DNA of 64,000 bases from Rubrobacter indicoceani (lineage in GTDB: Bacteria > Actinomycetota > Rubrobacteria > Rubrobacterales > Rubrobacteraceae), in assembly GCF_003568865.1 (NCBI RefSeq), contig NZ_CP031115.1, positions 2,046,001 to 2,110,000 on the forward strand. The letters are read 5' to 3'. The translations under genes were made by a program, and so were the position numbers. The notes beneath the pieces are model-generated. The model was not told the origin of the DNA, did no database searches, and was given only the letters and a program-made list of their open reading frames with translations. Below are positions 1 to 64,000 of the stretch, piece by piece. Every line of letters starts with the position of its first letter. Position 1 is the stretch's first letter.

Positions 1-1424
1 GTTGCTTCCTTCGCCACGACCCGCCACCCCTCGAAGAGCCGCTTGAGATCCCCGCAGGCCTTCTGGGCCTTGCCCGAGACCCCGGCCTCCTTCGCCTCGT
101 CCAGAATCTCGTACATCGAGGTCCCTTTTGTCCGCGCGTGCTGCTGCAGCTTCCCGACCGACGTCGCACCCACCCCGCGTTTTGGCGTGTTGATGATTCG
201 CTCCAAGGACACATCATCCGTCGGGTTGACCACAACGGCGAGGTAGGACATTGCGTCTTTGATCTCGGCCCGCTCGTAGAATTTCACGCCGCCGACTATC
301 TGGTACGCGACGCCTTCCCGGACCAGCACGTCTTCTAGGGCGCGGCTCTGGGCGTTTGTCCGGTAGAAGACGGCGATGTCCGTCGGTTTCGCCGGGCCGT
401 CCGTCAGGCGTTCTATCTCCGAGACGACGTAGCGGGCTTCGGCGTACTCGTCCGATGCGGTGAAGACCTTGATGCGCTCGCCGGAATTTCCCTCCGTCCA
501 GAGGGCTTTCGCCTTGCGCGAGGCGTTGTTGGAGACGACCGCGTTTGCGGCGGAGAGAATCGTCTGCGTCGAGCGGTAGTTCTGCTCCAGGCGCACGACC
601 TTCGCCTGCGGGTAGTCCCGCTCGAAGTCAAGGATGTTGCGGATATCCGCCCCTCGCCAGCTATAGACGGATTGATCGTCGTCTCCAACCACGCAGAGGT
701 TTCCGTGATCCGCCGCCAGCGCGTTGACCAGCTTGTACTGGGCATGGTTTGTGTCCTGATACTCGTCCACCAGAATATACTTGAACCGCTTCTGGTAGCG
801 TTCGCGCACTTCGGGGAAAAGCTCCACAAGGGCAACGGTCTGCATTATAAGGTCGTCGAAATCCATCGCGTTGTTCTCGTAGAGGCGCGTCTGGTAGAGG
901 TCGTAGACCTCCGCGACGTTCTCGGCCACGTAACCCTCGGTCGCCTTGAGGTAGGCCCCGGCATCCTGCAGACGGTTCTTTGCGTCCGAGATCTGAGCCT
1001 GAAACGAGCGCGGGTTGAAGCGTTTCGGGTCCTTGCCAAGCTCGACAATGCATCGCTTGACGAGGCGGACCTGATCCCCCGAGTCGTAGATCGTGAACTC
1101 CCGCTTGTAGCCGAGCTTCTCGGCGTGAACGCGCAGCAGCCTCGCACAGAAGGCGTGGAAGGTCGAGACCCACATCTTCTTCGAGTCCGGCCCGACGAGC
1201 AGCGCAACCCGATCCTTCATCTCGGCCGCGGCCTTGTTGGTGAAGGTGATAGCAAGCACCTCGTCCGGCCCCGCAAGCCCCTCCTCGATAATGTGCGCGA
1301 TGCGGTGCGTCAGCACCCGCGTCTTGCCGCTGCCCGCTCCGGCCAGGACGAGCAACGGCCCCTCCGTCTGGAGAACGGCTTCGCTCTGGCTGTGGTTCAT
1401 GGCTTCTGTAAGATTAGTAGACAC
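1..1424 (-). CDS. pcrA: UvrD/PcrA-type ATP-dependent DNA helicase (C-terminus cut by window edge)
   Basis: This is a superfamily 1A helicase that unwinds DNA in repair and replication-fork maintenance. The minus-strand translation shows the Walker A motif GAGSGKT about 25 residues in, then AITFTNKAAAEM (motif Ia), VDEYQDTNHAQY (motif II), VVGDDDQSIYSWRGAD (motif III) and QNYRST (motif IV). About 474 codons are present and the frame is still open at base 1, so the 2B and C-terminal parts lie outside. I chose the GTG at 1424 because it gives the family's LxxxMNxSQxEAV start, and because a TATACT -10 box ends 6 nt upstream with no Shine-Dalgarno, which suits a leaderless mRNA. The ATG at 1400 would remove conserved residues. 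PcrA and UvrD1 cannot be separated here. Confidence 0.95.
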   Translation of the reverse strand, partial: MSTNLTEAMNHSQSEAVLQTEGPLLVLAGAGSGKTRVLTHRIAHIIEEGLAGPDEVLAITFTNKAAAEMKDRVALLVGPDSKKMWVSTFHAFCARLLRVHAEKLGYKREFTIYDSGDQVRLVKRCIVELGKDPKRFNPRSFQAQISDAKNRLQDAGAYLKATEGYVAENVAEVYDLYQTRLYENNAMDFDDLIMQTVALVELFPEVRERYQKRFKYILVDEYQDTNHAQYKLVNALAADHGNLCVVGDDDQSVYSWRGADIRNILDFERDYPQAKVVRLEQNYRSTQTILSAANAVVSNNASRKAKALWTEGNSGERIKVFTASDEYAEARYVVSEIERLTDGPAKPTDIAVFYRTNAQSRALEDVLVREGVAYQIVGGVKFYERAEIKDAMSYLAVVVNPTDDVSLERIINTPKRGVGATSVGKLQQHARTKGTSMYEILDEAKEAGVSGKAQKACGDLKRLFEGWRVVAKEA

Positions 1425-1430
1425 TAGTTG

Positions 1431-1436
1431 AGTATA
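1431..1436 (-). promoter_or_regulatory. -10 box of a probable leaderless promoter for pcrA
   Basis: TATACT on the minus strand is followed by 6 nt and then the GTG start. No ribosome binding site is present between the box and the start. The same arrangement occurs before several other genes in this window. No convincing -35 box was seen. Confidence 0.5.
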
Positions 1437-1672
1437 ACGTCTCACAGAAGCTCCACCATTTTCTCTTCATCATAGCTACAAGTGGTGCGAGGCTTTCAAC
1501 TGCTGTAAGGTGGGATTTATTCCCGGTAACGGACGTGGGGTCAGGAGTTCGGGGAACGGCGGGTTTCGGGGAAAGGAGACATCTAAAAACGAAACTTTAC
1601 CCGGAAGTGGTTCCCGGACAGAGCCTTGCATGTCGCGGGCCTTGCGGGAAGCACCTGGAAAGGGAAAACCTG

Positions 1673-1680
1673 AAAGGAGG
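1673..1680 (+). promoter_or_regulatory. Shine-Dalgarno site that fixes the start of the subunit 3-like gene
   Basis: AAAGGAGG sits 9 nt before the ATG at 1690. It decides against the longer reading frame that begins at 1510. Confidence 0.7.
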
Positions 1681-1689
1681 ACGTTCTCT

Positions 1690-2325
1690 ATGACGGATGG
1701 AAAAGACGTACAGCATGAGCCTCACCTGAAGGGGCAGGTATCCGGTGAGGGCGGCATTCGGGCAGCGGATGCCGCTATCTCCGCCGATCCCGCGGCCCTT
1801 GAATCTTCGGGTGGGCTGGAGAACCTCAAGGCCCTGGACCGGGAGACGGCGCAGGTGCTCGTGGGCGTAACGCGGGCGATGTATCCGCACGACCGCGTCC
1901 CCGACAAGCACTACGCCCGCGTCGTTGTCCTGCTCGACGAGAAGGCCGCCGAAGACGCCGGTATAAAAGAGATGCTCGAGTTCGGGGTGCGGTCGCTCGC
2001 GACGCTGACGGGTCGCTGGCCGAGGGACTTCGCGGGGCTTGACGAGTCGGATCAGGTCGCGGCCCTCCGGCGGATAGAGGACAGCCCGTTTTTCAAGACC
2101 ATCGCGGCGGAGGTCGTGACCGGCCTCTACAGCCAGCACGACATCTGGCCGTACTTCGGCTACGAAGGGCCGTCAAACGATCGGGGCGGCTACATAGACC
2201 GGGGCTTCGACGACATAGACTGGCTGGACGACGCGCCGGATTACCGGGGCAGGGACACGGAGAAGATCTTTGTAGACCGCCGGGAGAAGGTCGTCACCGA
2301 GCAGCGTGTAAAAAAGGAGGGGTAA
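1690..2325 (+). CDS. Gluconate 2-dehydrogenase subunit 3-like protein
   Basis: This 211-residue protein resembles the small subunit (subunit 3 family) of membrane-associated GMC dehydrogenases, which forms a complex with the flavoprotein subunit and helps its maturation. Conserved features seen are a leading helix around VLVGVTRAMYPHD, the GVRSLATLTGRW region and the motif HDIWPYFGYEGPS near residue 160. Known members often carry a Tat signal; this one has a charged N-terminus and no signal peptide, so it is predicted to be cytoplasmic. The ATG at 1690 follows the strong site AAAGGAGG (1673-1680); the frame opens further upstream but without a ribosome binding site. It overlaps the oxidoreductase gene by one base (TAATG), so the two are translationally coupled. 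The substrate is unknown. Confidence 0.82.
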   Translation: MTDGKDVQHEPHLKGQVSGEGGIRAADAAISADPAALESSGGLENLKALDRETAQVLVGVTRAMYPHDRVPDKHYARVVVLLDEKAAEDAGIKEMLEFGVRSLATLTGRWPRDFAGLDESDQVAALRRIEDSPFFKTIAAEVVTGLYSQHDIWPYFGYEGPSNDRGGYIDRGFDDIDWLDDAPDYRGRDTEKIFVDRREKVVTEQRVKKEG

Positions 2326-3899
2326 TGCCCGCACCATTCGACCAAGCAGACGGCTCGGTAGTCGTCGTTGTAGGCTCCGGGGCCGGTGGCGGAACCCTCG
2401 CCAACCAGCTTGCCCAGAAGGGCATAGACGTAGTCTGTCTTGAGGCCGGCAAAAGGCACGAGCCGGAAGACCACATAGACGACGAGTGGCCGTCGTTCAA
2501 CCAGCTCGCCTGGCTTGACATGCGCACCACCAGCGGAACCTGGCGTGTCGCCCGCGACTTCCCCAACCTCCCGACCTGGCACAGCAAGTGCGTCGGCGGC
2601 TCCCCGACCCACTGGGCCGGGTGCTGTCCGCGCTTTCAGGACTGGGAGTTCAAGACAAAGACAACCTACGGGGAGATACCGGGCGCGAACCTCCTTGACT
2701 GGCCACTGACCCTCGAAGAGCTCGAACCGTACTACGACAGGGCCGACGCGAACATCGGGATAGCCGGTACGAACGGTCTGCCCCTGCATGCGCCGGACAA
2801 CAACGCGAAAGTCCTTATAGAAGGCGCAAGAAGGATGGGCTACAAGCACGCTTCTACCGGGCGCTACGGTCAGCTCTCCGCCCCCTACGACGGTCGCCCG
2901 GCCTCCATCCAGGACGGCTTCTGTTTCCAGGGCCAGAAGTCCCGCGCCAAGTGGTCGCCGCTTGTCTCCGACCTTCCCAAAGGCGAGAAGACCGGGCATC
3001 TGGAGGTCCGCCCCGAGGCGATGGTCCTTCAGATAGAACACAACGGCAGCGGCAGGGTTACGGGCGTCGAGTACGCCGACGCGGACGGCAACCACCACGT
3101 CCAGAAGGCGCGGGCCGTATGCATCGCGGGCAACTCCATCGAAAGCCCAAGGCTTCTCCTCAACTCGGCAAGCTCGCACCACCCCGACGGGCTGGCCAAC
3201 GGGAGCGGCGAGGTCGGCAAGAACTACATGCGCCACGTCTCTGACACGTGCTGGGCCATCTTCGAGAAGCCGGTGAACTTCTACCGGGGGAACACGATGG
3301 CCGGGATAGTCGAGGACGAATCCTACAACGACCCGGAGGGCCGGGGCTTCGTCGGCGGGTTCTACATGGAGACCATCCACCTCGGGCCGTCCTTTATGGC
3401 GGCGTTCATGAACCCGCAGGACTGGGGCCGGGACTTCACCGAGTTGATGGATGCCTACGAGAACTTCGCCGGGATGTGGCTTGTCGGGGAGGATATCCCG
3501 GCGCAGACAAACTGCGTAACGCTCAACCACGACGTAAAGGACCAGTACGGCCTGCCCGTCCCGAACGTCCACTACGACGACCACAAAAACGACGTAGACC
3601 TCCGCGACTACGCCGCCGGAAAGGCAAGAGAGCTTTACCAGTCGGTCGGGGCGATCAAGACCGTAAGGACCCCGCCCTTCCCGGCTTCGCACAACATGGG
3701 AACCTGCCGCATGAGCGAGAAGCCCGAGGACGGCGTGGTCAATAAATTCGGTCAGGCCCACGAGGTCGACAACCTGTTCGTCTCAGACGGCAGCCAGTTC
3801 ACGACCGGAGCCTCGGCCAACCCGACCGTAACGATAGTCGCGCTCGCTATCCGGCAGGCCGACTACATCGCAGAGCAGATGGCGCAGCAGGCGATCTAG
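2325..3899 (+). CDS. GMC family FAD-dependent oxidoreductase
   Basis: This is a 524-residue glucose-methanol-choline family flavoprotein that oxidises a sugar or other alcohol. An FAD-binding Rossmann motif (VGSGAGGGTLANQLA) lies at residues 12-26 and a second nucleotide-contact region with CLEAG follows. A central GGSPTHWAGCCPRF segment corresponds to the flavin-contact loop. The C-terminal active-site half carries SHNMGTCRM with its histidine and then ANPTVTIVALA, the usual His/Asn catalytic pair. No signal peptide is visible. It is coupled to the preceding subunit 3-like gene, whose AAGGAGGGG end provides its ribosome binding site. The pair matches two-subunit GMC dehydrogenases, but no cytochrome c subunit gene is adjacent, so the electron acceptor is open. 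The substrate cannot be named. Confidence 0.92.
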   Translation: MPAPFDQADGSVVVVVGSGAGGGTLANQLAQKGIDVVCLEAGKRHEPEDHIDDEWPSFNQLAWLDMRTTSGTWRVARDFPNLPTWHSKCVGGSPTHWAGCCPRFQDWEFKTKTTYGEIPGANLLDWPLTLEELEPYYDRADANIGIAGTNGLPLHAPDNNAKVLIEGARRMGYKHASTGRYGQLSAPYDGRPASIQDGFCFQGQKSRAKWSPLVSDLPKGEKTGHLEVRPEAMVLQIEHNGSGRVTGVEYADADGNHHVQKARAVCIAGNSIESPRLLLNSASSHHPDGLANGSGEVGKNYMRHVSDTCWAIFEKPVNFYRGNTMAGIVEDESYNDPEGRGFVGGFYMETIHLGPSFMAAFMNPQDWGRDFTELMDAYENFAGMWLVGEDIPAQTNCVTLNHDVKDQYGLPVPNVHYDDHKNDVDLRDYAAGKARELYQSVGAIKTVRTPPFPASHNMGTCRMSEKPEDGVVNKFGQAHEVDNLFVSDGSQFTTGASANPTVTIVALAIRQADYIAEQMAQQAI

Positions 3900-3957
3900 G
3901 CTTCGGGGTGTTGGGCAGCGGTCGCAGAGGGTAACTGTCACTCGCCGGCGCAACGAC

Positions 3958-3988
3958 GGGGCGATCTTTTCCGGTCGCTCCGCTTTTT
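3958..3988 (+). terminator. Rho-independent terminator after the GMC oxidoreductase gene
   Basis: GGGGCGATC (3958-3966) pairs with GGTCGCTCC (3973-3981), with two G-U pairs and a TTTTCC loop. A run of five T follows at 3984-3988. It separates the plus-strand pair from the convergent methyltransferase gene. Confidence 0.65.
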
Positions 3989-3992
3989 CGTG

Positions 3993-4607
3993 TCAGCGCG
4001 AGAGATGGTGCACCGCGACGGTTACGTTCCGACCGTCCTGAACGACGGTCGTCTCCTCGCTTGCGGCCGAGAAGCCCCGAGACCCCATCTCCCGGACGAA
4101 AAGTCCTCCCCCGGCGCGGCGCGGGTCGGCGAGGATGATCTCTCCTCTCTCTGAGAGCAGCTCTGTTGTCAGCGCGGCGAGCGGTGCGACGTTTCGGCGT
4201 TCGTAGAGTACGTCGGCGGCGAGTATCAGGTCAAAAGCTCCGAGCCCGGCGGTCTCGGGGCGGTGCCAGTCAAGAAGCCGGGTGTCTATCAGGCGTCCGG
4301 TGTTGGTTCTGGCATTGTATGCGGCGAAGTCGAGGGCTGGCGCGTAGTGGTCGGTGGCGGTTACGTGCGCCCCGCGAGAGGCCGCCACGATGCCCGGAAG
4401 CCCGATGCCGCAACCGAGTTCTATCGCGCGTCTGCCCGCAAGGTCGAGCTTCAAAAGATGCGCCGCGAGGCCGCGCGCGCTCGGCCAGAGGTCGGCCCAG
4501 TACGGGATGCGTTCGTCGCGGGCGAACTCGCGCTCGTCAAAGAGGGCTTCGGCTGACTCGGGGTGGGTCAGGTGGAAGGTTTCGCCACCGACGGCGACGT
4601 CCGTCAC
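3993..4607 (-). CDS. Class I SAM-dependent methyltransferase (METTL21/Nnt1-like)
   Basis: A 204-residue seven-strand methyltransferase. The SAM-binding glycine motif ELGCGIGLPG lies near residue 63, with the acidic ATDHYAPAL strand-2 motif and the post-I region LILAADVLYE after it; the WADLWPSARGLAAHLL segment is typical of the METTL21/Nnt1 group, which often methylates protein lysines. The target is unknown. The start is unsure: the GTG at 4607 has no Shine-Dalgarno, and the frame continues upstream with a plausible PPELQKHVNGRTRLAV segment but no ATG, GTG or TTG before the rrf2 stop (only ATA or ACG codons). The true N-terminus may therefore be about 18 residues longer through a rare start, or the GTG may be used by coupling to rrf2. 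It lies directly downstream of the Rrf2 regulator gene. Confidence 0.8.
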   Translation of the reverse strand: MTDVAVGGETFHLTHPESAEALFDEREFARDERIPYWADLWPSARGLAAHLLKLDLAGRRAIELGCGIGLPGIVAASRGAHVTATDHYAPALDFAAYNARTNTGRLIDTRLLDWHRPETAGLGAFDLILAADVLYERRNVAPLAALTTELLSERGEIILADPRRAGGGLFVREMGSRGFSAASEETTVVQDGRNVTVAVHHLSR

Positions 4608-4672
4608 CGCAAGGCGGGTGCGACCGTTGACGTGCTTCTGAAGTTCAGGGGGAGAAGCTATGGCCGTCTGTC

Positions 4673-5122
4673 CTAGCTGAGGATCGAGGCCGCTTCATTG
4701 CCGGAGAGCAGCTTCTCGCGCTCTATCTCCGCGAGGTCGGCGATGGTGTATCGCCCGAAAACGCCTTCGAGGGCGATGCGGGCCTCATCCCAGACCCGGC
4801 TGGTGGAGCAGAGCGGCGCGTCATCTATATAACAGACGCCCCCCGCGCTGCACTTGGCCGGACGGATCTCACCATCCAGAAGCTCGATGATGTCGAGAAG
4901 GGTTACCTCGTCGGTAGGCTTTGCAAAGCAGTAGCCCCCGTGCGCCCCCCGTCGGCTTTCAAGGATCCCGGCGCGCCGGAGATCACCGAAGATCTGCTCC
5001 AGAAACCGCTCCGGAATGCGCTGACGGCGGGCGATCTCCGCCACACCGATAGGATCGCACCCGTTTACCGCGATCTCGACCAGCGCTCGCGCCGCGTATT
5101 TGCTTTTCTTCGTCAACCTCAT
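4673..5122 (-). CDS. Rrf2 family transcriptional regulator, IscR-like Fe-S type
   Basis: A 149-residue winged-helix Rrf2 regulator. The DNA-binding domain fills residues 1-80 (MRLTKKSKYAARAL start, GGYxFAKP wing). Three cysteines at 91, 97 and 105 fall where IscR holds its [2Fe-2S] cluster (C92, C98, C104 in E. coli), so it probably senses Fe-S status, nitric oxide or redox state; CymR-type members lack these residues. The ATG at 5122 is chosen because it gives the exact family N-terminus; the frame is open to 5239 without homology. It sits after phoU on the same strand with a 152-bp gap that contains its own -10 box and an inverted repeat, so it is probably transcribed separately and may regulate itself. 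Targets are not known. Confidence 0.9.
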   Translation of the reverse strand: MRLTKKSKYAARALVEIAVNGCDPIGVAEIARRQRIPERFLEQIFGDLRRAGILESRRGAHGGYCFAKPTDEVTLLDIIELLDGEIRPAKCSAGGVCYIDDAPLCSTSRVWDEARIALEGVFGRYTIADLAEIEREKLLSGNEAASILS

Positions 5123-5209
5123 GGTCTGTGCCTCACACCCGAAAAATAGACCGCTCAAACGTGAATTTCTTGTTTCGATCATATCAGACGGGTAGTGATT
5201 TTCTACTGT

Positions 5210-5229
5210 AAAGCAAGAAATGTTGCTTT
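5210..5229. promoter_or_regulatory. Inverted repeat upstream of the rrf2-like gene
   Basis: AAAGCAA (5210-5216) and TTGCTTT (5223-5229) form a perfect 7-bp inverted repeat with a 6-nt spacer. It lies about 90 bp before the rrf2 start in an AT-rich patch. A TATGAT -10 candidate for the minus strand lies nearer the gene, at about 5178-5183. It could be an autoregulatory operator or a hairpin at the end of the phoU transcript. Confidence 0.35.
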
Positions 5230-5274
5230 TATCCGGCAAAGCGGATATCGTGGTTCAAAGGGGTATCTTCGGGG

Positions 5275-5970
5275 CTATTCGTCTTCTTGGAGGTCGCGGT
5301 TCATGTACTGTTCCATCGCGTCCTGAATTCGTTCTCCGGTGATCAGGAAAACCGTGAGGCCGCCGATGTCCACGCCGTGGTCGGCGATGCGTTCAAGGTA
5401 GTGAACCATGAGGGCGGCGCGCATCCGCCACTCCGGGGTTCCCGCGCCGGATTCCGGCGGATTTGCGATAAGGTTCAGGGCTTCGGAGTAGAGAAGGTCC
5501 ACCTTGTCGTCGGCCGCCTGGAGGTCGCGGGCCCGGTCTATGTCGCGGGATTCAAAGATGTCCAGTCCCTGCCGGAAGATGTTGCGGGCGGTGCGGGCCA
5601 TCTCGGTGATCGCCTCTTCAAGGTCATCGTCGTGGTCGTGGTCGGCCGTCTCGGTGATCGCCTGACAGATGTGCTCGGCGAGCGTGCCGGAGCGGACGAT
5701 GTGGTTTGTCAGGTTCATGGCGCAGTAGATCAGGCGCAGGTCCCTGGCGACCGGGGCCTGACGGAGCTGGAGGATCATGCACTCGCTCTCGATGCGCTGG
5801 CCACGAGCCTTGTAGCTTGAATCCACCCCGACCTCCGAGGCCGCGACCTCCGCGTTGCACCCGTCCATCGCCCCGACCATCTTTTCGAGCGTTCCGGTAA
5901 CGTCGCGCCCGAGGCTTATGACGTCCGAGATCAGGCCGTCAAGCTCGCTCTGAAAAGTTTCGCGTGCCAC
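5275..5970 (-). CDS. phoU: Phosphate signalling and transport regulator PhoU
   Basis: A 231-residue protein made of two three-helix bundles, the PhoU fold. PhoU binds metal clusters and links the PstSCAB transporter to the PhoR sensor kinase, holding the Pho regulon off when phosphate is plentiful. The two repeats are visible: RETFQSELDGLISDVISLG and IAMNLTNHIVR-type helices in the first half, and the conserved YLERIADHGVDI motif near residue 195 in the second. The start is a GTG at 5970 with AGGA upstream. The acidic stretch TADHDHDDDLEEA replaces the shorter linker seen in many homologues. It follows pstB by 16 bp at the end of the phosphate operon. Confidence 0.95.
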   Translation of the reverse strand: MARETFQSELDGLISDVISLGRDVTGTLEKMVGAMDGCNAEVAASEVGVDSSYKARGQRIESECMILQLRQAPVARDLRLIYCAMNLTNHIVRSGTLAEHICQAITETADHDHDDDLEEAITEMARTARNIFRQGLDIFESRDIDRARDLQAADDKVDLLYSEALNLIANPPESGAGTPEWRMRAALMVHYLERIADHGVDIGGLTVFLITGERIQDAMEQYMNRDLQEDE

Positions 5971-5986
5971 AGGTAAAGTCCTCTGT

Positions 5987-6865
5987 CTAGCCGAAGCGTC
6001 CGGTTACGTAGTCTTCCGTCTCCTTGCGCTCGGGGTTCGAGAAGATCTTCTCCGTCTCCGCAAACTCCCAGAGCTGGCCCGGTTGGCCCTGATCGGTGAT
6101 AAAGAAGAACCCGGTGTAGTCCGACGCCCGTGTCGCCTGCTGCATGTTGTGCGTGACGATAACGACGGTGTAGTCCTTCTTCAACTCCAGCATGGCGTCC
6201 TCGATCTTCTGCGTCGAGACCGGGTCGAGCGCGCTCGCGGGCTCGTCCATGAGGATGACCTCCGGCTCCATCGCAAGCGTCCGAGCGATACAGAGCCGCT
6301 GCTGCTGACCGCCGGAGAGCGAGGTCCCGCCCGCCTTGAGCTTGCCCTTGACTTCGTTCCAGAGCGCGGCCTGCATGAGCGTCCGCTCGACGATCTCGTC
6401 CATCTCGCTTTTTTTGCGCTTCTTGCCGAGCTTCAGACCTGCAACGACGTTGTCGTAGATGGACATCGTCGGGAACGGGTTGGGCTTCTGAAAGACCATC
6501 CCGATGCGCCGCCGGACGCGAACCGGGTCAACGTCCGCAGCGTAGATGTCCTCGCCGTCGAGCGTAACGCTGCCGTCGACCCGCGCGCCGGGGATTATCT
6601 CGTGCATCCGGTTCAGGCTGCGAATGTAGGTGGACTTGCCGCAACCCGAAGGTCCGATCAGCGCGGTGATGCGGTTTTTAAGGATCTTCATGTCCACGCT
6701 TTTAAGGGCGTGAAACGCTCCGTAGTACATATCGAGGTCTCGGACCTCCATGATAGCCGGGGCGTTGTCCGGGGCGTTCTGCTGATTCTGCTCCACAACG
6801 TCCTTGCGGGACTCGCTCATGCGCCTTGCCTGCTTCTGCCGCTGCTCGACCGTTTCCCTGTCCAC
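5987..6865 (-). CDS. pstB: Phosphate ABC transporter ATP-binding protein PstB
   Basis: A 292-residue ATPase that powers phosphate import through PstC and PstA. Walker [10 protein letters not shown] is at residues 71-79, the ABC signature LSGGQ at 183-187, Walker [14 protein letters not shown] follows, and the H-loop is VIVTHNM. About 38 extra residues precede the usual family start ([11 protein letters not shown]); they are charged and glutamine-rich. I kept the GTG at 6865, which has AAAGGA upstream; an ATG at 6820 is the alternative. It is preceded by pstA with a gap of about 100 bp, which is long for this operon and might hold a processing site. Confidence 0.96.
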
Positions 6866-6966
6866 GATGCGCCGTTCCTTTCCTCGTACTCAACGAGAAG
6901 CTTCGATGCCCTTGCAGTCTGTGCTTTCTTCCCTGAACTCAATCCATACCTGCCATGTCTTTGCGT

Positions 6967-7866
6967 TTAGAAACTCGCGCCCTTGCCGCCCTTGAAGATC
7001 AGACGCGCCCCGATGCTGAGGCCCAGGACAAAGATTATAAGCAACAATGCCCCGCCCCACGCGTTGCTGACCACTTCCTGCGACGGCTGACCCGCCAGCT
7101 GATACACCTGGAGCGATAAAGTCGTTGACGGCCCGCCGAACGGATTGAGCGAAATATCGTAGTTGTTGCCGAGGATGGTTACGATCAGGGGAGCCGTCTC
7201 CCCAGCGACCCGCGCCACCGCGAGGATCACCCCGGTTATAACGCCGGAGAGCGCCGTCGGCAGTACGACGCGGGTGATGGTCTTCCATCTCGGAACGCCC
7301 AGAGCAAGCGAGGCCTCGCGTATGGAGGCCGGGACCAGTCGCAGAATCTCCTCCGTGGTCCTTGCGATTATCGGGGCCATCATCACCGCAAGGGCGAAAG
7401 CTCCGGTAAAGGCGTTGAAGCCACCCGTTACAAGCCCTATGGCACCGTAGGCAAAGAGGCCGACGACGATGGACGGCACGCCCGTGAGGTTGTCCGTCAG
7501 AAAGCGGATCATGGCGGCAAACCGCCCGTTTCCGTACTCGGAGAGGTAGATGCCCACCATCACCCCGACGGGAATCCCCATGACGCTCGCCATACCGACG
7601 ATAAAGAGCGTCCCGACGATGCCGTTCCGGACGCCGCCGCCGTCCCCGAAAAGCTGCGGCAGCTGCGTGAAGAACCCGACATCCCAGGAGCCGATGCCCC
7701 GGTAGACGGTGTAGGCCGTGATCCACACCAGAGGTATCAGGGCCAGTATCGTGCAGAGAACGGTGACGACGGTCATAACCCGGTCTATGTTTCTGCGCCG
7801 CTTTGCGTGAGGGGTGCCGCTGCCGCCGAGGGTGGGCCTGTCCTGTCTGGAGGCTGTTGCGCTCAC
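6967..7866 (-). CDS. pstA: Phosphate ABC transporter permease PstA
   Basis: A 299-residue inner-membrane permease with six predicted transmembrane helices; with PstC it forms the phosphate channel. The cytoplasmic coupling loop that contacts PstB is visible as EASLALGVPRWKTITRVVLPTALSG near residue 195. The N-terminal 30 residues are basic and cytoplasmic. The start is GTG at 7866 and overlaps the pstC stop by four bases (GTGA), so pstC and pstA are translationally coupled. Confidence 0.95.
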   Translation of the reverse strand: MSATASRQDRPTLGGSGTPHAKRRRNIDRVMTVVTVLCTILALIPLVWITAYTVYRGIGSWDVGFFTQLPQLFGDGGGVRNGIVGTLFIVGMASVMGIPVGVMVGIYLSEYGNGRFAAMIRFLTDNLTGVPSIVVGLFAYGAIGLVTGGFNAFTGAFALAVMMAPIIARTTEEILRLVPASIREASLALGVPRWKTITRVVLPTALSGVITGVILAVARVAGETAPLIVTILGNNYDISLNPFGGPSTTLSLQVYQLAGQPSQEVVSNAWGGALLLIIFVLGLSIGARLIFKGGKGASF

Positions 7867-8801
7867 GTCCTCATCCCTCCTTCGGGACCCCTGGATAGAA
7901 GGCTTACCAGCAGCCTTGCACCGACGTTTATCGTGATCGTGATGATGAACAGTATAAGGCCGAGCTGCATTAGAACGGAGAGCGTCAGGCCCCCGGCCTC
8001 CGGGAACTGGGCCGCGATCTGGGAGGCTATCGTCGCCCCCTGACCGAAAAACGAGGAGAAGATCTCAGGGCGGTTCCCGATTATGAACGTTACGGCCATC
8101 GTCTCACCGGCCGCTCGACCGAGGCCGAGTATCAGCGCCCCGAGCACGCCGTTTCTGGCGTAGGGCAGGACGGCACGGGAGAACATCTCCCACCGCGTCG
8201 CCCCGAGGGCGTACATCGCCTCGCGCTGGGCATCCGGCACCGCCCGGATAACGTCCCGGGAGATAGCCGCGACGGTCGGGAGGATCATGACCGCCAGAAC
8301 GATGGAGGCCGTGAAGACCGTCGCCGGAACGAAAGTTCCCTGAAAGATCGGTATCCAGCCGAAAACCCCCTGAAGCGGCGGTACGACGTAGTCCCCGAGA
8401 AACGGAGCCAGAACAAAGAAACCCCAGAGTCCGTAGACGATGGAGGGGATCGCCGCAAGCATCTCGACCAGGAAACCGACGATGCGGTTGATGCGCTCCG
8501 GTGCGACTTCGACAAGAAATACGGCGATGCCAAGCCCTATGGGACCGGCGATCACGATAGCGTTGAAGGCCGTTACAAGCGTACCGTAGATAAACGGCAG
8601 CGCGCCGTAAATCCCGGTTGACGGGTTGTACTCCCGTCCCCAGAGAAAGCTCAGACCGAACTCTTCGCGCGAATCACCACTCTGGATCCAGAGCTGGAAG
8701 ATCACGCCCATTATCAGCGCGAGCATCGAAACCCCGAATAGAAAAACGATGACCGCGAAGATCGAATCCCCCAGGTTCCCGCGCCTCAGCTTCTTGAACA
8801 A
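7863..8801 (-). CDS. pstC: Phosphate ABC transporter permease PstC
   Basis: A 312-residue permease, the partner of PstA, with six predicted helices. The coupling motif REAMYALGATRWEMFSRAVLP near residue 200 contacts PstB. The GFFVLAPFLGDYVVPPLQG segment is a periplasmic-side loop typical of PstC. The start is a TTG at 8801, well placed after GGGAGG with a 9-nt spacer. The gene lies about 140 bp after pstS, across a strong 16-bp hairpin, so it probably receives fewer transcripts than pstS. Confidence 0.95.
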   Translation of the reverse strand: MFKKLRRGNLGDSIFAVIVFLFGVSMLALIMGVIFQLWIQSGDSREEFGLSFLWGREYNPSTGIYGALPFIYGTLVTAFNAIVIAGPIGLGIAVFLVEVAPERINRIVGFLVEMLAAIPSIVYGLWGFFVLAPFLGDYVVPPLQGVFGWIPIFQGTFVPATVFTASIVLAVMILPTVAAISRDVIRAVPDAQREAMYALGATRWEMFSRAVLPYARNGVLGALILGLGRAAGETMAVTFIIGNRPEIFSSFFGQGATIASQIAAQFPEAGGLTLSVLMQLGLILFIITITINVGARLLVSLLSRGPEGGMRT

Positions 8802-8890
8802 TTTCTTCTACCTCCCCTCTTCTCTTTTAGACACCGACGCCGCACCAATTAGACAGCAGCTACATGAAAGCCGGATTAATTTAACGCAAA

Positions 8891-8928
8891 CGCCGAAAGA
8901 GACCGCTTACAGGCGGTCTCTTTCGGCG
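8891..8928 (-). terminator. 16-bp perfect hairpin between pstS and pstC
   Basis: CGCCGAAAGAGACCGC (8891-8906) and its exact complement (8913-8928) flank a 6-nt loop TTACAG. It begins 13 bp after the pstS stop. Only a short T tract (TTTGCG) follows on the minus strand, so it may act as a leaky terminator or as a 3' stabiliser that raises pstS mRNA over pstCAB, as known for other binding-protein genes. Confidence 0.75.
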
Positions 8929-8941
8929 GGAAGGTGTTCTT

Positions 8942-10075
8942 TTACTGGCCGCTGTAGCAAGCCTCGCCACCGGCCTCCATGCTCTGGATGAACTCCTCGG
9001 CGGAGGCTACGAGATCGTCCGAGATCGGCACGTAGTTCTGTTCCGGCGCAAGCTCCTGGGCATCATGGGTTACATACCACGCGGCCTCGGCGACGGCCTG
9101 ACACTGAGCGAGATCGTCCATCTCCTGCCTCACGAGCATCCAGGTGAGGCCGGTGATCGGGTACGAACCCTCCGCAAGCGGGTTGGCCGAGGAGACCGTG
9201 TAGCGCAGGTCTTCCGGGATGTCATCGGCGGCGGACTCAAGCGCGGCCCGAGCCGTCTCGACGCTCGGCTCGACGAAGTTGCCCTCTTCCCCAACGCTGC
9301 CGTAGCTTATGTCGTTCGCAACGGCGTACTCGAGGCCGTTGTAGCCGATGGAGTTGCTGGTCTGCTGGACCTGTCCGGCCACGCCCTCGTTGCCGTCGCC
9401 CCCGACGCCCACGGGCCAGCTTATCTCGCCGCCCGCGCCGGGTCCGCTCTCCCAGTCCGGGCTTACGGCGGCCAGGTAGTTTGTCCAGATGTTCGTGGTG
9501 CCGGAACCGTCCGAGCGGTGTACCACCGTTATCTCGGCGTCCGGGAGGTCGGCGTCGGGGTTGATCTCCGCGATGGCCGGGTCGCTCCAGTTAGTCACGT
9601 TGCCGAGAAAGATGTCCGCGAGAAGCTCGCCGGTGAAGTTGAGGTTCTCCACGCCCTCGACGTTGAAGGTCGGCACCACGGCCCCGCCAACGGTGGCGAT
9701 GTGCAGCGGGTTGCCCCCGGCATCCTCTATCTCCTCGTCGTCCATGGGCTCGTCCGAGGCACCGAACGCAACGTTCCTCTGGATGAACTGCTCGCGCCCG
9801 CCGCTCGAACCGATGGACTGGTAGTTGACCTGAATACCCTCGTCCTGAGCGAACTGCTGGAACATGGCACTGTAGATCGGGGCCGGGAACGAAGCACCCG
9901 CGCCGTCTATGTTCTGCGCGGGTTCGGAACTGCCGCCGGATTCGCCGCCACCGGATTCCCCGCCGCCAGAACTACCGCCACCAGAATCGCTCGCCTCCGC
10001 ACAGCCCGCAGCGACAACCGCCGCCGCAAGGGCAACCCCGACCCCGAGCTTCTTCCAACGCATCAACTCAGTCAA
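8942..10075 (-). CDS. pstS: Phosphate-binding lipoprotein PstS
   Basis: The high-affinity phosphate receptor that delivers phosphate to PstCA. A lipoprotein signal peptide ends in VVAAGC, so Cys25 is predicted to be lipidated. A flexible linker of GGG/ES repeats covers roughly residues 31-52. The phosphate-site motifs follow: GAGASFP, SIGSSGGREQF, GASDEP and HRSDGSGTTNIW. The protein is 377 residues long. I set the start at the TTG at 10075 because AAGGAG lies 7 nt upstream; the ATG four codons later would be 19 nt from that site, and the open frame up to 10117 has none. It heads the pst operon and is preceded by a Pho-box-like repeat. Confidence 0.93.
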   Translation of the reverse strand: MTELMRWKKLGVGVALAAAVVAAGCAEASDSGGGSSGGGESGGGESGGSSEPAQNIDGAGASFPAPIYSAMFQQFAQDEGIQVNYQSIGSSGGREQFIQRNVAFGASDEPMDDEEIEDAGGNPLHIATVGGAVVPTFNVEGVENLNFTGELLADIFLGNVTNWSDPAIAEINPDADLPDAEITVVHRSDGSGTTNIWTNYLAAVSPDWESGPGAGGEISWPVGVGGDGNEGVAGQVQQTSNSIGYNGLEYAVANDISYGSVGEEGNFVEPSVETARAALESAADDIPEDLRYTVSSANPLAEGSYPITGLTWMLVRQEMDDLAQCQAVAEAAWYVTHDAQELAPEQNYVPISDDLVASAEEFIQSMEAGGEACYSGQ

Positions 10076-10179
10076 CCCGCCACTCCTTTTTGAGATCTCC
10101 CGCAAAAGCTCACGCAACTACGCCTTTTGTTTCCACGCGGGATGATAGGGCACCACCTGTTGCCTTTGGTTGCTGTTAT

Positions 10180-10208
10180 GTAAACTCGAAGCTAAATCTA
10201 CGTTAAAC
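10180..10208 (-). promoter_or_regulatory. Pho-box-like direct repeats upstream of pstS
   Basis: On the minus strand three TTTA cores recur with steps of 11 and 12 bp; on the plus strand TAAA starts at 10181, 10193 and 10204. Response regulators of the PhoP/PhoB type bind tandem 11-bp repeats in front of pst operons. Position and period fit, but the exact consensus in this lineage is unknown. A TATCAT -10 candidate lies at 10142-10147. Confidence 0.45.
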
Positions 10209-10253
10209 GCAGGGCCGTCGGCCTTATATGATCGCCGCCATCGGGAAAAAGAA

Positions 10254-10281
10254 ATCCCTCGCTCGGTGGAGAGCGAGGGAT
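10254..10281 (-). terminator. Rho-independent terminator of the 90-residue protein gene
   Basis: ATCCCTCGCTC (10254-10264) and GAGCGAGGGAT (10271-10281) form a perfect 11-bp stem with a GGTGGA loop. On the minus strand a T-rich tail (TTTCTTTTTCCC) follows directly. It sits about 54 bp after the stop at 10335. Confidence 0.85.
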
Positions 10282-10334
10282 CATGATGCTGCAGGTGTTG
10301 CCTCCGGGCTATTGCCCTGACTGCCGCGCTCTTA

Positions 10335-10607
10335 CTAGGCTGCGACCTTTGCGTCCTTGATGAGAAGGAGCGCGGTGTAGGTGTTGACCGGCTCCAGCTT
10401 CCCGAAGCTGAGCTTGTCGTACCGCTTCTCCCAGCGCGCCCCCGTCGAGTGGCTCACCGAAACGACCTCCTCCTCCGGGCGCGAGGAGATCCAACCCGTA
10501 ACCTGCTCCCCGAGCTCCTCGAAGCTCTCGGCCTCAAACGCAACGGTGTGAAGACCCTCGCCGTCGACCTGCTCTGCAAATACTCCGTCCACTCTGTTGT
10601 TCTTCAT
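10335..10607 (-). CDS. Small conserved-looking protein of unknown function (90 residues)
   Basis: I do not recognise this protein. It is 90 residues, soluble, acidic overall, with no signal peptide, helix pair or metal motif. It looks like a compact alpha/beta domain (strand-rich start DGVFAEQVDGEGLHTVAFEAESFEELGEQ, then VVSVSHSTGARWEKRYDKLSFG). It is a genuine gene: AAAGGA lies 7 nt before the ATG at 10607, and a strong terminator follows it. The upstream gap contains TTGTGG and TATCAG spaced by 18 bp as a possible promoter. It is monocistronic between the pst operon and the nuclease-fold gene. Confidence 0.75.
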   Translation of the reverse strand: MKNNRVDGVFAEQVDGEGLHTVAFEAESFEELGEQVTGWISSRPEEEVVSVSHSTGARWEKRYDKLSFGKLEPVNTYTALLLIKDAKVAA

Positions 10608-10738
10608 CGCTGATCCTTTCGTTTCTGATACGTTGCAGTAACTGCTTGCCACAATGTTTTACCATCACCTCTCCACCCTCAAACAAGCCGATGATAACGT
10701 TTTCACAAACCATCTGAAATAGAGGATGTTTTAGAGGT

Positions 10739-11644
10739 TCAGGGTTTTCGGACGAGTTGGAGTCGGGTGGTTACGGGGTAGTGGTCGCTCGGGAAGACGG
10801 GTGGGTCGCAGTCGCGAACTATGTGGGAGGCGATAGCCGTCCATCTAGCGTCGGGGCCGTCGCGAACGAGTATCCAGTCCATGCGGAGTTCCCGTTTCGC
10901 CTCCCTGCCGAAGCTTTCGCCTTCAAAGCGGTGAAAGGTTTTGGTCGGTGGGTTTCCGCAGAGAAGGTGGGTGTCTTTAAAGCCCGCTTCCGAGAAGATC
11001 CCATGAGCGGGCTTGCCCGGTTCGGCGTTGAAGTCTCCGGTGATGATGGCGGGGGTGTCGCGGTGGGGTTCGAGCTTTTCGGTAATGAGCTTCGAGCCGT
11101 TCTGCCGGGCGGGGATGGATCGGTGGTCGAGGTGGGTGTTTAGAAAGACAAACTCCCGGTTTTCGGGGAGGCGGAAGCGCAGGAGGTTTGCAGAGCGGAT
11201 CTGACGCGTCTCCCAGGAGCCGGAGAATTCGTCGGGCGTCTCGGAGAGCCAGAAGCCGGATGCGTCCAGGAGTTCCATGCGACTCGCGCTCCAGAAAACG
11301 GCGTTGAAGGCGTGTGGTCGTCCGTTTTGGTAGCGTGGCCCGAGGGCCTTTTCGTATTCCGGGAGGTGTTCTTTGTAGGTTTTGAGGTTGCCGCGCTGAA
11401 ACTCCTGAAACCCTATAAGGTCTGGTTTCCAGCAGCGGATCACGTCCACGTTCAGGGCGGCTCGTCTGTTCCAGGCGTTCTTGCCGTCGGGGTGGAGCGC
11501 GCCGCGGATGTTGAACGTCATCACACGGAGTTCTTCTGGTTCGCGCTCGGGGACCGCATCACGCCTCGACTCCCCGGCTATGCCCGTCCGACCGCGCCGC
11601 GCTTCGCGGACGAGTTGCCTGACGTCATCTACAAGTCGCCTCAT
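10739..11644 (-). CDS. Endonuclease/exonuclease/phosphatase family protein
   Basis: A 301-residue member of the EEP superfamily (DNase I, exonuclease III and inositol phosphatase fold), which hydrolyses phosphodiesters using a divalent metal. The motifs are in order: VMTFNIRG at about residue 40, IGFQEFQ with the metal-binding Glu, LNTHLDHRS with the catalytic His-Asp, IITGDFNAEPG, and the C-terminal PSDHYPV with the second catalytic Asp-His. A basic 35-residue N-terminal extension precedes the domain; no signal peptide is seen, so it should be cytoplasmic. The ATG at 11644 has GAGGGG upstream. The substrate (nucleic acid, lipid or sugar phosphate) cannot be told from the sequence. Confidence 0.88.
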   Translation of the reverse strand: MRRLVDDVRQLVREARRGRTGIAGESRRDAVPEREPEELRVMTFNIRGALHPDGKNAWNRRAALNVDVIRCWKPDLIGFQEFQRGNLKTYKEHLPEYEKALGPRYQNGRPHAFNAVFWSASRMELLDASGFWLSETPDEFSGSWETRQIRSANLLRFRLPENREFVFLNTHLDHRSIPARQNGSKLITEKLEPHRDTPAIITGDFNAEPGKPAHGIFSEAGFKDTHLLCGNPPTKTFHRFEGESFGREAKRELRMDWILVRDGPDARWTAIASHIVRDCDPPVFPSDHYPVTTRLQLVRKP

Positions 11645-11685
11645 GTGCCCCTCTCGAAAGATTTCGTGATGAGCGCGACCGGTGT

Positions 11686-12132
11686 CTAGCGGCGGACGAT
11701 CATGACCGGACAGTGCGCGTGGCGCACGACCGAATCCGAGACGCTCCCCATGAAAGCCCGTTTCAGGCCGCCGAGGCCGCGACTGCCCATTACGATCAGC
11801 CCGACGCCAAGCTCTTCGCTTAGCTTCACTATCTCCTGCGCCCGGTCGCCCTGCTTGATGTAGGTCGCGGCGATGCGCCCCCCGAGCTCCTCGATCTGCT
11901 TTACCTGCTTTGCAAGGATGGCCTGGGCTTCGCGCCTGACGGCCTCGTAAGCCTCCTCGTAGGTTACCTGCGTCTCAAGGTAATAAGCCGGGTCCGGCTG
12001 CCCGCCGCCGACCGTGATCACATGCAACTCCGAGTTCGTGCTCTGCGCCAGATCCACCGCCGTCTCGTTCGCCAGCCGCGCATCCTCCGAGCCATCCGTC
12101 GCCAGCAGGACCTTCGTCGGAAATATGCTCAT
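11686..12132 (-). CDS. Universal stress protein, UspA family
   Basis: A 148-residue UspA-fold protein. The N-terminal KVLLATDGSEDARLA strand-loop and the C-terminal GLIVMGSRGLGGLKRAFMGSVSDSVVRHAHCPVMIVRR include the G-2x-G-9x-G-S/T ATP-binding motif, so it likely binds ATP or a related nucleotide. The family supports survival under starvation and other stresses. It starts with ATG at 12132 after GGAGG. A well-formed promoter with a palindrome in its spacer lies about 40 bp upstream. It is transcribed on its own. Confidence 0.93.
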   Translation of the reverse strand: MSIFPTKVLLATDGSEDARLANETAVDLAQSTNSELHVITVGGGQPDPAYYLETQVTYEEAYEAVRREAQAILAKQVKQIEELGGRIAATYIKQGDRAQEIVKLSEELGVGLIVMGSRGLGGLKRAFMGSVSDSVVRHAHCPVMIVRR

Positions 12133-12167
12133 CGCCCGTTCCTCCTCTCGCTACCTTCCCCATCTAA

Positions 12168-12196
12168 ATGATACTTTCGTATCTACAGAATTGCAA
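12168..12196 (-). promoter_or_regulatory. Promoter of the uspA-like gene with a palindromic spacer
   Basis: On the minus strand TTGCAA (12191-12196) and TATCAT (12168-12173) are separated by 17 bp. Within this stretch GATAC-TTTC-GTATC (12170-12183) is a perfect 5-bp inverted repeat that overlaps the -10 box, so it could be an operator. Confidence 0.55.
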
Positions 12197-12242
12197 AGGC
12201 GTGAGGGAGAAATTTCCGTCCGTTCTCTACTCTATCGGCGCA

Positions 12243-13763
<1,521 letters not shown>

Positions 13764-13767
13764 TCCC

Positions 13768-14928
13768 CTAACTCCCCATCCCGACGCGCTGGCTGTTCTG
13801 CTCCAGCTTGCCCTCGGTCGCGAGCGACGGCGCGAACATGACCTCGGCCTTCTGGAACTCCTTGATGTTCTGGTAGCCCGTCGTCGCCATGCTGGTGCGT
13901 AGCGCGCCCATCAGGTTCAGGGTTCCGTCGTTCTCGCGCGCCGGGCCGGTGAGGATCTCCTCCATCGTCCCGACTATCCGGGTCTTGATGCGGGTTCCGC
14001 GCGGGAGCGTCGGGTGGAAGGTCGCCATGCCCCAGCTGTAGCCGCGTCCCGGAGCCTCTTCGGCTTTGGCGAGCGCGCTCCCGAGCATGATCGCATCCGC
14101 CCCGCACGTAAACGCCTTCGATATCTCGCCGCCCGTCCGCATCCCGCCGTCCGCGATGACGTTGACGTACTCTCCGGTTTCAAGGTAGTGGCGCATCCTT
14201 GCGGCGGCGGCGTCCGCGATAGCCGTCGCCTGCGGCACCCCCACACCTATCACGCCACGCGTCGTGCAGATGCGGCCCGGCCCGACCCCGACAAGAACGC
14301 CAACCGCTCCGGTACGCATCAGGTGCAGCGCGGTCGAGTAGCTCGCGCACCCGCCGACAACAACGGGGACGTTCAGGGACGGGATGAACTCCATCAGGTT
14401 GAGCGGCTCGACCTGCTGGCTTACATGCTCCGCCGAGACGACCGTTCCCTGAATAACGAGCACGTCGAGGCCGGCTTCAAGGGCGGCGCGGTGGAACTTC
14501 TCGACGCGCTGCGGCGTCAACGAAGCGGCGGCGATAACGCCTTTGTCCTTGATCTCCTGCACGCGTTTGAAGACCAGTTCTTCCTTTATCGGTTCGGCGT
14601 AGAGCTCCTGCATCACGCGCGTGGCTTTCTCCCCCGGCAGGCTCGCTATCTCCTCGAAGACCGAGGAGGGGTCTTCGTAGCGGGTCTGTATCCCTTCGAG
14701 GTTCAGGACGCCAAGGCCGCCGAGTTCGCCTATAAGCCCGGCGGTCGTCGGGTCCATCGCGGAGTCGAGCGCGCTCCCGAGCAGCGGCAGGTCGAGATGG
14801 AGATCACCGAGGTTCCACGAGATATCTACGTCTTCGGGATCCCGCGTCCGGCGGCTTGGAACGATGGCTATCTCGTCCAGCCCGTAGGCTCTGCGGGCGG
14901 TCTTGCCCCGGCCGATCTCGATGTCCAT
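13768..14928 (-). CDS. guaB3: GuaB3 family IMP dehydrogenase-related protein
   Basis: A 386-residue TIM-barrel protein of the actinobacterial GuaB3 group. It lacks the CBS pair found in ordinary IMP dehydrogenases. The active-site loop [11 protein letters not shown] holds Cys221, and the IMP-binding [13 protein letters not shown] motif follows, so catalysis is possible; some family members act on other purine nucleotides, so the reaction is not certain. The ATG at 14928 follows AAGGAG. It sits directly upstream of guaA, which supports a role in making XMP or GMP. A distinct promoter and a leader hairpin lie upstream. Confidence 0.92.
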
Positions 14929-14986
14929 ACAGAAAACGCTCCTTCTAGGATAGGCGACTTTTTATCGGTGAGTCGGGTATGACAAA

Positions 14987-15013
14987 GCCCACGAAGAGCG
15001 GCTCTTCGTGGGC
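14987..15013 (-). terminator. Perfect 13-bp inverted repeat in the guaB3 leader
   Basis: GCCCACGAAGAGC (14987-14999), one central G, and its exact complement (15001-15013). TTTGTC follows on the minus strand. It lies after the 26-residue protein gene but also downstream of the guaB3 promoter, so it can end the first transcript or attenuate the second. Confidence 0.6.
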
Positions 15014-15061
15014 CGGGCGTGAAATCGCGTCTTGTAAGCCTCGTCGCTGCAACTCGCGACT

Positions 15062-15091
15062 ATGCTACACCCCGGTTGCTTGCGGGGTCAA
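15062..15091 (-). promoter_or_regulatory. Promoter for guaB3-guaA
   Basis: On the minus strand TTGACC (15086-15091) and TAGCAT (15062-15067) are separated by 18 bp. Transcription would start near 15055, giving a leader of about 125 nt that includes the hairpin at 14987-15013. Confidence 0.6.
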
Positions 15092-15099
15092 GCTGATCT

Positions 15100-15180
15100 T
15101 TACTGAAAGAGCGGCAGCGCAAGGATCATGAAGAGGACCAGCACCATCGCAGCTATAAAGACTACGAAACCTTTTCCCAT
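15100..15180 (-). CDS. Very small single-helix membrane protein (26 residues)
   Basis: The open frame starts with ATG at 15180 and encodes 26 residues: a short basic N-terminus (MGKG), then about 20 almost entirely hydrophobic residues ending LPLFQ. This is one transmembrane helix with the N-terminus predicted inside. GGAG lies 7 nt before the start, a TATACA -10 candidate lies just upstream, and hairpins flank the gene on both sides. I do not recognise a family. Because the frame is short, coding status rests on the ribosome binding site, the clean hydrophobicity and a similar neighbour. Confidence 0.6.
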   Translation of the reverse strand: MGKGFVVFIAAMVLVLFMILALPLFQ

Positions 15181-15213
15181 TCCTTTTCTCCACTCTGTAT
15201 AAAGAAACGTCGA

Positions 15214-15241
15214 AGCGGCGACCCCGTCCCGGGCCGCCGCT
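15214..15241 (-). terminator. Hairpin between the two small membrane protein genes
   Basis: AGCGGCG (15214-15220) pairs with CGCCGCT (15235-15241), with further C/G pairing inside the loop. A weak T-rich tail (TTTCTTT) comes about 7 nt later on the minus strand. It lies 38 bp after the stop of the 28-residue gene. Confidence 0.5.
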
Positions 15242-15278
15242 ATTCTACACCCTGTGGAACCGTTCAACCCGGGCGGGT

Positions 15279-15365
15279 CTAGAGAACACCCAGCAGGCTG
15301 AGCACGACTATGACCAGAATGATCAAGACCAGAATCGAGATTATTCCGCCTATTCCTCCGCGCAT
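15279..15365 (-). CDS. Very small single-helix membrane protein (28 residues)
   Basis: A 28-residue frame beginning MRGGIGG and continuing with about 20 isoleucine, leucine and valine residues: one transmembrane helix. GGGAGG lies 5 nt before the ATG at 15365, an excellent ribosome binding site. It resembles small one-helix stress-related membrane proteins in style only; no family can be claimed. It lies between groEL and the 26-residue gene, each separated by a hairpin, so the two small genes look like separate units rather than fragments of one gene. Confidence 0.62.
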   Translation of the reverse strand: MRGGIGGIISILVLIILVIVVLSLLGVL

Positions 15366-15468
15366 TTCTTCCTCCCTGTGCTTACGTTTTCACGTCTTTG
15401 TCTATGTTCCCGTTCATCTTATCGTAAAAACCATTACACGGGGATTCGTATGCACCTGGTTGCGAAAA

Positions 15469-15507
15469 GGACGCCCCCTCCGAGCCGAAGCTCATGAGGG
15501 GGCGTCC
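15469..15507 (-). terminator. groEL terminator
   Basis: GGACGCCCCCT (15469-15479) pairs perfectly with AGGGGGCGTCC (15497-15507), and an inner GAGC/GCTC pair extends the stem. TTTTCG follows on the minus strand. It is 33 bp after the groEL stop. Confidence 0.85.
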
Positions 15508-15540
15508 CGGGTACTGCGGAAGTCTCTGTCTGGAGACTCC

Positions 15541-17275
<1,735 letters not shown>

Positions 17276-17322
17276 CCACCCCCCGCACCCCTTCAAATCC
17301 CTTAACAGAGAGCGACGGCCCG

Positions 17323-17586
17323 ATGGAACCCCAAGGTGTCTTCAGAACGGAACGCATCCCTTCCCTGAGCCGAATCCCGAAGGAAGTCGGGCGCGAAAGG
17401 CGAAGCTGCGAGCTTTGTGGCGTAACGGGTGAGCACATCTACTATCTCGTGCCGAGAAAGGTTGCCTTTCTATACTTCAAGCACCACTCGAAGAACCTGC
17501 ACGCCACCTGCCTGTCGTGCGGGGGCAGCACGGTTGTGACCGGTCCCGAACGCGACCACATCCTCTCGGGGTCCCGGTCCGAATAA
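17323..17586 (+). CDS. Small zinc-ribbon protein
   Basis: An 87-residue protein whose recognisable feature is one four-cysteine zinc ribbon: CxxC at 29/32 (CELCG) and CxxC at 63/66 (CLSCGG), with aromatic and histidine-rich residues between. Such modules bind zinc and often DNA, RNA or protein. The remaining N-terminal 25 residues are basic and may be an over-extended start; no good Shine-Dalgarno precedes the ATG at 17323. It is oriented away from groEL and converges with the peptidase gene, ending 4 bp before it. No function can be assigned. Confidence 0.62.
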   Translation: MEPQGVFRTERIPSLSRIPKEVGRERRSCELCGVTGEHIYYLVPRKVAFLYFKHHSKNLHATCLSCGGSTVVTGPERDHILSGSRSE

Positions 17587-17590
17587 ACCT

Positions 17591-19510
17591 TTACGACACC
17601 GGTTTCGGGTCCGACGTGTACTGGGCATCCACCGCCGATTCCGGCTCTGGAGTTTCGCCTCCCGGGCTCTGCACTTTCTCCCCGCCGGTTTCGGACTCGT
17701 CGGCCCCGGCGGGGGCAGCCGTTCCGGCGGGGGCCGTATTCTCCGGCTCCACGTCGGGGGAGGTGTCCCCGGCGGGGTCGCCTGCGGCACAACCGGTCTC
17801 CCGGGCTCCGTTCGGTCTGTCTTTCTCGGTCGGGCGCGTCTCGCAGGGGTTCCGCGACGGCCCTGAGGGCTCTGCCGGGGGCTGAGCATCGGGGGCTTCG
17901 CCGCGTTCCAGCGCCCGGTCGAGCCAGCGGTTTATACGGTCGTTGAACTCCCGGCCGTTTTTCTTGAGCTCGAGGAGGCGCTGGACTTTCTCCTCCCGGG
18001 ACAGCTGCCAGAAGCCTCTGAGGGGCCTGTCGGCCCTGGCGGGGGGTTCGTTCCGGGCGTCGGGCGTGATCGCCGGAGACTCTCCAGCGGCCTCACCGGC
18101 CTGTGCCGAGCCGCCGACGGCTGCCCCAGCCGTACCGTCGCCCGGCGGGGCCGTTTCGGGCGGGGCCGTCGCAGCTTCGCCGGGGACCGCCCCATCCGGC
18201 GCGGCCTTCCCTGCGGCTTTGTTCGGGAGCCCGGCGTTCGTCTCGGAGCCGGATACGGCTTCCGGGTTCTCTCCGGCATCCGCCCGGCCGTCCCTGTGGT
18301 TGGTCCTCTCGGCCTCTTCTTTTTTATCGGTGGTCCGGGCGTCCGGTCCGTTCTGCGAAATGACCGGGGACGGGGACGGGTCTGACGTTCCGGTGTCCAT
18401 ATCGGGGGTTACGCCGGGGTTGACGGGGGTTGGCCAGGAACCGCCGCCGGACGGGGACGGGCCTGCGGGCTGCGGGGACTCGCAGTACGGGATGTCCGAA
18501 CCGCCCTTTATGGAGCCGCCGTTGGCCTTGACCCATCCCAGAAGCGGGTACGGGTTCATCGCCCCGGAGGCCACCTCGGAGCGCGAGCCGCCCGCGTCGT
18601 ACCAGCCGAGGTGCAGGTGCGACGGAAAGTTCCCCGACGTGCCCTCCGGCCCCTCACCCGTATCCCCCACGTAGCCGACGACCTCCCCGACCTCGACGGT
18701 GTCACCGGGTCTGAAGTTCGCGGGACGGCTCATGTGGGCGTAGTAGAAAAGGTCGCCCTCCCTGACCGGGCCGATGGAGTAGTCGGCCCGGAGCATGACC
18801 GTGTAGCCGCCGAGGGTGTTCCAGCCGTTCGAGTTTGCCCCGGCTACCGGTACAACGGTCGCATCGGTCATGGCGAGAAGCGGCGTGCCGTCCTCGGCCA
18901 TGAGGTCGGTCCCCTCGTGACCGCCCTGCGGCCTTGCGGCGCCCCAGGTGTCGTCGTAGGTATCGAAGTACTCGCGGGTCATGGGAAAGACTATCTTCGC
19001 CCCCGGCGGGGCCGCGCTTACGTTCTTGCAGACCTTGTTCTTTGGCGGACCAGTCGAACGCGAGGCGACCGACCGGGCTTCAACAGACCGGGCTTCGGGG
19101 GCCGCCGGACGGTAGAAGACCGGGGCTTCCTCCCTGAAGTCCACCCTTTCGTAAATGCCGGAGACGGCGGTGTGATCCTTATCGTGGTCGCGTTCCTCCG
19201 ACCCGGCGGCCCGTTCCGGGCCGTTGCTTTCCCCGCGTTCTTCGCGGGTTTCAGAGGTATCGGGTATCGCGGCTGTTTCGGCGGTCGGGTTCTCGGGGGG
19301 GGTCTCCTCGGTCGGACTCTCCCCGGCGGGCTGCGGGGTCCGGCCTTCGAGAAGCGTTGTTCCGGGGATTACGGCGGAGGCGACCATCGGCCCGAGCTTC
19401 AGTATAAGCGCGAGCATTATGAGCGTAACGAGCAGATACGCCAGCCTCGTCCAGCCGAATCGAACCAAAATCCCCTCCAGAGTATAAAGCCCAGCTCGGC
19501 TAACTCTCAC
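17591..19510 (-). CDS. Membrane-anchored M23 (LytM-type) peptidase-domain protein with long disordered tail
   Basis: A 639-residue cell-wall protein. One transmembrane helix at about 22-48 anchors it with the C-terminus outside. The M23 domain (about 165-320) keeps the zinc motifs HxxxD (His198, Asp202) and HxH (His298, His300), and has YYAHM at 256-260, so an active peptidoglycan endopeptidase is possible. Residues 340-639 are low-complexity Pro/Gly/Ala/Glu with a single charged helical island (LSREEKVQRLLELKKNGREF). The linker at 55-130 is also disordered. The start is GTG at 19510 without a clear ribosome binding site. The family cuts stem peptides or activates amidases during growth and division. 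A tail this long after the domain is unusual. Confidence 0.88.
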   Translation of the reverse strand: MRVSRAGLYTLEGILVRFGWTRLAYLLVTLIMLALILKLGPMVASAVIPGTTLLEGRTPQPAGESPTEETPPENPTAETAAIPDTSETREERGESNGPERAAGSEERDHDKDHTAVSGIYERVDFREEAPVFYRPAAPEARSVEARSVASRSTGPPKNKVCKNVSAAPPGAKIVFPMTREYFDTYDDTWGAARPQGGHEGTDLMAEDGTPLLAMTDATVVPVAGANSNGWNTLGGYTVMLRADYSIGPVREGDLFYYAHMSRPANFRPGDTVEVGEVVGYVGDTGEGPEGTSGNFPSHLHLGWYDAGGSRSEVASGAMNPYPLLGWVKANGGSIKGGSDIPYCESPQPAGPSPSGGGSWPTPVNPGVTPDMDTGTSDPSPSPVISQNGPDARTTDKKEEAERTNHRDGRADAGENPEAVSGSETNAGLPNKAAGKAAPDGAVPGEAATAPPETAPPGDGTAGAAVGGSAQAGEAAGESPAITPDARNEPPARADRPLRGFWQLSREEKVQRLLELKKNGREFNDRINRWLDRALERGEAPDAQPPAEPSGPSRNPCETRPTEKDRPNGARETGCAAGDPAGDTSPDVEPENTAPAGTAAPAGADESETGGEKVQSPGGETPEPESAVDAQYTSDPKPVS

Positions 19511-19548
19511 ATACTCGGCGGTGCGGGGTCAAGTCTTTAGCTATCCCT

Positions 19549-20538
19549 CTAGACGCTCCGGGCGGTTACGGAGAGGTAATCGGGGAAGTCGAGGACCCGG
19601 GAGCGGACGGCGGCGGCTCCGATCATGGCTGCGTTGTCGGTGCACAGCTCCGGCGGCGGCACGATAAGGTCGAGCCCGCGCCGGTGGCATTTCTCTTCCA
19701 GCGTGCGTCGCAGGAGCGCGTTTGCCGCCACCCCGCCCGCAACGACGACGGAAGGGGCCCTGCGGGCTTCGGCGGCGCGCAGAAGCTTGCGGACAAGCGC
19801 CTCGACCACGGCCGCCTCGTAACCCGCCGCGAGGTCGGGGACCTCACCCCGCGCCTCGCCCGGCTCCATCTTCTTCAGCTTGTAGAGAAGGCTTGTCTTC
19901 AGGCCGGAGAAGGAGAAGTCAAGGTTCTTTTTGTCCTTGAGCCCGACGGGGAAACTGTACTTCGCCACGTCGCCGGTCCTCGCCGCCTTCGAGATGGCCG
20001 GACCGCCGGGGAAACCGAGGCCGAGCATCCGCGCCCCCTTGTCGAGAGCTTCACCCGCCGCGTCGTCGAGCGTCTCCCCGAGAAGCTCCATCGAGCGGTC
20101 TCGGGCGACGTGGTAGAGAGCGGTGTGTCCACCGGAGGCGATCAGGGCGACAAAGGGCGGTTCAAGATCCGGGCGGGCGAGGTAGGCGGCTGCGACGTGC
20201 CCTTCCAGATGGTTGACCGGGACAAGCGGCAGCCGCCGGGCGTAGGCTATCCCCTTCGCCGCCGACACCCCGACGAGAAGTGCCCCGATCAGACCGGGAC
20301 GCACCGTTACCGCGACGCGCTCGATGTCCCCGAACCCGACCCCGGCTTCGGCAAGCGCGGCCGCCACGACGCCGTCCATCCGTTCGAGGTGGGCGCGGGA
20401 GGCGACCTCCGGCACGACGCCGCCGTAGCGCAGGTGCTCGGTCTGGGTGTGGACGACGTTCGAGAGCGCGGTCAGCCCGTCGGGGGCGAGAACAGCGGCG
20501 CACGTATCGTCGCAGGAGGTCTCGATGGCGAGGATCAC
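19549..20538 (-). CDS. tsaD: tRNA N6-threonylcarbamoyltransferase TsaD
   Basis: A 329-residue enzyme that transfers the threonylcarbamoyl group to A37 of ANN-decoding tRNAs. The N-terminal ASKHA ATPase fold begins ILAIETSCDDTCAAV. The iron-binding pair His110/His114 is in VNHLEGHVAAA, and the GxGGxAxN-like VAGGVAANALLR motif is near residue 260. The GTG at 20538 is 18 nt downstream of a perfect TATAAT on the minus strand (20557-20562), so it has its own promoter and an untranslated leader of only about 11 nt. Its partners TsaE and TsaB are encoded about 1.3 kb upstream, split from it by two plus-strand genes. Confidence 0.97.
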   Translation of the reverse strand: MILAIETSCDDTCAAVLAPDGLTALSNVVHTQTEHLRYGGVVPEVASRAHLERMDGVVAAALAEAGVGFGDIERVAVTVRPGLIGALLVGVSAAKGIAYARRLPLVPVNHLEGHVAAAYLARPDLEPPFVALIASGGHTALYHVARDRSMELLGETLDDAAGEALDKGARMLGLGFPGGPAISKAARTGDVAKYSFPVGLKDKKNLDFSFSGLKTSLLYKLKKMEPGEARGEVPDLAAGYEAAVVEALVRKLLRAAEARRAPSVVVAGGVAANALLRRTLEEKCHRRGLDLIVPPPELCTDNAAMIGAAAVRSRVLDFPDYLSVTARSV

Positions 20539-20556
20539 AGCTTCATCACACCCGGG

Positions 20557-20562
20557 ATTATA
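20557..20562 (-). promoter_or_regulatory. -10 box for tsaD
   Basis: A perfect TATAAT on the minus strand, ending 18 nt before the tsaD start. No clear -35 box was found. Confidence 0.55.
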
Positions 20563-20590
20563 GCCGGACGATGCCGGGCAACATCTGCTT

Positions 20591-21082
20591 GTGAAGAACG
20601 AGAAAGAGATCCCGGAGGTTCCGGTCGGCGCCCCGCCGAACTTCGTCGCCCACGCCTACGAGAAGGTGTTTGTCACGCGGCATCCGGTCGGGGCGGTGTG
20701 GCGCTGGCTTGACGACCCGGCGACCTTTACGGAGGGGCAGGTGTGGCCGTTTCGGGTTGAGTTTGTCGGGGGCGGTTTCGAGCCGGGGGTTCTGAACATC
20801 CATCACGGCCCCTTTATGAACTTCGCCGGGGTCGTAGGCGAGGTTCGGGAGCGCGAGTACCGCGACCTGAAGTACTTCTACGGGAGCTACGCCCTCAGCC
20901 ACCGCTTCGCCCGCCCGACGCGTCTGCAGTTCTGGGTGCGCGAGGTCGGGGACGGCACGGAGGTGAGGCTCCGGGTGGACAGCCTTGTCCGGCGCCGGTT
21001 CTACGGGCTCTGGGACGCGGGGCAGGATATCTTCTGGCGGCGGTTCCCGCGCTGGCTGGAGTTATCTCTGAACGGCGGATAG
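20591..21082 (+). CDS. SRPBCC-fold protein (START/polyketide cyclase-like)
   Basis: A 163-residue protein with the helix-grip fold pattern: a strand with EKVFVTRHPVGAVWRWLDDPATF near residue 25 (the usual vWxxltDPe start), several beta strands with alternating hydrophobics, and a C-terminal long helix around GLWDAGQDIFWRRFPRWLELS. The family binds lipids or other hydrophobic ligands, sometimes catalytically. The start is GTG at 20591 and no strong ribosome binding site is visible. It lies divergent to tsaD and next to a small membrane protein gene. The ligand is unknown. Confidence 0.75.
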   Translation: MKNEKEIPEVPVGAPPNFVAHAYEKVFVTRHPVGAVWRWLDDPATFTEGQVWPFRVEFVGGGFEPGVLNIHHGPFMNFAGVVGEVREREYRDLKYFYGSYALSHRFARPTRLQFWVREVGDGTEVRLRVDSLVRRRFYGLWDAGQDIFWRRFPRWLELSLNGG

Positions 21083-21118
21083 CGGGTCGGCGTTCACGGT
21101 TCGAATGCCCCGCGGCGT

Positions 21119-21124
21119 TATACT
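21119..21124 (+). promoter_or_regulatory. -10 box of a probable leaderless promoter for the 88-residue membrane protein
   Basis: TATACT followed by CGGCGC (6 nt) and then the ATG at 21131. No Shine-Dalgarno is present. Confidence 0.5.
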
Positions 21125-21130
21125 CGGCGC

Positions 21131-21397
21131 ATGAGGAGTTTCTCGCTGCTGTTCGTTGTTATAGCCGTGGTGGTTCTGGTTCAGTTTCTCGCCTACGTTG
21201 TCCTGGCGCGTCCCATAGACCCGACCATAGCGGGCGTGCTCTTCGTGAGCTTCCTTGCCTGCGCCGTCCCCGCGCTCTACCTTCTCAGGCCGTTCGAGAA
21301 CCGCGAGGAACTCCAAAGACGCCGCGACCGGTTCCGGAAGCGCCGCGAAGCGGAGAAAACCTCCGATCGGGACAACAACGACCGGGACGGAGCCTAG
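21131..21397 (+). CDS. Small two-helix membrane protein (88 residues)
   Basis: Two hydrophobic segments (residues 4-26 and 33-52) form a helical hairpin, followed by a strongly charged, probably cytoplasmic tail (RRRDRFRKRREAEKTSDRDNNDRD). I recognise no family. A TATACT -10 box ends 6 nt before the ATG, so the mRNA is probably leaderless. It ends 20 bp before the convergent rimI stop. Confidence 0.68.
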   Translation: MRSFSLLFVVIAVVVLVQFLAYVVLARPIDPTIAGVLFVSFLACAVPALYLLRPFENREELQRRRDRFRKRREAEKTSDRDNNDRDGA

Positions 21398-21417
21398 AGG
21401 ACGGCGCCCGTACGCCC

Positions 21418-21858
21418 CTAGCGGACGTTTTTCAAGGTCATCACCACCGCGTCTTCGTCGCCGTAGTAGCGGGGTCTTACACCGGCTTCTCCAAAGCCGA
21501 GCCGCGCATAGAAAGCCCGGGCGCCAGAGTTGCCGGAGCGGACCTCTAGAACAGCGTTTCGGGCGGCGGGCGAGCGCTTGAGGGCGTGGTGGATCAGGGC
21601 CGTCGCAAGACCCCGGCGGCGGTGTTCCGGCAGGACCGCGACGGTGGTTACGTGGAGCTCGTCGAGGATGCGTTTGGCCCCGAGCTGGGCCACCACGACC
21701 CCTCCGGCTTCGGCTACGAGGTGAAGCCCGAGCGGGCTGGAGAGCTCCGTTCTCCAGACGGCCTCGCTCCAGGGGGTCGGCAGACAGGCCGCGTCCACCC
21801 GCATGACCCGGGTAAGGTCCGAAGGGAGCATCTCCCGGATCACGCCCTCCGGCGGCAA
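21418..21858 (-). CDS. rimI: GNAT acetyltransferase RimI (ribosomal protein S18 alanine N-acetyltransferase)
   Basis: A 146-residue GNAT enzyme; RimI acetylates the N-terminal alanine of ribosomal protein S18, and related forms act more broadly. The acetyl-CoA-binding motif VLPEHRRRGLATALIHHAL (QxxGxA type) is at about 75-93, and the C-terminal RSGNSGARAFYARLGFGEAGVRPRYY matches RimI closely. The start is probably TTG at 21858, 6 bp after the tsaB stop; a later ATG at 21831 is an alternative. Its position right after tsaB is the common tsaE-tsaB-rimI arrangement and supports the name. Confidence 0.92.
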   Translation of the reverse strand: MPPEGVIREMLPSDLTRVMRVDAACLPTPWSEAVWRTELSSPLGLHLVAEAGGVVVAQLGAKRILDELHVTTVAVLPEHRRRGLATALIHHALKRSPAARNAVLEVRSGNSGARAFYARLGFGEAGVRPRYYGDEDAVVMTLKNVR

Positions 21859-21864
21859 GCCCGT

Positions 21865-22587
21865 TCAGCCCCCGAGCCAGGGGTTCAGGTCGCGGCGGAC
21901 CTCGGCGTCCGGCTCCCTTACGTAGACGGGTACTATCTCCCCCGCCTCGACCGGGTGGAAGCCTCCGGAAAGGAGATGTCCCGCCGCCGAGACCCGGTTA
22001 AGCGGGGAACCGTCGGGAGGTATGTCTCCAAGCACGGAGAGCTTGTCCCGGTAGCGCACCGCCCCGTCTCCGACGACAAGGAGTTTACGGCCCGGGTCGG
22101 TCTCCGTCCCACTGGAGGCCAGTTTCTCGGGCGTGCCGCAGAAGATTCCCTCCAAGCCGGTGTCTCCGGGGCGTTCGGGATCGAAAAACGCACCTGCCGA
22201 GAACTTCCTGGCAAAGACCTCACCGCGCCGGGCGTCGAGAACGGCGAGTACCTCGGGCCGAACAGAGAGCGCGGGGGTGGCGAGGGCGGCGAGGGTGGAG
22301 CCGGACATCAGGACCGCGCCGGAGCCGAGGGCAAGGGAACGGGCGGTCGCGCAGGCGATACGAATGCCCGTGAAAGTCCCCGGCCCGACCCCGACCACTA
22401 TCCCCTGCACCTCGGAGAAATCCCGGCCGCAGAGCAGAAGAGCGGCGTCCGCGGCCCGGAGCAGCGTCTCCGAGGCACCCGCGCCGGGCAACTCGACCTG
22501 CGCCAGGATCCGCCGCGCTTCGGCGTCCGGCTCCCCGATGGCGACACTCGTCGTGGGGGTCGAGGCATCAAGGGCGAGTACTAGCAT
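21865..22587 (-). CDS. tsaB: tRNA threonylcarbamoyladenosine biosynthesis protein TsaB
   Basis: A 240-residue inactive-kinase-fold partner of TsaD in t6A synthesis. It starts MLVLALDASTPTTSVAIG and has the GVGPGTFTGIRIACATARSLALG segment near residue 73, which is diagnostic of TsaB. The ATG at 22587 overlaps the end of tsaE by 7 bp, which indicates coupling; the longer open frame upstream is tsaE read out of phase. The C-terminal part has the usual family domain and ends with VPVYVREPDAEVRRD. Confidence 0.94.
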   Translation of the reverse strand: MLVLALDASTPTTSVAIGEPDAEARRILAQVELPGAGASETLLRAADAALLLCGRDFSEVQGIVVGVGPGTFTGIRIACATARSLALGSGAVLMSGSTLAALATPALSVRPEVLAVLDARRGEVFARKFSAGAFFDPERPGDTGLEGIFCGTPEKLASSGTETDPGRKLLVVGDGAVRYRDKLSVLGDIPPDGSPLNRVSAAGHLLSGGFHPVEAGEIVPVYVREPDAEVRRDLNPWLGG

Positions 22588-23045
22588 CCGTCCGTCCCGA
22601 GCCTCGCGGCGAGCGGCCCCTCGACCGAGACCCCGCGCGTATCCTCGGAGACGTGCTCGAAAAAGATCCTGCTCGGGTTCCGGATCACGCCCTCGGCCGG
22701 TTCGGCCCACTCAATGAAGGTGATGCTCCCGGCCGTCAGGTACTCGTCCAGCTCGAGCGCATCCTCCACACCAACCCCTTCGAGCCGGTAGAGGTCCAGG
22801 TGGTTTACGGTTACCCGAAGCCCTCCGACGCATCCCTTGTAAGACCGGGCAAGCTGGTAGGTCGGGCTGGTCACGCGCTCCCTCACCCCGAGGGCGGCGC
22901 AGGCCGCCCGGGTAAAGGTCGTCTTCCCCGCCCCCACCTCGCCGGAGAGCACGACGACGTCGCCCGGTCTGAGGTGGCGGGCCAGTTCGGCGGCGAAACC
23001 CTCGAGCTCGGGCCGGGTCAGGGTGTCGGGTTGCAAAGTCGCCAA
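22581..23045 (-). CDS. tsaE: tRNA threonylcarbamoyladenosine biosynthesis ATPase TsaE
   Basis: A 154-residue P-loop ATPase of the t6A pathway that works with TsaB and TsaD. Walker A GEVGAGKT is at residues 35-42, followed by VTSPTYQLARSY and the Walker-B-like HLDLYRLEGVGVEDALELDEYL, then FIEWAEPAEGV, all hallmarks of TsaE. It overlaps tsaB and lies 15 bp after the glycosylase gene, within the long minus-strand operon. Confidence 0.96.
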   Translation of the reverse strand: MATLQPDTLTRPELEGFAAELARHLRPGDVVVLSGEVGAGKTTFTRAACAALGVRERVTSPTYQLARSYKGCVGGLRVTVNHLDLYRLEGVGVEDALELDEYLTAGSITFIEWAEPAEGVIRNPSRIFFEHVSEDTRGVSVEGPLAARLGTDGC

Positions 23046-23060
23046 CGGGGCAGCTCCGTC

Positions 23061-23693
23061 TCAGAAAAGGCCCGGCTGGGCGGGTTCGCGGTCCGACTCG
23101 GGCGAAGCGAGGACGTTGTGCGTTCCGTAGGTTGCGGGACGTTCGGCGTCGAGAAGCTCCGGGAGCCGGGAGAAGTCCGAGATCAGGAGCGCCCGGTCGG
23201 CCGGGACGTAGAGCGCATCCCCGAGCGAGAACGTCGGGACCACGTAGCGACCGTCGAGCGGTATCGCCCGCCCGCGAACCTTTCGAAGCGACTCCTTCCG
23301 ACCCGTCAGGAGCCGGCTTGCCGCCTCACCGAGCGCGAGCACGACCTTCGGGTCCACCGCCGAGAGCTGGCTCATCAGGTACGGACGACAGCTCCCGAGT
23401 TCCGAGGGTTTGGGATTTCTCGGCGGAGAACCGGGTGGCAGGCATTTCACGAGCGTCGTCGTGTAGACCCGTTCTTTTGCAAGGCCGATGGAGTCAAGAA
23501 GCCGCTCAAAGAGAATCCCCGAGGCCCCTCTAAAGGTCTTTCCCTCACGGTCCTCGTTGAAGCCGGGGGACTCACCGACGATAAAGAGGCCGGCGTTCAG
23601 CGGGCCCTCACCGAAGACAACCTGCGTACGAGAGTGACACAGGGCGCAGCGCGTGCAGGAGAGCGCCTCCTTCTGTGCCTCGGAGAACTCCAA
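23061..23693 (-). CDS. Uracil-DNA glycosylase family 4-like protein with altered motif II
   Basis: A 210-residue member of the uracil-DNA glycosylase superfamily. The four cysteines that hold the [4Fe-4S] cluster in family 4 are present (Cys13, Cys16, Cys84, Cys102), as is motif I (GESPGFNEDREG at 40-51) and RNPKPSELGSCRPYL. Family 4 enzymes normally have PTxHPxxLLR as motif II; here the aligned stretch is PTFSLGDALY (153-162), so the conserved His-Pro is replaced by Ser-Leu. Either activity is reduced or the specificity differs. The C-terminal tail of about 30 residues is not conserved-looking. It lies between pspC and tsaE in the minus-strand operon. Confidence 0.85.
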   Translation of the reverse strand: MEFSEAQKEALSCTRCALCHSRTQVVFGEGPLNAGLFIVGESPGFNEDREGKTFRGASGILFERLLDSIGLAKERVYTTTLVKCLPPGSPPRNPKPSELGSCRPYLMSQLSAVDPKVVLALGEAASRLLTGRKESLRKVRGRAIPLDGRYVVPTFSLGDALYVPADRALLISDFSRLPELLDAERPATYGTHNVLASPESDREPAQPGLF

Positions 23694-23697
23694 GCGA

Positions 23698-23901
23698 CTA
23701 GAACTCCGGGGACTCCGGCAGGATCATCCCGAGGATGATATAAGCCGCCGCGACCATCAGAAGCGAGACCCCGGGGACAACGGCCGCCGCGAAGATCGTA
23801 ACCAGCCGAACGACGCTTGGGTTCCAGCCGATTCTCCGTCCGATGCCGCCGCAGACCCCGAGCAGCCAGCGGTCCTCTCTGGTCCTGGTTATTCCGAACA
23901 T
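23698..23901 (-). CDS. PspC-domain small membrane protein
   Basis: A 67-residue protein that is essentially one PspC domain: RTREDRWLLGVCGGIGRRIGWNPSVVRL near the N-terminus, then one or two hydrophobic segments (residues 30-60) ending MILPESPEF. PspC domains occur in phage-shock and envelope-stress proteins. The ATG at 23901 has GGAGG 5 nt upstream; an ATG four codons earlier is closer to the site and less likely. It is 4 bp upstream of the glycosylase gene, so the two are cotranscribed. Confidence 0.88.
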   Translation of the reverse strand: MFGITRTREDRWLLGVCGGIGRRIGWNPSVVRLVTIFAAAVVPGVSLLMVAAAYIILGMILPESPEF

Positions 23902-24079
23902 CTCATCCTCCATAGTGCGCGCCGGTGCGGGCCGGCGTTTCCCGTACTCCGGTCCGCCCCGGAGCGAGCCGATTCTAGCATGGCCGCATACCGGCCCCGA
24001 ACGCCACCGTTCGCCGACCACCCGGACAGAAGAGCGCACCACAAACGGGGCCGCCTCCTCGGGCCGCGAAACATCCGGG

Positions 24080-24439
24080 CTACCTGCGACGGCGGGTCGC
24101 CTTGCGCTTGCTCTGGTTCGGGTTCGGCCTGCCCTTCAGCGGACCGGCTTCGCGCTCTTCATCATCGGTGGAGGACTTGCCTTTGCCCGAGTTCCCCGAC
24201 GGACGGCTCGCGTCGCCGTAGACCCGGCGTCGGCGCGAACGCTCGATAAAAGCGTAGACAAGGGTGAACACGAAAAAGAACAGAACGGCGTTGATCAGAA
24301 GCGGGACCCAGTCGGCCAGCCCCTGAAGTCCGAAGGTGTCGGGGGCGACCGTGCTGAGAACGTACATGAGCACGAGGTAGATCAGGACGACTATCCCCGC
24401 CCGTCTTAACGCCCACCTCCAGTCAAGATCCTGGAACAT
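24080..24439 (-). CDS. Two-helix membrane protein with basic tail (119 residues)
   Basis: Hydrophobic segments at about 14-32 and 46-68 form two transmembrane helices. A 50-residue charged cytoplasmic tail follows, with an acidic patch (STDDEEREAG) and a very basic end (KRKATRRRR) that could touch nucleic acid or phospholipid. I recognise no family. The ATG at 24439 directly abuts the alr stop (TAG then ATG), so it is coupled to alanine racemase and may act at the envelope. Confidence 0.75.
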   Translation of the reverse strand: MFQDLDWRWALRRAGIVVLIYLVLMYVLSTVAPDTFGLQGLADWVPLLINAVLFFFVFTLVYAFIERSRRRRVYGDASRPSGNSGKGKSSTDDEEREAGPLKGRPNPNQSKRKATRRRR

Positions 24440-25522
24440 CTATATAAATCTCCTTTCGACCCTGCGGGGGTTTACCCCGGTGGTTATCTCGTAGTTTATG
24501 GTCCCGGCCAGCCCGGCGACTTCTTCCGCCGAAACGGCCTCTTCGCCCTGGCTGCCGAAAAGCACGACCTCGTCCCCGACCTCCGTGTCCGGGTCGCACT
24601 CAAAGACCGAGGCATCCATCGTCACCCGCCCGAGGAGCCGCCGCCGGACACCGCCGATCAAAGCCTCCGACCGCCCGGAGAGCGTCCTTCGGTAACCTTC
24701 GGCGTAACCGACCGGGACGGTCGCGGCGAACACCTCGCCCGACGCCCGAAACGTAAGCCCATAGGATACACCGTCGCCCGGGGCGAGCCGCCTGACCCCG
24801 GCGACGTAGCTTTTGAGGCTCATAACGGGCCGGAGGTCTTCTGCAGCAGGGTCGCCCCCGGCGGGATGCAGCCCGTAGAGCGCGACGCCCGGCCTCACGA
24901 GGTCGTAGCGGGCCGCCGGCTGCCAGAGCGTGGCCGCCGAGTTGGCAGCGTGCACGAGCGCGCCGCCGAACGGGTGAGCTGCAAGCACCTCGTTGAAAAC
25001 GCGGACCTGCGCTTCTGTTGCGATACCATCCGAGTCGGCCGAGGCGAAGTGCGTGTAGACCCCGACAAGCTTCTCACCGAGTATTCGGCGGGCCGCCCCG
25101 ACCTCCTCCGGTTCTATCCCCCAGCGGTTCATCCCGGTGTTTACCTTCAGGTGCGCCCTGAGGCCGGGAACCCCGGCTATCAGGCGCGCGCTCCGAACGG
25201 AGTGAGCCGTTACCGCAAGGTCGAGCGACCTCGCGAGCGGCAGCTTCTCCGGGTGAAGGTCGGTGAAGACAAGGATCGGCGTACCTGCGCCCGACTCCCG
25301 GAGCTCGGCACCCTCCTCGACCGTTACGACGGCAAGCGATTCGGCCCCGGCCTCGACGGCGGCCCGGGCCACCTCGGACGCGCCGTGACCGTAGGCGTCG
25401 GCCTTGACGACCGCCATCATCTGCGAGCCGTTCGCCCGGCGTCTCAGGGCGCGGATGTTGTGCCGGAGGGCGGAGAGATCCACGTCGGCCCAGGTCCGGG
25501 AGGTCGAGGGTGGAAGGCTCAC
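24440..25522 (-). CDS. alr: Alanine racemase
   Basis: A 360-residue PLP enzyme that makes D-alanine for peptidoglycan. The PLP lysine is Lys40 in AVVKADAYGHG, within the N-terminal TIM barrel; HLKVNTGMNRWG follows, and the second catalytic tyrosine sits in GVSYGLTF in the C-terminal beta domain. The last residues RRFI match the family end. The start is GTG at 25522. It follows the CBS-domain gene by 6 bp and is coupled to the 119-residue membrane protein gene. Confidence 0.96.
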   Translation of the reverse strand: MSLPPSTSRTWADVDLSALRHNIRALRRRANGSQMMAVVKADAYGHGASEVARAAVEAGAESLAVVTVEEGAELRESGAGTPILVFTDLHPEKLPLARSLDLAVTAHSVRSARLIAGVPGLRAHLKVNTGMNRWGIEPEEVGAARRILGEKLVGVYTHFASADSDGIATEAQVRVFNEVLAAHPFGGALVHAANSAATLWQPAARYDLVRPGVALYGLHPAGGDPAAEDLRPVMSLKSYVAGVRRLAPGDGVSYGLTFRASGEVFAATVPVGYAEGYRRTLSGRSEALIGGVRRRLLGRVTMDASVFECDPDTEVGDEVVLFGSQGEEAVSAEEVAGLAGTINYEITTGVNPRRVERRFI

Positions 25523-25528
25523 GGGCGG

Positions 25529-26008
25529 CTACATCTTCGGGTTGAGGATGTGGAGCGTAAGGATATCCATGCGCGTCAGGACGCCCCGGAAGGCGTCTCC
25601 GTCGGTTACGGGGAGGATCTTCATGCGCCGGTCGGCCATAAGCGTCGCGGCCTCCGAGAGCGTCGCATCGGGCGAGACGGTAACCACCTCGCGGGTCATC
25701 ACCTGCTCTGCGGTGACGGCCGCGCTCTTGAACGTCTCCTCGCGGTACTCGTTCCAGTTTCCGAGGGGGATCATCCCCCCGAGGATCTCAAGGAAACCCG
25801 GTGATTCTATCTCCGCGTCCCGGAAGATCAGGTCCCCCTCCGTCACTATGCCGACGAGGCTCTCGCCCTCGACGACGGGTGCGCCGGAGATGTTGTCGCT
25901 CGCAAAGAGCTTTATGACGTCCTCGACCGTCGCGTCGCGCGAGAGCCTCGGCCACTCGTCGTGCATTACGTCGGATACCTTCAGGTTTCTTATGTCGCCC
26001 GGCTCCAT
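25529..26008 (-). CDS. CBS-domain pair protein
   Basis: A 159-residue protein with two CBS motifs (about 8-60 and 95-155): VSDVMHDEWPRLSRDATVEDV with GAPVVEGESLVGIVTEGDL, and VMTREVVTVSPDATLSEAA with ILPVTDGDAFRGVLTRMDIL. CBS pairs bind adenine nucleotides and act as energy or ligand sensors. No catalytic domain is attached, so it probably regulates a partner protein. It lies between the hydrate-repair gene and alr on the same strand. The ATG at 26008 is preceded by a purine-rich GGGTGGGATG. Confidence 0.87.
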   Translation of the reverse strand: MEPGDIRNLKVSDVMHDEWPRLSRDATVEDVIKLFASDNISGAPVVEGESLVGIVTEGDLIFRDAEIESPGFLEILGGMIPLGNWNEYREETFKSAAVTAEQVMTREVVTVSPDATLSEAATLMADRRMKILPVTDGDAFRGVLTRMDILTLHILNPKM

Positions 26009-26111
26009 CCCACCCTCCGCTCTCTTGAATCGCAGTCTTCCGGGCGATTCTACCCCGACAGACCTCGGCTGTTCGGGGGTTCGGAGGCCGCCTGGAGGGC
26101 CGTTCGGCCTT

Positions 26112-27641
26112 TCAGGCGGAGAGCTCGGCCATCGCCTTCGGTATAAAGGGCAGGAGGTCCGTTGCGACGAGGCTCTCGGGGGGCCAGCCCGTCACCCTGA
26201 GCCAGAGTTCGGCGGCACGACCGTGCGCCCACGCCCCGCAGCGGGCGGCTTCCCGGGGTTCCATGCCGCGCGAGAGCAAAGCCCCTATTACCCCGGAGAG
26301 GACGTCCCCCGTCCCCCCCGTAGCAAGGGCCACGCTCCCGGTCAAGTTAACGGAGGTCTGCCGCCCGGGGTCGGCCACCAGCGTGTCCGCTCCCTTGAGC
26401 AGCACGGTGCAGCCGTTTTTGTCGGCCGCCCGTCTTGCGGAGTGGAGCCGGTGGGCTTCGACCTCTTTCGCCCCGCTTTCAAGCAACCGCCCGAGTTCCC
26501 CGGCGTGCGGGGTGATGACGGTCGGGGCGGAGCGTTCGGAGATGGCCTGCGTACCGGCGAGGTTCGTGATCGCATCGGCATCGAGCAGCAGCGGAACACC
26601 GACCTCCCGCAGAAGCCCTTCGATAAGTTCCCGCTGCCCGGCCCCGACCCCGAGGCCCGGCCCCGCAACAACCGCCGAGGCTCGTTCTGCGACGTTCAGG
26701 ATCTCTTCCAGGGCCCCGGCGGTTGTGTGTCCCCGGTTGTCTTCGGCGACCCCGTAGACCAGCGTCTCGGTCAGGCGCAGGTCAAGGGCCGGGGCGGTGC
26801 TTTTCGGGACGGCGAGAAAGACGATGCCGCAGCCTGCCCGCTCCGCCCCGCCGACCACCATCACCGAAGCCCCGGTCATCGCCCGCGAACCGGCCACGAC
26901 CATCAACGCCCCGGCCGAATATTTGTGTGATGCTCCGGCAGTTCGCGGGACGAGGCCGCGCAGGGAGGCTCTCCCGGCAAGCTCGACCTCGGGACGGAAG
27001 TCTTCGGCCTCTTCCGGGAGCCCTATCTCAACGACCACGACTTCTCCGGCGTACTCGCGGCCCGGAGAGACGACACACCCGACCTTCGCCGCGTGGGCGC
27101 AGAGGGTAAGTTCCGCCCGGACGGCTTCACCCGCGACCTCGCCCGTTGCGCCGTTCACGCCGGAAGGCAAATCCACCGAGACGGTCGTTGCGCCGGAGTG
27201 GTTCAGCGCCCGGATAAGGCCCGCCTCCCTCTCCCGAACCTCACCCGAAAACCCCGTCCCGAGAAGCGCGTCCACGACAAGCGCCGCATCGTCGAGCAAC
27301 CCGTCCAAATCCTCCGGGCTGTAGACCTCTACCCCGAGGTTCCGCAAAACGTCGAGGTTGATCTCTGCGTCGCCGGAATATTCGTCCTTTGTAGCCACGA
27401 CGGCCACCCCCGCCCCGACGCGGCGCAGTTCGCGGGCGATAACGAAGCCGTCGCCGCCGTTGTTGCCGCCGCCCGCCACGACGAGTACCGAACGACCTTG
27501 AAGACGCGGGGGGGGATAGCGGGCCGCAAGCTCTTTGGCCATCGCAACCCCGGCCCGCTCCATAAGGACGCCGCCGGGGATGCCGAGTCTCTGAGCGTTC
27601 CGGTCGGCGCGCGACATCTCTTCTGCGGTGTAGAGCTTCAT
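26112..27641 (-). CDS. nnr: Bifunctional NAD(P)H-hydrate epimerase/ADP-dependent dehydratase
   Basis: A 509-residue repair enzyme that restores damaged NADHX and NADPHX. The N-terminal YjeF epimerase domain (1-215) has VVAGGGNNGGDGFVIAR and the catalytic VDALLGTGFSG segment. The C-terminal ribokinase-like dehydratase domain (225-505) has VVAGPGLGVG, LLKGADTLVADP and the anion-hole motif GGTGDVLSGVIGALLSRG. Full length is typical. The ATG at 27641 follows GGGGAGG with a 6-nt spacer. It is 4 bp downstream of acpS, a common pairing. Confidence 0.96.
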   Translation of the reverse strand: MKLYTAEEMSRADRNAQRLGIPGGVLMERAGVAMAKELAARYPPPRLQGRSVLVVAGGGNNGGDGFVIARELRRVGAGVAVVATKDEYSGDAEINLDVLRNLGVEVYSPEDLDGLLDDAALVVDALLGTGFSGEVREREAGLIRALNHSGATTVSVDLPSGVNGATGEVAGEAVRAELTLCAHAAKVGCVVSPGREYAGEVVVVEIGLPEEAEDFRPEVELAGRASLRGLVPRTAGASHKYSAGALMVVAGSRAMTGASVMVVGGAERAGCGIVFLAVPKSTAPALDLRLTETLVYGVAEDNRGHTTAGALEEILNVAERASAVVAGPGLGVGAGQRELIEGLLREVGVPLLLDADAITNLAGTQAISERSAPTVITPHAGELGRLLESGAKEVEAHRLHSARRAADKNGCTVLLKGADTLVADPGRQTSVNLTGSVALATGGTGDVLSGVIGALLSRGMEPREAARCGAWAHGRAAELWLRVTGWPPESLVATDLLPFIPKAMAELSA

Positions 27642-27645
27642 CTTT

Positions 27646-28122
27646 CTACCTCCCCAGCGGGGGCGCGAGGATCACTCTCTTCTCGCCCTTTCGGATGGTG
27701 CAGACGGCGACGGCGGAGAGTTCGGAGTGGGTGATCGAGATATACAGGTCGTCCTCGCCCACCCCGACGGCGGTGGCGAACCGCTCTATTTTCCCGAAGA
27801 TGCGAACGGTCGGGGCGTGGCGGGGTTCTCTCAGGACCTCGACGCCGTTCCACTGCAGAAGGCCGCAGCCGAGGGCCTTGCAGACCGCCTCCTTCGCGGC
27901 CCAGCGGGCGGCGTAGTGTCGCTCGTAGAAGCGGTACTTTTCGCAGTACGCTATCTCATCCGGCGTGAAGAGCCGCTGACGGATGCGCGGCGAGCGGTTC
28001 AGGGCGAGCTTCATCCGCCCGCAGTCCACCACGTCCACCCCGACCCCCGGGACCCGGAACTCCCGGCTTCCGGCGTTTGGGGCTTCGGGGCTTCGTTCTC
28101 TACCTGCGGTTTGGTCTGGCAA
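27646..28122 (-). CDS. acpS: Holo-[acyl-carrier-protein] synthase
   Basis: A 158-residue phosphopantetheinyl transferase that activates acyl carrier protein. Motifs are GVGVDVVDCGRM near residue 26, with the magnesium Asp, and WAAKEAVCKALGCG near 94, with the second metal Glu. The TTG at 28122 has GGAG 6 nt upstream, so the 25 residues before the usual family start are probably translated; they look disordered. It lies between the DAC-domain gene and the hydrate-repair gene. Confidence 0.93.
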   Translation of the reverse strand: MPDQTAGRERSPEAPNAGSREFRVPGVGVDVVDCGRMKLALNRSPRIRQRLFTPDEIAYCEKYRFYERHYAARWAAKEAVCKALGCGLLQWNGVEVLREPRHAPTVRIFGKIERFATAVGVGEDDLYISITHSELSAVAVCTIRKGEKRVILAPPLGR

Positions 28123-28146
28123 GGGTTCTCCCGTCCGTAGGTTGTC

Positions 28147-29478
28147 TCAGGCCTGGTTCCAGTAGGTTATCCCCTCGGGGCCCTTTGTTATAAAGCGGGC
28201 TGAGCCATCCTGGCTGACGACCACGGCTATTGCCCCGGGGACGGCGGCGGCGATGCGGTAGGCCGAGCGGTGGCGCGTGCCGACCCCGTCAACGGGTTCT
28301 TCGACCGTCTGCCTGCCCTCGTGGTCAAGGGCGCGCCGGACGGTCTGCGTCCGCTCCAGGGAGGCGGAGATCTCGGCCCCGAAGCCCAGAAGCTCGTAGC
28401 GTTTGCTCAGTACGACCGCCCCGTCAACGGCGGCCAGGGCGGCGATAAGGTTTGCAAGCTCAAAGACGGCCTCGTCGAGCCGGGCTATCTGCGGGTCGCT
28501 GGAGGTCTGGTATTCGTGCCAGCCGACGGCGCGGGGGTAGGAGTCGCGTCCGCCCTTGCCGTGGACCTCGACGAGGCGGTTCGTCACCCCGAGGATAAGG
28601 CTCCGGTAGCGGCGGCGCGGTTCCTCGTCTCTGAAGCGATGCTTGAAGGTGATATACGGGTTGTCGCGGGAGAACTCTCCGGTGCGTTCGGCGGGGATGA
28701 AGATCAGCGTCCCGCCGTGCCGGACGTCTCTAAGGACGCTGATCATACGCCTGACGACGTGCTGGCCGATCATGCGCGTCAGGTCCGGGTCGAGCGGCGC
28801 CCACGGTTCTTCGGTTTTCCGCCGGGTAAGTTCACGGGCGCTGGCATGAAGCTCGGCAAGCTCGGCCCTGACCGGGGCGAAGCTCTCGGTGAGCCACTTC
28901 GAGGCGAAAACGTCTATGGGCCTGCCGTGCAACTCGCCGCCTTCGAGCTTGGCGACGTAGCGCGAGCCGCGCCGGAACTCCACCCGCCCCGGCCCCGAGA
29001 CGTGCAGAACCGGAACGCCGGGCAGGGGCGGCGAGAGCTCGCGACCACCCTGCGTCCGAAGTACCCAGCGCGGGCCGGACTGCACGATCCCCCACACGCT
29101 CATGGAGCCGTCCCCGTCGTCTTTCACCCCGATCAGCGACCGGTGGTAGTCGGCGGCGGGCGAGAGGCGACGAAGCTCGTCCTCATCGAAAGGTCGCGGC
29201 TCGGTAAAGACGAGCCGGTGCAGCCCGGTCGGCGGGCCGGACTCCTGCGGCAGTTCTTCGGGGTTTATAAGGATCACCCGAAACGTAACCGTCCGCTCCT
29301 CCTCGTGCATCAGGCTCGCCTGGTAGCAGACGGAGATAAACCGCAGAAGCACGTCCTCTTGCGGCAGCGCGAGGTGACCGGACGAGCCGCGCGCTCCGGC
29401 CCGGACCCGGCTCGGGGCGACCTCGGACCAGCGTTCCATCACAAACGCGGCAAGATGCCTCGGGTAAGCGTGGGTCAT
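28147..29478 (-). CDS. DAC (DisA_N) domain protein, probable diadenylate cyclase with an N-terminal sensor region
   Basis: A 443-residue soluble protein. The C-terminal third is a DAC domain: DGAVVL at 352-357, LGFGAEI at 364-370, GTRHRSA at 400-406 and VVVSQDG at about 420. The DGA and RHR motifs required for c-di-AMP synthesis in DisA and CdaA are intact. There are no transmembrane helices and no helix-hairpin-helix DNA-binding tail, so it is neither CdaA nor DisA. The N-terminal 300 residues are not a domain I can name; stand-alone DAC proteins with an N-terminal sensor domain have been described from comparative genomics (for example those called DACNV) and this may be one. The ATG at 29478 has GGAG just upstream. 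A TACAAT -10 box lies about 65 bp upstream. Confidence 0.82.
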   Translation of the reverse strand: MTHAYPRHLAAFVMERWSEVAPSRVRAGARGSSGHLALPQEDVLLRFISVCYQASLMHEEERTVTFRVILINPEELPQESGPPTGLHRLVFTEPRPFDEDELRRLSPAADYHRSLIGVKDDGDGSMSVWGIVQSGPRWVLRTQGGRELSPPLPGVPVLHVSGPGRVEFRRGSRYVAKLEGGELHGRPIDVFASKWLTESFAPVRAELAELHASARELTRRKTEEPWAPLDPDLTRMIGQHVVRRMISVLRDVRHGGTLIFIPAERTGEFSRDNPYITFKHRFRDEEPRRRYRSLILGVTNRLVEVHGKGGRDSYPRAVGWHEYQTSSDPQIARLDEAVFELANLIAALAAVDGAVVLSKRYELLGFGAEISASLERTQTVRRALDHEGRQTVEEPVDGVGTRHRSAYRIAAAVPGAIAVVVSQDGSARFITKGPEGITYWNQA

Positions 29479-29612
29479 GCGCTCCTCTCGCTGCGGGTTT
29501 TGCCCGGCGGCTCCGTCCCTTGCGGCCCTTCGGGCCGTCCGGCGAGATTGTATCCTGCACCCGGTCCGGCGTCGTCCGGGGCGGACTTTCTCTGCAAGGC
29601 TCGCCAGCAGGC

Positions 29613-29632
29613 CGTAATCAGCGTATATTACG
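29613..29632 (+). promoter_or_regulatory. Leaderless promoter of the diacylglycerol kinase-like gene with overlapping palindrome
   Basis: TATATT (29624-29629) is followed by 7 nt and the ATG at 29637. CGTAAT (29613-29618) and ATTACG (29627-29632) form an inverted repeat around the -10 box and may be an operator. Confidence 0.45.
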
Positions 29633-29636
29633 CCGG

Positions 29637-30554
29637 ATGAAGATGAGCGATCAGAACGAGGCCACGCAGGAACAGAAGCAGCGGGCGATGGACGCCGAGG
29701 CCGTCGTTATCGGGAACCCGGCCTCGGGCAACAGCGACATGGAGCGGCTCGAAAGCTTTGCCCGGATACTCGAAGGCCGGTTCGACTCGGTAGAGGTCTG
29801 GCCGACGGAGTACCCCCAGCACGCCACCGAACTCGCCACGAAGGCCGGGGTCAAGGTGATCGTCGCCGCCGGCGGCGACGGGACGGTGAACGAGGTCATA
29901 AACGGCATGGTCGGCGGCGCGACCCTTGCGATCCTGCCGCTCGGCACGGCGAACGTGCTGGCGCGGGAACTCGGGATACCGCTCAAACCGGAGAAGGCCT
30001 GCAAGAAGCTGCTCTCGGCGCAGGAGATAGTCATCGATATCGGCATCGTGACCAACGAGTCGGGCGAGTCGCGGCGGTTTGCGTGCATGGCCGGCGTGGG
30101 CTTCGACGCGCACGTTATCAACTCGGTACCTTCGCGGCTGAAGAAGCTCCTCGGCATCGCCGCCTTCGCCCTGACGGCGTTCAAGGTCTTCGCGGTCGGT
30201 AGGATGCCGGAGATCTCGATGACCAGCGCCGGAGAGACGCACCGGGCTCAGTTCGCCATCCTTGCAAACGGCGGCCTCTACGGTGGAGACTTCAAGTCCT
30301 CCGAGGATGCCTCGCTAACGAGCGGCTTTCTCGACGTGGTCTACGTTCAGAAGGTAGCCCGGCTTCTGAGACCGGACATCCTGACCCGCATCCTCACCCA
30401 GAACCCCCTGAGCCGCGACACGCGCAACTTCCGGGCGACCGAGCTGTACGTCGAATCCGCAGGCGAGGTCCCGGTGCAGATAGACGGCGAGGTCTGGGGC
30501 GAGCTTCCGATGAAGTTCCACATCGAACCGAGGTTCCTGAGGGTGATCCGCTAG
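29637..30554 (+). CDS. Diacylglycerol kinase/sphingosine kinase family lipid kinase
   Basis: A 305-residue enzyme of the DagK/YegS group, which phosphorylates diacylglycerol or a related lipid with ATP. The ATP site GNPASGNSDMERL and the key VAAGGDGTVNEVI motif (GGDGT at 79-83) are present, as is LPLGTANVLARELGIP. The C-terminal domain has FACMAGVGFDAHV and ends with QIDGEVWGELP, typical of the family. The frame opens upstream at 29520, but the -10 box at 29624-29629 and the homology both place the start at ATG 29637. It diverges from the DAC-domain gene. The exact lipid is not determinable. Confidence 0.92.
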   Translation: MKMSDQNEATQEQKQRAMDAEAVVIGNPASGNSDMERLESFARILEGRFDSVEVWPTEYPQHATELATKAGVKVIVAAGGDGTVNEVINGMVGGATLAILPLGTANVLARELGIPLKPEKACKKLLSAQEIVIDIGIVTNESGESRRFACMAGVGFDAHVINSVPSRLKKLLGIAAFALTAFKVFAVGRMPEISMTSAGETHRAQFAILANGGLYGGDFKSSEDASLTSGFLDVVYVQKVARLLRPDILTRILTQNPLSRDTRNFRATELYVESAGEVPVQIDGEVWGELPMKFHIEPRFLRVIR

Positions 30555-30611
30555 CCGGTAAACCCCTCGGCGGCGAAGATTTCTCCCGAAGCCGCGCACC
30601 TTGAGTGGGGC

Positions 30612-30659
30612 CCCGGTATCCGCTTGACCCGCCGGCCCTCAGGTCAAGCGGATACCGGG
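30612..30659. repeat. 18-bp perfect inverted repeat between convergent genes
   Basis: CCCGGTATCCGCTTGACC (30612-30629) and its exact complement (30642-30659) flank a 12-nt loop. It lies in the 196-bp gap between the lipid kinase gene (+) and accA (-). There is no T tract on either side, so it is not a classical terminator; it could end transcription in both directions with Rho, or protect 3' ends. I see nothing else in this gap. Confidence 0.7.
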
Positions 30660-30750
30660 CCGGGCCGGATCACGAACGGGGGTCCGATCCCGAATAACAG
30701 AAAGGTCGCCGGGGCTAATCGGTTCCGTCTCGTCCGGTCGTCGTTCGCCG

Positions 30751-31713
30751 CTAGAGGGGCGGTGTGCCGGATTCGGCGTGCGCCCCGATCCTCCGGTAGC
30801 GATCGTGGCGACTTGAAACCAGAGCTTCGGGGTCGACGCCCTTGAGTTGTGAGAGCACTCGCTCCAGCGACTCCCCGACAGCGGCCACCGCGCTCTCCGG
30901 CTCCCGGTGCGCCCCGCCGAGCGGTTCGGAGATGATCTCATCGGCGATGCCCTGCTCTTTGAGATCTCTGGCCGTGATCCTCATGGCCGCTGCTGCCTCG
31001 GCGGCCCGGCTTGCGTCCCGGAAGATGATCGAAGCACACGACTCCGGCGCGATAACGGAGAGGTACGAGTTCTCGAGCATCCCCACATAATCGGCGAGGC
31101 ACATCGCGAGCGCGCCGCCGGACCCCCCCTCTCCGATAACCACCGAGACGACCGGGACCGGAACTTTCGCGAGCGCCATGAGGTCGGCGGAGATGGCCCA
31201 GGCCTGACCGCGCTCCTCGGCCTGCCTCCCGGCGAACGCGCCCGGCGTGTCCACGAGCAGGACAAGCGGCAGGCCGAACCTTCCGGCGAGCTCGTAGAGG
31301 CGATGAACCTTCCGGTAGCCCTCCGGGTGGGCCATGCCGAAGTTACCGGCGACCCGGCTCTGCACGTCCGCGCCCTTGTCGTGACCGATAAGCACCACGT
31401 CGTGGCCCGCTATCTGAGCCAGCCCGCCGCGCACCGCAACGTCGTCGCCGTGCAGCCGGTCCCCGGCGAGCTCGTAGAAATCGTCCGCCAAGGCGTCCCG
31501 GTAAGCGCGGAAGTTCGGGCGTTCGGGGTGGCGGGCGATCTGGACCCGCTGATACGGCGTGAGGTTCGTGAAGATCCTCCGCCGCGCCCCGTCAAGAGCG
31601 TCCTCCAGCCGCGCTATCTCCGCCTGAAGACCCTCCGACTCACCGGCGAGGTTCCGCAGTTCTTCGATGCGCTGTTCGAGCTCGAGGATCGGCTTCTCGA
31701 AGTCGAGCATCAT
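30751..31713 (-). CDS. accA: Acetyl-CoA carboxylase carboxyltransferase subunit alpha
   Basis: A 320-residue subunit that transfers the carboxyl group from biotin to acetyl-CoA in the first step of fatty acid synthesis. Family features are the N-terminal DFEKPILELEQRIEEL helix, TPYQRVQIARHPERPNFRAY, and the oxyanion regions GGLAQIAGHDVVLIGHDKG and VIGEGGSGGALAMCLADYVGMLEN with SVIAPESCASIIFRD. Length is normal. It follows accD on the same strand with a 112-bp gap. The subunit is of the separate alpha/beta bacterial type, not the fused actinobacterial AccD/PccB type. Confidence 0.97.
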   Translation of the reverse strand: MMLDFEKPILELEQRIEELRNLAGESEGLQAEIARLEDALDGARRRIFTNLTPYQRVQIARHPERPNFRAYRDALADDFYELAGDRLHGDDVAVRGGLAQIAGHDVVLIGHDKGADVQSRVAGNFGMAHPEGYRKVHRLYELAGRFGLPLVLLVDTPGAFAGRQAEERGQAWAISADLMALAKVPVPVVSVVIGEGGSGGALAMCLADYVGMLENSYLSVIAPESCASIIFRDASRAAEAAAAMRITARDLKEQGIADEIISEPLGGAHREPESAVAAVGESLERVLSQLKGVDPEALVSSRHDRYRRIGAHAESGTPPL

Positions 31714-31825
31714 GTGCCGCCCCTTTCAAAAAGCCCGCCGGCGGACGGCCCCGACCGCTCCGGGCCGCACAGAGGCCCGCCAAGGACCCGGCTATCCGCC
31801 GCCGACCATTTTTTCAAAGCCGACC

Positions 31826-32671
31826 TCACGACAGAAACCCCAGAGCCCGCTCGAGGTCCCCCTTCATCGCAAGGCGATGGACGATGCGATCCACCATCCC
31901 GCGGTCCCGCTGAAACTCCGCCGTCTGGAAACCTTCCGGCAGCCGCTCCCTTGTTGTCTGCTCTATTACCCGCGCCCCCGCAAACCCGACCCGAGCCCCC
32001 GGCTCCGCGACTATTATGTCCGCCGTCGTCGCGAAACTCGCCGTTACCCCGCCGAACGTGGGATCGGTCAATACGCTTATGTACGGCTTTTTAGTATCCA
32101 TGAATCGCGACAATGCAACGCTCGTCTTTGCCATCTGCATCAGGGAGTAGATGCCCTCGAACATCCGCGCTCCGCCGGAGGAGGAAACGATGATAAGGGG
32201 GATTTCCTCTGTTGCGGCGACCTCTACGGTGCGGGCGACCTTCTCCCCGACGATGCTCCCCATCGAGCCCCCGATAAACCGGAAGTCCATCACCGCCAGG
32301 GCGACGGCATGGCCCCCGACCTCGCCCGTGCCTGAGACCAGACCGTCGTTGAGGCCGCTCTTCTTGCGGGCCTTCTCGAGGCGCTCGGCGTAACCCTCAA
32401 AGCCCAGCGGGTCGTCGGTCCTGAGGCCGTAGTCGCGCTCGCGGAAAGTCCCGGCGTCCGTGAGGAGCCGGACGCGGTCGGTGGCCGGGAGCGGGTAGTG
32501 GTGTTCGCAGTGCGGACAGACGTTAAAGCGGGCGCGAAGGTCTTTTTCGTAGATCGCCTGCTTGCAGCCGTCGCACTTGGTAAACACACCGTCGGTCTGC
32601 GGAACGCCGCTCTCCGTCTCGGAGGCGGTAGAACGCGTGTATTCCCGGCGCTTGTTCAGCCAGTTTCTAAT
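31826..32671 (-). CDS. accD: Acetyl-CoA carboxylase carboxyltransferase subunit beta
   Basis: A 281-residue subunit with an N-terminal zinc ribbon (Cys33, Cys36, Cys52, Cys55, spacing CX2C-X15-CX2C) and the crotonase-fold segment FIGGSMGSIVGEKVARTVE with VSSSGGARMFEGIYSLMQMAK. The usual family start (xRNWxxKRREY) falls on an ATT codon at 32669-32671, whose last base is the first base of the trpA stop (ATTAG). No ATG, GTG or TTG lies between there and 32749; starting at 32749 would add 26 arginine-rich residues read antiparallel to trpA homology, and a later GTG would cut the protein just before the zinc ribbon. I therefore propose an AUU start with translational coupling, by inference. It links trp and fatty-acid genes in one transcript. 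Confidence 0.9.
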   Translation of the reverse strand: MRNWLNKRREYTRSTASETESGVPQTDGVFTKCDGCKQAIYEKDLRARFNVCPHCEHHYPLPATDRVRLLTDAGTFRERDYGLRTDDPLGFEGYAERLEKARKKSGLNDGLVSGTGEVGGHAVALAVMDFRFIGGSMGSIVGEKVARTVEVAATEEIPLIIVSSSGGARMFEGIYSLMQMAKTSVALSRFMDTKKPYISVLTDPTFGGVTASFATTADIIVAEPGARVGFAGARVIEQTTRERLPEGFQTAEFQRDRGMVDRIVHRLAMKGDLERALGFLS

Positions 32672-33464
32672 GGTGCTCGACCCCGGGCAAAGCGTCCGAA
32701 ATCTCCGAGAGCCACGCCCCGGCGGCCTCTGCGCCGCCCTTCTCGACAATCTGCATCAGCTTCGTTCCGATAATGACCCCGTCCGCCTCACGAGCCGCCT
32801 GACGCGCCACGGACGCGGACCCGATACCGAAGCCCAGAGCCGTCGGGGCCGAGACCTTCGCCTTCACCCGCCGCAGTATCTCGACGGCCTGCGGGGGCAG
32901 CTTCTCCCGGACCCCCGTGACCCCGGCGACCGAGACGCAGTAAACAAAGCCCGTGGCCGCCGCCCCGATACCCTCCAGCCGTCTCTCGCTTGTCGTCGGA
33001 GCGGCCAGCGGGCACAGCCCGACATCCGCTTCGGCGGCCAGCGCGGAGAACTCCCTCGCCTCCTCGACGGGGAGGTCGGGGATCACGAGGCCCGTAACGC
33101 CGTTTTCGGCGCAGTCCGAGAGGAACGTCTCGGTGCCGCGGGCCATCACGGTGTTGTAGTAGACAAGAAAGACTACGGGGACGCGGCAGGCGAAACCCCC
33201 TGCGAGGTCGAGGCAGTAGTCGGTGTTCGCGCCGTTCCGGATCGCCTGAACGGTCGTACCCTGGATCACCGGCCCGTCGGCGAGCGGGTCGCTGAAGGGG
33301 ACCCCGATCTCCACGATGTCGCCCCCGGCCTCGATGTACGCCTCCCCTACCTCCCGCGCCCCGTCGAGCGAGGGATACCCGCCCGTCAGGTACGGGATAA
33401 GCGCGGTCTTTCCCTCGAACGCCCCGACCAGCCGCGAGACGTTCGAGCCGCGCGCGTTACTCAT
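32667..33464 (-). CDS. trpA: Tryptophan synthase alpha chain
   Basis: A 265-residue TIM-barrel enzyme that cleaves indole-3-glycerol phosphate and passes indole to TrpB. The catalytic Glu and Asp are in [19 protein letters not shown] near residue 47-60, and the phosphate-binding GFGIGSA motif is near 212. The ATG at 33464 overlaps the trpB stop by 8 bp. Its own stop overlaps the proposed accD start. Confidence 0.97.
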
Positions 33465-34707
33465 CTGTTCCGTTCGGGTTCGTGGCCGACTCCCCGACCA
33501 CGTCGCTGGAGGTCTTGTAGAGGTCGAGGGCTTCGGTTACGGCCTCCACGTCCTTGTCGCCGCGACCGGAGAGGTTTATGACGATGTTCCTCCCCGGCCC
33601 GAGGTCCTTCGCGACCTTCTCGGCGTAGTGGATGGCGTGCGAAGTTTCGAGCGCCGGGATTATGCCCTCGGCCTTTGAGCAGTACTGAAACGCCTCCAGA
33701 GCCTCGTCGTCGGTTGTGCTGACGAACTCGGCGAGACCCTCGTCCTTTAGATACGAAAGCTCCGGCCCGACCCCCGGGTAGTCAAGCCCGGCGGAGATGG
33801 AGTGGGCCTCGACGATCTGGCCCTCGTCCGTCTGAAGGACGTAGCTTTTTGATCCGTGCAGGACCCCGACGCGACCGAGCGCGAGCGGCGCGCCGTGTTC
33901 GCCGGACTCGAGCCCGCGCCCGGCGGCCTCGACCCCGATGAGCTTCGTATCCGGCCTCCCGACAAACTGGTGAAAAGCCCCCATCGCGTTCGAGCCGCCG
34001 CCGACGCAGGCGATGATGGCGTCCGGATCGCCGCCGAACTTCTCCTTTGACTGCGCCTCCAGCTCGCGGCCGATAACGGCGTGGAAGTCGCGGACCATGC
34101 GCGGGTACGGGGCGGGTCCGGCGACCGTCCCGATAATGTAGTGGGTGTCCTCGACGTTCGTCACCCAGTCCCGAATCGCCTCGTTCAGCGCGTCCTTGAG
34201 CGTTTTGGAGCCGCTCACGACGGGCTTCACCTCAGCGCCGAGCAGGTTCATCCTTATAACGTTCAGCCGCTGGCGGTGCGTGTCCTCCTCGCCCATGTAG
34301 ACGACGCATTCCTTGCCGTAGAGCGCGGCTACGGTCGCGGTCGCGACGCCGTGCTGTCCGGCCCCGGTCTCGGCGATGATGCGTGACTTACCCATCCGGT
34401 CGGCAAGAAGAATCTGACCGAGGGTGTTGTTGATCTTGTGCGCCCCGGTGTGCGCTAAATCTTCCCGCTTGAACCACACGTTCGCCCCGCCCCACTTCTC
34501 CGTCAGGCGACTCGCGAACATGAGCGGCGTCGGACGACCGACGAAGTCCCGCGCCAGACCTTCGAGCTCCTCTGTAAACTTCGGGTCGTTTCTGTAGCGT
34601 TCGTAGGCGTCTTCAAGCTCTTCGAGGGCGTGGATCAAGGTCTCCGGCACGAACCGACCGCCGAAAGGCCCGAAGTAACCGCTCTGTTCGCTAACCTTTT
34701 GCTGCAC
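33457..34707 (-). CDS. trpB: Tryptophan synthase beta chain
   Basis: A 416-residue PLP enzyme that condenses indole with serine. Lys91 in HTGAHKINN is the Schiff-base lysine, the GGGSNAMG phosphate-binding loop is near residue 235, and the monovalent-cation and COMM domain regions are normal. The N-terminal [14 protein letters not shown] is the TrpB1 type that pairs with TrpA. It overlaps trpF by 17 bp and trpA by 8 bp. Confidence 0.98.
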
Positions 34708-35308
34708 TCACGAACCTCCGAACCATCTCAGCATTCTTTTCTCCGGGCGCGTCTTCAAGCGAACTCGAAGCATCCACCCCGTAAGGCGCGAAGAACTCTA
34801 TAGCCTCGGCCACGTTGTCCGGGTTAAGGCCCCCGGAGACGACGATGTTAGCACGTCCGACAAGGGCCTTCGCCGCGTCCCAGTCGAAGGTTTCACCCGT
34901 CCCGCCCCGCGCCTTCTCGCTGAATGCGTCGAGCAGGAAAAAGTCCGCTTCGTAGTCGTCCAACCGGGTGATGGAATCCTTGTCTTTCACCCGGAACGCC
35001 TTCATGACCTTTAGAGACCGGCTACGAAGGTAGGCGACCTCCTCGGGTGGTTCGTCGCCGTGCAACTGGACGAGATCCAGCCCGACTTCGCGGGCGATGT
35101 TCACGACCCTCTCGGGCGACTCGTTCACGAAGACCCCGACGAGCTTGATGTCCTCGGGGATAAGGAAGTCGGCTATTTCGCGGGCGCGCATCATGTTTAC
35201 GCGGCGTCTGCTCTCGGCGAAGATCATACCGACGGCATCCGCCCCCGCTCCGGCGGCCATTCTCGCATCGTTCCTGTTGGTGATCCCGCATATTTTCACG
35301 AAAGTCAT
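34691..35308 (-). CDS. trpF: Phosphoribosylanthranilate isomerase
   Basis: A 205-residue TIM-barrel enzyme of tryptophan synthesis. The catalytic cysteine is in the VKICGITN start (Cys7), and the general acid Asp is in [19 protein letters not shown]. The phosphate site [14 protein letters not shown] is near 158. It is the first gene of the trpF-trpB-trpA-accD-accA run, separated by about 40 bp from the antiporter gene upstream. An AT-rich stretch just before the start may hold a promoter. Confidence 0.96.
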
Positions 35309-35349
35309 ACCTACGATTTTACTCTTTATTTACGCAAGCACTTATCGCC

Positions 35350-36645
35350 TCAGGCGGCTTCTTTGGCCCGCTTCCGGTCGAGGTAGTTCATGACCGGGAC
35401 GCCCGTTACACCGTGTACGACTATCGAGACAAGGACGACAAAGGCGACGGTCGCCCAGAGGAGTTCCTGCTCGGGGAAGTCGGCCTCCCCGAAGGCGTAA
35501 GCGACGTAGTAGATGGAGCCCACCCCGCGGATACCGAAGAAGCCTATCGCATAGCGATCTCTCAGGGGCATACGCTTGCCGCAGCGGGCAAGGGCGATGA
35601 GCCCGGCAAGCGGTCGGATAAGGAAGACCAACGCAAGCCCGACGAGGGCGGCGGGCCAGGTCAGCGGGTCGAGGATGCCGCCCGCTATCGCGCCGCCGAG
35701 GACGACTACGATCCCGGCGGTTATGAGCAGCTCGGTCTGCTCGGTAAAGACGTGCAAAGACCCGTGATACTCGTGGTTGCGCTCGTAGTTTCGTCCGGCG
35801 CAGGCGGCTACAAAGACCGCGATAAACCCGTAGCCGTAAGCGGCCTCCGTCAGACCGTAGACTATAAGGATGGCGGCGACCGCGCTTATGCCGGTGATGG
35901 CCCGTGTCAGCTCGTCCTCGGACGGTATCGAAAGAACGGTCTTCGCCAGCAGCCGACCGAAGATCAGACCAAACAGGACCCCCACCGCTACTTTGTACAG
36001 CACGTAAATCGAGGCCCACTCTATAAACCACCCCGAGAGAGCCGGTCCGGAGGCGGCGATCAGGATTGCGGCGTAGGTGAACGGAAACCCGAGCCCGTCG
36101 TTGAGCCCGGCCTCGGAGGTGAGCGAGAACCGCACTTCCTCCTCTTCGTTTCCGGTCGGGCCGCCGTCTTTGGCGGGCTCGGGCTCGTTGCCCTCGCCGG
36201 GGGAGCCGACCTGCACCTCCGACGCAAGGACCGGGTCCGTCGGGGCGGCTGCGGCCCCGAGAAGAAGCGCTGCCGCTACCGGAAGACCCATCGCCCACAG
36301 ACCGAGCAGCGCGGTCGCCGCGATGGTGAGGGGCATCGTTATGCCGAGCAGAAGCCAGGTCGAACGCCAGGTCCGCCAGCCGGGGGGTCGGTCTATCCTG
36401 AGGCCGGCCCCCATGAGCGCGATGATCACGCCAAGCTCCGTTATACGCATCGTGAGCGTGTTCTGAGACATTGGATCTATCTTTGGCAACCCGAGCGGCA
36501 ACGAGAACACGAGAAAGCCGAAACCGAGCAGGATCATGGGCAGCGAAACCGGCCGGTCTGTCAGGAAGCGCGGCAACAAAGCCGTCGCCAGAAAGGCCAG
36601 CCCCAGCACGGCGAGCAGCACGGTGTACGGCTCGAAGAATGTCAA
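35350..36645 (-). CDS. Cation/proton antiporter, CPA1 (NhaP) type
   Basis: A 431-residue membrane protein with about 12 predicted helices. The exchange-site region LGAAAAPTDPVLASEVQVG has the conserved Asp for Na+/H+ exchange and SEAGLNDGLGFPFTY carries the ND pair typical of CPA1 antiporters. A charged cytoplasmic insert (GEGNEPEPAKDGGPTGNEEEE) sits between them and is longer than usual. The start is a TTG at 36645. It lies inside the trp gene series, between trpC and trpF, on the same strand, with gaps of 170 bp upstream and about 40 bp downstream. It has no obvious link to tryptophan synthesis. Confidence 0.9.
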   Translation of the reverse strand: MTFFEPYTVLLAVLGLAFLATALLPRFLTDRPVSLPMILLGFGFLVFSLPLGLPKIDPMSQNTLTMRITELGVIIALMGAGLRIDRPPGWRTWRSTWLLLGITMPLTIAATALLGLWAMGLPVAAALLLGAAAAPTDPVLASEVQVGSPGEGNEPEPAKDGGPTGNEEEEVRFSLTSEAGLNDGLGFPFTYAAILIAASGPALSGWFIEWASIYVLYKVAVGVLFGLIFGRLLAKTVLSIPSEDELTRAITGISAVAAILIVYGLTEAAYGYGFIAVFVAACAGRNYERNHEYHGSLHVFTEQTELLITAGIVVVLGGAIAGGILDPLTWPAALVGLALVFLIRPLAGLIALARCGKRMPLRDRYAIGFFGIRGVGSIYYVAYAFGEADFPEQELLWATVAFVVLVSIVVHGVTGVPVMNYLDRKRAKEAA

Positions 36646-36683
36646 TGGACTGCCCTGAACGGTAGTCTGACAGCCGGAAGCAT

Positions 36684-36710
36684 GAGCGGTGGATTACCCG
36701 CACACCGCTC
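36684..36710 (-). terminator. Hairpin between trpC and the antiporter gene
   Basis: GAGCGGTG (36684-36691) pairs perfectly with CACCGCTC (36703-36710) over an 11-nt loop. No T tract follows on the minus strand. It may partly end the trpGDC transcript. Confidence 0.4.
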
Positions 36711-36815
36711 AGGTAAAACAACGAAACCCCGCCGGAGCGCGCTTTCGGTATCCTCGCTCACAAAACGCCCCGGTCCGAAGCCGCCCTGTGTGCCGGACGG
36801 CGCGGCGAAACCGGC

Positions 36816-37595
36816 TCAGAGCAGAGCGGAGATCCCGGCGACCAGCCCGGCCTGGCGCATCGCGGCCTCCCCGACCAGCACCGCGTCCGCCCCGGCCTCG
36901 CGCATCCGCCGGGCGTCCTCGACGCTCGTTATGCCGCTCTCCGCGATTCGCAGCTTCCCCGCCAGCAGCGGGGAGAGCCGTTCAAAGGTCGCAAGGTCCA
37001 CGGTGAAGTCCCGGAGGTCGCGGTTGTTCACCCCGACGACCTCCGCTCCGGCCCGAAGCGCGACCTCCGCCTCCCGCTCGTCGTGGACCTCGACGAGCGC
37101 GGTCATACCGACCTCCCCGGCGAGCTCTATGTAGCGGGCGAGGGTCGGCGCGTCGAACAGCGCGACTATGAGCAGCACCGCGTCGGCGCGGGTCGCGGCC
37201 TCTATGATCTGCACCTCGTCGGCGGTGAAGTCCTTGCGGATAACGGGGATGCCGACCGCGTTTCGCGCCGCATCGAGGTCTTCGAGCGAGCCTTTGAACC
37301 GCTCCGGCTCCGTCAGCACCGAGAGGCAGGCCGCGCCCTCGTCTGCGTAGATCTCGGCCTGCTCCTTCGGGTTCGCCTCGCGGATAAAGCCGACCGACGG
37401 CGAGGCCCGTTTTATCTCCGAGATCACCGAAAGCCCCGGCGCCTTCAGGGCTGCGGTGAAGTCCCGCTTCTGAAACCGCGCGGCAAGCTCGCGGAGCCTC
37501 TCCACGTCCACCGAGCTTTTCAGGTCTTCGGCCCGTTTCTTCGACGCTTTCGCAAGCTCGTCGAGAACGGTCGGAACGTCGCGCCGGTCGCTCAT
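36816..37595 (-). CDS. trpC: Indole-3-glycerol phosphate synthase
   Basis: A 259-residue TIM barrel that converts CdRP to indole-3-glycerol phosphate. Motifs are the catalytic lysine in VISEIKRASPSVG near residue 60, IPVIRKDFTADEVQI near 120, and VGVNNRDLRDFTVDL near 190, with SESGITS after it. The ATG at 37595 overlaps the trpD stop by 4 bp (ATGA). It is the last gene of the trpG-trpD-trpC segment. Confidence 0.97.
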   Translation of the reverse strand: MSDRRDVPTVLDELAKASKKRAEDLKSSVDVERLRELAARFQKRDFTAALKAPGLSVISEIKRASPSVGFIREANPKEQAEIYADEGAACLSVLTEPERFKGSLEDLDAARNAVGIPVIRKDFTADEVQIIEAATRADAVLLIVALFDAPTLARYIELAGEVGMTALVEVHDEREAEVALRAGAEVVGVNNRDLRDFTVDLATFERLSPLLAGKLRIAESGITSVEDARRMREAGADAVLVGEAAMRQAGLVAGISALL

Positions 37596-38614
37596 GATGC
37601 GGCCAGCTTCCCCGTCGTGGCGATAAAGGCTTCGAGCGCGTCCGTCGCCGCGCCGGAGTCCACGGCCTCGCGGGCCTTCAACACGCCGTCCCGCAGGTCC
37701 GCGGCCTTTCCTCCGGCGAAAACAGCCGCCCCGGCGTTCATCAGCACGATGTCGCGCTTGGCCCCGGCCTCACCGCCGGAGAGAACGCTCCTGACAACGC
37801 CTGCGTTCTCTTTTGCGTCGCCGCCGATAAGCTCACCGAGCCGGTACCGCGACAACCCGAAATCCTCCGGCGAGACCTCGTACTCGGTGATACCGTCCTT
37901 GTCCACCTGTGCGACAAGGGACCGGTCCGTAACGGTTATCTCGTCGAGGCCGTCCGTCCCGAAGACCACGAGGGCGCGGTCAACGCCGAGCCCCCGCAGG
38001 GCTTCGGCCATCGGAAGGATAAAGGACTCCGAGAAAACCCCGACGACCAGCCGCCTGGCCCCGGCGGGGTTTGTAAGCGGGCCGAGGAGGTTGAAGATCG
38101 TCCGAAACGGCAGCCCCGCCCGGACCGGGGCGACGTAGCGCATCGCGGGGTGGTGAGTCCGGGCGAACATGAAACCTATTCCGGCCTCGCGGATGCACTC
38201 GGAGACCTGATCCGGCGCAAGCTCGATGTTCGCGCCGAGGGCTTCCAGAACGTCCGCGCTGCCGGACCTGCTCGTTGCGGCGCGGTTGCCGTGCTTGGCG
38301 ATGGTTACGCCCGCGCCCCGCGCAACAAACGCCGCCGTCGTGGAGACGTTGATGGTCCCCTTCGCGTCGCCGCCCGTCCCGACGATATCGGTCGCATCCT
38401 CGGGAGCTTCGACCCTGGCGGCGAACTCACGCATGGCGCGGGCGAAGCCGATGATCTCACCCGGCGATTCCCCCCGGACCCGGAGCGCGGTGAGCAGGGC
38501 GGCGGTTGCTTCGGGCGGGACGGTGCCGGACATGATCTCGGCCAGGGCGCGCTCTGCCTCGACCTCGGAGAGCGCGGCCCCACCCGCGACCTTCTGCAAC
38601 GCCTCGCGCAGCAT
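37592..38614 (-). CDS. trpD: Anthranilate phosphoribosyltransferase
   Basis: A 340-residue enzyme that transfers phosphoribose from PRPP to anthranilate. The PRPP-binding loop VGTGGDAKGTINVST is near residue 80, KHGNRAATSRSGSADVLEALG near 108, and the FMFARTHHPAMRYVAPVR region near 150. The ATG at 38614 overlaps the trpG stop by one base, and its stop overlaps trpC, so trpGDC is tightly coupled. Confidence 0.97.
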   Translation of the reverse strand: MLREALQKVAGGAALSEVEAERALAEIMSGTVPPEATAALLTALRVRGESPGEIIGFARAMREFAARVEAPEDATDIVGTGGDAKGTINVSTTAAFVARGAGVTIAKHGNRAATSRSGSADVLEALGANIELAPDQVSECIREAGIGFMFARTHHPAMRYVAPVRAGLPFRTIFNLLGPLTNPAGARRLVVGVFSESFILPMAEALRGLGVDRALVVFGTDGLDEITVTDRSLVAQVDKDGITEYEVSPEDFGLSRYRLGELIGGDAKENAGVVRSVLSGGEAGAKRDIVLMNAGAAVFAGGKAADLRDGVLKAREAVDSGAATDALEAFIATTGKLAAS

Positions 38615-39192
38615 TATTCCGCGTCGCCGTCCGGGTATAGAAAGTTCGCGAGAAGCTCGCGCCCGTTTTTGGTCATGATGCTCTCAGGGTGGAACTGAAC
38701 GCCCTCGACGGCGAAATCTCTGTGCCGGACGCCCATTATCACGCCGTCCTGACTGCGGCTTGTAACTACAAGGCAGTCCGGCAGGCTTTCCGGAGCGATG
38801 ACAAGCGAATGATAGCGGGTCGCGGTGAAACCCTGATCGAGGCCGCGGTAGACCCCCTCGCCGTCGTGGCTTATCTTCGCGGTCTTGCCATGCACCGGCT
38901 CGCCGCGCACGACCTCGGCCCCGAACGCCTGTCCGATGGACTGATGACCGAGACACACCCCGAGCAGCGGGACCTTCCCGGCTGCGGCTTCTATAAGGTC
39001 AACCGAGATCCCGGCCTCGTTCGGGGTACAAGGCCCCGGCGAGATAACGATCCGCTCCGGCGCAAGCTCCAGCACTTCGTCCGGGGTAAGCTCGTCGTTG
39101 CGGCGCACCACGACCTCCGCCCCGAGCTCCCCGAGGTACTGAACGAGGTTGTAGGTAAACGAATCGTAGTTGTCTATGACAAGGACGCGCAT
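38614..39192 (-). CDS. trpG: Anthranilate synthase glutamine amidotransferase component
   Basis: A 192-residue class I amidotransferase that supplies ammonia to TrpE. The nucleophile is Cys80 in GVCLGHQ, and the His-Glu pair is in [10 protein letters not shown] near residue 170. The ATG at 39192 is chosen from homology ([16 protein letters not shown]) and from a TAGAAT -10 box that ends 8 nt upstream with no Shine-Dalgarno; the longer open frame above it has no family similarity. It heads trpGDC. trpE is not in the window. The same subunit could also serve para-aminobenzoate synthase. Confidence 0.94.
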
Positions 39193-39200
39193 GGGGCGAG

Positions 39201-39206
39201 ATTCTA
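39201..39206 (-). promoter_or_regulatory. -10 box of a near-leaderless promoter for trpGDC
   Basis: TAGAAT on the minus strand followed by 8 nt and the trpG ATG. No -35 box of quality was found. Confidence 0.5.
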
Positions 39207-39289
39207 CCGGATCGCACGGATATGACATGATACCGACCGGGGAAACAAAGAGGACAAACCAGAGCGGGAACGAACCGAAGGAGACGCGC

Positions 39290-40240
39290 ATGACACGACT
39301 CATCACCGAAGCGGAAGTATCCGAGCTGCTCGACCTGCCGACGACGCTCGTCGCGGTCGAGGCGGTCTTTCGCCAGCACGGCGAGGGGCTCGCCACGAAC
39401 CGCTCGCGTCGCCGCGCTTTCTACCCCGGCGGCCAGCTTAACGTGATGTTCGGTGCGACACCCGAGATAGACGCCGCAGGCACGAAGGCGTACACCATCT
39501 CCAGAAACGGCGCGAAGTTCTACACGCTGCTCTTCGACCCGGCGGAGGGCGACCTGCTCGCGATCATCCAGTCCGACAGGATGGGACAGCTCCGCACCGG
39601 AGCCGCCACCGGCGTCGGGACCAGATACCTCGCCCGCGACGAGGCAGCGACCCTCGGCCTCTTCGGGACGGGCTGGCAGGCCGAAAGCCAGCTTGAAGCC
39701 GTGGCCGCCGTCCGTGACCTGACCCGCGTCCTTGTTTACAGCCGCACCGAAGAGAACCGCAGGAAGTTCGCGGAGAAGATGTCCGGCAGGCTCGACCTTG
39801 AAGTAGAGACCACCGACTCCCCCGAAGAGGCCGCCGCGCAGGACATCGTCGTTACGATGACCTCTTCCAGAGAACCCGTCCTGAAGGGTGAGTGGCTCAG
39901 GCCGGGGACGCACGTTACCGCCGCCGGCTCCAACTCGCTCCTCAAAGCCGAGATAGACCGCGAGGTCGTCCGGCGGGCCGACTTCGTGTGCGTCGACTCA
40001 AAGGAGGAGGTCGGGCTGGAGGCCGGGGATCTTCTCCCGGCAATGGAGTCCGGCGTTATAACGACCGAGGCCGTCTACGAACTCGGGGCCGTGGTTGCGG
40101 GCCTCAACCCCGGCAGACGCACCCCGGAGGACATCACCCTTTTCTGCAGCCAGGGGCTCGCCATCCAGGACATGGCTGTCGCCCGCATCGTCTACGACCT
40201 CGCCGTAAAGAACGGCACGGGCCGCGAGGTGGATTTCTAG
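39290..40240 (+). CDS. Ornithine cyclodeaminase/mu-crystallin family protein
   Basis: A 316-residue NAD(P)-dependent protein. The Rossmann motif [16 protein letters not shown] is near residue 125 and the substrate-side segments [18 protein letters not shown] and [17 protein letters not shown] are conserved. Family members deaminate ornithine to proline, act as alanine or ketimine dehydrogenases, or make opine precursors; the exact reaction cannot be chosen. The ATG at 39290 follows AAGGAGACGCGC, which overrides the longer open frame. It diverges from trpG and ends at a strong terminator, so it is monocistronic. Confidence 0.9.
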
Positions 40241-40288
40241 CCGACAACCCCCGAAGCGCCCGGTAGAGGCCGCCTGTCCGGACGAAAA

Positions 40289-40317
40289 ACGCCGTCGGAG
40301 TCTATGCCCGGCGGCGT
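40289..40317 (+). terminator. Terminator of the ornithine cyclodeaminase family gene
   Basis: ACGCCGTCGG (40289-40298) pairs with CCGGCGGCGT (40308-40317) with one wobble. CTTTTCTATTC follows on the plus strand, and a run of five A precedes the stem. Confidence 0.8.
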
Positions 40318-40370
40318 CTTTTCTATTCATTCGGGTTGTTCCGGAGATCAGCTCGAGGAAGCCTGCCATT

Positions 40371-40892
40371 CTAGAGCAGGAACCTCTTGACCGCCCCCCA
40401 GATGCCGGAGTTCTCTTCCTTGAAGTCCTTGTAGCTGACGGTCCGGATGCCGCCTTCCTCCTCGATGATGCGCTCGGCTTCCTCCGCATCGTAGACCTGC
40501 CCGAACTGATCTGAGTCGCCGCTCTCGAGAACGGCCCGCTCATCGTCGAAGACAAGGGCGAAGCCGGTGTTCTCGGTGTTGTCTTCGTCGTCGTAGTACT
40601 CGACGAGCAGCGTCCCGCCCTCAGGGACGTTCTGGTTTTCGCGCAGGTCGTCCGCAATGAGCCGCATCCCGGCCTCCCGGTTTGCCACGGTCGCCACGTC
40701 CACTTCCACTATCCCAGCCGCGTCGAAGGCGTCGAGCACCTGATACTGCGGTACTTCCGGCCGCTCGGTGTTCTGCGCCGAGGCCGCTTCAAACGCGTAG
40801 AGCGCGCCGCCCAGCACCATGCTCGACGATACGGCAAGACTTATAGCGAGCCGTCTGGATAGCCCGCTTCTGCTGGTGAATACCTGAGGCAA
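40371..40892 (-). CDS. Exported or membrane-anchored protein of unknown function (173 residues)
   Basis: An N-terminal hydrophobic segment (about residues 14-36: LAISLAVSSSMVLGGALYAFEAASA) ends in an AxA-like site, so the protein is probably exported by Sec or anchored there. The mature part is highly acidic (DEDNTENTG, DAEEAERIIEEEGG), with a domain around EVDVATVANREAGMRLIADDLRENQNVPEGGTLLVEYYDD that looks alpha/beta. I do not recognise the family. The start is a TTG at 40892, with AAGGAGG 7 nt upstream; the frame is open much further up but lacks any site. It is followed by a short gap and a terminator for the opposite gene. Confidence 0.75.
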   Translation of the reverse strand: MPQVFTSRSGLSRRLAISLAVSSSMVLGGALYAFEAASAQNTERPEVPQYQVLDAFDAAGIVEVDVATVANREAGMRLIADDLRENQNVPEGGTLLVEYYDDEDNTENTGFALVFDDERAVLESGDSDQFGQVYDAEEAERIIEEEGGIRTVSYKDFKEENSGIWGAVKRFLL

Positions 40893-41039
40893 GGGTTCCC
40901 CTCCTTGTCTTTGTTTTGTCCTGCTGCCCACGCCGGCCCCGCTTCCGAGGTATTTTCTGCTTTGACCGAGCTTTACGCCCTCGACCTTCGGATCCCGACA
41001 ATCGCACACCTTATCACAGGCAACCGGGTGTTTTCGGTT

Positions 41040-42197
41040 TTATTGCGTCGGAGTTTCGTCCGGGTTTCGTTCGGGCTTTTTCGCCGGGGCGGTCGAGTTC
41101 CGGACTACAAGGCGGGTCGCAAAGGTCTTGGGGGGCTCTTCGCTGCTCCGGTTTTCTTCTCCCTCAAGCCGAGCGATAAGCTTTCTTCCGGCAAGAAGAC
41201 CTTTCTCCACGTGCGGCTGATGCACGGTGGTAAGCGGCGGGTTGGACCTCGCGGCCTCCGGCACGTCGTCGTAGCCGACTACGGAGATGTCCTCGGGTAT
41301 CCGAAGCCCGACCTCCCGGATAACCTCCATCACCCCGAAGGCGAGCTGGTCCGAGAGCGCGAGCACCGCCGTTGGATGCGGTCTGCGCCGGAGCAACGTC
41401 CGGGCGGCCTGCTTTCCCTGCTCCGGCGTGTTCTCCAGGCACTCGTAAACGGGCACGTCGCCCCAGTCGAGGCCGGAGGATGCGATCTCCTTTCTGTACC
41501 CGGTGAGCCTTGCAACGGTGTTGGCGTGGGTTGCATCCAGCTGTCGCTCCACCCCTGCAAGCCCCCCCGACGGCTCCCGGTTGAACTCAAAGGAGACGAC
41601 CCCGAAATCTCTGTGGCCGAGGTCCAGAAGATGTCTCGCCGCGCTTCTCGCCCCGCCTTCGTCGTCCACCCCGACCGAAGGCGCGCCCCCCGAAACGGGG
41701 TTGTCCACAAGAACCATCGGCAGCCCGCGCCCGACGATGAGCTGCAGCAACGGGTCGTCGCGGGCGATGCAGTACGCGATAAAGCCGTCCACCGCCGCCC
41801 CGGAGACCGCCCCGGCCTCCCGCCCGCCCGCCGGACCGCCCGGCAACAGTAGCATCCCCATCCCCGCCTCCTCCGCCGCAAACGACACGCCCTCAAGAAA
41901 CATGACCGCCGCCGGGTCGGTAAACGAATAGGACAGCCGGTCCGCACAGAGCACCCCTATCGCCCCGGCCCGCCTGCGCCGGAGGCTCCGCCCCAGAGGG
42001 TCCGGCCCGCCGTACCCGAGCTTCTCCGCCGCCTCGAAAATCCGCCCGCGCAACCCCTCGGAGAGCTGATCCGGCCTGTTGTAAGCGTTCGATACCGTCG
42101 CTACCGATACCCCCACCAGCGCCGCCACCTCCCGCGAAGTCGCCCGACGAAAAACGGGATTTGTCCCCGATCCCCCCTTGTCGCTCTTGACTCCCAT
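41040..42197 (-). CDS. LacI family transcriptional repressor
   Basis: A 385-residue regulator. The N-terminal helix-turn-helix is ATSREVAALVGVSVATVSNAYNRPDQLSEGLRGRI (about 19-53), followed by a hinge and a periplasmic-binding-protein-like sugar-sensing domain (GAIGVLCADRLSYSFTDPAA through ISVVGYDDVPEAARSNPPLTTV). The C-terminal 30 residues are disordered. Its own promoter is leaderless: TAGCAT ends 7 nt before the ATG, with TTTACT 17 bp further up. The inverted repeat at 42211-42234 fills this spacer and reaches the -35 box, which suggests autorepression. It diverges from the MFS-GH31 genes and probably responds to a glucoside. Confidence 0.93.
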   Translation of the reverse strand: MGVKSDKGGSGTNPVFRRATSREVAALVGVSVATVSNAYNRPDQLSEGLRGRIFEAAEKLGYGGPDPLGRSLRRRRAGAIGVLCADRLSYSFTDPAAVMFLEGVSFAAEEAGMGMLLLPGGPAGGREAGAVSGAAVDGFIAYCIARDDPLLQLIVGRGLPMVLVDNPVSGGAPSVGVDDEGGARSAARHLLDLGHRDFGVVSFEFNREPSGGLAGVERQLDATHANTVARLTGYRKEIASSGLDWGDVPVYECLENTPEQGKQAARTLLRRRPHPTAVLALSDQLAFGVMEVIREVGLRIPEDISVVGYDDVPEAARSNPPLTTVHQPHVEKGLLAGRKLIARLEGEENRSSEEPPKTFATRLVVRNSTAPAKKPERNPDETPTQ

Positions 42198-42234
42198 AAA
42201 ACAGATGCTACTTTACTTAAACGATTAAGTAAAG
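42187..42234. promoter_or_regulatory. Divergent promoters with shared LacI-type operator
   Basis: CTTTACTTAA (42211-42220) and TTAAGTAAAG (42225-42234) form a perfect 10-bp inverted repeat with a 4-bp centre. For the repressor gene (-), -35 TTTACT is 42228-42233 and -10 TAGCAT is 42205-42210, 17 bp apart. For the transporter gene (+), -35 TTGACT is 42187-42192 and -10 TACTTT is 42209-42214, 16 bp apart. The repeat covers parts of both promoters. Confidence 0.8.
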
Positions 42235-42279
42235 CTACGGGTTCGGTGGGGTGGGTTGCTTAGCAGGCTCGGATACGGC

Positions 42280-43473
42280 ATGGAGGATGGGTTGCGTCGG
42301 GGGGTATATCTGGCGCGGCTTTCGGTTATCGTGATCTTCTTTCTCAACGGTTTCGGGTTTGCCAACTGGGTGGTGAGGATCCCGGCGGTTCAGGAGAACG
42401 TCGGGATCGGGGCCGGCGCTCTGGGTTTCGCGTTGCTCGGTGTGGCGGTCGGATCGCTGGTTTCGATGCCGACCATCGGCGGGCTGGTTTCACGGTTCGG
42501 GAGCCGTCCGGTTACGCTTCTCACCCTGTTCGTGTTCTCGGCGCTTCTGCCGCTGCCCTCGTTCGCCACGACTTTGTCCGCGCTTTTCGGGGCGCTTTTT
42601 CTGCTCGGCCTGGCCTTTGGCGGCCTCGATGTTGCGATGAACGCTCACGCCGTTGCGGTGGAGAAGGGGTATGGAAGGGCCATCATGGCCTCCTTTCACG
42701 CCTTTTTCAGCCTCGGCGGGCTGGTCGGGGCGGTTGTCGGCGGGTTCGTTGCAAGCTTCGGCGTCGGGGTATCGGCGCACCTCGTCGGGATAGCGGTCCT
42801 GCTCCTTGCGGTCTCGGTTCTCGCCACCCGGCATCTGCTTCCGGCCTCGGAAGACGCCGATTCGGTGGAGGACGGGGGGGAGAAGAGTCCGGCTTTTGCG
42901 AGGCCGACGAAAGGGCTGCTCGGGCTCGGGGTCATAGCGTTCTGCGTCCTTGTCGGGGAGGGTGCGATGGCCGACTGGAGCGCGGTGTACCTGAGGGGGA
43001 CGCTCGGGACGGGCGAGGGCTTCGCCGCCGCCGGGTTCGCCGTCTTCTCGCTCACCATGACCCTCGGGCGGTTTTCGGGGGATTGGATCACAAACAAAAC
43101 AGGGGCAAGGACCATCGTCCGGGCGAGCGCCGCGGTAGCCGCCACGGGTCTTGCCGTAGGGCTTATCGGCGGCACCCCGGCCTTTGCGCTCGTCGGCTTC
43201 GGGTGCGCCGGGCTCGGCTTCGCGGTGATCTTCCCGGCCACCCTCAGCGCGGCCGGACACGCCGGCGACCTGGCCCCCGGACCCGCCGTAGCCGCCATCG
43301 CGACCGCCGGGTACTTCGGCTTCCTTGTCGGCCCGCCGTCCATCGGCTTCGCCGCCGAGCTGTTCGGCCTCGGAGGAGCCCTGTTTATAGTCGTGGCCCT
43401 CAGCGCGGTCGTTGTGGTCCTCGCTGGAAACGTCGAGAAAAACGGGAAAAAGCCGGCTAACCCGACAGAGTAG
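42280..43473 (+). CDS. MFS transporter, probably for a glucoside or sugar
   Basis: A 397-residue major facilitator with about 12 predicted helices. It carries the FucP/YbjJ-like features RIPAVQENVGIGAGALGFALLGVAVGSLVSMP and GGLDVAMNAHAVAVEKGYGRAIMASFHAFFSLGGLVGA, and the EGAMADWSAVYLRGTLG segment of this subfamily. I prefer the ATG at 42280; a TTG at 42256 is an alternative. It sits between the LacI operator and the GH31 glucosidase gene on the same strand, so it likely imports the oligosaccharide or exports a product. A short cytoplasmic charged loop (ASEDADSVEDGGEKS) lies in the middle. Confidence 0.88.
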   Translation: MEDGLRRGVYLARLSVIVIFFLNGFGFANWVVRIPAVQENVGIGAGALGFALLGVAVGSLVSMPTIGGLVSRFGSRPVTLLTLFVFSALLPLPSFATTLSALFGALFLLGLAFGGLDVAMNAHAVAVEKGYGRAIMASFHAFFSLGGLVGAVVGGFVASFGVGVSAHLVGIAVLLLAVSVLATRHLLPASEDADSVEDGGEKSPAFARPTKGLLGLGVIAFCVLVGEGAMADWSAVYLRGTLGTGEGFAAAGFAVFSLTMTLGRFSGDWITNKTGARTIVRASAAVAATGLAVGLIGGTPAFALVGFGCAGLGFAVIFPATLSAAGHAGDLAPGPAVAAIATAGYFGFLVGPPSIGFAAELFGLGGALFIVVALSAVVVVLAGNVEKNGKKPANPTE

Positions 43474-43509
43474 TTCAACGGAAACAGAGCGACGAAAAGG
43501 AGAGGAAAC

Positions 43510-45930
43510 ATGGCAGAAGACTTCATGAAGCCCGCACCGAAGGGGACCTACGAGCCCATCGGAGCGGCGACCCTCCAGGACCACGACGGCAACTCCCTGC
43601 GCCTGAAGGCCGGGACGACGACCGTCGAGGTCGCGGTTCTCGCGGACGGCGTGTTCCGCATCGGGGCGTTCCCGAACGGACGCAACTTCCGCTACGACAC
43701 CCCCGCCACCGACGGTCACGAGCCCGTCGCGCCCGGGTCCGTCGCGATCGAAGAAACAGACGGCGGCTACACCCTGAAGTCCGGCGGCGCGAGCGTCGGC
43801 GTCGCCCTGAACCCCCTGCGGATAAGCTTCACGGATACGACCGGCCTGACGTTCTGCGCCGACGACGGGGAGCTCGGAATGGGCTTCTTCAGAACGCCCG
43901 GCGCAAACGTCTTCACCAAACCCTTGGGCGACGCGGTGAAGCTCAACAAGCAGCGCGAGGCAGGCGAGCGCACCTTCGGGTGCGGGCAGCGAAGCGGGCC
44001 GCTCGACAAATCCGGGACGCGCCAGACCTTCTACAACGCCGACCCGCCCGAAGGCCACACCGACTCAATGGACAACCTCTACTCGTCCACCCCGTTTACC
44101 CTGACGCTCAAGGACGGCCGGGCGCACGGCCTGCTCTTCGACAACCCGTCGCGGTCGGTCTTTGACCTCGGCAAAGAAACCCCGGGTATAAACTCCTACG
44201 AATCCCTCGGCGGGGACCTTATCTACTACGTCTTCGCCGGCCCGACCCCGAAGGACGTGCTGCGGCAGTACACAGAGGTGACCGGTCGCACCCCGCTGCC
44301 GCCGATGTGGGCTCTGGGAAACCAGCAGTGCCGCTGGAGCTACGAGACCGCCGACGAGGTGCGTGAGATAGCGCACCAGATGCGAGAGCGCGACATACCG
44401 TGCGACGTTGTCTACCTCGACATAGATTACATGGACGGCTTCCGGGTCTTTACCTGGGATGAAGAAGCCTTCCCGAAACACAGAGAACTGCTCGCCGAGC
44501 TGAAAGCCGACGGCTTCGACGTGGTTGCGATAGTGGACCCCGGCGTAAAGGTGGACGAGAACTATCCCGTCTACGTCGAGGGCCGGGAGAAAGGTTACTT
44601 TGTAAGGACCGCCGTCAACGAGGAGTATCAGAACGCGGTGTGGCCCGGCGTCTGCGCGTTCCCGGATTTCGCAAGCGAGGCGGTCAGGAAATGGTGGGGC
44701 GAGAACCACCGGCAGATGCTGGAGGACGGCATCTCAGGCATCTGGTGCGATATGAACGAGCCGTCGCTCTTCGTTCCGCACCAGTCCACGATGCCCGATG
44801 ACGCGGTGCACAACTCCGGCGCTCGGAGCATCCGGCACGGTGAGATCCACAACGCCTACGGTCAGCTTATGGTGAAGGGCGTGCGCGAGGGGCTCCTCGA
44901 TATCGCCCCGGACAGGCGTCCGTTTGTTATAAGCCGCTCGGGGTACGCCGGTCTTCAGCGGCACGCGATGCAGTGGATGGGCGACAACTCCTCGTGGTGG
45001 GAGCACCTCTACATGGCGATGCCGCAGCTTATGAACGTCGGGCTCTCGGGCGTGGCGCACGCCGGGGTCGATATCGGCGGCTTCTTCGACGATACAACCG
45101 GGGAGCTTCTCGCCCGCTTCACCGAGTTCGGGGTCTTTCAGCCGTTCTGCCGCAACCATTCGGTCAAAGGCTCCGAAAACCAGGAGCCGTGGGCCTTCGG
45201 GGAGCCCTACGAGTCGGTGTGCCGGGCCATGATCTCGCTCAGGATGCGTCTTCTTCCACACTTCTATACCCTTTTCGAGGAGTCGCACAGAACGGGCGCG
45301 CCGATAATGCGGCCGCTTCTTTTCGAGTACCCCGAGGACGCTAAGACCTACGCGGCCGACGACGAGTTCCTGCTCGGTGAGTCGGTGCTGGTCGCCCCGA
45401 TCACAAAGCCCGGCATCGAACACCGCCACGTCTACCTGCCGAAAGGGACCTGGTTTCACTACTGGACCTGCGAGAGGTTCGACGGCGAACAGCACATCCT
45501 CGCCCACGCACCCCTGGGCCAGCCCGCCGTCTACCTCAAGGCCAACACCGCCCTTCCGCTCGGCCCGGTCAGGATGAACACAAAGGAGCTGACCGACGCT
45601 CCTCTAACGTACCTGGTTTACTCGGCCGAGGGCGAAGGAACCGCCACGCTCTACGAGGACGCCGGAGACGGCTATGCGCAAGAAAGCGGCGAGTACGCGA
45701 GGCGCACGATACGGACCCGAGCCGCTGACGGCGCGACGACCATCACGATAGAAGAGCGTGAGGGAACTTTCGTACCGGAACGTTCGCTCGCCATAGTGGA
45801 CGTGCGCGGCATCGAGCGTCCGTCGGAGGTTACGGTAAACGGCGAGCGGCACGACTTCGACTACGAAGACGGGGCGCTCAAGGTGAGGTTTCCGGAGTCG
45901 GCATCGGAGGCTGTAATCAAGGCCCGCTGA
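43510..45930 (+). CDS. Glycoside hydrolase family 31 alpha-glucosidase
   Basis: An 806-residue cytoplasmic enzyme with no signal peptide. The GH31 nucleophile is Asp414 in GIWCDMNEP, and the acid/base Asp is at about 492 in MQWMGDNSSWW; HAGVDIGGFFDD and FCRNHS follow. An N-terminal beta-sandwich (DUF4968/GH31_N type, about 1-240) and C-terminal beta domains flank the (beta/alpha)8 barrel. The family hydrolyses alpha-glucosides (maltose, isomaltose, others) or alpha-xylosides; the specificity is open. The ATG at 43510 follows AGGAGAGG. It lies 37 bp after the transporter gene and is under the LacI-type operator. Confidence 0.96.
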   Translation: MAEDFMKPAPKGTYEPIGAATLQDHDGNSLRLKAGTTTVEVAVLADGVFRIGAFPNGRNFRYDTPATDGHEPVAPGSVAIEETDGGYTLKSGGASVGVALNPLRISFTDTTGLTFCADDGELGMGFFRTPGANVFTKPLGDAVKLNKQREAGERTFGCGQRSGPLDKSGTRQTFYNADPPEGHTDSMDNLYSSTPFTLTLKDGRAHGLLFDNPSRSVFDLGKETPGINSYESLGGDLIYYVFAGPTPKDVLRQYTEVTGRTPLPPMWALGNQQCRWSYETADEVREIAHQMRERDIPCDVVYLDIDYMDGFRVFTWDEEAFPKHRELLAELKADGFDVVAIVDPGVKVDENYPVYVEGREKGYFVRTAVNEEYQNAVWPGVCAFPDFASEAVRKWWGENHRQMLEDGISGIWCDMNEPSLFVPHQSTMPDDAVHNSGARSIRHGEIHNAYGQLMVKGVREGLLDIAPDRRPFVISRSGYAGLQRHAMQWMGDNSSWWEHLYMAMPQLMNVGLSGVAHAGVDIGGFFDDTTGELLARFTEFGVFQPFCRNHSVKGSENQEPWAFGEPYESVCRAMISLRMRLLPHFYTLFEESHRTGAPIMRPLLFEYPEDAKTYAADDEFLLGESVLVAPITKPGIEHRHVYLPKGTWFHYWTCERFDGEQHILAHAPLGQPAVYLKANTALPLGPVRMNTKELTDAPLTYLVYSAEGEGTATLYEDAGDGYAQESGEYARRTIRTRAADGATTITIEEREGTFVPERSLAIVDVRGIERPSEVTVNGERHDFDYEDGALKVRFPESASEAVIKAR

Positions 45931-45973
45931 AAGCCGGGCTCAGACCGGCCGCAACCTTGAAAGAAAGCAAGGG

Positions 45974-46000
45974 GGCGGGGCTCTACGGGGCTCCCGCCCT
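45974..46000. terminator. Hairpin between GH31 and HAD genes
   Basis: GGGCGGG (45974-45980) pairs with CCCGCCC (45994-46000) across a 13-nt loop, extended by wobble pairs. It lies between convergent genes; the plus-strand tail is TTCTCC. Weak T tract. Confidence 0.5.
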
Positions 46001-46024
46001 TCTCCGTGCCGGGGTTGCGGTCCG

Positions 46025-46687
46025 TCAGGCGGGGATCATGTCTTCGAGGCGTGAGTCGGTGAAGTCCCGGACAACAAGGTAGGTTCCGGCCTCGAGCAGG
46101 TACTCCTCGCTCTGGGTCGAGGCGACGCCGACGGTGCGGATTCCGGCCCCGAGCGCGGAGGCGATGCCCGAGCGCGAGTCTTCAAAGGCGACGGCCTCGT
46201 CCGGTGAAAGGTCGAGGCGGCGCAGGGCCTCCGCGTACGGTGCGGGGTCGGGTTTTCCGGCATCCACGTCGTCGGCGACGACCACCTCCTCGAAATATCC
46301 TTCGAGACCGAGCGCGGCCATCACGACCCGGGCGTTCTCGCGGGGGGCGTTGGTGACGAGAGCGAGGCGAAGCCCCGCCTCCCGGGCCGCCCCGACAAAC
46401 TCCAGAAGCCCCGGCGTCGGTTCAAGACCGTCCACGCGATCGCGGAAGTGGACTTCCTTCTCCTCGACGAGCGCCGCCGTCTGCTCGGCGGAGAGACCGG
46501 GGATGTACTCGGCGGCGATGTCGGGGTTCAGCCGACCGCTGATGTTCGCCTGGTAGAAAGCCCGGTCAACGTCCATCGAGGCGTGCTGCCGCAGGATGTC
46601 GGCCCACGCCGGGAAGTGCAGCGAGTCCGTCTCGGCGAGCGTCCCGTCAAGGTCGAGGAGCAGGGCCCTAGGCTTTGTTTCGGTCAA
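46025..46687 (-). CDS. HAD superfamily phosphatase/phosphomutase (beta-phosphoglucomutase-like)
   Basis: A 220-residue HAD hydrolase. Motif I is LLDLDGTLAETDSLH (Asp nucleophile and the second Asp), motif II LALVTNAPREN, motif III DAGKPDPAPY and motif IV AVAFEDSRSGI. The alpha-helical cap has the HxxxW region seen in beta-phosphoglucomutases and related sugar phosphatases. The start is a TTG at 46687 with GGAG 8 nt upstream. It converges with the GH31 gene and may process a sugar phosphate from the same pathway, but this is inference. Confidence 0.9.
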   Translation of the reverse strand: MTETKPRALLLDLDGTLAETDSLHFPAWADILRQHASMDVDRAFYQANISGRLNPDIAAEYIPGLSAEQTAALVEEKEVHFRDRVDGLEPTPGLLEFVGAAREAGLRLALVTNAPRENARVVMAALGLEGYFEEVVVADDVDAGKPDPAPYAEALRRLDLSPDEAVAFEDSRSGIASALGAGIRTVGVASTQSEEYLLEAGTYLVVRDFTDSRLEDMIPA

Positions 46688-46728
46688 GTCGGGGTCTCCG
46701 TTTCAGTCGGGGCTTTAGCATTGCGGTG

Positions 46729-47172
46729 CTACAGATATCCGCCGAAAAGGACGGAGTTCAGGGCGCGGGTTACGATCAGGAGCGCGCCGATGTAGAGCAG
46801 GATAAAGAGGTGGCCGCGCTCGGCGTTTCTGCGCAGCGGGCCGGTCTTCCACTCGGCCATCCCGAAAAGGATGTTTATGGCGCAGAGGCCCCAGATCCAG
46901 TAGAAAACGATGTAGAGCGTCGCATCTCCCTCCGGCTCGGGGTTGAAGATCCCCCACCCGAACGCAAGCGTCACAAAGGCCGAGATGCCGACCGAGATAA
47001 CGAACAGGACTTTGTTTCGCCGACTCCGCCGCCTCCACGCCAGCCAGCGGTGAACCGTCCCGAGAGCCCCGACCTTCTCCGGCGCCACCTCCTCGGAGAA
47101 TGTCCCGTCGTCGTGCTCTACGACGCGGCCCATCGGGGTTTCGGAGTGGTTTTTCGCATCGGCTCTTCTCAT
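46729..47172 (-). CDS. Membrane protein of unknown function with three helices (147 residues)
   Basis: Three hydrophobic segments lie at about 54-73, 85-105 and 120-142, after a charged N-terminal 50 residues (RADAKNHSETPMGRVVEHDDGTFSEEV and then RWLAWRRRSRRNK). I recognise no family. The ATG at 47172 is supported by a TAGTAT -10 box that ends 7 nt upstream (47180-47185) with no Shine-Dalgarno, a leaderless layout; the longer open frame to 47223 would include alanine-rich residues upstream of that promoter. It lies alone between the HAD gene and the YbaK gene. Confidence 0.7.
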   Translation of the reverse strand: MRRADAKNHSETPMGRVVEHDDGTFSEEVAPEKVGALGTVHRWLAWRRRSRRNKVLFVISVGISAFVTLAFGWGIFNPEPEGDATLYIVFYWIWGLCAINILFGMAEWKTGPLRRNAERGHLFILLYIGALLIVTRALNSVLFGGYL

Positions 47173-47179
47173 AGCCGAG

Positions 47180-47185
47180 ATACTA
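47180..47185 (-). promoter_or_regulatory. -10 box of a leaderless promoter for the three-helix membrane protein
   Basis: TAGTAT on the minus strand, 7 nt before the ATG at 47172. Confidence 0.5.
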
Positions 47186-47241
47186 GCAGCGGCGCGGATG
47201 CCGTCCGGTAAAACCGCTCTCACGGTAAAACCGCTCTCGGA

Positions 47242-47733
47242 TCACGGGTCCGCCCTGACCCGGACGACCTCGCCGCCCGTCATGCGCACCAGTTCGTCCG
47301 GCGTGCAGGGGAAAACGGCGTGGGTGTGTCCGGCTGCGGCCCAGACCTCGTCGTGGCGGAAGAGGTCCTCGTCAACAAAGGTTCGGAGTTTCTCGGCGTG
47401 TCCGACGGGCGGGACGCCGCCGATCGAGTACCCGGTCCTCTCCTTTACCGAGCGGGCGTCGGGGCGTTCCGGCGCCGCGCCGAGCAGGGCGGCGACCTTC
47501 GCCTCGTCAACGCGGTTCACGCCGCTCGCTACTATCAGGATGAAATCTTCCGTCTCAGCAACCCGGAAAACAAGGGACTTGACGATCTGGGCGACCTTCA
47601 CCCCGAGCGCGGAGGCGGCCTCCTCTGCGCTCCGGGCCGTCTCGGTGAGCGCGACTATCCTGTTGTCGAGGCCGGCGTTCCAAAGAGCGGTCTCCACCCT
47701 CAGAACGCCCGCCTTCTTTGTGGGATCTGCCAA
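47242..47733 (-). CDS. YbaK/ProX-type aminoacyl-tRNA deacylase
   Basis: A 163-residue protein of the YbaK/EbsC (INS-like) editing family, which removes wrongly attached amino acids from tRNA-Pro or tRNA-Cys. The conserved lysine is in VAQIVKSLVFRV near residue 52, and GYSIGGVPPVGH near 105 with VWAAAGHTHAVF near 132 are typical of the family. The start is a TTG at 47733 with GAGGAG 6 nt upstream. It diverges from an MFS gene. Confidence 0.94.
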   Translation of the reverse strand: MADPTKKAGVLRVETALWNAGLDNRIVALTETARSAEEAASALGVKVAQIVKSLVFRVAETEDFILIVASGVNRVDEAKVAALLGAAPERPDARSVKERTGYSIGGVPPVGHAEKLRTFVDEDLFRHDEVWAAAGHTHAVFPCTPDELVRMTGGEVVRVRADP

Positions 47734-47785
47734 TCCGGTCTCCTCCCGTTTGCGTTTCCGGCCTTTTGCAATACTAGCGGAAGGC

Positions 47786-47791
47786 TAGAAT
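47786..47791 (+). promoter_or_regulatory. -10 box of a leaderless promoter for the MFS transporter
   Basis: TAGAAT, then 6 nt, then the ATG at 47798. No Shine-Dalgarno. Confidence 0.55.
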
Positions 47792-47797
47792 AGGGCG

Positions 47798-48946
47798 ATG
47801 CAGAGGCTCCTTGTACTCGCGTGTTCCATCGTGCTGGTGGACACCCTCTTCCACTCCGCTCTGGTACCTCTGATCCCGTACTTCACCGAGGAGTTCGGCC
47901 TGTCGAAGCTGGGGGTCGGGGTTCTCTCGGGGGCGTTCGGGGCGGGGGTTCTGGTCGGTTCGGTGCCGGGCGGGTACCTCGTGAGCCGGGCCGGGGTAAA
48001 GGTCTCGGCCATCAGCGGGTTCGGCATCTTCTCGGTTACGAGCATCGTCTTTGCGTTTGCGGAGAGCGGGTGGCTGCTCATGCTGGCGCGCTTCGGAGAG
48101 GGGTTCGGGAGCGCGCTCTCTTGGATAGCGGCATTTACGTGGGTGATCACGAACACGGAAGACGGCCGACGCGGTCAGGCAATCGGGACGCTGATGAGCA
48201 GCGCGGTCGTCGGCGCGCTGCTCGGCCCGGTGGTCGGGAGCGTGGCCGCTACGGTCGGCCTCGTCCCGACCTTCCTGACGGTCGCCGCCCTCGGGCTGGC
48301 GCTGGCGGCTTGGATCTACGCAACCCCGGCCCCCGCCCCGAACCCGGACAGACCTTTCTTCCCGATGCTCATGAAGCTCTTCGACCGAAGGCTGGTTACG
48401 GGTATGTGGCTGGTTACGCTTTCGCCGCTGCTGTTCGGTGCGCCGGTCGTTCTTGCGCCGCTGGCCCTTGATTCCCTGAGCTGGGGGGCGGTGGCTATCG
48501 GAGCGGTCTTTCTTGTCGCGGCCGGGCTTGAGGCCGTTGCGCAGCCGCTTCTCGGTCGGTGGACGGACGGCGCGGGTTTCAAAAGGCCGTTGGTCGTGGG
48601 CCTTTCGGGTTCGCTTCTGCTGCTGCTCGCCTTTCCTTTCACCGGAAGCTACGGTTTCGCCGTTGCGGCGCTGGTCGTGCTGGCGGCGGTCTTCTTCAAC
48701 GGCTCGGTAACGCCGGGCACGGCGCTCTTCTCCCGGGCCTCGGAGGACGCCGGGTTGGATCAGGCCATAGTCTTCAGCGCGGTGAACCTCGCGTGGGCGA
48801 CCGGCTCGGCCTTCGGCGCGCCGCTAGCCGGTGCGGTCTCAGACCTCGGCGGCCCGGCCTACGGAGACGCGCTGGCGTACCTGCTCCTCGCCGCGGTCTG
48901 CGCCGCGGCCCTCCTGAACATCGCCCGCCGCGAAAAGCTTGCCTGA
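47798..48946 (+). CDS. MFS transporter, drug-efflux like
   Basis: A 382-residue major facilitator with about 12 helices. The N-terminal half has VPLIPYFTEEFGLSKLGVGVLSGAFGAGVLVGSVPGGYL and the motif-A-like GYLVSRAGVKV with RFGEGFGSALSWIAAFTWV, which resembles bacterial drug/H+ antiporters of the 12-TM type. The substrate cannot be predicted. Its promoter is leaderless. It diverges from the YbaK gene and converges with the GlcG-like gene, 26 bp away. Confidence 0.9.
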   Translation: MQRLLVLACSIVLVDTLFHSALVPLIPYFTEEFGLSKLGVGVLSGAFGAGVLVGSVPGGYLVSRAGVKVSAISGFGIFSVTSIVFAFAESGWLLMLARFGEGFGSALSWIAAFTWVITNTEDGRRGQAIGTLMSSAVVGALLGPVVGSVAATVGLVPTFLTVAALGLALAAWIYATPAPAPNPDRPFFPMLMKLFDRRLVTGMWLVTLSPLLFGAPVVLAPLALDSLSWGAVAIGAVFLVAAGLEAVAQPLLGRWTDGAGFKRPLVVGLSGSLLLLLAFPFTGSYGFAVAALVVLAAVFFNGSVTPGTALFSRASEDAGLDQAIVFSAVNLAWATGSAFGAPLAGAVSDLGGPAYGDALAYLLLAAVCAAALLNIARREKLA

Positions 48947-48972
48947 GAAAGCCCGGCCTCCGTCGAACCGCC

Positions 48973-49377
48973 CTAGTTAAAGGCGGCGGCCCCGGCTTCG
49001 GCTACGTCCACGTCCTCTACTCGACCGTCCCGGTAGAGACGCCGACGGCCCCGACTATCTCCCCGTCCCGCACGAGCGGAACGCCGCCGGGGAAGATCAC
49101 GACCCACCCCGAATTCGTGGTTGAGGCCGAAGATGGAGCTCCCCGACTGCGTGAGGGGCGGGAGGTCCGCCGTCCGGCACTTGAACGCGACCGAGGTCCA
49201 CGCCTTGTCTATGGATATGGCGATGCTCCCGACGAACGCGCCGTCCATCCTGATGTGCGTCTTGAGGTTCCCACCCGCATCCACGACCGCTACGTCCATC
49301 GGACAGCCGATCTCGACCGCCCGTCTCTTCGCGGCTTCGATGAGCGTCCGTGCGTCGGTGAGGCTTATGCTCTCCAA
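48973..49377 (-). pseudogene. GlcG/HbpS heme-binding-like protein with two compensating frameshifts
   Basis: The frame encodes 134 residues starting (M)ESISLTDARTLIEAAKRR, and the first 85 and last 15 residues match the GlcG/HbpS family (VAVVDAGG, QSGSSIFGLNHEFGV, then VEDVDVAEAGAAAFN). Between them the translated stretch is arginine-rich and unlike the family. Read one base later, the same DNA gives VVIFPGGVPLVRDGEIVGAVGVSTGTVE, which is the conserved family core. So one extra G near 49103-49107 and one missing base near 49022-49026 leave an open frame with a scrambled core. It is either two real mutations or two sequence errors. The TTG at 49377 has AGAGGA 5 nt upstream. Family proteins bind heme or degrade glycolate in context; the role here is unknown. 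Confidence 0.75.
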
Positions 49378-49472
49378 GGTATTCCTCTTTTTAACCACGC
49401 AGAATTGTCTTGTAGCACAGGCCGGAGCCCGCCGCGATCCTTACTGGAAACTCCGCGGTCCGGGGTTCCGGT

Positions 49473-50153
49473 CTACGGGGCCGCTGCGAATACCTCTCTG
49501 ACGACGCCCTCGTCGTCGAGCGAGGGGTAGATGGCGTGGGCCTCCAGCGCGACGCCCGGCTCGAAGGGTATCCCGAGAACCCGCATCCCGGCTGACTTCG
49601 CCGCTCTGACCCCGGTCGGGGAGTCTTCGAGGGCGAGGCTCCGCTCCGGCCTCACCCCGAGCCTTTTACACGCGCCGAGGTAGAGGTCGGGGGCGGGCTT
49701 GGCGTTCTCTACGTCGTGGTCCCCGAGCACCGCGTCGAAGTAGCCGAGCATCCCCGCGCCCTCAAGCACGCCCACGACAAGGTCGGTCGGGGAGTTCGAG
49801 GCGACGGCGAGCGGGACGTTGCCATGAAGCGATCTCAGAAGCTCTACCGCCCCGGACATCGGGCGGGCCTCGGCGGCGACGATAACCCGGCAGATAGCGT
49901 GGAGTTCCGAAAGAAGCTCTTCGCTGCGCTCCGGCTGACCGAGGATGTCGGAGATGATCCTCCCGGCGTCCGCCGCCCCGACGCCGAGCAGCCGTATCCG
50001 ATCTTCTCTGGTATAGGTGTGGCCGTACCCGGCGAGCAGCTTCGCCTCGCCCTTCTCCCAGGCCCCTTCGGTGTCCATCAGCAGGCCGTCGCAGTCAAAG
50101 ACGACGGCTTCGTAGCGAACGGTTCTCTTCGCGGCGTCTGTACTTTCCGCCAC
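49473..50153 (-). CDS. HAD superfamily phosphatase
   Basis: A 226-residue HAD hydrolase with motif I VFDCDGLLMDTE, motif II AVASNSPTDLV, motif III ENAKPAPDLYLGACK and motif IV SLALEDSPTGVRAAKS. The cap type fits the beta-phosphoglucomutase or 2-deoxyglucose-6-phosphatase group. The GTG at 50153 overlaps the glmS stop by one base (TAGTG), so the gene is translationally coupled to glmS. An open frame further upstream is antisense-like noise within glmS. Coupling to glmS suggests a sugar-phosphate role, by inference. Confidence 0.9.
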   Translation of the reverse strand: MAESTDAAKRTVRYEAVVFDCDGLLMDTEGAWEKGEAKLLAGYGHTYTREDRIRLLGVGAADAGRIISDILGQPERSEELLSELHAICRVIVAAEARPMSGAVELLRSLHGNVPLAVASNSPTDLVVGVLEGAGMLGYFDAVLGDHDVENAKPAPDLYLGACKRLGVRPERSLALEDSPTGVRAAKSAGMRVLGIPFEPGVALEAHAIYPSLDDEGVVREVFAAAP

Positions 50154-52003
50154 TACTCGACCGTTACGCTCTTGGCGAGGTTGCGCGGCTTGTCTACATT
50201 GAGGCCCCGGCTGGTGGCTACGTGGTAAGCGAGAAGCTGAAGCGGCACGGAGTCCACTATCGGGGCGAGAAGCCCCTCGGCGGGCGGCACGGGCAGCACG
50301 ACCCGAGAGAGTCGCTCTGCGTCCCGGTCGTCTATGCGGGCGATGGAGATCACGTTCGCCCCGCGCGCGCTGGTCTGGTCCACGTTGGACAGGGTTTTCT
50401 CGCGGATGATCCCCTCGCCGAGAACCGCGACCACCGGGCAGAACTCGTCTATGAGCGCGATCGGGCCGTGCTTCATCTCCCCCGCCGGGTAGCCTTCGGC
50501 GGGGATGTAGCTGATCTCCTTCATCTTCAACGACCCTTCGAGGGCGATGGGGAACGCTTCGCCGCGCCCGAGGAACAGCGCGCACTTCGCGTCTTCGAAG
50601 ACCGCGGCGGCCTCTTCCATCCGGCCCGCGTACTCGCCTTCGAGAAGCTCGAGCGTCTCCTCGACCTTCTCCGGCGCAAACCGGAGCGTCTTCCCGAGGT
50701 GCAGGAGCTTCTCCTCCCCGACCGTCCCGCGCCGGGCGGCGAGGGCGAGGGCGAACATCTGCATCACCGCGACCTGCGTCGTGAAGGCTTTGGTCGAGGC
50801 GACCGCTATCTCCGGCCCGGCGTGCGTGAGGATCACGGCGTCAGCCTCGCGGGTTATAAGCGACCCCCGCGTGTTCGTGACGGCGAGAACCTGTCCCCCG
50901 AAGGCCCGCGCGGCTTCGACGGCGGCGAGGGTGTCTATCGTCTCACCGCTCTGGGAGACGGCGACGACGAGCGTGTTTCCGTCCCCGACGGGGTCCGAGT
51001 AACGATACTCGCTCGCCACCGCCACCTCGACCGGGATGCGGGCGAGCCGCTCGATAACGCTCTTGCCGACCAGCCCGGCGTGATAAGCCGTGCCGCAGGC
51101 CGCTATAACGATGCGGTCTACGCGGTCGAGGTCGAGGTCTCTATCGAGGCCGAGATCAACGCGCCCGTCCGGGTCGAGGCGGTCGGAGATCGTCGCCCGC
51201 AGAGCGTCGGGCTGGTCGTGGATCTCCTTTGACATGTAGTCCGGAAAACCGCCTAGCTCTATGCCGGAGGCGTCCCAGTCCACCTCGAAGAGCTCGCGCT
51301 CGACGACGTTGCCTTCGAGGTCGGAGATCTCGACCGAATCCGGCCTCACGACAACGACCTCGTCGTTCTCCACGACCGAGAACTTGCGTGTGCGGTCGAG
51401 CAGGGCCTGCACCGCGCTTGCAAGAAAGTTCTCCCCGTTCCCGTAGCCGACAACGAGCGGGCTCTGCCTTCTGGCCGCAACTATCACGTCCGGCTCGTCG
51501 GCCGATACGACCGCCAGCGCGAAAGACCCCCGGAGCCTCACCATAACCTTCGAGACCGCGTCCTTCAGGCTCCCTCCGGCGGAGACTTCTTCCTCGATCA
51601 GGTGCGCCACGACCTCGGTGTCGGTCTCGGAGGTGAAGTCGCTGCCGCGCTCTTTCAACTCCTCGCGAAGCCTGTCGTAGTTCTCGATGATGCCGTTGTG
51701 GACGACGGCCACCCCGCCCTCGCGCCCGACGTGCGGGTGGGCGTTGGCCTCGCTCGGCTTTCCGTGCGTCGCCCAGCGGGTATGTCCGATGCCCGTCGTA
51801 AGCCCCGCGAGGTGACCGTTCATCCCGGCCACCCGCTCCGAGAGGCTCGCGAGCGGCCCGACGCTCCTGACGCGCTCGATGGCACCCGCGCCCTGAAGGG
51901 CTATCCCCGCCGAGTCATAGCCCCGGTATTCGAGATGACCGAGGCCCTCCAGCAAAATCCTTACGCAGTTCTCAGCGCCCGCGTAGCCGACTATTCCGCA
52001 CAT
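50153..52003 (-). CDS. glmS: Glutamine--fructose-6-phosphate aminotransferase (isomerising)
   Basis: A 616-residue enzyme that makes glucosamine 6-phosphate for peptidoglycan. The class II amidotransferase domain starts MCGIVGYAG with the Cys2 nucleophile, and TRWATHGKPSEANAHPH is near residue 75. The two SIS domains carry ACGTAYHAG, VAVSQSGETIDTL and the C-terminal ending NLAKSVTVE, as in all GlmS proteins. The ATG at 52003 has GAGAGGAG upstream and overlaps a probable small gene by 13 bp. I see no glmS ribozyme in the upstream region. Confidence 0.97.
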   Translation of the reverse strand: MCGIVGYAGAENCVRILLEGLGHLEYRGYDSAGIALQGAGAIERVRSVGPLASLSERVAGMNGHLAGLTTGIGHTRWATHGKPSEANAHPHVGREGGVAVVHNGIIENYDRLREELKERGSDFTSETDTEVVAHLIEEEVSAGGSLKDAVSKVMVRLRGSFALAVVSADEPDVIVAARRQSPLVVGYGNGENFLASAVQALLDRTRKFSVVENDEVVVVRPDSVEISDLEGNVVERELFEVDWDASGIELGGFPDYMSKEIHDQPDALRATISDRLDPDGRVDLGLDRDLDLDRVDRIVIAACGTAYHAGLVGKSVIERLARIPVEVAVASEYRYSDPVGDGNTLVVAVSQSGETIDTLAAVEAARAFGGQVLAVTNTRGSLITREADAVILTHAGPEIAVASTKAFTTQVAVMQMFALALAARRGTVGEEKLLHLGKTLRFAPEKVEETLELLEGEYAGRMEEAAAVFEDAKCALFLGRGEAFPIALEGSLKMKEISYIPAEGYPAGEMKHGPIALIDEFCPVVAVLGEGIIREKTLSNVDQTSARGANVISIARIDDRDAERLSRVVLPVPPAEGLLAPIVDSVPLQLLAYHVATSRGLNVDKPRNLAKSVTVE

Positions 52004-52446
52004 CTGTATCTCTCCTCTCGGTATTCCGCCAGGCCCGAACCCGCCTGTGCTGCACGGCGAAACCCGGGCTTTGTAGCTTCCGGCTTGTGGTGATCCGTGT
52101 TTTCGACCGCCTGCGGCGAAGGGGATGATGGTTCCGGCAGAACGAGGGCCGGGGGCCGCCGCAAACCTCTGCGGACGACCGGTTTGATCCTGTTTCTGAC
52201 TTCTGCTGCTGGCTCGGGTGGTTCTTTGTCTCCGGTGTCGCCACCGGAATTTGCACCCACCCTGACGACCGCCTTGTGGCCGAGACGCACCCGCCGAATT
52301 CTTCGATGAACGTCTTCCTCGTCAACTCCCCCGCGATCTCTCGCGCCGGAGTCCTGGCGCTTTGTTTTCCTGACCTGCTTTTTCGCTCTGTTCCCCGGCC
52401 CGGTCGTCCGGTAAGTATCCTCCTTTTTTCGCCTGCCGCTCGACAT
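51991..52446 (-). CDS. Probable small basic protein upstream of glmS (151 residues)
   Basis: I do not recognise this protein. It is basic, rich in Arg, Lys, Pro and Glu, mostly disordered in appearance, with a more structured centre (RRIRRVRLGHKAVVRVGANSGGDTGDKEPPEP). Evidence that it is real: GGAGG lies 7 nt before the ATG at 52446, TAGAAT (52468-52473) is a good -10 box further up, and its stop overlaps the glmS start by 13 bp as in a coupled pair. Against: codon third positions are less GC-rich than in neighbours and no domain is visible. If real, it is the first gene of the glmS-HAD operon. Confidence 0.45.
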   Translation of the reverse strand: MSSGRRKKEDTYRTTGPGNRAKKQVRKTKRQDSGARDRGGVDEEDVHRRIRRVRLGHKAVVRVGANSGGDTGDKEPPEPAAEVRNRIKPVVRRGLRRPPALVLPEPSSPSPQAVENTDHHKPEATKPGFRRAAQAGSGLAEYREERYRCAE

Positions 52447-52467
52447 CGGAGTTCCTCCGACCAGCGC

Positions 52468-52473
52468 ATTCTA
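52468..52473 (-). promoter_or_regulatory. -10 box upstream of the glmS operon
   Basis: TAGAAT on the minus strand, 21 nt before the ATG at 52446. The -35 region (TTTGCC) is weak. It probably drives the small gene, glmS and the HAD gene. Confidence 0.4.
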
Positions 52474-52523
52474 GCAGGTGCGTTTCTGCGGCAAAGCCGG
52501 TGCTCCACAGATCCCCGGAGCCG

Positions 52524-52637
52524 GGAAGCTAGGCTTACTGTCCCGAGCAGCGCGAGCAGACCTGTTATCAGCGGCCGATAAACCAGGTATACAAAGAGCG
52601 AGTGCCGCCCGAGAAAGCCGAGCGGCGCGAGCATCTT
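52524..52637 (-). pseudogene. Remnant of a heparan-glucosaminide N-acetyltransferase-like membrane protein
   Basis: One minus-strand frame contains about 37 residues, LKMLAPLGFLGRHSLFVYL and the following VYRPLITGLLALLG, that resemble the last transmembrane part of the DUF1624/HGSNAT acyltransferase family (FLGRHSLxxYLxHQP). The family histidine is Tyr here. Upstream and downstream of this patch the frame has no similarity and no matching start. The rest of the 321-bp gap between the glmS operon and the acetyltransferase gene holds only the two promoters. Confidence 0.45.
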
Positions 52638-52754
52638 CAGCTGCTCGCCACGCACCACCCTTCCGTCCCGGACCGCCGATCTCAACTCCTCCGCCAGGCA
52701 AACCTCTCTCCCGGTCTTTCCCGAACCCGTTCCGCAAGCCCTTATCTTATCGGG

Positions 52755-52760
52755 TACGAT
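52755..52760 (+). promoter_or_regulatory. -10 box of a leaderless promoter for the GNAT gene
   Basis: TACGAT followed by 7 nt and the ATG at 52768. No Shine-Dalgarno. Confidence 0.5.
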
Positions 52761-52767
52761 TGGCTCC

Positions 52768-53298
52768 ATGATCGAGGCAGACGACGGGAGCAGGATCGAA
52801 GTCAGACCCGGCAGACGCGAGGACGCCCCCCAGGCCGCGAGACTCTGGCTTGAAAGCGCCCGCGAGCACGCGGCCTACGACGCGGTCTACGAACCCTCCC
52901 TCGACGCGGAGAAGATGATGCGCAACTTCCTTGCCGACCTCTCCTCCGGCGGTCATACCTTTCTTTTCGTGGCGTGTGTACCGGACAGCGAGCGGGACGG
53001 TACGGAAAGGGTCGTGGGCTTTGTCTCCGGCGAACTGCGCGAAGGCTCTCCGACGTTCCGACCGAGGTCCTGGGCCTCGGTCGATGACGTTTACGTGACC
53101 CCGGCCTACAGAAGCTTCGGCATCGGCATGAACCTGATGCACAGGGTAAGAAACTGGGCGCTGGAGCGCGGTACGAGCGGCGTCTCCCTGCAGGTCGCGA
53201 CCGGAAACAGACGGGCGCAGGACTTTTACAGGAAGCTCGATTTCCGGGCGGTCTCCATCTACGAGGTGCTGGAGTTCTCCGCACCGGAAGATGCCTGA
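52768..53298 (+). CDS. GNAT family N-acetyltransferase
   Basis: A 176-residue acetyltransferase of unknown substrate. The acetyl-CoA motif VDDVYVTPAYRSFGIGMNLMHRV (V-x-x-x-Y-R-x-x-G-I-G type) is at about 110-130, followed by LQVATGNRRAQDFYRKLDFRAV. The N-terminal strand EVRPGRREDAPQAARLWLE is typical of GNAT proteins that act on small molecules or protein N-termini. Leaderless promoter. Its last 40 bp overlap the end of the convergent second GNAT gene. Confidence 0.9.
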   Translation: MIEADDGSRIEVRPGRREDAPQAARLWLESAREHAAYDAVYEPSLDAEKMMRNFLADLSSGGHTFLFVACVPDSERDGTERVVGFVSGELREGSPTFRPRSWASVDDVYVTPAYRSFGIGMNLMHRVRNWALERGTSGVSLQVATGNRRAQDFYRKLDFRAVSIYEVLEFSAPEDA

Positions 53299-53756
53299 GA
53301 GAGGGACATCACCGCTACCTCTTCTTCCATCTCAAAGCCGCCGGAGGTGTAGAACTCCTTTGCCCCTTTTTCAGCCGGCTCCACCTGAACCTCTACGTAA
53401 GATATATCCAGCGAGGCGCAGAGCTTTCGGGTCCGGGACAGCAATGTTCTTCCGACCCCGAGCCTGCGATAAGCGGGCGAGACGTAGAGGTCTTCGATGC
53501 TCGCAAAGGTTCCCCCGAGGGCGAAGCTGGGGCGCGGCGCGAGGGTGAGCACGCCGACGGCCCGGCCCGCGATGGAGGCGGCTATTACGTAGAGGTCGCC
53601 GCGCTCGACGGACGATCTCACCCGCTCGACGAAACGCTCTGGCAGCGGCTCTCCGTCGCGCAGAAACTCTTCGAGCAGGGGCAGGACTTCGGGCAGTTCG
53701 CCGGGAGCGGTGATGGTTGCGTGGAGGTCTTCGGGGCTCTCCGGGGCGGGGTTCAT
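53259..53756 (-). CDS. GNAT family N-acetyltransferase
   Basis: A 165-residue acetyltransferase. The acetyl-CoA motif IEDLYVSPAYRRLGVGRTLLSRTRKL is at about 92-117, followed by VEVQVEPAEKGAKEFYTSGGFEME. The ATG at 53756 overlaps the threonine aldolase stop by 4 bp, so the two are coupled. Its 3' end overlaps the convergent GNAT gene by 40 bp. The substrate is unknown. Confidence 0.9.
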   Translation of the reverse strand: MNPAPESPEDLHATITAPGELPEVLPLLEEFLRDGEPLPERFVERVRSSVERGDLYVIAASIAGRAVGVLTLAPRPSFALGGTFASIEDLYVSPAYRRLGVGRTLLSRTRKLCASLDISYVEVQVEPAEKGAKEFYTSGGFEMEEEVAVMSLSQASSGAENSSTS

Positions 53757-54778
53757 CCTGCGAAGGCTCCGGAGAGTTTCGAGGCGGCCCCGAGCGCGGC
53801 TTCGACGTCCGCGTCGTCTACATCGAGATGGGTGCAGAACCGGACGTAACCGCTCTTTGCCGGGGTTGCAAGAACGCCGTTCTCGGCGAGCCGGAGCAAC
53901 AGCCCTTCAGGGTCCTCGCTGGCGAGGAGCACGATGTTCGTTTCGGGTGGCTCGACTCTGTATCCGGCTTCGACAAGTCCTTCGGCGAGGCTGCGGGCGC
54001 GGCAATGGTCGTCCTCCAGGCGCTCGACGTTGTTCCTGAAGGCATAGAGCGAGGCTGCGGCGATGATCCCGGCCTGCCGCATCCCGCCGCCGAGGGCTTT
54101 GCGTACCCGCCTTGCGCGGTGGATCCCGTCCGCGTTCCCGGCGAGCAGCGACCCGACCGGCGCGCCGAGCCCTTTGGAGGAACAGACCGAGACGGTCGCC
54201 GCGTGCCTGCACCACGCGGAGGCCGGTACGCCGCTTGCAACGGCGGCGTTGAAGAGCCGAGCCCCGTCGAGGTGGACCTCCAGCCCGAGCTTCTCCGCCT
54301 CCTGAGAGACGGCGGCGAAGTCCTCCAGCGGGTAAACCCTGCCCCCGGCGGCGTTGTGCGTGTTCTCAAGGCACAGAAGCGTCGGGGGCGGGAAGTGGAC
54401 GTTTACGGGGCGCATGCTCCGGCGCAGGGTCTCCGGCAGGATACGCCCCCCGTCGCCCGAAACGGGCCTGACCTGGACGCCGGAGATCAGGGCCGGCGCA
54501 CCCGCCTCGTAGTTAAAGACGTGGGCGTCTTCGTGGAGCAAAACCTCATCCCCGCGCCGGGTGGCGAGGTGGAGTCCGATCTGGTTTGTCATGGTCCCTG
54601 ACGGAGCGTATATCGCGGCTTCCTTGCCGAGCAGGTCGGCCACGTACTCCTCGAGTTCCCTGACCGTCGGGTCTTCCTCAAAGACATCGTCTCCGACTTC
54701 GGCGTTCGCCATCGCCCGGCGCATCCCGGGCGACGGGCGCGTAACGGTGTCGCTCCTGAAATCCGCTACTCCTCGCAT
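53753..54778 (-). CDS. Low-specificity L-threonine aldolase family protein
   Basis: A 341-residue PLP enzyme of fold type I that splits threonine or allo-threonine into glycine and acetaldehyde. The start MRGVADFRSDTVTRPSPGMRRAMANAEVGDDVFEEDPTV is characteristic. The PLP lysine is in VSVCSSKGLGAPVGS, and HLDGARLFNA carries the aspartate that contacts the pyridine ring. The ATG at 54778 has GGGAGGG 8 nt upstream; the open frame above it has no similarity. It is followed directly by a coupled GNAT gene. The family also includes other beta-elimination enzymes. Confidence 0.92.
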   Translation of the reverse strand: MRGVADFRSDTVTRPSPGMRRAMANAEVGDDVFEEDPTVRELEEYVADLLGKEAAIYAPSGTMTNQIGLHLATRRGDEVLLHEDAHVFNYEAGAPALISGVQVRPVSGDGGRILPETLRRSMRPVNVHFPPPTLLCLENTHNAAGGRVYPLEDFAAVSQEAEKLGLEVHLDGARLFNAAVASGVPASAWCRHAATVSVCSSKGLGAPVGSLLAGNADGIHRARRVRKALGGGMRQAGIIAAASLYAFRNNVERLEDDHCRARSLAEGLVEAGYRVEPPETNIVLLASEDPEGLLLRLAENGVLATPAKSGYVRFCTHLDVDDADVEAALGAASKLSGAFAG

Positions 54779-54815
54779 AAAACTCCCTCCCTGCATCTCA
54801 TCCTGCACGCCAGCT

Positions 54816-55769
54816 TCAGCCCTCTCGGGCGGGGATGATCTTATCGGTGATCGAGAAATGGAACTTCGCCGTCTCCCGCAACCCGGCCTCTCCAAGCTCC
54901 GCATACACCCGGCGAGCCGCCTCGATCACGTGCGTCGAACCCCTCGGCAGCACGAAACCGACAAGCTCTGTCAGCCGCTCCATCTCCTCCAGGTACCGCG
55001 ACCGGGCCAGTATCGAAGCCGCCGCCACCGCCGCGTCATCCTCCGCCCTTGGACGGGCCTCTATCCTTACACCCTCTATCCCCCCGGACTCCACGTACTC
55101 CTTTGCCTTTACCCCGAACGCGTCGACAACGGCAAGCTCTACCTCAGCTTTGAGTCTGTCTATGATCTCGACGTTGAGCTGACCCAGAAGGCGGTTGACG
55201 TTTCTCCCGGCTGCGCGCCAGCGGGCATCGTACTCCGGGGGCGACAGCGATATCACGGCGATGTTCCGCTCTTCGAGCAGGTTTCTGATCCCTGCGGCGA
55301 GCTTGAGGCTCTCCGGGATGCCGAGGTCCTTTGAGTCCCGGACGCCGAGCTTGCGGAGCGCGGTGTCCTGCTCCTCCCCGTGTACGCGCACCCCGGTTAC
55401 CACCAGCGGCCCGAAGTACTCGCCCTTTCCGGCCTCGTCGGTCCCGACCCTCGAGGTCGCGCTCGGGATGGTGAAACCCGGGTTTCCGCGGTTTGCGGGC
55501 TTCGACGGCTTCCGGGCCCCGGCCTTCTTTCTGCCAGAGGCCGAGACGCGATGATCGCGAACAAGGGCTTTGAGGGCCGACTCCTTGCCGCCTTCGGAGG
55601 TCTTCCCGGTCGAGTAGACGTTCAGGGTAACGCGGTCGGCCCCGAGCGAGAGCACGTGCTGCGTGGCGTGGTCTATGGCCCGGCTTTTCTCGACTCGGAC
55701 CCCGGCGGCCTCTATCTTTTTTCGCAGGTCGACGGGGATCTCGTAGACTTTCTTTCTTTCGCCGCTCAA
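54816..55769 (-). CDS. rnhC: Ribonuclease HIII
   Basis: A 317-residue RNase H2-superfamily nuclease that cuts RNA in RNA-DNA hybrids. The type HIII signature GTDEAGKGEYFGPLVV, with its catalytic Asp-Glu, is near residue 108, and VRDSKDLG and DDAAVAAASILARSRYLE (two more acidic residues) follow. The N-terminal TBP-like domain (1-75) is the substrate-binding extension that separates HIII from HII. RNase HIII is uncommon in actinobacteria. The ATG at 55769 overlaps the acylphosphatase stop by 4 bp. Confidence 0.95.
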   Translation of the reverse strand: MSGERKKVYEIPVDLRKKIEAAGVRVEKSRAIDHATQHVLSLGADRVTLNVYSTGKTSEGGKESALKALVRDHRVSASGRKKAGARKPSKPANRGNPGFTIPSATSRVGTDEAGKGEYFGPLVVTGVRVHGEEQDTALRKLGVRDSKDLGIPESLKLAAGIRNLLEERNIAVISLSPPEYDARWRAAGRNVNRLLGQLNVEIIDRLKAEVELAVVDAFGVKAKEYVESGGIEGVRIEARPRAEDDAAVAAASILARSRYLEEMERLTELVGFVLPRGSTHVIEAARRVYAELGEAGLRETAKFHFSITDKIIPAREG

Positions 55770-56044
55770 AGTACCCTGAACCCGGCCTCTCCGCGAGCTT
55801 CTTCCTCCGCTGTCTCGACCGCTTCAACCGAGGCTTGTCGCGGGCCCCGCCTGCACCACGAGACCATCTCTTCGAGCCTCTGCGGCTCCCCCTCGAAAAC
55901 CGCCTCTACCCGTCCGTCGGGCAGGTTCCTGACCCAGCCGGAGAGCCCCCGGTCTTCGGCCTCCTGCCGGGTTGATTCCCGGTAGAAAACACCCTGAACC
56001 TCACCTGAAACGTGAATGTGCAGTCTCTTCTTGTCTTTTTCCAT
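55766..56044 (-). CDS. acyP: Acylphosphatase
   Basis: A 92-residue enzyme that hydrolyses acyl phosphates. Catalytic Arg22 (GVFYRESTRQEA) and Asn40 (GWVRNLPDG) are both present, and the fold matches the family throughout (VEAVFEGEPQRLEEMVSWCRRGP). Length is typical. It is the first gene of a coupled pair with rnhC. Confidence 0.95.
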   Translation of the reverse strand: MEKDKKRLHIHVSGEVQGVFYRESTRQEAEDRGLSGWVRNLPDGRVEAVFEGEPQRLEEMVSWCRRGPRQASVEAVETAEEEARGEAGFRVL

Positions 56045-56126
56045 CCGGTCCCTTCCCGGTTCTGCGGCCCTGGTCTTTCGGACGCGCGTCGGCGTCCGGG
56101 CCGGGTCTTACGGTGTTCTGCAGCGA

Positions 56127-56132
56127 TATGCT
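56127..56132 (+). promoter_or_regulatory. -10 box for the GT2-GtrA-GAF gene
   Basis: TATGCT, 13 nt before the ATG at 56146, predicting an untranslated leader of only about 7 nt. No Shine-Dalgarno is visible. Confidence 0.45.
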
Positions 56133-56145
56133 AACCTAGTGCGTC

Positions 56146-57717
56146 ATGAGGGTTGAGAGTAGAACGTTCGGGGAGGGTGAGGGCAGACTTTACTCCGGTT
56201 CACCGCTGCTCACCCTTATCATCCCGACGCGCAACGAGGCGCAGAACGTCCCGCTTCTAGTGCGGGAGTTGAGTCGCGGGCTCGGCGACGTGGACTACCG
56301 GATAGTCTTCGTGGACGACTCCACGGACAACACGCCGGAGGTTATAAGGAAGCTCTCCCGCGAGGACGGCCGGGTGGACATGATCCACCGCGAAGGCGAG
56401 GAGCGTGAAGGCGGTCTTGCAACCGCCGTTACCACGGGCCTCGATTCCGTCTCGGAGCGCAGCACCTACACCTGCGTCATGGACGCGGACCTGCAACATC
56501 CGCCGGAGAAGGTGCGGGAGATGCTGGAGGCCGCCCTTTCCTCCGGTTCGGACGTGGTCGTTGCAAGCCGGTACGTTGCGGGCGGCGACTATGAAGGACT
56601 CTCCGGCCCGGTCAGGAAGGCCGTTTCGGCGGGGAGCAAGACCCTTGCGCAGATAGTGTTCCGTGAGGCCCGCAAAACAAGCGACCCGATGAGCGGCTTC
56701 TTTCTTGTCAAGAACTCGTCCATCTCGGGGATACAGTTCAGGCCGACGGGGTTCAAGATCCTTCTGGAAGTTCTGGTGTGTGCGCCGGAGTTGAAGGTCG
56801 TGGAGGTTCCGCTCCGGTTTCAGGCAAGGAACGCCGGGGTATCGAAGGCGACCTTCCGGCAGGGGCTAGATTACCTGAGCCACATCGCGAGCCTTTTCTG
56901 GTTTGTTCCGGCGGCGGGGAGGTTCTGGAAGTTCGCTCTGGTCGGCGGCTCGGGGGTGCTGGTCAACACGCTCACCCTCGTAGTGCTTGCCGAGTTCTTC
57001 GACACGAGCAAGGTTATCGCGTGGATGTTCGGCGTAGGCGTGAGCATTCTGACCAACTTCCTGCTGAACAGCGCGTTCACCTGGCGCGACGTAAAGCACG
57101 CAAGCCCCATCCACTTCCTGCTGCGCGGCGCGCTGGCCTACCCGGTCGCCGTTATAGGCATCGGGGCGAACTTCGCCGTCTACTACCCGCTCCTGAAGTA
57201 CGTTTCGGATGCCTTTCCGTACTACGTGATCTTCAACCTCCTCGGCATCGTCGCCGCGACGAGCGTGAACTTCATCCTCAGCTCGAAGCTGATCTTCCGC
57301 CCGACCCGACCCGACTACGCCCACGAGGAGATGCCGCCGGAGGAGCTGACGGCCCAGATCCGCACCGAGCTCAAGGCCGACCGGGCGGGGATAGTGGCTC
57401 TGGACCCGACGGTCACGCCTGCAAACCCCGGTTTCACCTCGAACAGCCTCTCGGACGCCGAGGCGGGGCTTATCGGGCTCGTCGGCGCAACCATGCAGCC
57501 GACCCTCGCCGTTACCGGACCCCGCCGCCTGCCCCAGGCCCGGACAAACGCCCGCTGGATGAACTCACTCGCCGTTCCGGTCTCCGACGACCGGGGCGTT
57601 ACCGGCATCGTCTACGCTTCGCGAACCTCCTCCGAACCTTTTACCGAAGAAGACCTCTACTGGCTGACCGCCTATACCAGCACCGCCCGCAGGATTTTCT
57701 CCAGCACGGAAAGCTGA
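56146..57717 (+). CDS. Fusion of GT2 glycosyltransferase, GtrA membrane domain and C-terminal GAF-like domain
   Basis: A 523-residue protein. Residues 20-245 form a GT-A glycosyltransferase of the polyprenol-phosphate sugar (DPM1/GtrB) type, with LTLIIPTRNEAQNV, FVDDSTDNT and the metal motif DAD at 113-115 (Asp113, Asp115). Residues 260-385 form a four-helix GtrA domain (FALVGGSGVLVNT, NFLLNSAFTWRD, SVNFILSSKLIF), which moves lipid-linked sugars across the membrane. Residues 400-523 look like a GAF sensor domain (LTAQIRTELKADRAGIVALDP, RWMNSLAVPVSDDRGVTGIVYASR, FTEEDLYWLTAYTSTARRIF). GT2-GtrA fusions are known; the added GAF is unusual. It probably glycosylates cell envelope material, with a sensed small molecule modulating it. 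Confidence 0.88.
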   Translation: MRVESRTFGEGEGRLYSGSPLLTLIIPTRNEAQNVPLLVRELSRGLGDVDYRIVFVDDSTDNTPEVIRKLSREDGRVDMIHREGEEREGGLATAVTTGLDSVSERSTYTCVMDADLQHPPEKVREMLEAALSSGSDVVVASRYVAGGDYEGLSGPVRKAVSAGSKTLAQIVFREARKTSDPMSGFFLVKNSSISGIQFRPTGFKILLEVLVCAPELKVVEVPLRFQARNAGVSKATFRQGLDYLSHIASLFWFVPAAGRFWKFALVGGSGVLVNTLTLVVLAEFFDTSKVIAWMFGVGVSILTNFLLNSAFTWRDVKHASPIHFLLRGALAYPVAVIGIGANFAVYYPLLKYVSDAFPYYVIFNLLGIVAATSVNFILSSKLIFRPTRPDYAHEEMPPEELTAQIRTELKADRAGIVALDPTVTPANPGFTSNSLSDAEAGLIGLVGATMQPTLAVTGPRRLPQARTNARWMNSLAVPVSDDRGVTGIVYASRTSSEPFTEEDLYWLTAYTSTARRIFSSTES

Positions 57718-57719
57718 GA

Positions 57720-57752
57720 GGAGCGTCCCGGCAAGCTCCGCCGAAACGCTCC
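57720..57752 (+). terminator. Hairpin after the GT2-GtrA-GAF gene
   Basis: GGAGCGT (57720-57726) pairs with ACGCTCC (57746-57752), and an inner CGGC/GCCG pair extends it across 2-nt bulges. It starts 3 bp after the stop. No T tract follows, so it may be Rho-assisted or a 3' stabiliser. Confidence 0.5.
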
Positions 57753-58116
57753 ACGCCTCTCCCCCGGAGGCCGGTCGGAACGATCCCGACCACACCACGA
57801 ACATTACACCTGCACTTCAGGCACAGACCGAACCCCGGTGCAAAGCTCGCTCGGGGGTAGATTATCTCCGCTCCGAGCCTCGCTCAATGCCCCGGATCCC
57901 GCTTGCCAGAGCCTTTTCTTTCTCCGTACACCTACATGGTGAGCAACGCCTGAGCCTCCGGCACAGAATGGTGTGGACCGGGATCTTTCCGAAGGATTCT
58001 CTGCTACTCACAGGCAGACGTATATACCTTTGATATAAGGTCAGGTTCATCATCGAAACAAGGTGAGTCAGGGTGAATGCAGCGGAGTCCGGTGCGACAG
58101 ATATAATTCCTGCGTC
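57753..58116. other. Intergenic region without a supported gene
   Basis: About 360 bp between the hairpin and the FemX-like gene. Base composition is less GC-rich than around it. The only clear signal is TATAAT at 58102-58107. Short open frames on both strands lack ribosome binding sites and similarity. A repeated TATA-rich patch lies at 58020-58040. No RNA gene was recognised. Confidence 0.5.
58102..58107 (+). promoter_or_regulatory. -10 box (TATAAT) for the FemX-like gene
   Basis: A perfect TATAAT, 9 nt before an in-frame GTG at 58117. No -35 box of quality. If used, the mRNA would be leaderless or nearly so. Confidence 0.5.
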
Positions 58117-59211
58117 GTGCTGGGGCATCGGCCGGGCGGGTATCTCGCCTGGCAGTGGTATTTACATCGAGTTCGGGGGTACGTCGTCTTTCGAGAAGTG
58201 AAGAGCCGTGAGGAGTGGAATTCGCTTGTCCGGGGTCTGGGTGGCAGCGCACTTCAGGCATGGGAGTGGGGTGAGTTCCGGGGCGAGCAGGGCTGGCGGG
58301 TGCTGAGGCTGGCCCACTTGCAAGGCTCGGCGGCGGCGCAGGTGTTGCTGAGGCGGTTTCCCGTGCCGGGGTTCGGTTCTTTTGCCTACGCGCCTTACGG
58401 ACCGGTGCTTTCGGACGAGGTCTCTGGGGATGAGCTTCGGGGTGTGGTCTCCTCCCTTGCGGAGCGGGTTGGGGCTGAGGGCGCGAGCCTTCTAGAGGTG
58501 GAGCCGCGTCTTTTCGAGGGCGAGGGTCTGGGGGCTGGCTTCGAACGGAGCCCGAGTTCGGTGCAGCCGAGGTGTACCTTTGTTCTGGACGTGCGGGAGG
58601 ACACGGAGGCTCAGCTCTCGGCCCTGCCGAAAGACACGCGCTATGGGGTCCGACGGGCAAGAAAGCAGGGCGTCGTGGCCGGGGAATCGGACAACCCGGA
58701 GCGGGATCTCGAAAGCTTCATGGACCTTCTGGAAGAGACGGCGGGGCGTCAGAGCTTTGCGCTCAGGCCAAGAGAATACTACCGCCGGTTTATGAAAGTC
58801 CTGCCTGCGCACCTGATCGTAGCCCGGCGCGAAGGTGATGAGAAGCTTCTTGCGGGGGCGGTGATCCTGACCTCCGGCCCGGAGTCGGTGTATCTGTACG
58901 GCGCGTCCACCCGCGAAGGAGAGAACCTCTACGCCTCTTACCTGACACAGTTCGAGGCACTCTCCGTCGCCAGAGCCCGGGGTGCGAGACGCTACGACCT
59001 GGGCGGCATACCGTGCGCTCCGGTCGAGGATCACCCCCTGTTCGGGGTCTACCGGTTTAAAAAGAAGTTCGGCGGGCGCGAGGAGAGGTACGTCGGCCTG
59101 CATGAGACAAAGCTCAGCCCGCTGAGAGCCGGGATACTGAAGGCCGGGATCAGCGGCTACTACTCCTTCCAGAAGCTCCGGGGGCGCGGGCCGGGGCCGA
59201 TCTCGGACTGA
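58117..59211 (+). CDS. FemX/FemAB-like peptidoglycan bridge aminoacyltransferase
   Basis: About 364 residues with two GNAT-like halves. The first half has REEWNSLVRGLGGSALQAWEWGEFRGEQGW and SFAYAPYGPVL, the second AGAVILTSGPESVYLYGASTREGENLYASYLTQFEAL and GARRYDLGGIPC, as in lipid II aminoacyltransferases that use aminoacyl-tRNA to build cross-bridges. The C-terminal FKKKFGGREERYVG is characteristic. The start is uncertain: the frame opens at 58063, but a TATAAT box lies inside that stretch, so I chose the GTG at 58117; a GTG near 58198 is another option. It is followed by the SAM hydroxide adenosyltransferase gene on the same strand. Confidence 0.86.
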   Translation: MLGHRPGGYLAWQWYLHRVRGYVVFREVKSREEWNSLVRGLGGSALQAWEWGEFRGEQGWRVLRLAHLQGSAAAQVLLRRFPVPGFGSFAYAPYGPVLSDEVSGDELRGVVSSLAERVGAEGASLLEVEPRLFEGEGLGAGFERSPSSVQPRCTFVLDVREDTEAQLSALPKDTRYGVRRARKQGVVAGESDNPERDLESFMDLLEETAGRQSFALRPREYYRRFMKVLPAHLIVARREGDEKLLAGAVILTSGPESVYLYGASTREGENLYASYLTQFEALSVARARGARRYDLGGIPCAPVEDHPLFGVYRFKKKFGGREERYVGLHETKLSPLRAGILKAGISGYYSFQKLRGRGPGPISD

Positions 59212-59304
59212 CCCGACCCGCTCGAACCGGTCCGGACTTATACTTCCGGGGGCAGGGTCTGGTGGAGGTGTCCGGGGTTTCTGGGGTTTCTGGAGGTGAG
59301 CGGG

Positions 59305-60108
59305 ATGAGGCCGATTTGTTTTCTTTCGGATTTCGGGCTGGCGGATGACTTTGTCGGGACCTGCCGGGGGGTGATCTTCCGCATCGCCCCGGAGGTGAGG
59401 GTTATAGACCTGACGCACTCGGTGCCGAGCTTCGGGATCCGGGCCGGGGCCGAGCTTCTGGAACACGCGACGCGCTACATGCCCGAGGATACGGTCTATC
59501 TCGCCGTCGTGGACCCCGGGGTCGGGACTTCCCGGCGGGAGATAGCCCTTGAAACAGAGAGCGGTGCGATGATGGTCGGGCCGGACAACGGGCTTCTGAT
59601 GCCCGCTGCCGCCTCTCTCGGCGGGGTCTCCCGGGCGGCTTGCTTGACCAACGACGGCTTGCACGTAAAACCCGTTTCGAGCACCTTTCACGGACGGGAC
59701 GTTTTCTCCCCCGTCGCGGCGTACCTCGCCTCCGGCACGGAGTTCGGGGAGGTAGGGGATCCGGTCGATGTCGAAGACCTCACCGGTCTCGACCTTCCGG
59801 ACGACGAGATGGGCGAGGGGGATATCCGCGCCCAGATCATGGACGTAGACCGCTTCGGCAACGCCCGCCTCTCGATTCGGGAGGAAGGCTGCGGGCTGCG
59901 GTACGGAGAGAAGCTCGCGCTCGACGTCGGCGATGGAGACATGGAGATAAGCTACGTCTGTACCTTCGGCTCGGCGACGAGCGGGGAGTTGATCCTTGTC
60001 CCGGACTCGCACTGGCGGCTCAGCGTGGCGATAAACAAGGGAAACGCCGCCCGCGCCCTTGCGCTCGAAGTCGGCTCGAAGGTGACCCTGCGCAGAAAGG
60101 ACGACTAG
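59305..60108 (+). CDS. SAM hydroxide adenosyltransferase (DUF62/fluorinase-like)
   Basis: A 267-residue enzyme of the SAM-dependent halogenase/hydroxide adenosyltransferase family, which most often splits SAM into adenosine and methionine. Motifs are the SAM-contact ICFLSDFGLADDFVGTCRG at the start, VVDPGVGTSRREI, GPDNGLL, and STFHGRDVFSPVAAYL with the conserved His-Arg-Asp set of the hydrolase subgroup; the C-terminal domain has IMDVDRFGNARL. The ATG at 59305 has GGAGG 8 nt upstream; an in-frame GTG at 59296 is too close to that site. It lies 93 bp after the FemX-like gene and 6 bp before the next gene. Confidence 0.93.
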   Translation: MRPICFLSDFGLADDFVGTCRGVIFRIAPEVRVIDLTHSVPSFGIRAGAELLEHATRYMPEDTVYLAVVDPGVGTSRREIALETESGAMMVGPDNGLLMPAAASLGGVSRAACLTNDGLHVKPVSSTFHGRDVFSPVAAYLASGTEFGEVGDPVDVEDLTGLDLPDDEMGEGDIRAQIMDVDRFGNARLSIREEGCGLRYGEKLALDVGDGDMEISYVCTFGSATSGELILVPDSHWRLSVAINKGNAARALALEVGSKVTLRRKDD

Positions 60109-60114
60109 CACCGG

Positions 60115-60897
60115 ATGGAACCGAGACGCAACGAGGAGAAGACCCCGCGCCCCCCGAGTACCCGCGATTATCGCGGCAGGGTCCTGCGCCGGGCTTTATT
60201 CAAGCCCCTGAACCTCCTTACCCTGGTGGCGGGGCTCGGCATCTTCCTCACCACCGGCGCGCTCTGGCTTCTGCCTTTGACGCTCGGGGTCTACGCAACC
60301 GTTGTCTACCTCGCCGCCAAAGACCCTATATACATCCAGAAGGTCACCGGGCAGCGCGTCGCCAACCACCCCGGAAACGTCCTCCCCGCCAGAGACGTCG
60401 GTCCGGAACGCCGCGCCCGGTGGCTTGACCGGGGTGAAACCCGCCAGAAAGTCGAGGAAGCGCTTGTCACCTACCGCAAAGTCCTGCTCGCGATAGATGA
60501 ATCCGACAACGTTACCGTTCGCGTGCTGGAGGGAGCCGTCCCGAAGCTCCACGAAGCCGCCAACCGGCTTGTCGACGTGGCGAGCAACCGCCAGCGCGCC
60601 GCCGCCACCCTCTCGGACTTTGATCCGGGCACCTCCTCAGCCCCGGAGAACAGCGAAGACGAACACCGACGTCAAAGAGAATCCAGCCTCGAAGGACTGC
60701 GGCTGCACGTTCAGCAGGCCGACAACGAGATAGACGATATATCCAGCCAGTTCATGACCCTCAGAGCGCAGGTGGTCCGGGCCTCGCTCGACACGACCGG
60801 GGCCCGGCAGCAGGCTGAAGCCATAAACAAATCCCTTGACGGCCTCAACTACCGCCTCGAAGCCCTCAACGAGACCTTCACCGAAGAAACCCGCTGA
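60115..60897 (+). CDS. Membrane-anchored coiled-coil protein of unknown function (260 residues)
   Basis: Two close hydrophobic segments at about 31-50 and 50-68 form a helical hairpin after a basic N-terminus. The remaining 190 residues are long, charged, and helical, with heptad-like stretches (VEGAVPKLHEAANRLVDVASN and SLEGLRLHVQQADNEIDDISSQFMTL), so a coiled coil on the cytoplasmic side is likely. No catalytic motif is seen and I recognise no family. It is cotranscribed with the SAM hydroxide adenosyltransferase gene, 6 bp away, and ends at a two-way terminator. Confidence 0.78.
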   Translation: MEPRRNEEKTPRPPSTRDYRGRVLRRALFKPLNLLTLVAGLGIFLTTGALWLLPLTLGVYATVVYLAAKDPIYIQKVTGQRVANHPGNVLPARDVGPERRARWLDRGETRQKVEEALVTYRKVLLAIDESDNVTVRVLEGAVPKLHEAANRLVDVASNRQRAAATLSDFDPGTSSAPENSEDEHRRQRESSLEGLRLHVQQADNEIDDISSQFMTLRAQVVRASLDTTGARQQAEAINKSLDGLNYRLEALNETFTEETR

Positions 60898-60922
60898 CCC
60901 CGCGCGCCCGGAAGGCAAACAA

Positions 60923-60946
60923 AAAACGGACCCGAAGGCCCGTTTT
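60923..60946. terminator. Bidirectional terminator
   Basis: AAAACGGACC (60923-60932) and GGCCCGTTTT (60937-60946) pair with one mismatch over a CGAA tetraloop. A-rich and T-rich flanks on both sides allow termination in both directions, between convergent genes. Confidence 0.8.
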
Positions 60947-61009
60947 CGACCGGCTCACCGACCGTAAAATCATGAGATCTGGAACACCGCCCGTACCGGG
61001 AGGGTGGGA

Positions 61010-61564
61010 TCAGGCGGAACTGACCCTCCAGCCGCGTTCGTCGTTCTGTTCACGCTTCTCTTCGACCTTGCTCGGAGCGTCCTCCTTCGACTCCTGCCAG
61101 GAAGAACTCCCGCTCAACTCCTGACGCGACTCGCCGACGGAGATCAAGGAATCCTGGAACCAGCTCTCCAGCTGACCCATCACCCGGTCCTGATATACCT
61201 CGGAACCGCTCGCGACCTCCTGAGCGTAACGCTCGGCGCGGTCTATGTTCTCCGCCGCCCGCCGCTGCGCCCGCCTGTAAGGCTCGGTTTCCCTGACCTT
61301 TTCCTCGGCGACCCGGTGAGCCTCCTGAACGATCCGCTCGGCCTCCTCGTGCGCCGCAGCTATGATCGCCCGGCTCTCACGTTTTATGGCCTCGGACTCG
61401 TTCAACTCCTGTGGGAGCGATCCCCTCAGCTCATCCGTCACGGAGAGCATGTCCGACCGGTCTACAACGGCCAGACCCCGTCGCATCGGAACGCTGGATG
61501 CGTCCTGAACGATCGCATCCAACTCTTCAAGTATCTCGCCTATGTACTGCGTGTCCTCTCTCAT
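61010..61564 (-). CDS. Rv2927c-like DivIVA-related coiled-coil protein
   Basis: A 184-residue helical protein. Its first 90 residues closely follow the actinobacterial Rv2927c group: EILEELDAIVQDASSVPMRRGLAVVDRSDMLSVTDELRGSLPQELNESEAI and then IIAAAHEEAERIVQEAHRVAEEKV. These proteins have a DivIVA or ATP synthase b-subunit-like coiled coil and are linked to growth or division. The C-terminal 50 residues are polar and disordered. A TAGGGT -10 box ends 7 nt before the ATG, a leaderless layout, and a palindrome covers the -35 position. Confidence 0.82.
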   Translation of the reverse strand: MREDTQYIGEILEELDAIVQDASSVPMRRGLAVVDRSDMLSVTDELRGSLPQELNESEAIKRESRAIIAAAHEEAERIVQEAHRVAEEKVRETEPYRRAQRRAAENIDRAERYAQEVASGSEVYQDRVMGQLESWFQDSLISVGESRQELSGSSSWQESKEDAPSKVEEKREQNDERGWRVSSA

Positions 61565-61571
61565 GGGTCCA

Positions 61572-61604
61572 ACCCTAGCATGCGTATTCAGGCTACGCTA
61601 GCCT
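61572..61604 (-). promoter_or_regulatory. Leaderless promoter with palindrome for the Rv2927c-like gene
   Basis: TAGGGT (61572-61577, minus strand) lies 7 nt before the start. AGGCTA-CGC-TAGCCT (61590-61604) is a perfect 6-bp inverted repeat that overlaps the expected -35 position at 61595-61600, so it could be an operator. Confidence 0.45.
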
Positions 61605-61884
61605 TTACGAAAGAAATTTATGAAACGTTACCTCAAGTTCAGGTTGAGTATGATCTTAAGGTCAAGTGTAATTGGATCTAAGGGTAAGGTTAGTTATTTC
61701 TTTCGGGGTACGTTCCGAGTTTTCGCCTTTTCTAAAGGGATTCTGTCCGGTACTGCCACCCCGGGGCCCGGTACGCACCCTGCATCTGAGACGCTAAACC
61801 CTTTAGTCAAGGGATATTTTCGGAGTTATCCACAGGCACCGAAGCCTCGACCAGCAAGGGTCTCCGGAGGGTTTGAACGACCTT
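61605..61884. other. Intergenic region, lower GC, without a supported gene
   Basis: The 280 bp are clearly less GC-rich than the genes around. A plus-strand frame begins at 61620 but has only a weak ribosome binding site and runs into the antisense of the zinc-finger gene, so I do not call it. One TTATCCACA (61826-61834) matches a DnaA box. A short CCCTT-TAGTC-AAGGG hairpin (61799-61813) could end the zinc-finger gene transcript. Confidence 0.4.
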
Positions 61885-62367
61885 TCAGCGGCTTGCGTAG
61901 AGGGCCGCTACAACGGCGATCGCGGCGGCCAGAAGGATGTAGATGGGGAACGCCCCGGCAAGGAGGGGTTGGACCATGAAGAAAAGAAACGGCAGGAAAA
62001 CCGAAACGCCGGCGGTCGTCATGGCTACCGGGCCGCCGTTTCGGCCTCCGACGCGGTGTATAAGCGTCCCGGCTCCGTATCCGGCGGCGCCGGAGAGGAT
62101 AAAGGTGAGGAATCCTATCTGGAAGATCACGGAAACGACGAGCAGCCCGGCGGCGGCCACCCCGACCCCGGTAAGGACCGTTTTGGCGATCTGGTTTGTC
62201 TTCATGACCCCGGCGCGCGCCCCGCGAGGCAGGCGGGCGTCATCGGGGCACTTGATGCCGACATCGGTCTGAACCATGCACTCCGTGCAGATAGGTCTGC
62301 CGCAGGTGGCGCAGGAGATTCGTGTGTCGCGGCCAGGGTGTCGGTAGCACTTCATTACCTCGGGCAT
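61885..62367 (-). CDS. B-box-type zinc finger membrane protein
   Basis: A 160-residue protein. The N-terminal 45 residues form a B-box-like zinc finger with Cys7, His10, Cys19, Cys22, Cys27, Cys30 and Cys40 (CYRHPGRDTRISCATCGRPICTEC), the same finger seen at the start of actinobacterial rhomboid proteases. The rest has about four hydrophobic helices (60-80, 82-105, 112-132, 137-157) but no rhomboid GxSG motif, so it is not a protease. It lies 3 bp after hspR and is probably cotranscribed with the chaperone operon, which suggests a membrane-stress role, by inference. Confidence 0.8.
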   Translation of the reverse strand: MPEVMKCYRHPGRDTRISCATCGRPICTECMVQTDVGIKCPDDARLPRGARAGVMKTNQIAKTVLTGVGVAAAGLLVVSVIFQIGFLTFILSGAAGYGAGTLIHRVGGRNGGPVAMTTAGVSVFLPFLFFMVQPLLAGAFPIYILLAAAIAVVAALYASR

Positions 62368-62370
62368 CTC

Positions 62371-62817
62371 TTAGAATGAGTCCTTTCTGGATCTGTGCTG
62401 CTCATCTGTCGGTCCCGCACCCCCGGCCTTGTGGCGAATGACCACCTCGGCCTTGGGGATCAGGACCAGCTCACGCTTGTAGCTTCGGTGCACCTCTGCG
62501 ATGGCGCGCTCGTACTCGGCCTCGCGAGCTTCGAGCCTGCGGACGAGCCGGGTGTTCTGCTCTTCGAGCGACCTCACCCGCGCTTCCAGTTCAAGGATCT
62601 TCCGCACCCCGGCGAGGTTGAGGCCCATCTCCTGGGTGAGACGCTGGATGTGCTGACCGAGCTCTATATCCTCCTGCGAGTAGAGGCGGGTGTTCTTGAT
62701 GCTCTTGCGCGGCACAAGCAAACCCTTCTGCTCGTACATCCGGAGCGTCTGCGGATGGACCCCGATCAACTCCGAGGCGATCCCGATCATGAAAACCGGA
62801 CGCTTCCTGAAGCTCAC
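62371..62817 (-). CDS. hspR: Heat-shock repressor HspR (MerR family)
   Basis: A 148-residue MerR-type regulator. The winged helix is at residues 10-75 (IGIASELIGVHPQTLRMYEQKGLLVPRKSIKNTRLYSQEDIELGQHIQRL), followed by a coiled-coil dimerisation helix and a basic tail. HspR represses the dnaK operon by binding HAIR repeats with DnaK as corepressor. It overlaps the dnaJ stop by 4 bp, the classic dnaK-grpE-dnaJ-hspR order in actinobacteria. The HAIR site would be upstream of dnaK, outside the window. Confidence 0.95.
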   Translation of the reverse strand: MSFRKRPVFMIGIASELIGVHPQTLRMYEQKGLLVPRKSIKNTRLYSQEDIELGQHIQRLTQEMGLNLAGVRKILELEARVRSLEEQNTRLVRRLEAREAEYERAIAEVHRSYKRELVLIPKAEVVIRHKAGGAGPTDEQHRSRKDSF

Positions 62818-63926
62818 CGATCAGTCGCCCCCTCGAACAACGCTTGGCGAACGTCCTCGTCGCGCTCGTCGGCCAGCGCCTCAAGGATTTCCCGCTCCCG
62901 CTTCGTGACCTTTTTCGGCACAACAACCCTTACACGAACGATAAGGTCCCCCCGGACGCCACCTTTCCTAGCGCTCGGAGAGCCTTCGCCTCTGACCTTG
63001 AACTGCCGTCCGTCCTCGGTCCCGGCGGGCAGCTTGAGCTTTACCCTGCCGCCACCCGGCTTCGGAACCTCTATCCCGGCCCCGAGCGTCGCCTCCACGA
63101 AGCTGACCGGTACCTCCACGACAAAGTCATCCCCGCGCCGGACAAAGAGCGGATGCTCCTCGACGTGGGTAACAACGTACAGGTCGCCGTTCGGCCCGCC
63201 CTTTCGACCAGCGCTCCCCCGGCCCGGAACCCGAACCTTCATTCCGTCTCTGGCCCCAGCCGGAATCCTGACCGTAACCTGTCTGGCCCGGCTCACGCGA
63301 CCGCTCCCCGAACACGACGAACAGGGACGCTCTATATAGACCCCCTCGCCACCACACTTCCGGCACGACTCCGAGAGCGCAAAGAACCCCTGATCCCGGG
63401 TGTAAGTTCCCCGCCCCCCGCAATCCGGACAACTCCTCATCGTCGTGCCGGGGGCCGCCCCCGAACCACCACAGTCCATACACTGATCCTCTACCGTCGC
63501 CCGAACCCGGGTCGTAACACCTTCCAGCGCGTCTCTGAACTTCAAGTTCACGCTTACTGTTACGTCCTCACCGCGTATCTTTTGCGGGCTCTGAGCCTGT
63601 TGACGGCCAAAGACATCCCCGAGCCCGCCGAACCCTCCGAAGAGGTCGGAGAACTCGGAGAAGCCACCCGTACCTCCCTGTCCCCCGGTCGGGCTTCCCT
63701 GTCCGAAGTACGAGGTCGGCCCCGCGTCGTACTGCCTTTTTTTCTCGGGGTTTGAGAGGGTTTCGTAGGCGTTCTGGATCTCCTTGAACTTCACCTCGGA
63801 GGCGGGGTCGTCGGGGTTCGCGTCGGGATGGTGCTTCCGGGCGAGCTTCCGGTAGGCGGCGCGGATCTCGTCCTTGGAAGCATCGCGCTTCAAACCGAGA
63901 ACGCCGTAGAGATCCTTTGTCTCCAT
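62814..63926 (-). CDS. dnaJ: Chaperone DnaJ
   Basis: A 370-residue type I J-protein. The J domain carries HPD at 33-35 (KHHPDANP), followed by a Gly/Phe-rich linker, four zinc-centre repeats (CMDCGGSG, CPDCGGRG, CRKCGGEG, CSSCSGSG) and the C-terminal client-binding domains. It stimulates the DnaK ATPase. The ATG at 63926 is 34 bp after the grpE stop; the stop overlaps hspR by 4 bp. Confidence 0.97.
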   Translation of the reverse strand: METKDLYGVLGLKRDASKDEIRAAYRKLARKHHPDANPDDPASEVKFKEIQNAYETLSNPEKKRQYDAGPTSYFGQGSPTGGQGGTGGFSEFSDLFGGFGGLGDVFGRQQAQSPQKIRGEDVTVSVNLKFRDALEGVTTRVRATVEDQCMDCGGSGAAPGTTMRSCPDCGGRGTYTRDQGFFALSESCRKCGGEGVYIERPCSSCSGSGRVSRARQVTVRIPAGARDGMKVRVPGRGSAGRKGGPNGDLYVVTHVEEHPLFVRRGDDFVVEVPVSFVEATLGAGIEVPKPGGGRVKLKLPAGTEDGRQFKVRGEGSPSARKGGVRGDLIVRVRVVVPKKVTKREREILEALADERDEDVRQALFEGATDR

Positions 63927-63960
63927 TAGACTTTACCTGTACCTTAGCTTCATCTGACTC

Positions 63961-64000
63961 CTACTGGGCGACCACGACTTTGGCGACGCGCACGGTCCTA
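63961..64000 (-). CDS. grpE: C-terminal end of nucleotide exchange factor GrpE (partial)
   Basis: The last 12 codons of a gene that enters from the right edge read RTVRVAKVVVAQ before a TAG stop at 63961-63963. This matches the usual GrpE ending (GRT-x-R-x-A-x-V-x-V). It is immediately upstream of dnaJ, so grpE is the expected gene. The rest lies outside the window. Confidence 0.75.
   Translation of the reverse strand, partial: RTVRVAKVVVAQ

Follow-up and report, generated by a model that had tools for sequence, protein, structure and literature searches.

Which kind of protein carries the diadenylate cyclase (DAC) motifs found in a 64,000-nucleotide stretch of Rubrobacter indicoceani DNA (hereafter the window), and what does the half that precedes its cyclase domain do? 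A preliminary description had read the locus as a DAC-domain protein that is neither DisA nor CdaA. The list of open reading frames and its translations give a minus-strand frame of 443 codons at 28147-29478. Its ATG start matches the conserved M-HAYP N-terminus of its relatives in alignments, the orthologue in the sister species is 75% identical, and comparison with this orthologue yielded a pN/pS of 0.35, which indicates purifying selection on the minus-strand frame. Together, the common start, the orthologue, and this ratio identify 28147-29478 as a gene under selection, bearing out the open reading frame proposed. The features of the encoded protein, which is kept at full length in 66 aligned proteins, are as follows:

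28147..29478, minus strand: DACNV-DAC protein of 443 aa, with PF21751 and PF02457
28927..29376, minus strand: DACNV domain (PF21751), residues ~35-184, predicted from the model of residues 1-192 to be a degenerate DAC fold without DGA or RHR
28150..28806, minus strand: predicted DAC domain, residues ~225-443
28417..28425, minus strand: DGA motif, residues 352-354
28267..28275, minus strand: RHR motif, residues 402-404

An open frame of 456 aa also runs antisense over the gene (28270-29640, plus strand) and is long in some relatives too. It is probably a shadow of the GC-rich sequence and not a gene.

In Pfam, PF21751 (DACNV) matched residues 37-132 (E 8.5e-31; 106.5 bits against a cut-off of 27), while PF02457 (DAC) gave a partial match to residues 393-426 (E 3.3e-5), which scored 28 bits with the neighbours in frame (cut-off 27) and 23.9 bits, under the cut-off, by hmmscan alone. 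No NCBIfam model exceeded its cut-off for this protein, and the NCBIfam DisA model reached 12.9 bits against a cut-off of 201. Relatives on Hymenobacter plasmids are named "putative sensor domain DACNV-containing protein" in RefSeq. The PF21751 match and this naming make the protein a member of a named, little-studied family, and by sequence it belongs to the already known DACNV-DAC architecture.

Much of the preliminary description agrees with this assignment. The protein lacks the C-terminal domains of DisA as well as any membrane segment, and the genome encodes a separate DisA, so that it is indeed neither DisA nor CdaA. The reported lack of a transmembrane region is confirmed by hydropathy, as the highest 19-residue window (mean 1.86) falls in the DAC helix adjoining DGA, and by the structure model, which has no separate membrane region. 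Since nothing follows the DAC domain, there is also no DNA-binding tail. The characterization as a sensor-DAC protein known from comparative genomics and poorly characterised fits the DACNV-DAC architecture as well; no use of the term DACNV in the sense of a cyclase family was found in the literature searched. The claim that about 300 unassigned residues precede the DAC domain was wrong on two counts: PF21751 covers residues 37-132, and the DAC fold of the structure model begins at about 225-230 rather than 340.

The full-length AlphaFold model, made with the 66 aligned proteins as input, reached a pLDDT of 92.5 and a pTM of 0.87. Structure comparison of this model placed the DAC fold at about residues 192-443, with its core from ~225-230 and a long segment (~262-330) between the first DAC strand and the DGA helix. 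The closest structures were DisA of Thermotoga maritima (3c1y, Z 12.2), DisA of Mycobacterium tuberculosis (12.0), DacM (11.8), the Bacillus cereus protein 2fb5 (11.7), and CdaA (10-11). With the full model, DAC folds scored Z 8-12 over ~130-141 residues, and the first unrelated row scored 4.5. In addition, the profile of the C-terminal part matched a profile of 42 canonical DACs with an E of 2.9e-10. The model thus strongly supports a DAC fold for the C-terminal half, and as this fold starts from about residue 225, the cyclase domain is bigger than first held.

The nature of the N-terminal domain was addressed with residues 1-192 folded alone (pLDDT 86.5). Foldseek returned no significant match for this model, while VIA-align on 657 Foldseek candidates gave 44 chains at a Z of at least 2. 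Counted by entry, diadenylate cyclases made up 24 of the 25 rows, aligning 112-121 of ~150 residues at Z 4.8-7.4, where values under 8 are no proof and the best, 7.4, lies within the range of unrelated folds or chance. The sole non-DAC row was a phosphatase (Z 2.5). An FBPase-like N-terminal half was rejected: its weak rows (Z 4.0-4.5) appeared with the full model only, and the phosphatase found with the domain alone is the related one.

The modelled domain consists of a helix (41-55), two strands (66-70 and 87-96), a short helix (99-105), two strands (114-120 and 126-133), a helix (137-142), and three final strands (156-162, 165-170, and 173-179). The order of these elements fits that of a DAC domain in which the long helices ahead of DGA have been shortened. 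Neither DGA nor RHR is present within residues 1-192; YHR/HRS (111-114) occupies the place of DGA, and PRW (136-138) or GGR (144-146) that of RHR, in an uncertain register. The best conserved residues of the domain include W129, G130, G135, W138, and G171, which suggests a working surface, and by element order the first four of these would lie near the old nucleotide pocket. The model gives moderate support for a DAC-like fold of the N-terminal domain, which we consider likely, and the "sensor" half may be a second, degenerate copy of the DAC fold without the catalytic motifs.

Alternatively, an active cyclase could be fused to an unrelated alpha/beta sensor that resembles a DAC domain and controls it by ordinary ligand binding. 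Such a sensor would fit the Z values under 8 and the Foldseek result, as well as the separate Pfam model of the N-terminal domain, which covers 37-132 only. It would also fit the profile comparison, in which the N-terminal profile had no similarity to DAC profiles (P 0.07-0.47) and 9 of 60 reversed or shuffled control profiles scored equally high. However, all rows above Z 2.5 were DACs, aligned to 112-121 of the ~150 residues that lie between the first helix and the last strand of the domain, and we therefore regard an unrelated sensor as rather unlikely, though the most serious of the alternatives.

As described previously, DGA and RHR are both present in the translation of the C-terminal domain. 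Their conservation was assessed in two sets: A1, 19 proteins picked by the N-terminal domain alone, and A2, a wider set of 66 aligned relatives. D352, G353, A354, R402, H403, and R404 are invariant in A1, while in A2, DGA is present in all 66 proteins and RHR in 65, the exception being RHS. As RHR and GFG served as search patterns in the scan for A2, motif conservation in this set is biased; A1, owing to its selection by the N-terminal domain alone, is unbiased for DGA and RHR and is the fairer test. In M. tuberculosis DisA, changing RHR to AAA abolishes activity, and RHR is needed for ATP binding (PMC3328451). At the level of motifs and fold, the earlier view that c-di-AMP synthesis is plausible holds, and the protein probably makes c-di-AMP. 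Its pocket differs from that of canonical DACs, given that DGA and RHR lie 50 residues apart, compared with 32-33, and that SQDG replaces the SEE-type motif. The longer segment between DGA and RHR contains two extra strands in the model, and the adenine-recognition strand is altered, with a family-specific strand LGFGAEI.

These departures could also mean that the DAC domain is no longer a cyclase, but a receptor of ATP or c-di-AMP or a pseudoenzyme, with DisA as the source of c-di-AMP. A search for disA elsewhere in the 3.08-Mb genome located it beside radA, so the DACNV-DAC gene need not supply all c-di-AMP. Nevertheless, both motifs are retained in several phyla, including in the copies found by the N-terminal domain alone, and 4 of 49 DACNV genomes (drafts) have no other DAC over the threshold, which makes loss of cyclase activity distinctly unlikely. 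Still less probable is a different product, e.g., a mixed or linear dinucleotide. The family-specific strand and the 18 additional residues between DGA and RHR would leave room for this, but adenine is read in CdaA through main-chain contacts of Leu188 (PMC11066881), which can survive a change of side chain, and nothing indicates another base.

The DisA proteins of this family of bacteria vary as well. In DisA of the window species (L001, G000:C1:799952-800296, plus strand) and of its sister (L112), GMRHL replaces the usual G-x-RHR. The same replacement was found in DisA of the Rubrobacteraceae L179 and L181-L183, while L110, L111, L177, and L178 keep RHR. Among the few genomes compared, loss of the last arginine of RHR in DisA was not linked to the presence of DACNV. 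Many Rubrobacteraceae (L184-L188) encode a third DAC type, in short frames of ~200-290 aa with a GLGSRHM motif, which was not found in the genome of the window. Finally, in DAC-like proteins of Deltaproteobacteria (L192-L194; G423, G424, and G433), DGA is kept and ARFNS replaces RHR; these proteins are possibly inactive or different.

Further components of a c-di-AMP pathway were sought in the genome of the window. TrkA_C domains (six matches over the cut-off) and DHH proteins are encoded, which are possible c-di-AMP receptors and hydrolases, respectively, while no ydaO riboswitch was found in the genome. The DACNV-DAC gene itself lies in an operon-like context, where it is followed by acpS, nnr, a gene for a CBS-domain protein, and alr. 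Two of these genes are relevant here:

27646..28122, minus strand: acpS-like phosphopantetheinyl transferase (PF01648), the next gene downstream after a gap of 24 bp
25529-26008, minus strand: protein with two CBS domains, encoded within this run of genes

Some CBS proteins elsewhere are c-di-AMP receptors. Among the loci compared, the order acpS-nnr-CBS-alr, and with it the linkage to the CBS gene, was seen in the sister species only. The neighbourhood was rejected as a guide to function, as beyond the gene and its apparent shadow frame, no cluster links more than 13 of the 80 loci described below.

Full-length relatives, at 39-58% identity, were found in at least 8 phyla. A scan of the whole collection with the single protein gave no relatives, whereas a profile-guided scan with an alignment and the RHR and GFG patterns recovered 80 loci, which belong to Rubrobacteraceae, Thermoleophilia, Melainabacteria/Obscuribacterales, Cyanobacteriota, Myxococcota, Thermodesulfobacteriota, Nitrospirota, Verrucomicrobiota, Planctomycetota, and Acidobacteriota. 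The closest named relatives are from Rubrobacter, and within the phylum, DACNV occurred in 16 of 396 sampled genomes, all Rubrobacteraceae. In the tree, the Actinomycetota do not form one clade; sequences of Acidobacteriota and Planctomycetota stand among them with good support. This is consistent with transfer, while mis-binned contigs or paralogues are also possible. One near-complete Rubrobacteraceae genome carries a DACNV-DAC copy broken over several frames (L026/L028, G227:C1:294051-295219), apparently a decaying paralogue. The patchy distribution, the Hymenobacter plasmid copies, and the intermixed phyla might recall an anti-phage nucleotide-signalling system, but neither the protein nor three neighbours matched a PADLOC model, no match was found in phages, the neighbours are housekeeping genes, and no partner gene is widely common to the 80 loci, so that this explanation is very improbable; a phage origin was likewise rejected.

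Compared with other DACNV-DAC proteins (PF21751 and PF02457), the protein has the same domain order, a full-length alignment, and the invariant motifs, with no essential difference; only its gene context is particular, since among the loci compared, the gene lies ahead of acpS in this genus only. It shares the DAC fold (Z 12), DGA, and RHR with DisA (T. maritima 3c1y; M. tuberculosis 9y4s). However, in DisA the DAC domain is N-terminal and is followed by a spine and HhH domains, whereas here it is C-terminal, with neither a helical spine nor HhH. CdaA/DacA likewise has a C-terminal DAC domain, but in combination with transmembrane helices, which this protein lacks, and with a DGA-RHR distance of 32 rather than 50. 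CdaS (B. cereus 2fb5) is also soluble and combines a C-terminal DAC domain with an N-terminal regulatory part. The N-terminus of CdaS is short and helical, while the protein described here has an alpha/beta domain of 190 residues in its place. In class III nucleotide cyclases that form C1/C2 pseudo-pairs, a single chain contains an active copy of the cyclase fold and a degenerate one. These enzymes provide an analogy only, as fold and chemistry are unrelated and pairing in the present protein is hypothetical.

Taken together, we favour, as on balance the likelier account, a soluble two-domain DACNV-DAC cyclase in which c-di-AMP synthesis by the C-terminal domain is gated by a degenerate DAC-like domain. 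DAC catalysis requires head-to-head DAC dimers (PMC8573169). The C-terminal domain (~225-443) would bind ATP through DGA and RHR, and c-di-AMP would be formed where the DAC domains of two chains are apposed head to head. The N-terminal domain (~35-184), a putative degenerate DAC fold in which DGA and RHR are lost, would serve as the regulator of the cyclase. Either it binds a small ligand on the side where the nucleotide pocket would once have been, or it pairs with the DAC domain and thereby governs productive head-to-head contact. More tentatively, and with somewhat less than even confidence, we propose that DACNV proteins are tandem cyclases, in which an inactive DAC copy, fused to an active one, binds nucleotide or c-di-AMP and gates the head-to-head pairing. 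We know of no earlier description of the DACNV sensor in these terms, and no description of pseudo-cyclase control among c-di-AMP enzymes was found in the literature searched; if true, the tandem arrangement would represent a new control principle of this kind. The DACNV-DAC family spans at least 8 phyla, yet no mention of it by name was found in the same literature. A degenerate-cyclase sensor, if true, would suggest in concrete, testable terms how DACNV enzymes are controlled, and would extend c-di-AMP synthesis to groups in which only DisA and CdaA have been considered.

What the first reader, a model, noticed from the sequence alone, without database searches (positions are those of the whole stretch)
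42187..42234. One palindrome covers two divergent promoters of the alpha-glucoside module
A 10-bp perfect inverted repeat lies over the -35 box and spacer of the leaderless lacI promoter and over the -10 box of the transporter promoter. This predicts that the LacI protein represses itself and the MFS-GH31 genes from a single site, released by a glucoside.
Basis: partly seen in the sequence, partly recalled or inferred. Interest (0 to 1): 0.5.

Follow-up and report, generated by a model that had tools for sequence, protein, structure and literature searches.

The report
Repressor site at a shared promoter
A sugar-type repressor gene and a neighbouring transporter–glucosidase pair are read in opposite directions from two interlocked promoters, and a DNA palindrome lying over both is very probably where the repressor binds to switch both off; this is a well-known kind of control, here supported by comparison with relatives.

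Summary
The palindrome is real: CTTTACTTAA-ACGA-TTAAGTAAAG at 42211-42234, the only copy in the 3.08-Mb genome at up to 3 mismatches. Upstream regions of 23 related lacI genes show that the conserved unit is its 14-bp CG-centred core, CTKAANCGNTTMAG. The outer arms are not conserved even in the sister species. The core sits 4-6 nt before the lacI -10 box in 22 of 24 regions, and its sequence covaries with residue 33 of the regulator's recognition helix. So this LacI-family protein very probably binds here. The promoter reading is also supported: a -10 box lies 7-9 nt before a start codon in 23 of 24 regions (leaderless lacI), and the transporter's -35 TTGAC, inside lacI's first codons, is kept in 17 of 24. 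Repression of both promoters is the best reading; binding is untested. The glucoside inducer is weaker: GH31 is linked in only 7 of 24 loci, and 12 GH31 genes elsewhere lack the site. LacI autoregulation at CG-centred even palindromes is standard (PMC4052901), so this is a new member of a known kind. Side observation: 13 of 24 regions carry overlapping double sites 13-15 bp apart.

The parts
42211..42234 (.). 24-bp palindrome, arms of 10 bp, spacer ACGA
42216..42229 (.). conserved 14-bp operator core CTTAAACGATTAAG with central CG (predicted LacI-protein site)
   Evidence: same kind of site upstream of relatives' lacI genes; covaries with recognition-helix residue 33
42228..42233 (-). predicted -35 of lacI (TTTACT)
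   Evidence: sequence; 17 nt from the -10; weak consensus
42205..42210 (-). predicted -10 of lacI (TAGCAT), 7 nt before the ATG, so predicted leaderless mRNA
   Evidence: TA.C[AT][TC] 7-9 nt before a start codon in 23 of 24 regions
42187..42192 (+). predicted -35 of transporter promoter (TTGACT), inside lacI codons 2-4
   Evidence: GTCAA/TTGAC kept in 17 of 24, including a plasmid-borne paralogue whose start codon has moved
42206..42214 (+). predicted extended -10 of transporter promoter (TGC TACTTT), sharing base pairs with the lacI -10
   Evidence: TA...T at 16 bp (13) or 18 bp (4) in the 17 regions with TTGAC
41040..42197 (-). LacI/GalR-family regulator gene, 385 aa
42292..43473 (+). MFS transporter gene (TTG start with GGAGG 42282-42286; other in-frame starts 42256 TTG, 42280 ATG)
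   Evidence: start choice is my inference
43510..45930 (+). GH31 alpha-glucosidase-type enzyme gene, 806 aa, predicted same operon
46025..46687 (-). HAD-family (beta-phosphoglucomutase-like) gene, neighbour kept in several relatives, not shown to be under this site

Best explanation
The palindrome contains a CG-centred operator for the adjacent LacI-family protein. Two sigma-70-type promoters interlock over 47 bp: their -10 boxes share base pairs, the transporter's -35 is inside the first codons of lacI, and the lacI mRNA starts at or next to its ATG. A repressor dimer on 42216-42229 would cover the lacI spacer and -35 and the transporter -10 and start point, shutting off lacI (self-limitation) and the MFS-GH31 operon together. 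A small molecule, probably a sugar, would release it. Shown by comparison: the site, its position, the promoter boxes and the protein-site covariation. Inferred: binding, repression of both promoters, and the inducer.
For: LacI family: PF00356 HTH and PF13377 sensor domain; homologous to PurR, CcpA and LacI chains. Site: in 17 of 24 upstream regions the best match to CTKAANCGNTTMAG beats 99% of 1000 shuffles, and the core lies 4-6 nt from the lacI -10 in 22 of 24. Genome scan of 37 genomes: at most 3 places in any; in 10 of the 14 genomes with hits, one hit is upstream of the lacI relative (coordinates). Residue 33 covaries with the half-site: A33 (13 proteins) CTTAA/CTGAA/CTAAA and one GTAAA, S33 (6) always CTG, M33 (4) always TTTA. 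Invariant hinge Leu72 with the central CG. Leaderless start in 23 of 24; opposing TTGAC in 17 of 24 with TA...T at 16 or 18 bp; TTGACT kept in L058 although the start codon moved to 35 nt after the -10.
Against: No binding or transcript data. Both promoters are poor by strict consensus. Seven of 24 regions (L048, L058, L059, L060, L061, L062, L065) do not reach p<0.01; their sites are of CTGTAACG or TTTAACG flavour, scored against a pattern made for the majority type. L044, L051 and L054 lack the GTCAA match although the transporter lies divergently. In L056 and L057 the core lies 20 nt from the -10. Rows are not independent (L056/L057 same genus; L046/L049 same genome).
Confidence: 0.85

Rival explanations
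1. The site is bound by this LacI protein but the inducer and main target are not alpha-glucosides: the conserved target is the MFS transporter, and GH31 joined its operon later.
For: An MFS relative lies upstream on the opposite strand from lacI in 19 of 24 loci but GH31 is linked in 7. GH31 genes at other loci have no site (0 of 12 scanned; 6 of those 12 genomes have a lacI relative of 57% identity or more). In L058 a dioxygenase-family gene lies downstream.
Against: Alpha-amylase-domain (GH13-type) genes sit beside lacI in L043, L045 and L056, so the neighbourhood often concerns alpha-glucans even without GH31. MFS and GH31 are only about 36 bp apart here.
Confidence: 0.4
2. Only one promoter is repressed; the other is little affected, or the two are coupled mainly by RNA polymerase competition at an interlocked promoter.
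For: The two promoters cannot be occupied together, and the predicted start-to-start distance of about 23 bp is one of the common distances given for bidirectional promoters in PMC12825309.
Against: The operator physically overlaps core elements of both promoters. That paper also reports that basal transcription of its five promoters was too low for competition (abstract).
Confidence: 0.25
3. Another regulator, such as the LacI paralogue on contig 2 of the same genome, binds here.
For: The genome carries a 53% identical paralogue on contig 2 (L058) with its own MFS.
Against: The paralogue has S33 and its own CTGTAACG/CTGCATCG double site, unlike CTTAAACG here. The site is conserved in relatives next to this regulator.
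Confidence: 0.06
4. The symmetry is an accident of overlapping AT-rich promoter boxes and no protein reads it.
For: The outer arms (CTTTA/TAAAG) coincide with the lacI -35 and transporter -10 and are not kept in the sister species L041.
Against: The 14-bp core with central CG is kept, symmetric, at a fixed distance from the -10, and changes on both sides together with recognition-helix residue 33.
Confidence: 0.05

Closest known systems
LacI-family local regulons with autoregulation (Ravcheev et al. 2014, PMC4052901; passages and section 9 read)
   Same: Even palindrome with central CG (1173 of 1303 regulators there), autoregulation in 72% of regulators, divergent target genes, local regulon beside the regulator
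   Different: Conserved core only 14 bp; site overlaps both core promoters; the word Rubrobacter does not occur in that paper's main text
Overlapping LacI-family double sites about 13 bp apart (same paper, 110 operons; E. coli GntR/gntKU cited there)
   Same: 13 of 24 regions of this group carry two CG-centred sites 13 (8), 14 (1) or 15 bp (4) apart
   Different: The window and its sister species carry a single site; spacing varies within one orthologous group
Bidirectional promoters (Warman et al. 2026, PMC12825309; abstract and introduction read)
   Same: Opposed promoters with shared -10 base pairs; predicted starts about 23 bp apart, a distance named there as common
   Different: Here the two directions are predicted to make mRNA for a repressor and its target, with the repressor's site on top; starts are not mapped

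Membership tests
LacI/GalR-family regulator | N-terminal LacI-type HTH plus periplasmic-binding-protein-like sensor domain | tested here: met
   PF00356 38.7 bits (cut-off 27), PF13377 111.7 bits (cut-off 26.5)
LacI/GalR-family regulator | Hinge leucine of the type that opens the central CG step (role recalled, from no call) | tested here: met
   L72 in RSL/RGL is listed as invariant in the 20-row group (L065 is a gap there); the family match to PurR and LacI chains is
LacI/GalR-family regulator | Binds the CG-centred palindrome | not testable with these tools
   only covariation and position
Autoregulated LacI local regulon | Operator in the promoter of its own gene and of an adjacent target | tested here: met
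   site overlaps the predicted boxes of both; repression itself not tested
Bidirectional promoter | Divergent starts on either side of, or within, a shared -10 element | tested here: inconclusive
   -10 boxes share 2 bp (42209-42210), more counting TGN; transcription starts unmapped
GH31 alpha-glucosidase | GH31 catalytic domain with full cover | tested here: met
   PF01055 1-328/328, E 1.4e-120; the best solved relatives are named alpha-glucosidases
MalA-type maltase (NF040948) | Score above the curated cut-off | tested here: not met
   491.8 bits against a cut-off of 800; substrate open
Sugar-uptake MFS transporter | Match to a specific sugar-transporter family | tested here: inconclusive
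   PF07690 only; NCBIfam hits all far under cut-off; no solved relative

The most novel reading that the evidence does not exclude
This orthologous group is a natural series for the unexplained overlapping LacI operators: one regulator lineage with a nearly constant recognition helix uses a single site (window, sister species) or double sites 13, 14 or 15 bp apart, mostly at the same place in an interlocked bidirectional promoter whose one -35 is written inside the repressor's first codons. It could show how two dimers can, or cannot, share such sites.
Probability: 0.35. Interest if true: 0.5.

Novelty: new member of a known kind. Interest (0 to 1): 0.27.

Why it matters
It gives a sequence-supported operator and promoter map for a LacI regulator in a deep actinobacterial lineage where the searches here showed no regulon described (listing). 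It also offers an orthologous set that varies in operator number and spacing, which bears on the open question of overlapping sites stated in PMC4052901.

Tried and rejected
Strict sigma-70 scan: no promoter found in 41900-42500; kept as a result against strong promoters.

Further copies of the site in the genome: only two places with a perfect 14-bp core, plus 17 places at 2 mismatches (the reversed-pattern control gave 13 against 19 per strand, so mostly chance). The second perfect core, G000:C1:149273, lies about 62 nt before an aldo/keto reductase gene and is also in the sister genome G001. It sits in a stretch that is open and conserved as coding sequence (52 of 56 bases identical). Of eight reductase loci scanned (L112-L119), the two of this genus have it, L114 and L115 do not, and four gave no anchor. 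I leave it as possible, not shown.

GH31 genes not beside lacI: 15 loci fetched, 3 lacked the 5' end, 12 scanned, none with a site.

Name of the organism: a plasmid-collection search with the contig-2 paralogue gave no match. The family is inferred as Rubrobacter from the named relatives L034 and L035.

Literature: searches, seen as listings with abstract starts; nothing on this regulator in what was listed. Two papers were read in part.

Dropped rows: L063 (truncated) and L064, L066, L067 (33-41% identity) were left out of the 24-region counts. L065 (a lacI found in two pieces) was kept for DNA counts but is missing from the residue-33 table (23 proteins).

Full report
Observation. The palindrome CTTTACTTAA-ACGA-TTAAGTAAAG is at 42211-42234. 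It is unique in the window and in the 3,078,689-base genome at up to three mismatches and is not expected by chance. lacI starts at 42197 on the minus strand. The MFS transporter starts at 42292 (or 42280/42256) on the plus strand and GH31 follows at 43510. Families: LacI HTH plus sensor domain, MFS_1, GH31, and a HAD-type neighbour.

What is conserved. I fetched relatives of the lacI gene from genomes of the same family and read 24 upstream regions (window plus 23; four distant or truncated ones dropped). Scored against CTKAANCGNTTMAG (12 specified positions), 17 of 24 best sites beat 99% of 1000 dinucleotide shuffles. The pattern was drawn after looking at these same regions, so the shuffle test is somewhat favourable. 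Independent of that, scanning 37 genomes for the exact pattern gave at most 3 places each. Fourteen genomes had any, and in ten of these (G000, G001, G005, G011, G013, G014, G015, G016, G021, G022) one lies upstream of the lacI relative (coordinates); G018, G006, G012 and G036 have a hit elsewhere. The outer arms of the window palindrome coincide with promoter boxes and are lost in the sister species L041 while the core is intact.

Protein-DNA covariation. In the protein alignment the recognition-helix position 33 (aligned by me with LacI Gln18; the role of that position is recalled) is A in 13, S in 6 and M in 4 of 23 proteins. The half-sites follow: A33 has CTTAA (16 half-sites), CTGAA (6), CTAAA (3), GTAAA (1); S33 has only CTG-type (12 of 12); M33 only TTTA-type (8 of 8). 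Since the M33 proteins form one group, this is a handful of events rather than 23. The central CG is kept in all 24 cores used, and hinge leucine 72 is invariant where the alignment covers it. This ties the site to this protein.

Promoters. A box TA.C[AT][TC] stands 4-6 nt after the operator core in 22 of 24 regions (20 nt in L056 and L057). An in-frame start codon follows 7 nt (17), 8 nt (1) or 9 nt (5) later, the exception being L058. This makes leaderless lacI mRNA likely in most of the group. In some rows this start is not the first in-frame start codon after the box. On the other strand, TTGAC is found in lacI's first codons in 17 of 24, each with a TA...T box at 16 bp (13) or 18 bp (4), usually preceded by TG. 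When the lacI start shifts from 7 to 9 nt (L046, L047, L049, L055), the opposite spacer shifts from 16 to 18, so both share the same -10 base pairs. Of the 19 loci with the MFS relative on the opposite strand upstream of lacI, 16 have GTCAA; L044, L051 and L054 do not. The seventeenth is L045, whose contig carries no MFS. None of the four loci L059-L062, which lack this MFS, has it. In L058 the start codon has moved downstream, yet TTGACT and TGATAACTT remain, which argues for constraint on DNA rather than on the peptide. The strict promoter scan finds neither promoter.

Mechanism. A dimer on 42216-42229 would block the lacI -35/spacer and the transporter -10/start at once. That predicts joint repression and self-limitation. 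Effector: GH31 is linked in 7 of 24 loci (window, L041, L042, L043, L046, L049, L055), and alpha-amylase-domain genes lie near lacI in L043, L045 and L056. GH31 genes elsewhere lack a site (0 of 12; only 6 of those 12 genomes, G002, G004, G011, G014, G015, G016, hold a lacI relative of 57% identity or more). An alpha-glucoside is a fair guess, not a finding.

Comparison with what is known. PMC4052901 (passages and section 9) reports autoregulation in 72% of LacI-family regulators and a central CG in 1173 of 1303, and describes overlapping sites about 13 bp apart upstream of 110 operons as hard to reconcile with structures. In the present group 13 of 24 regions carry a second CG-centred site (9 of 12 or better): 13 bp in L042, L043, L044, L045, L046, L047, L049, L055; 14 bp in L053; 15 bp in L048, L052, L058, L065. 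PMC12825309 (abstract and introduction) describes bidirectional promoters and names 23 bp among the common start distances; the predicted distance here is about 23 bp. The finding is therefore a good prediction of a known kind of control.

Noticed in passing
L042, L043, L044, L045, L046, L047, L048, L049, L052, L053, L055, L058, L065 (upstream of lacI): Double CG-centred operator-like sites 13, 14 or 15 bp apart in 13 of 24 regions, single in the window and sister species.
   Followed up: partly
G000:C1:149273-149286 (L079): A second perfect 14-bp core, CTTAAACGTTTAAG, about 62 nt before an aldo/keto reductase gene; also in the sister genome, but inside a conserved open stretch.
   Followed up: partly
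L058 (contig 2 of the same genome, 169,605 bases): A 53% identical lacI with its own divergent MFS on a second contig, with a perfect palindrome CTGCATCGTTACAG-T-CTGTAACGATGCAG and a start codon moved downstream behind a GGAGG.
   Followed up: partly
L065 (G023:C1, about 2077000): A lacI relative found in two pieces, possibly a broken gene, with the operator still in place.
   Followed up: no
window 8891-8928 and 14987-15013: Perfect inverted repeats with arms of 16 and 13 bp, terminator-like or of other use.
   Followed up: no
L042, L043, L044, L046, L047, L051 (first gene upstream of lacI on the opposite strand): A predicted 155-207 aa protein before the MFS gene in several relatives; the two examined (L043, L046) have no Pfam match.
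   Followed up: no
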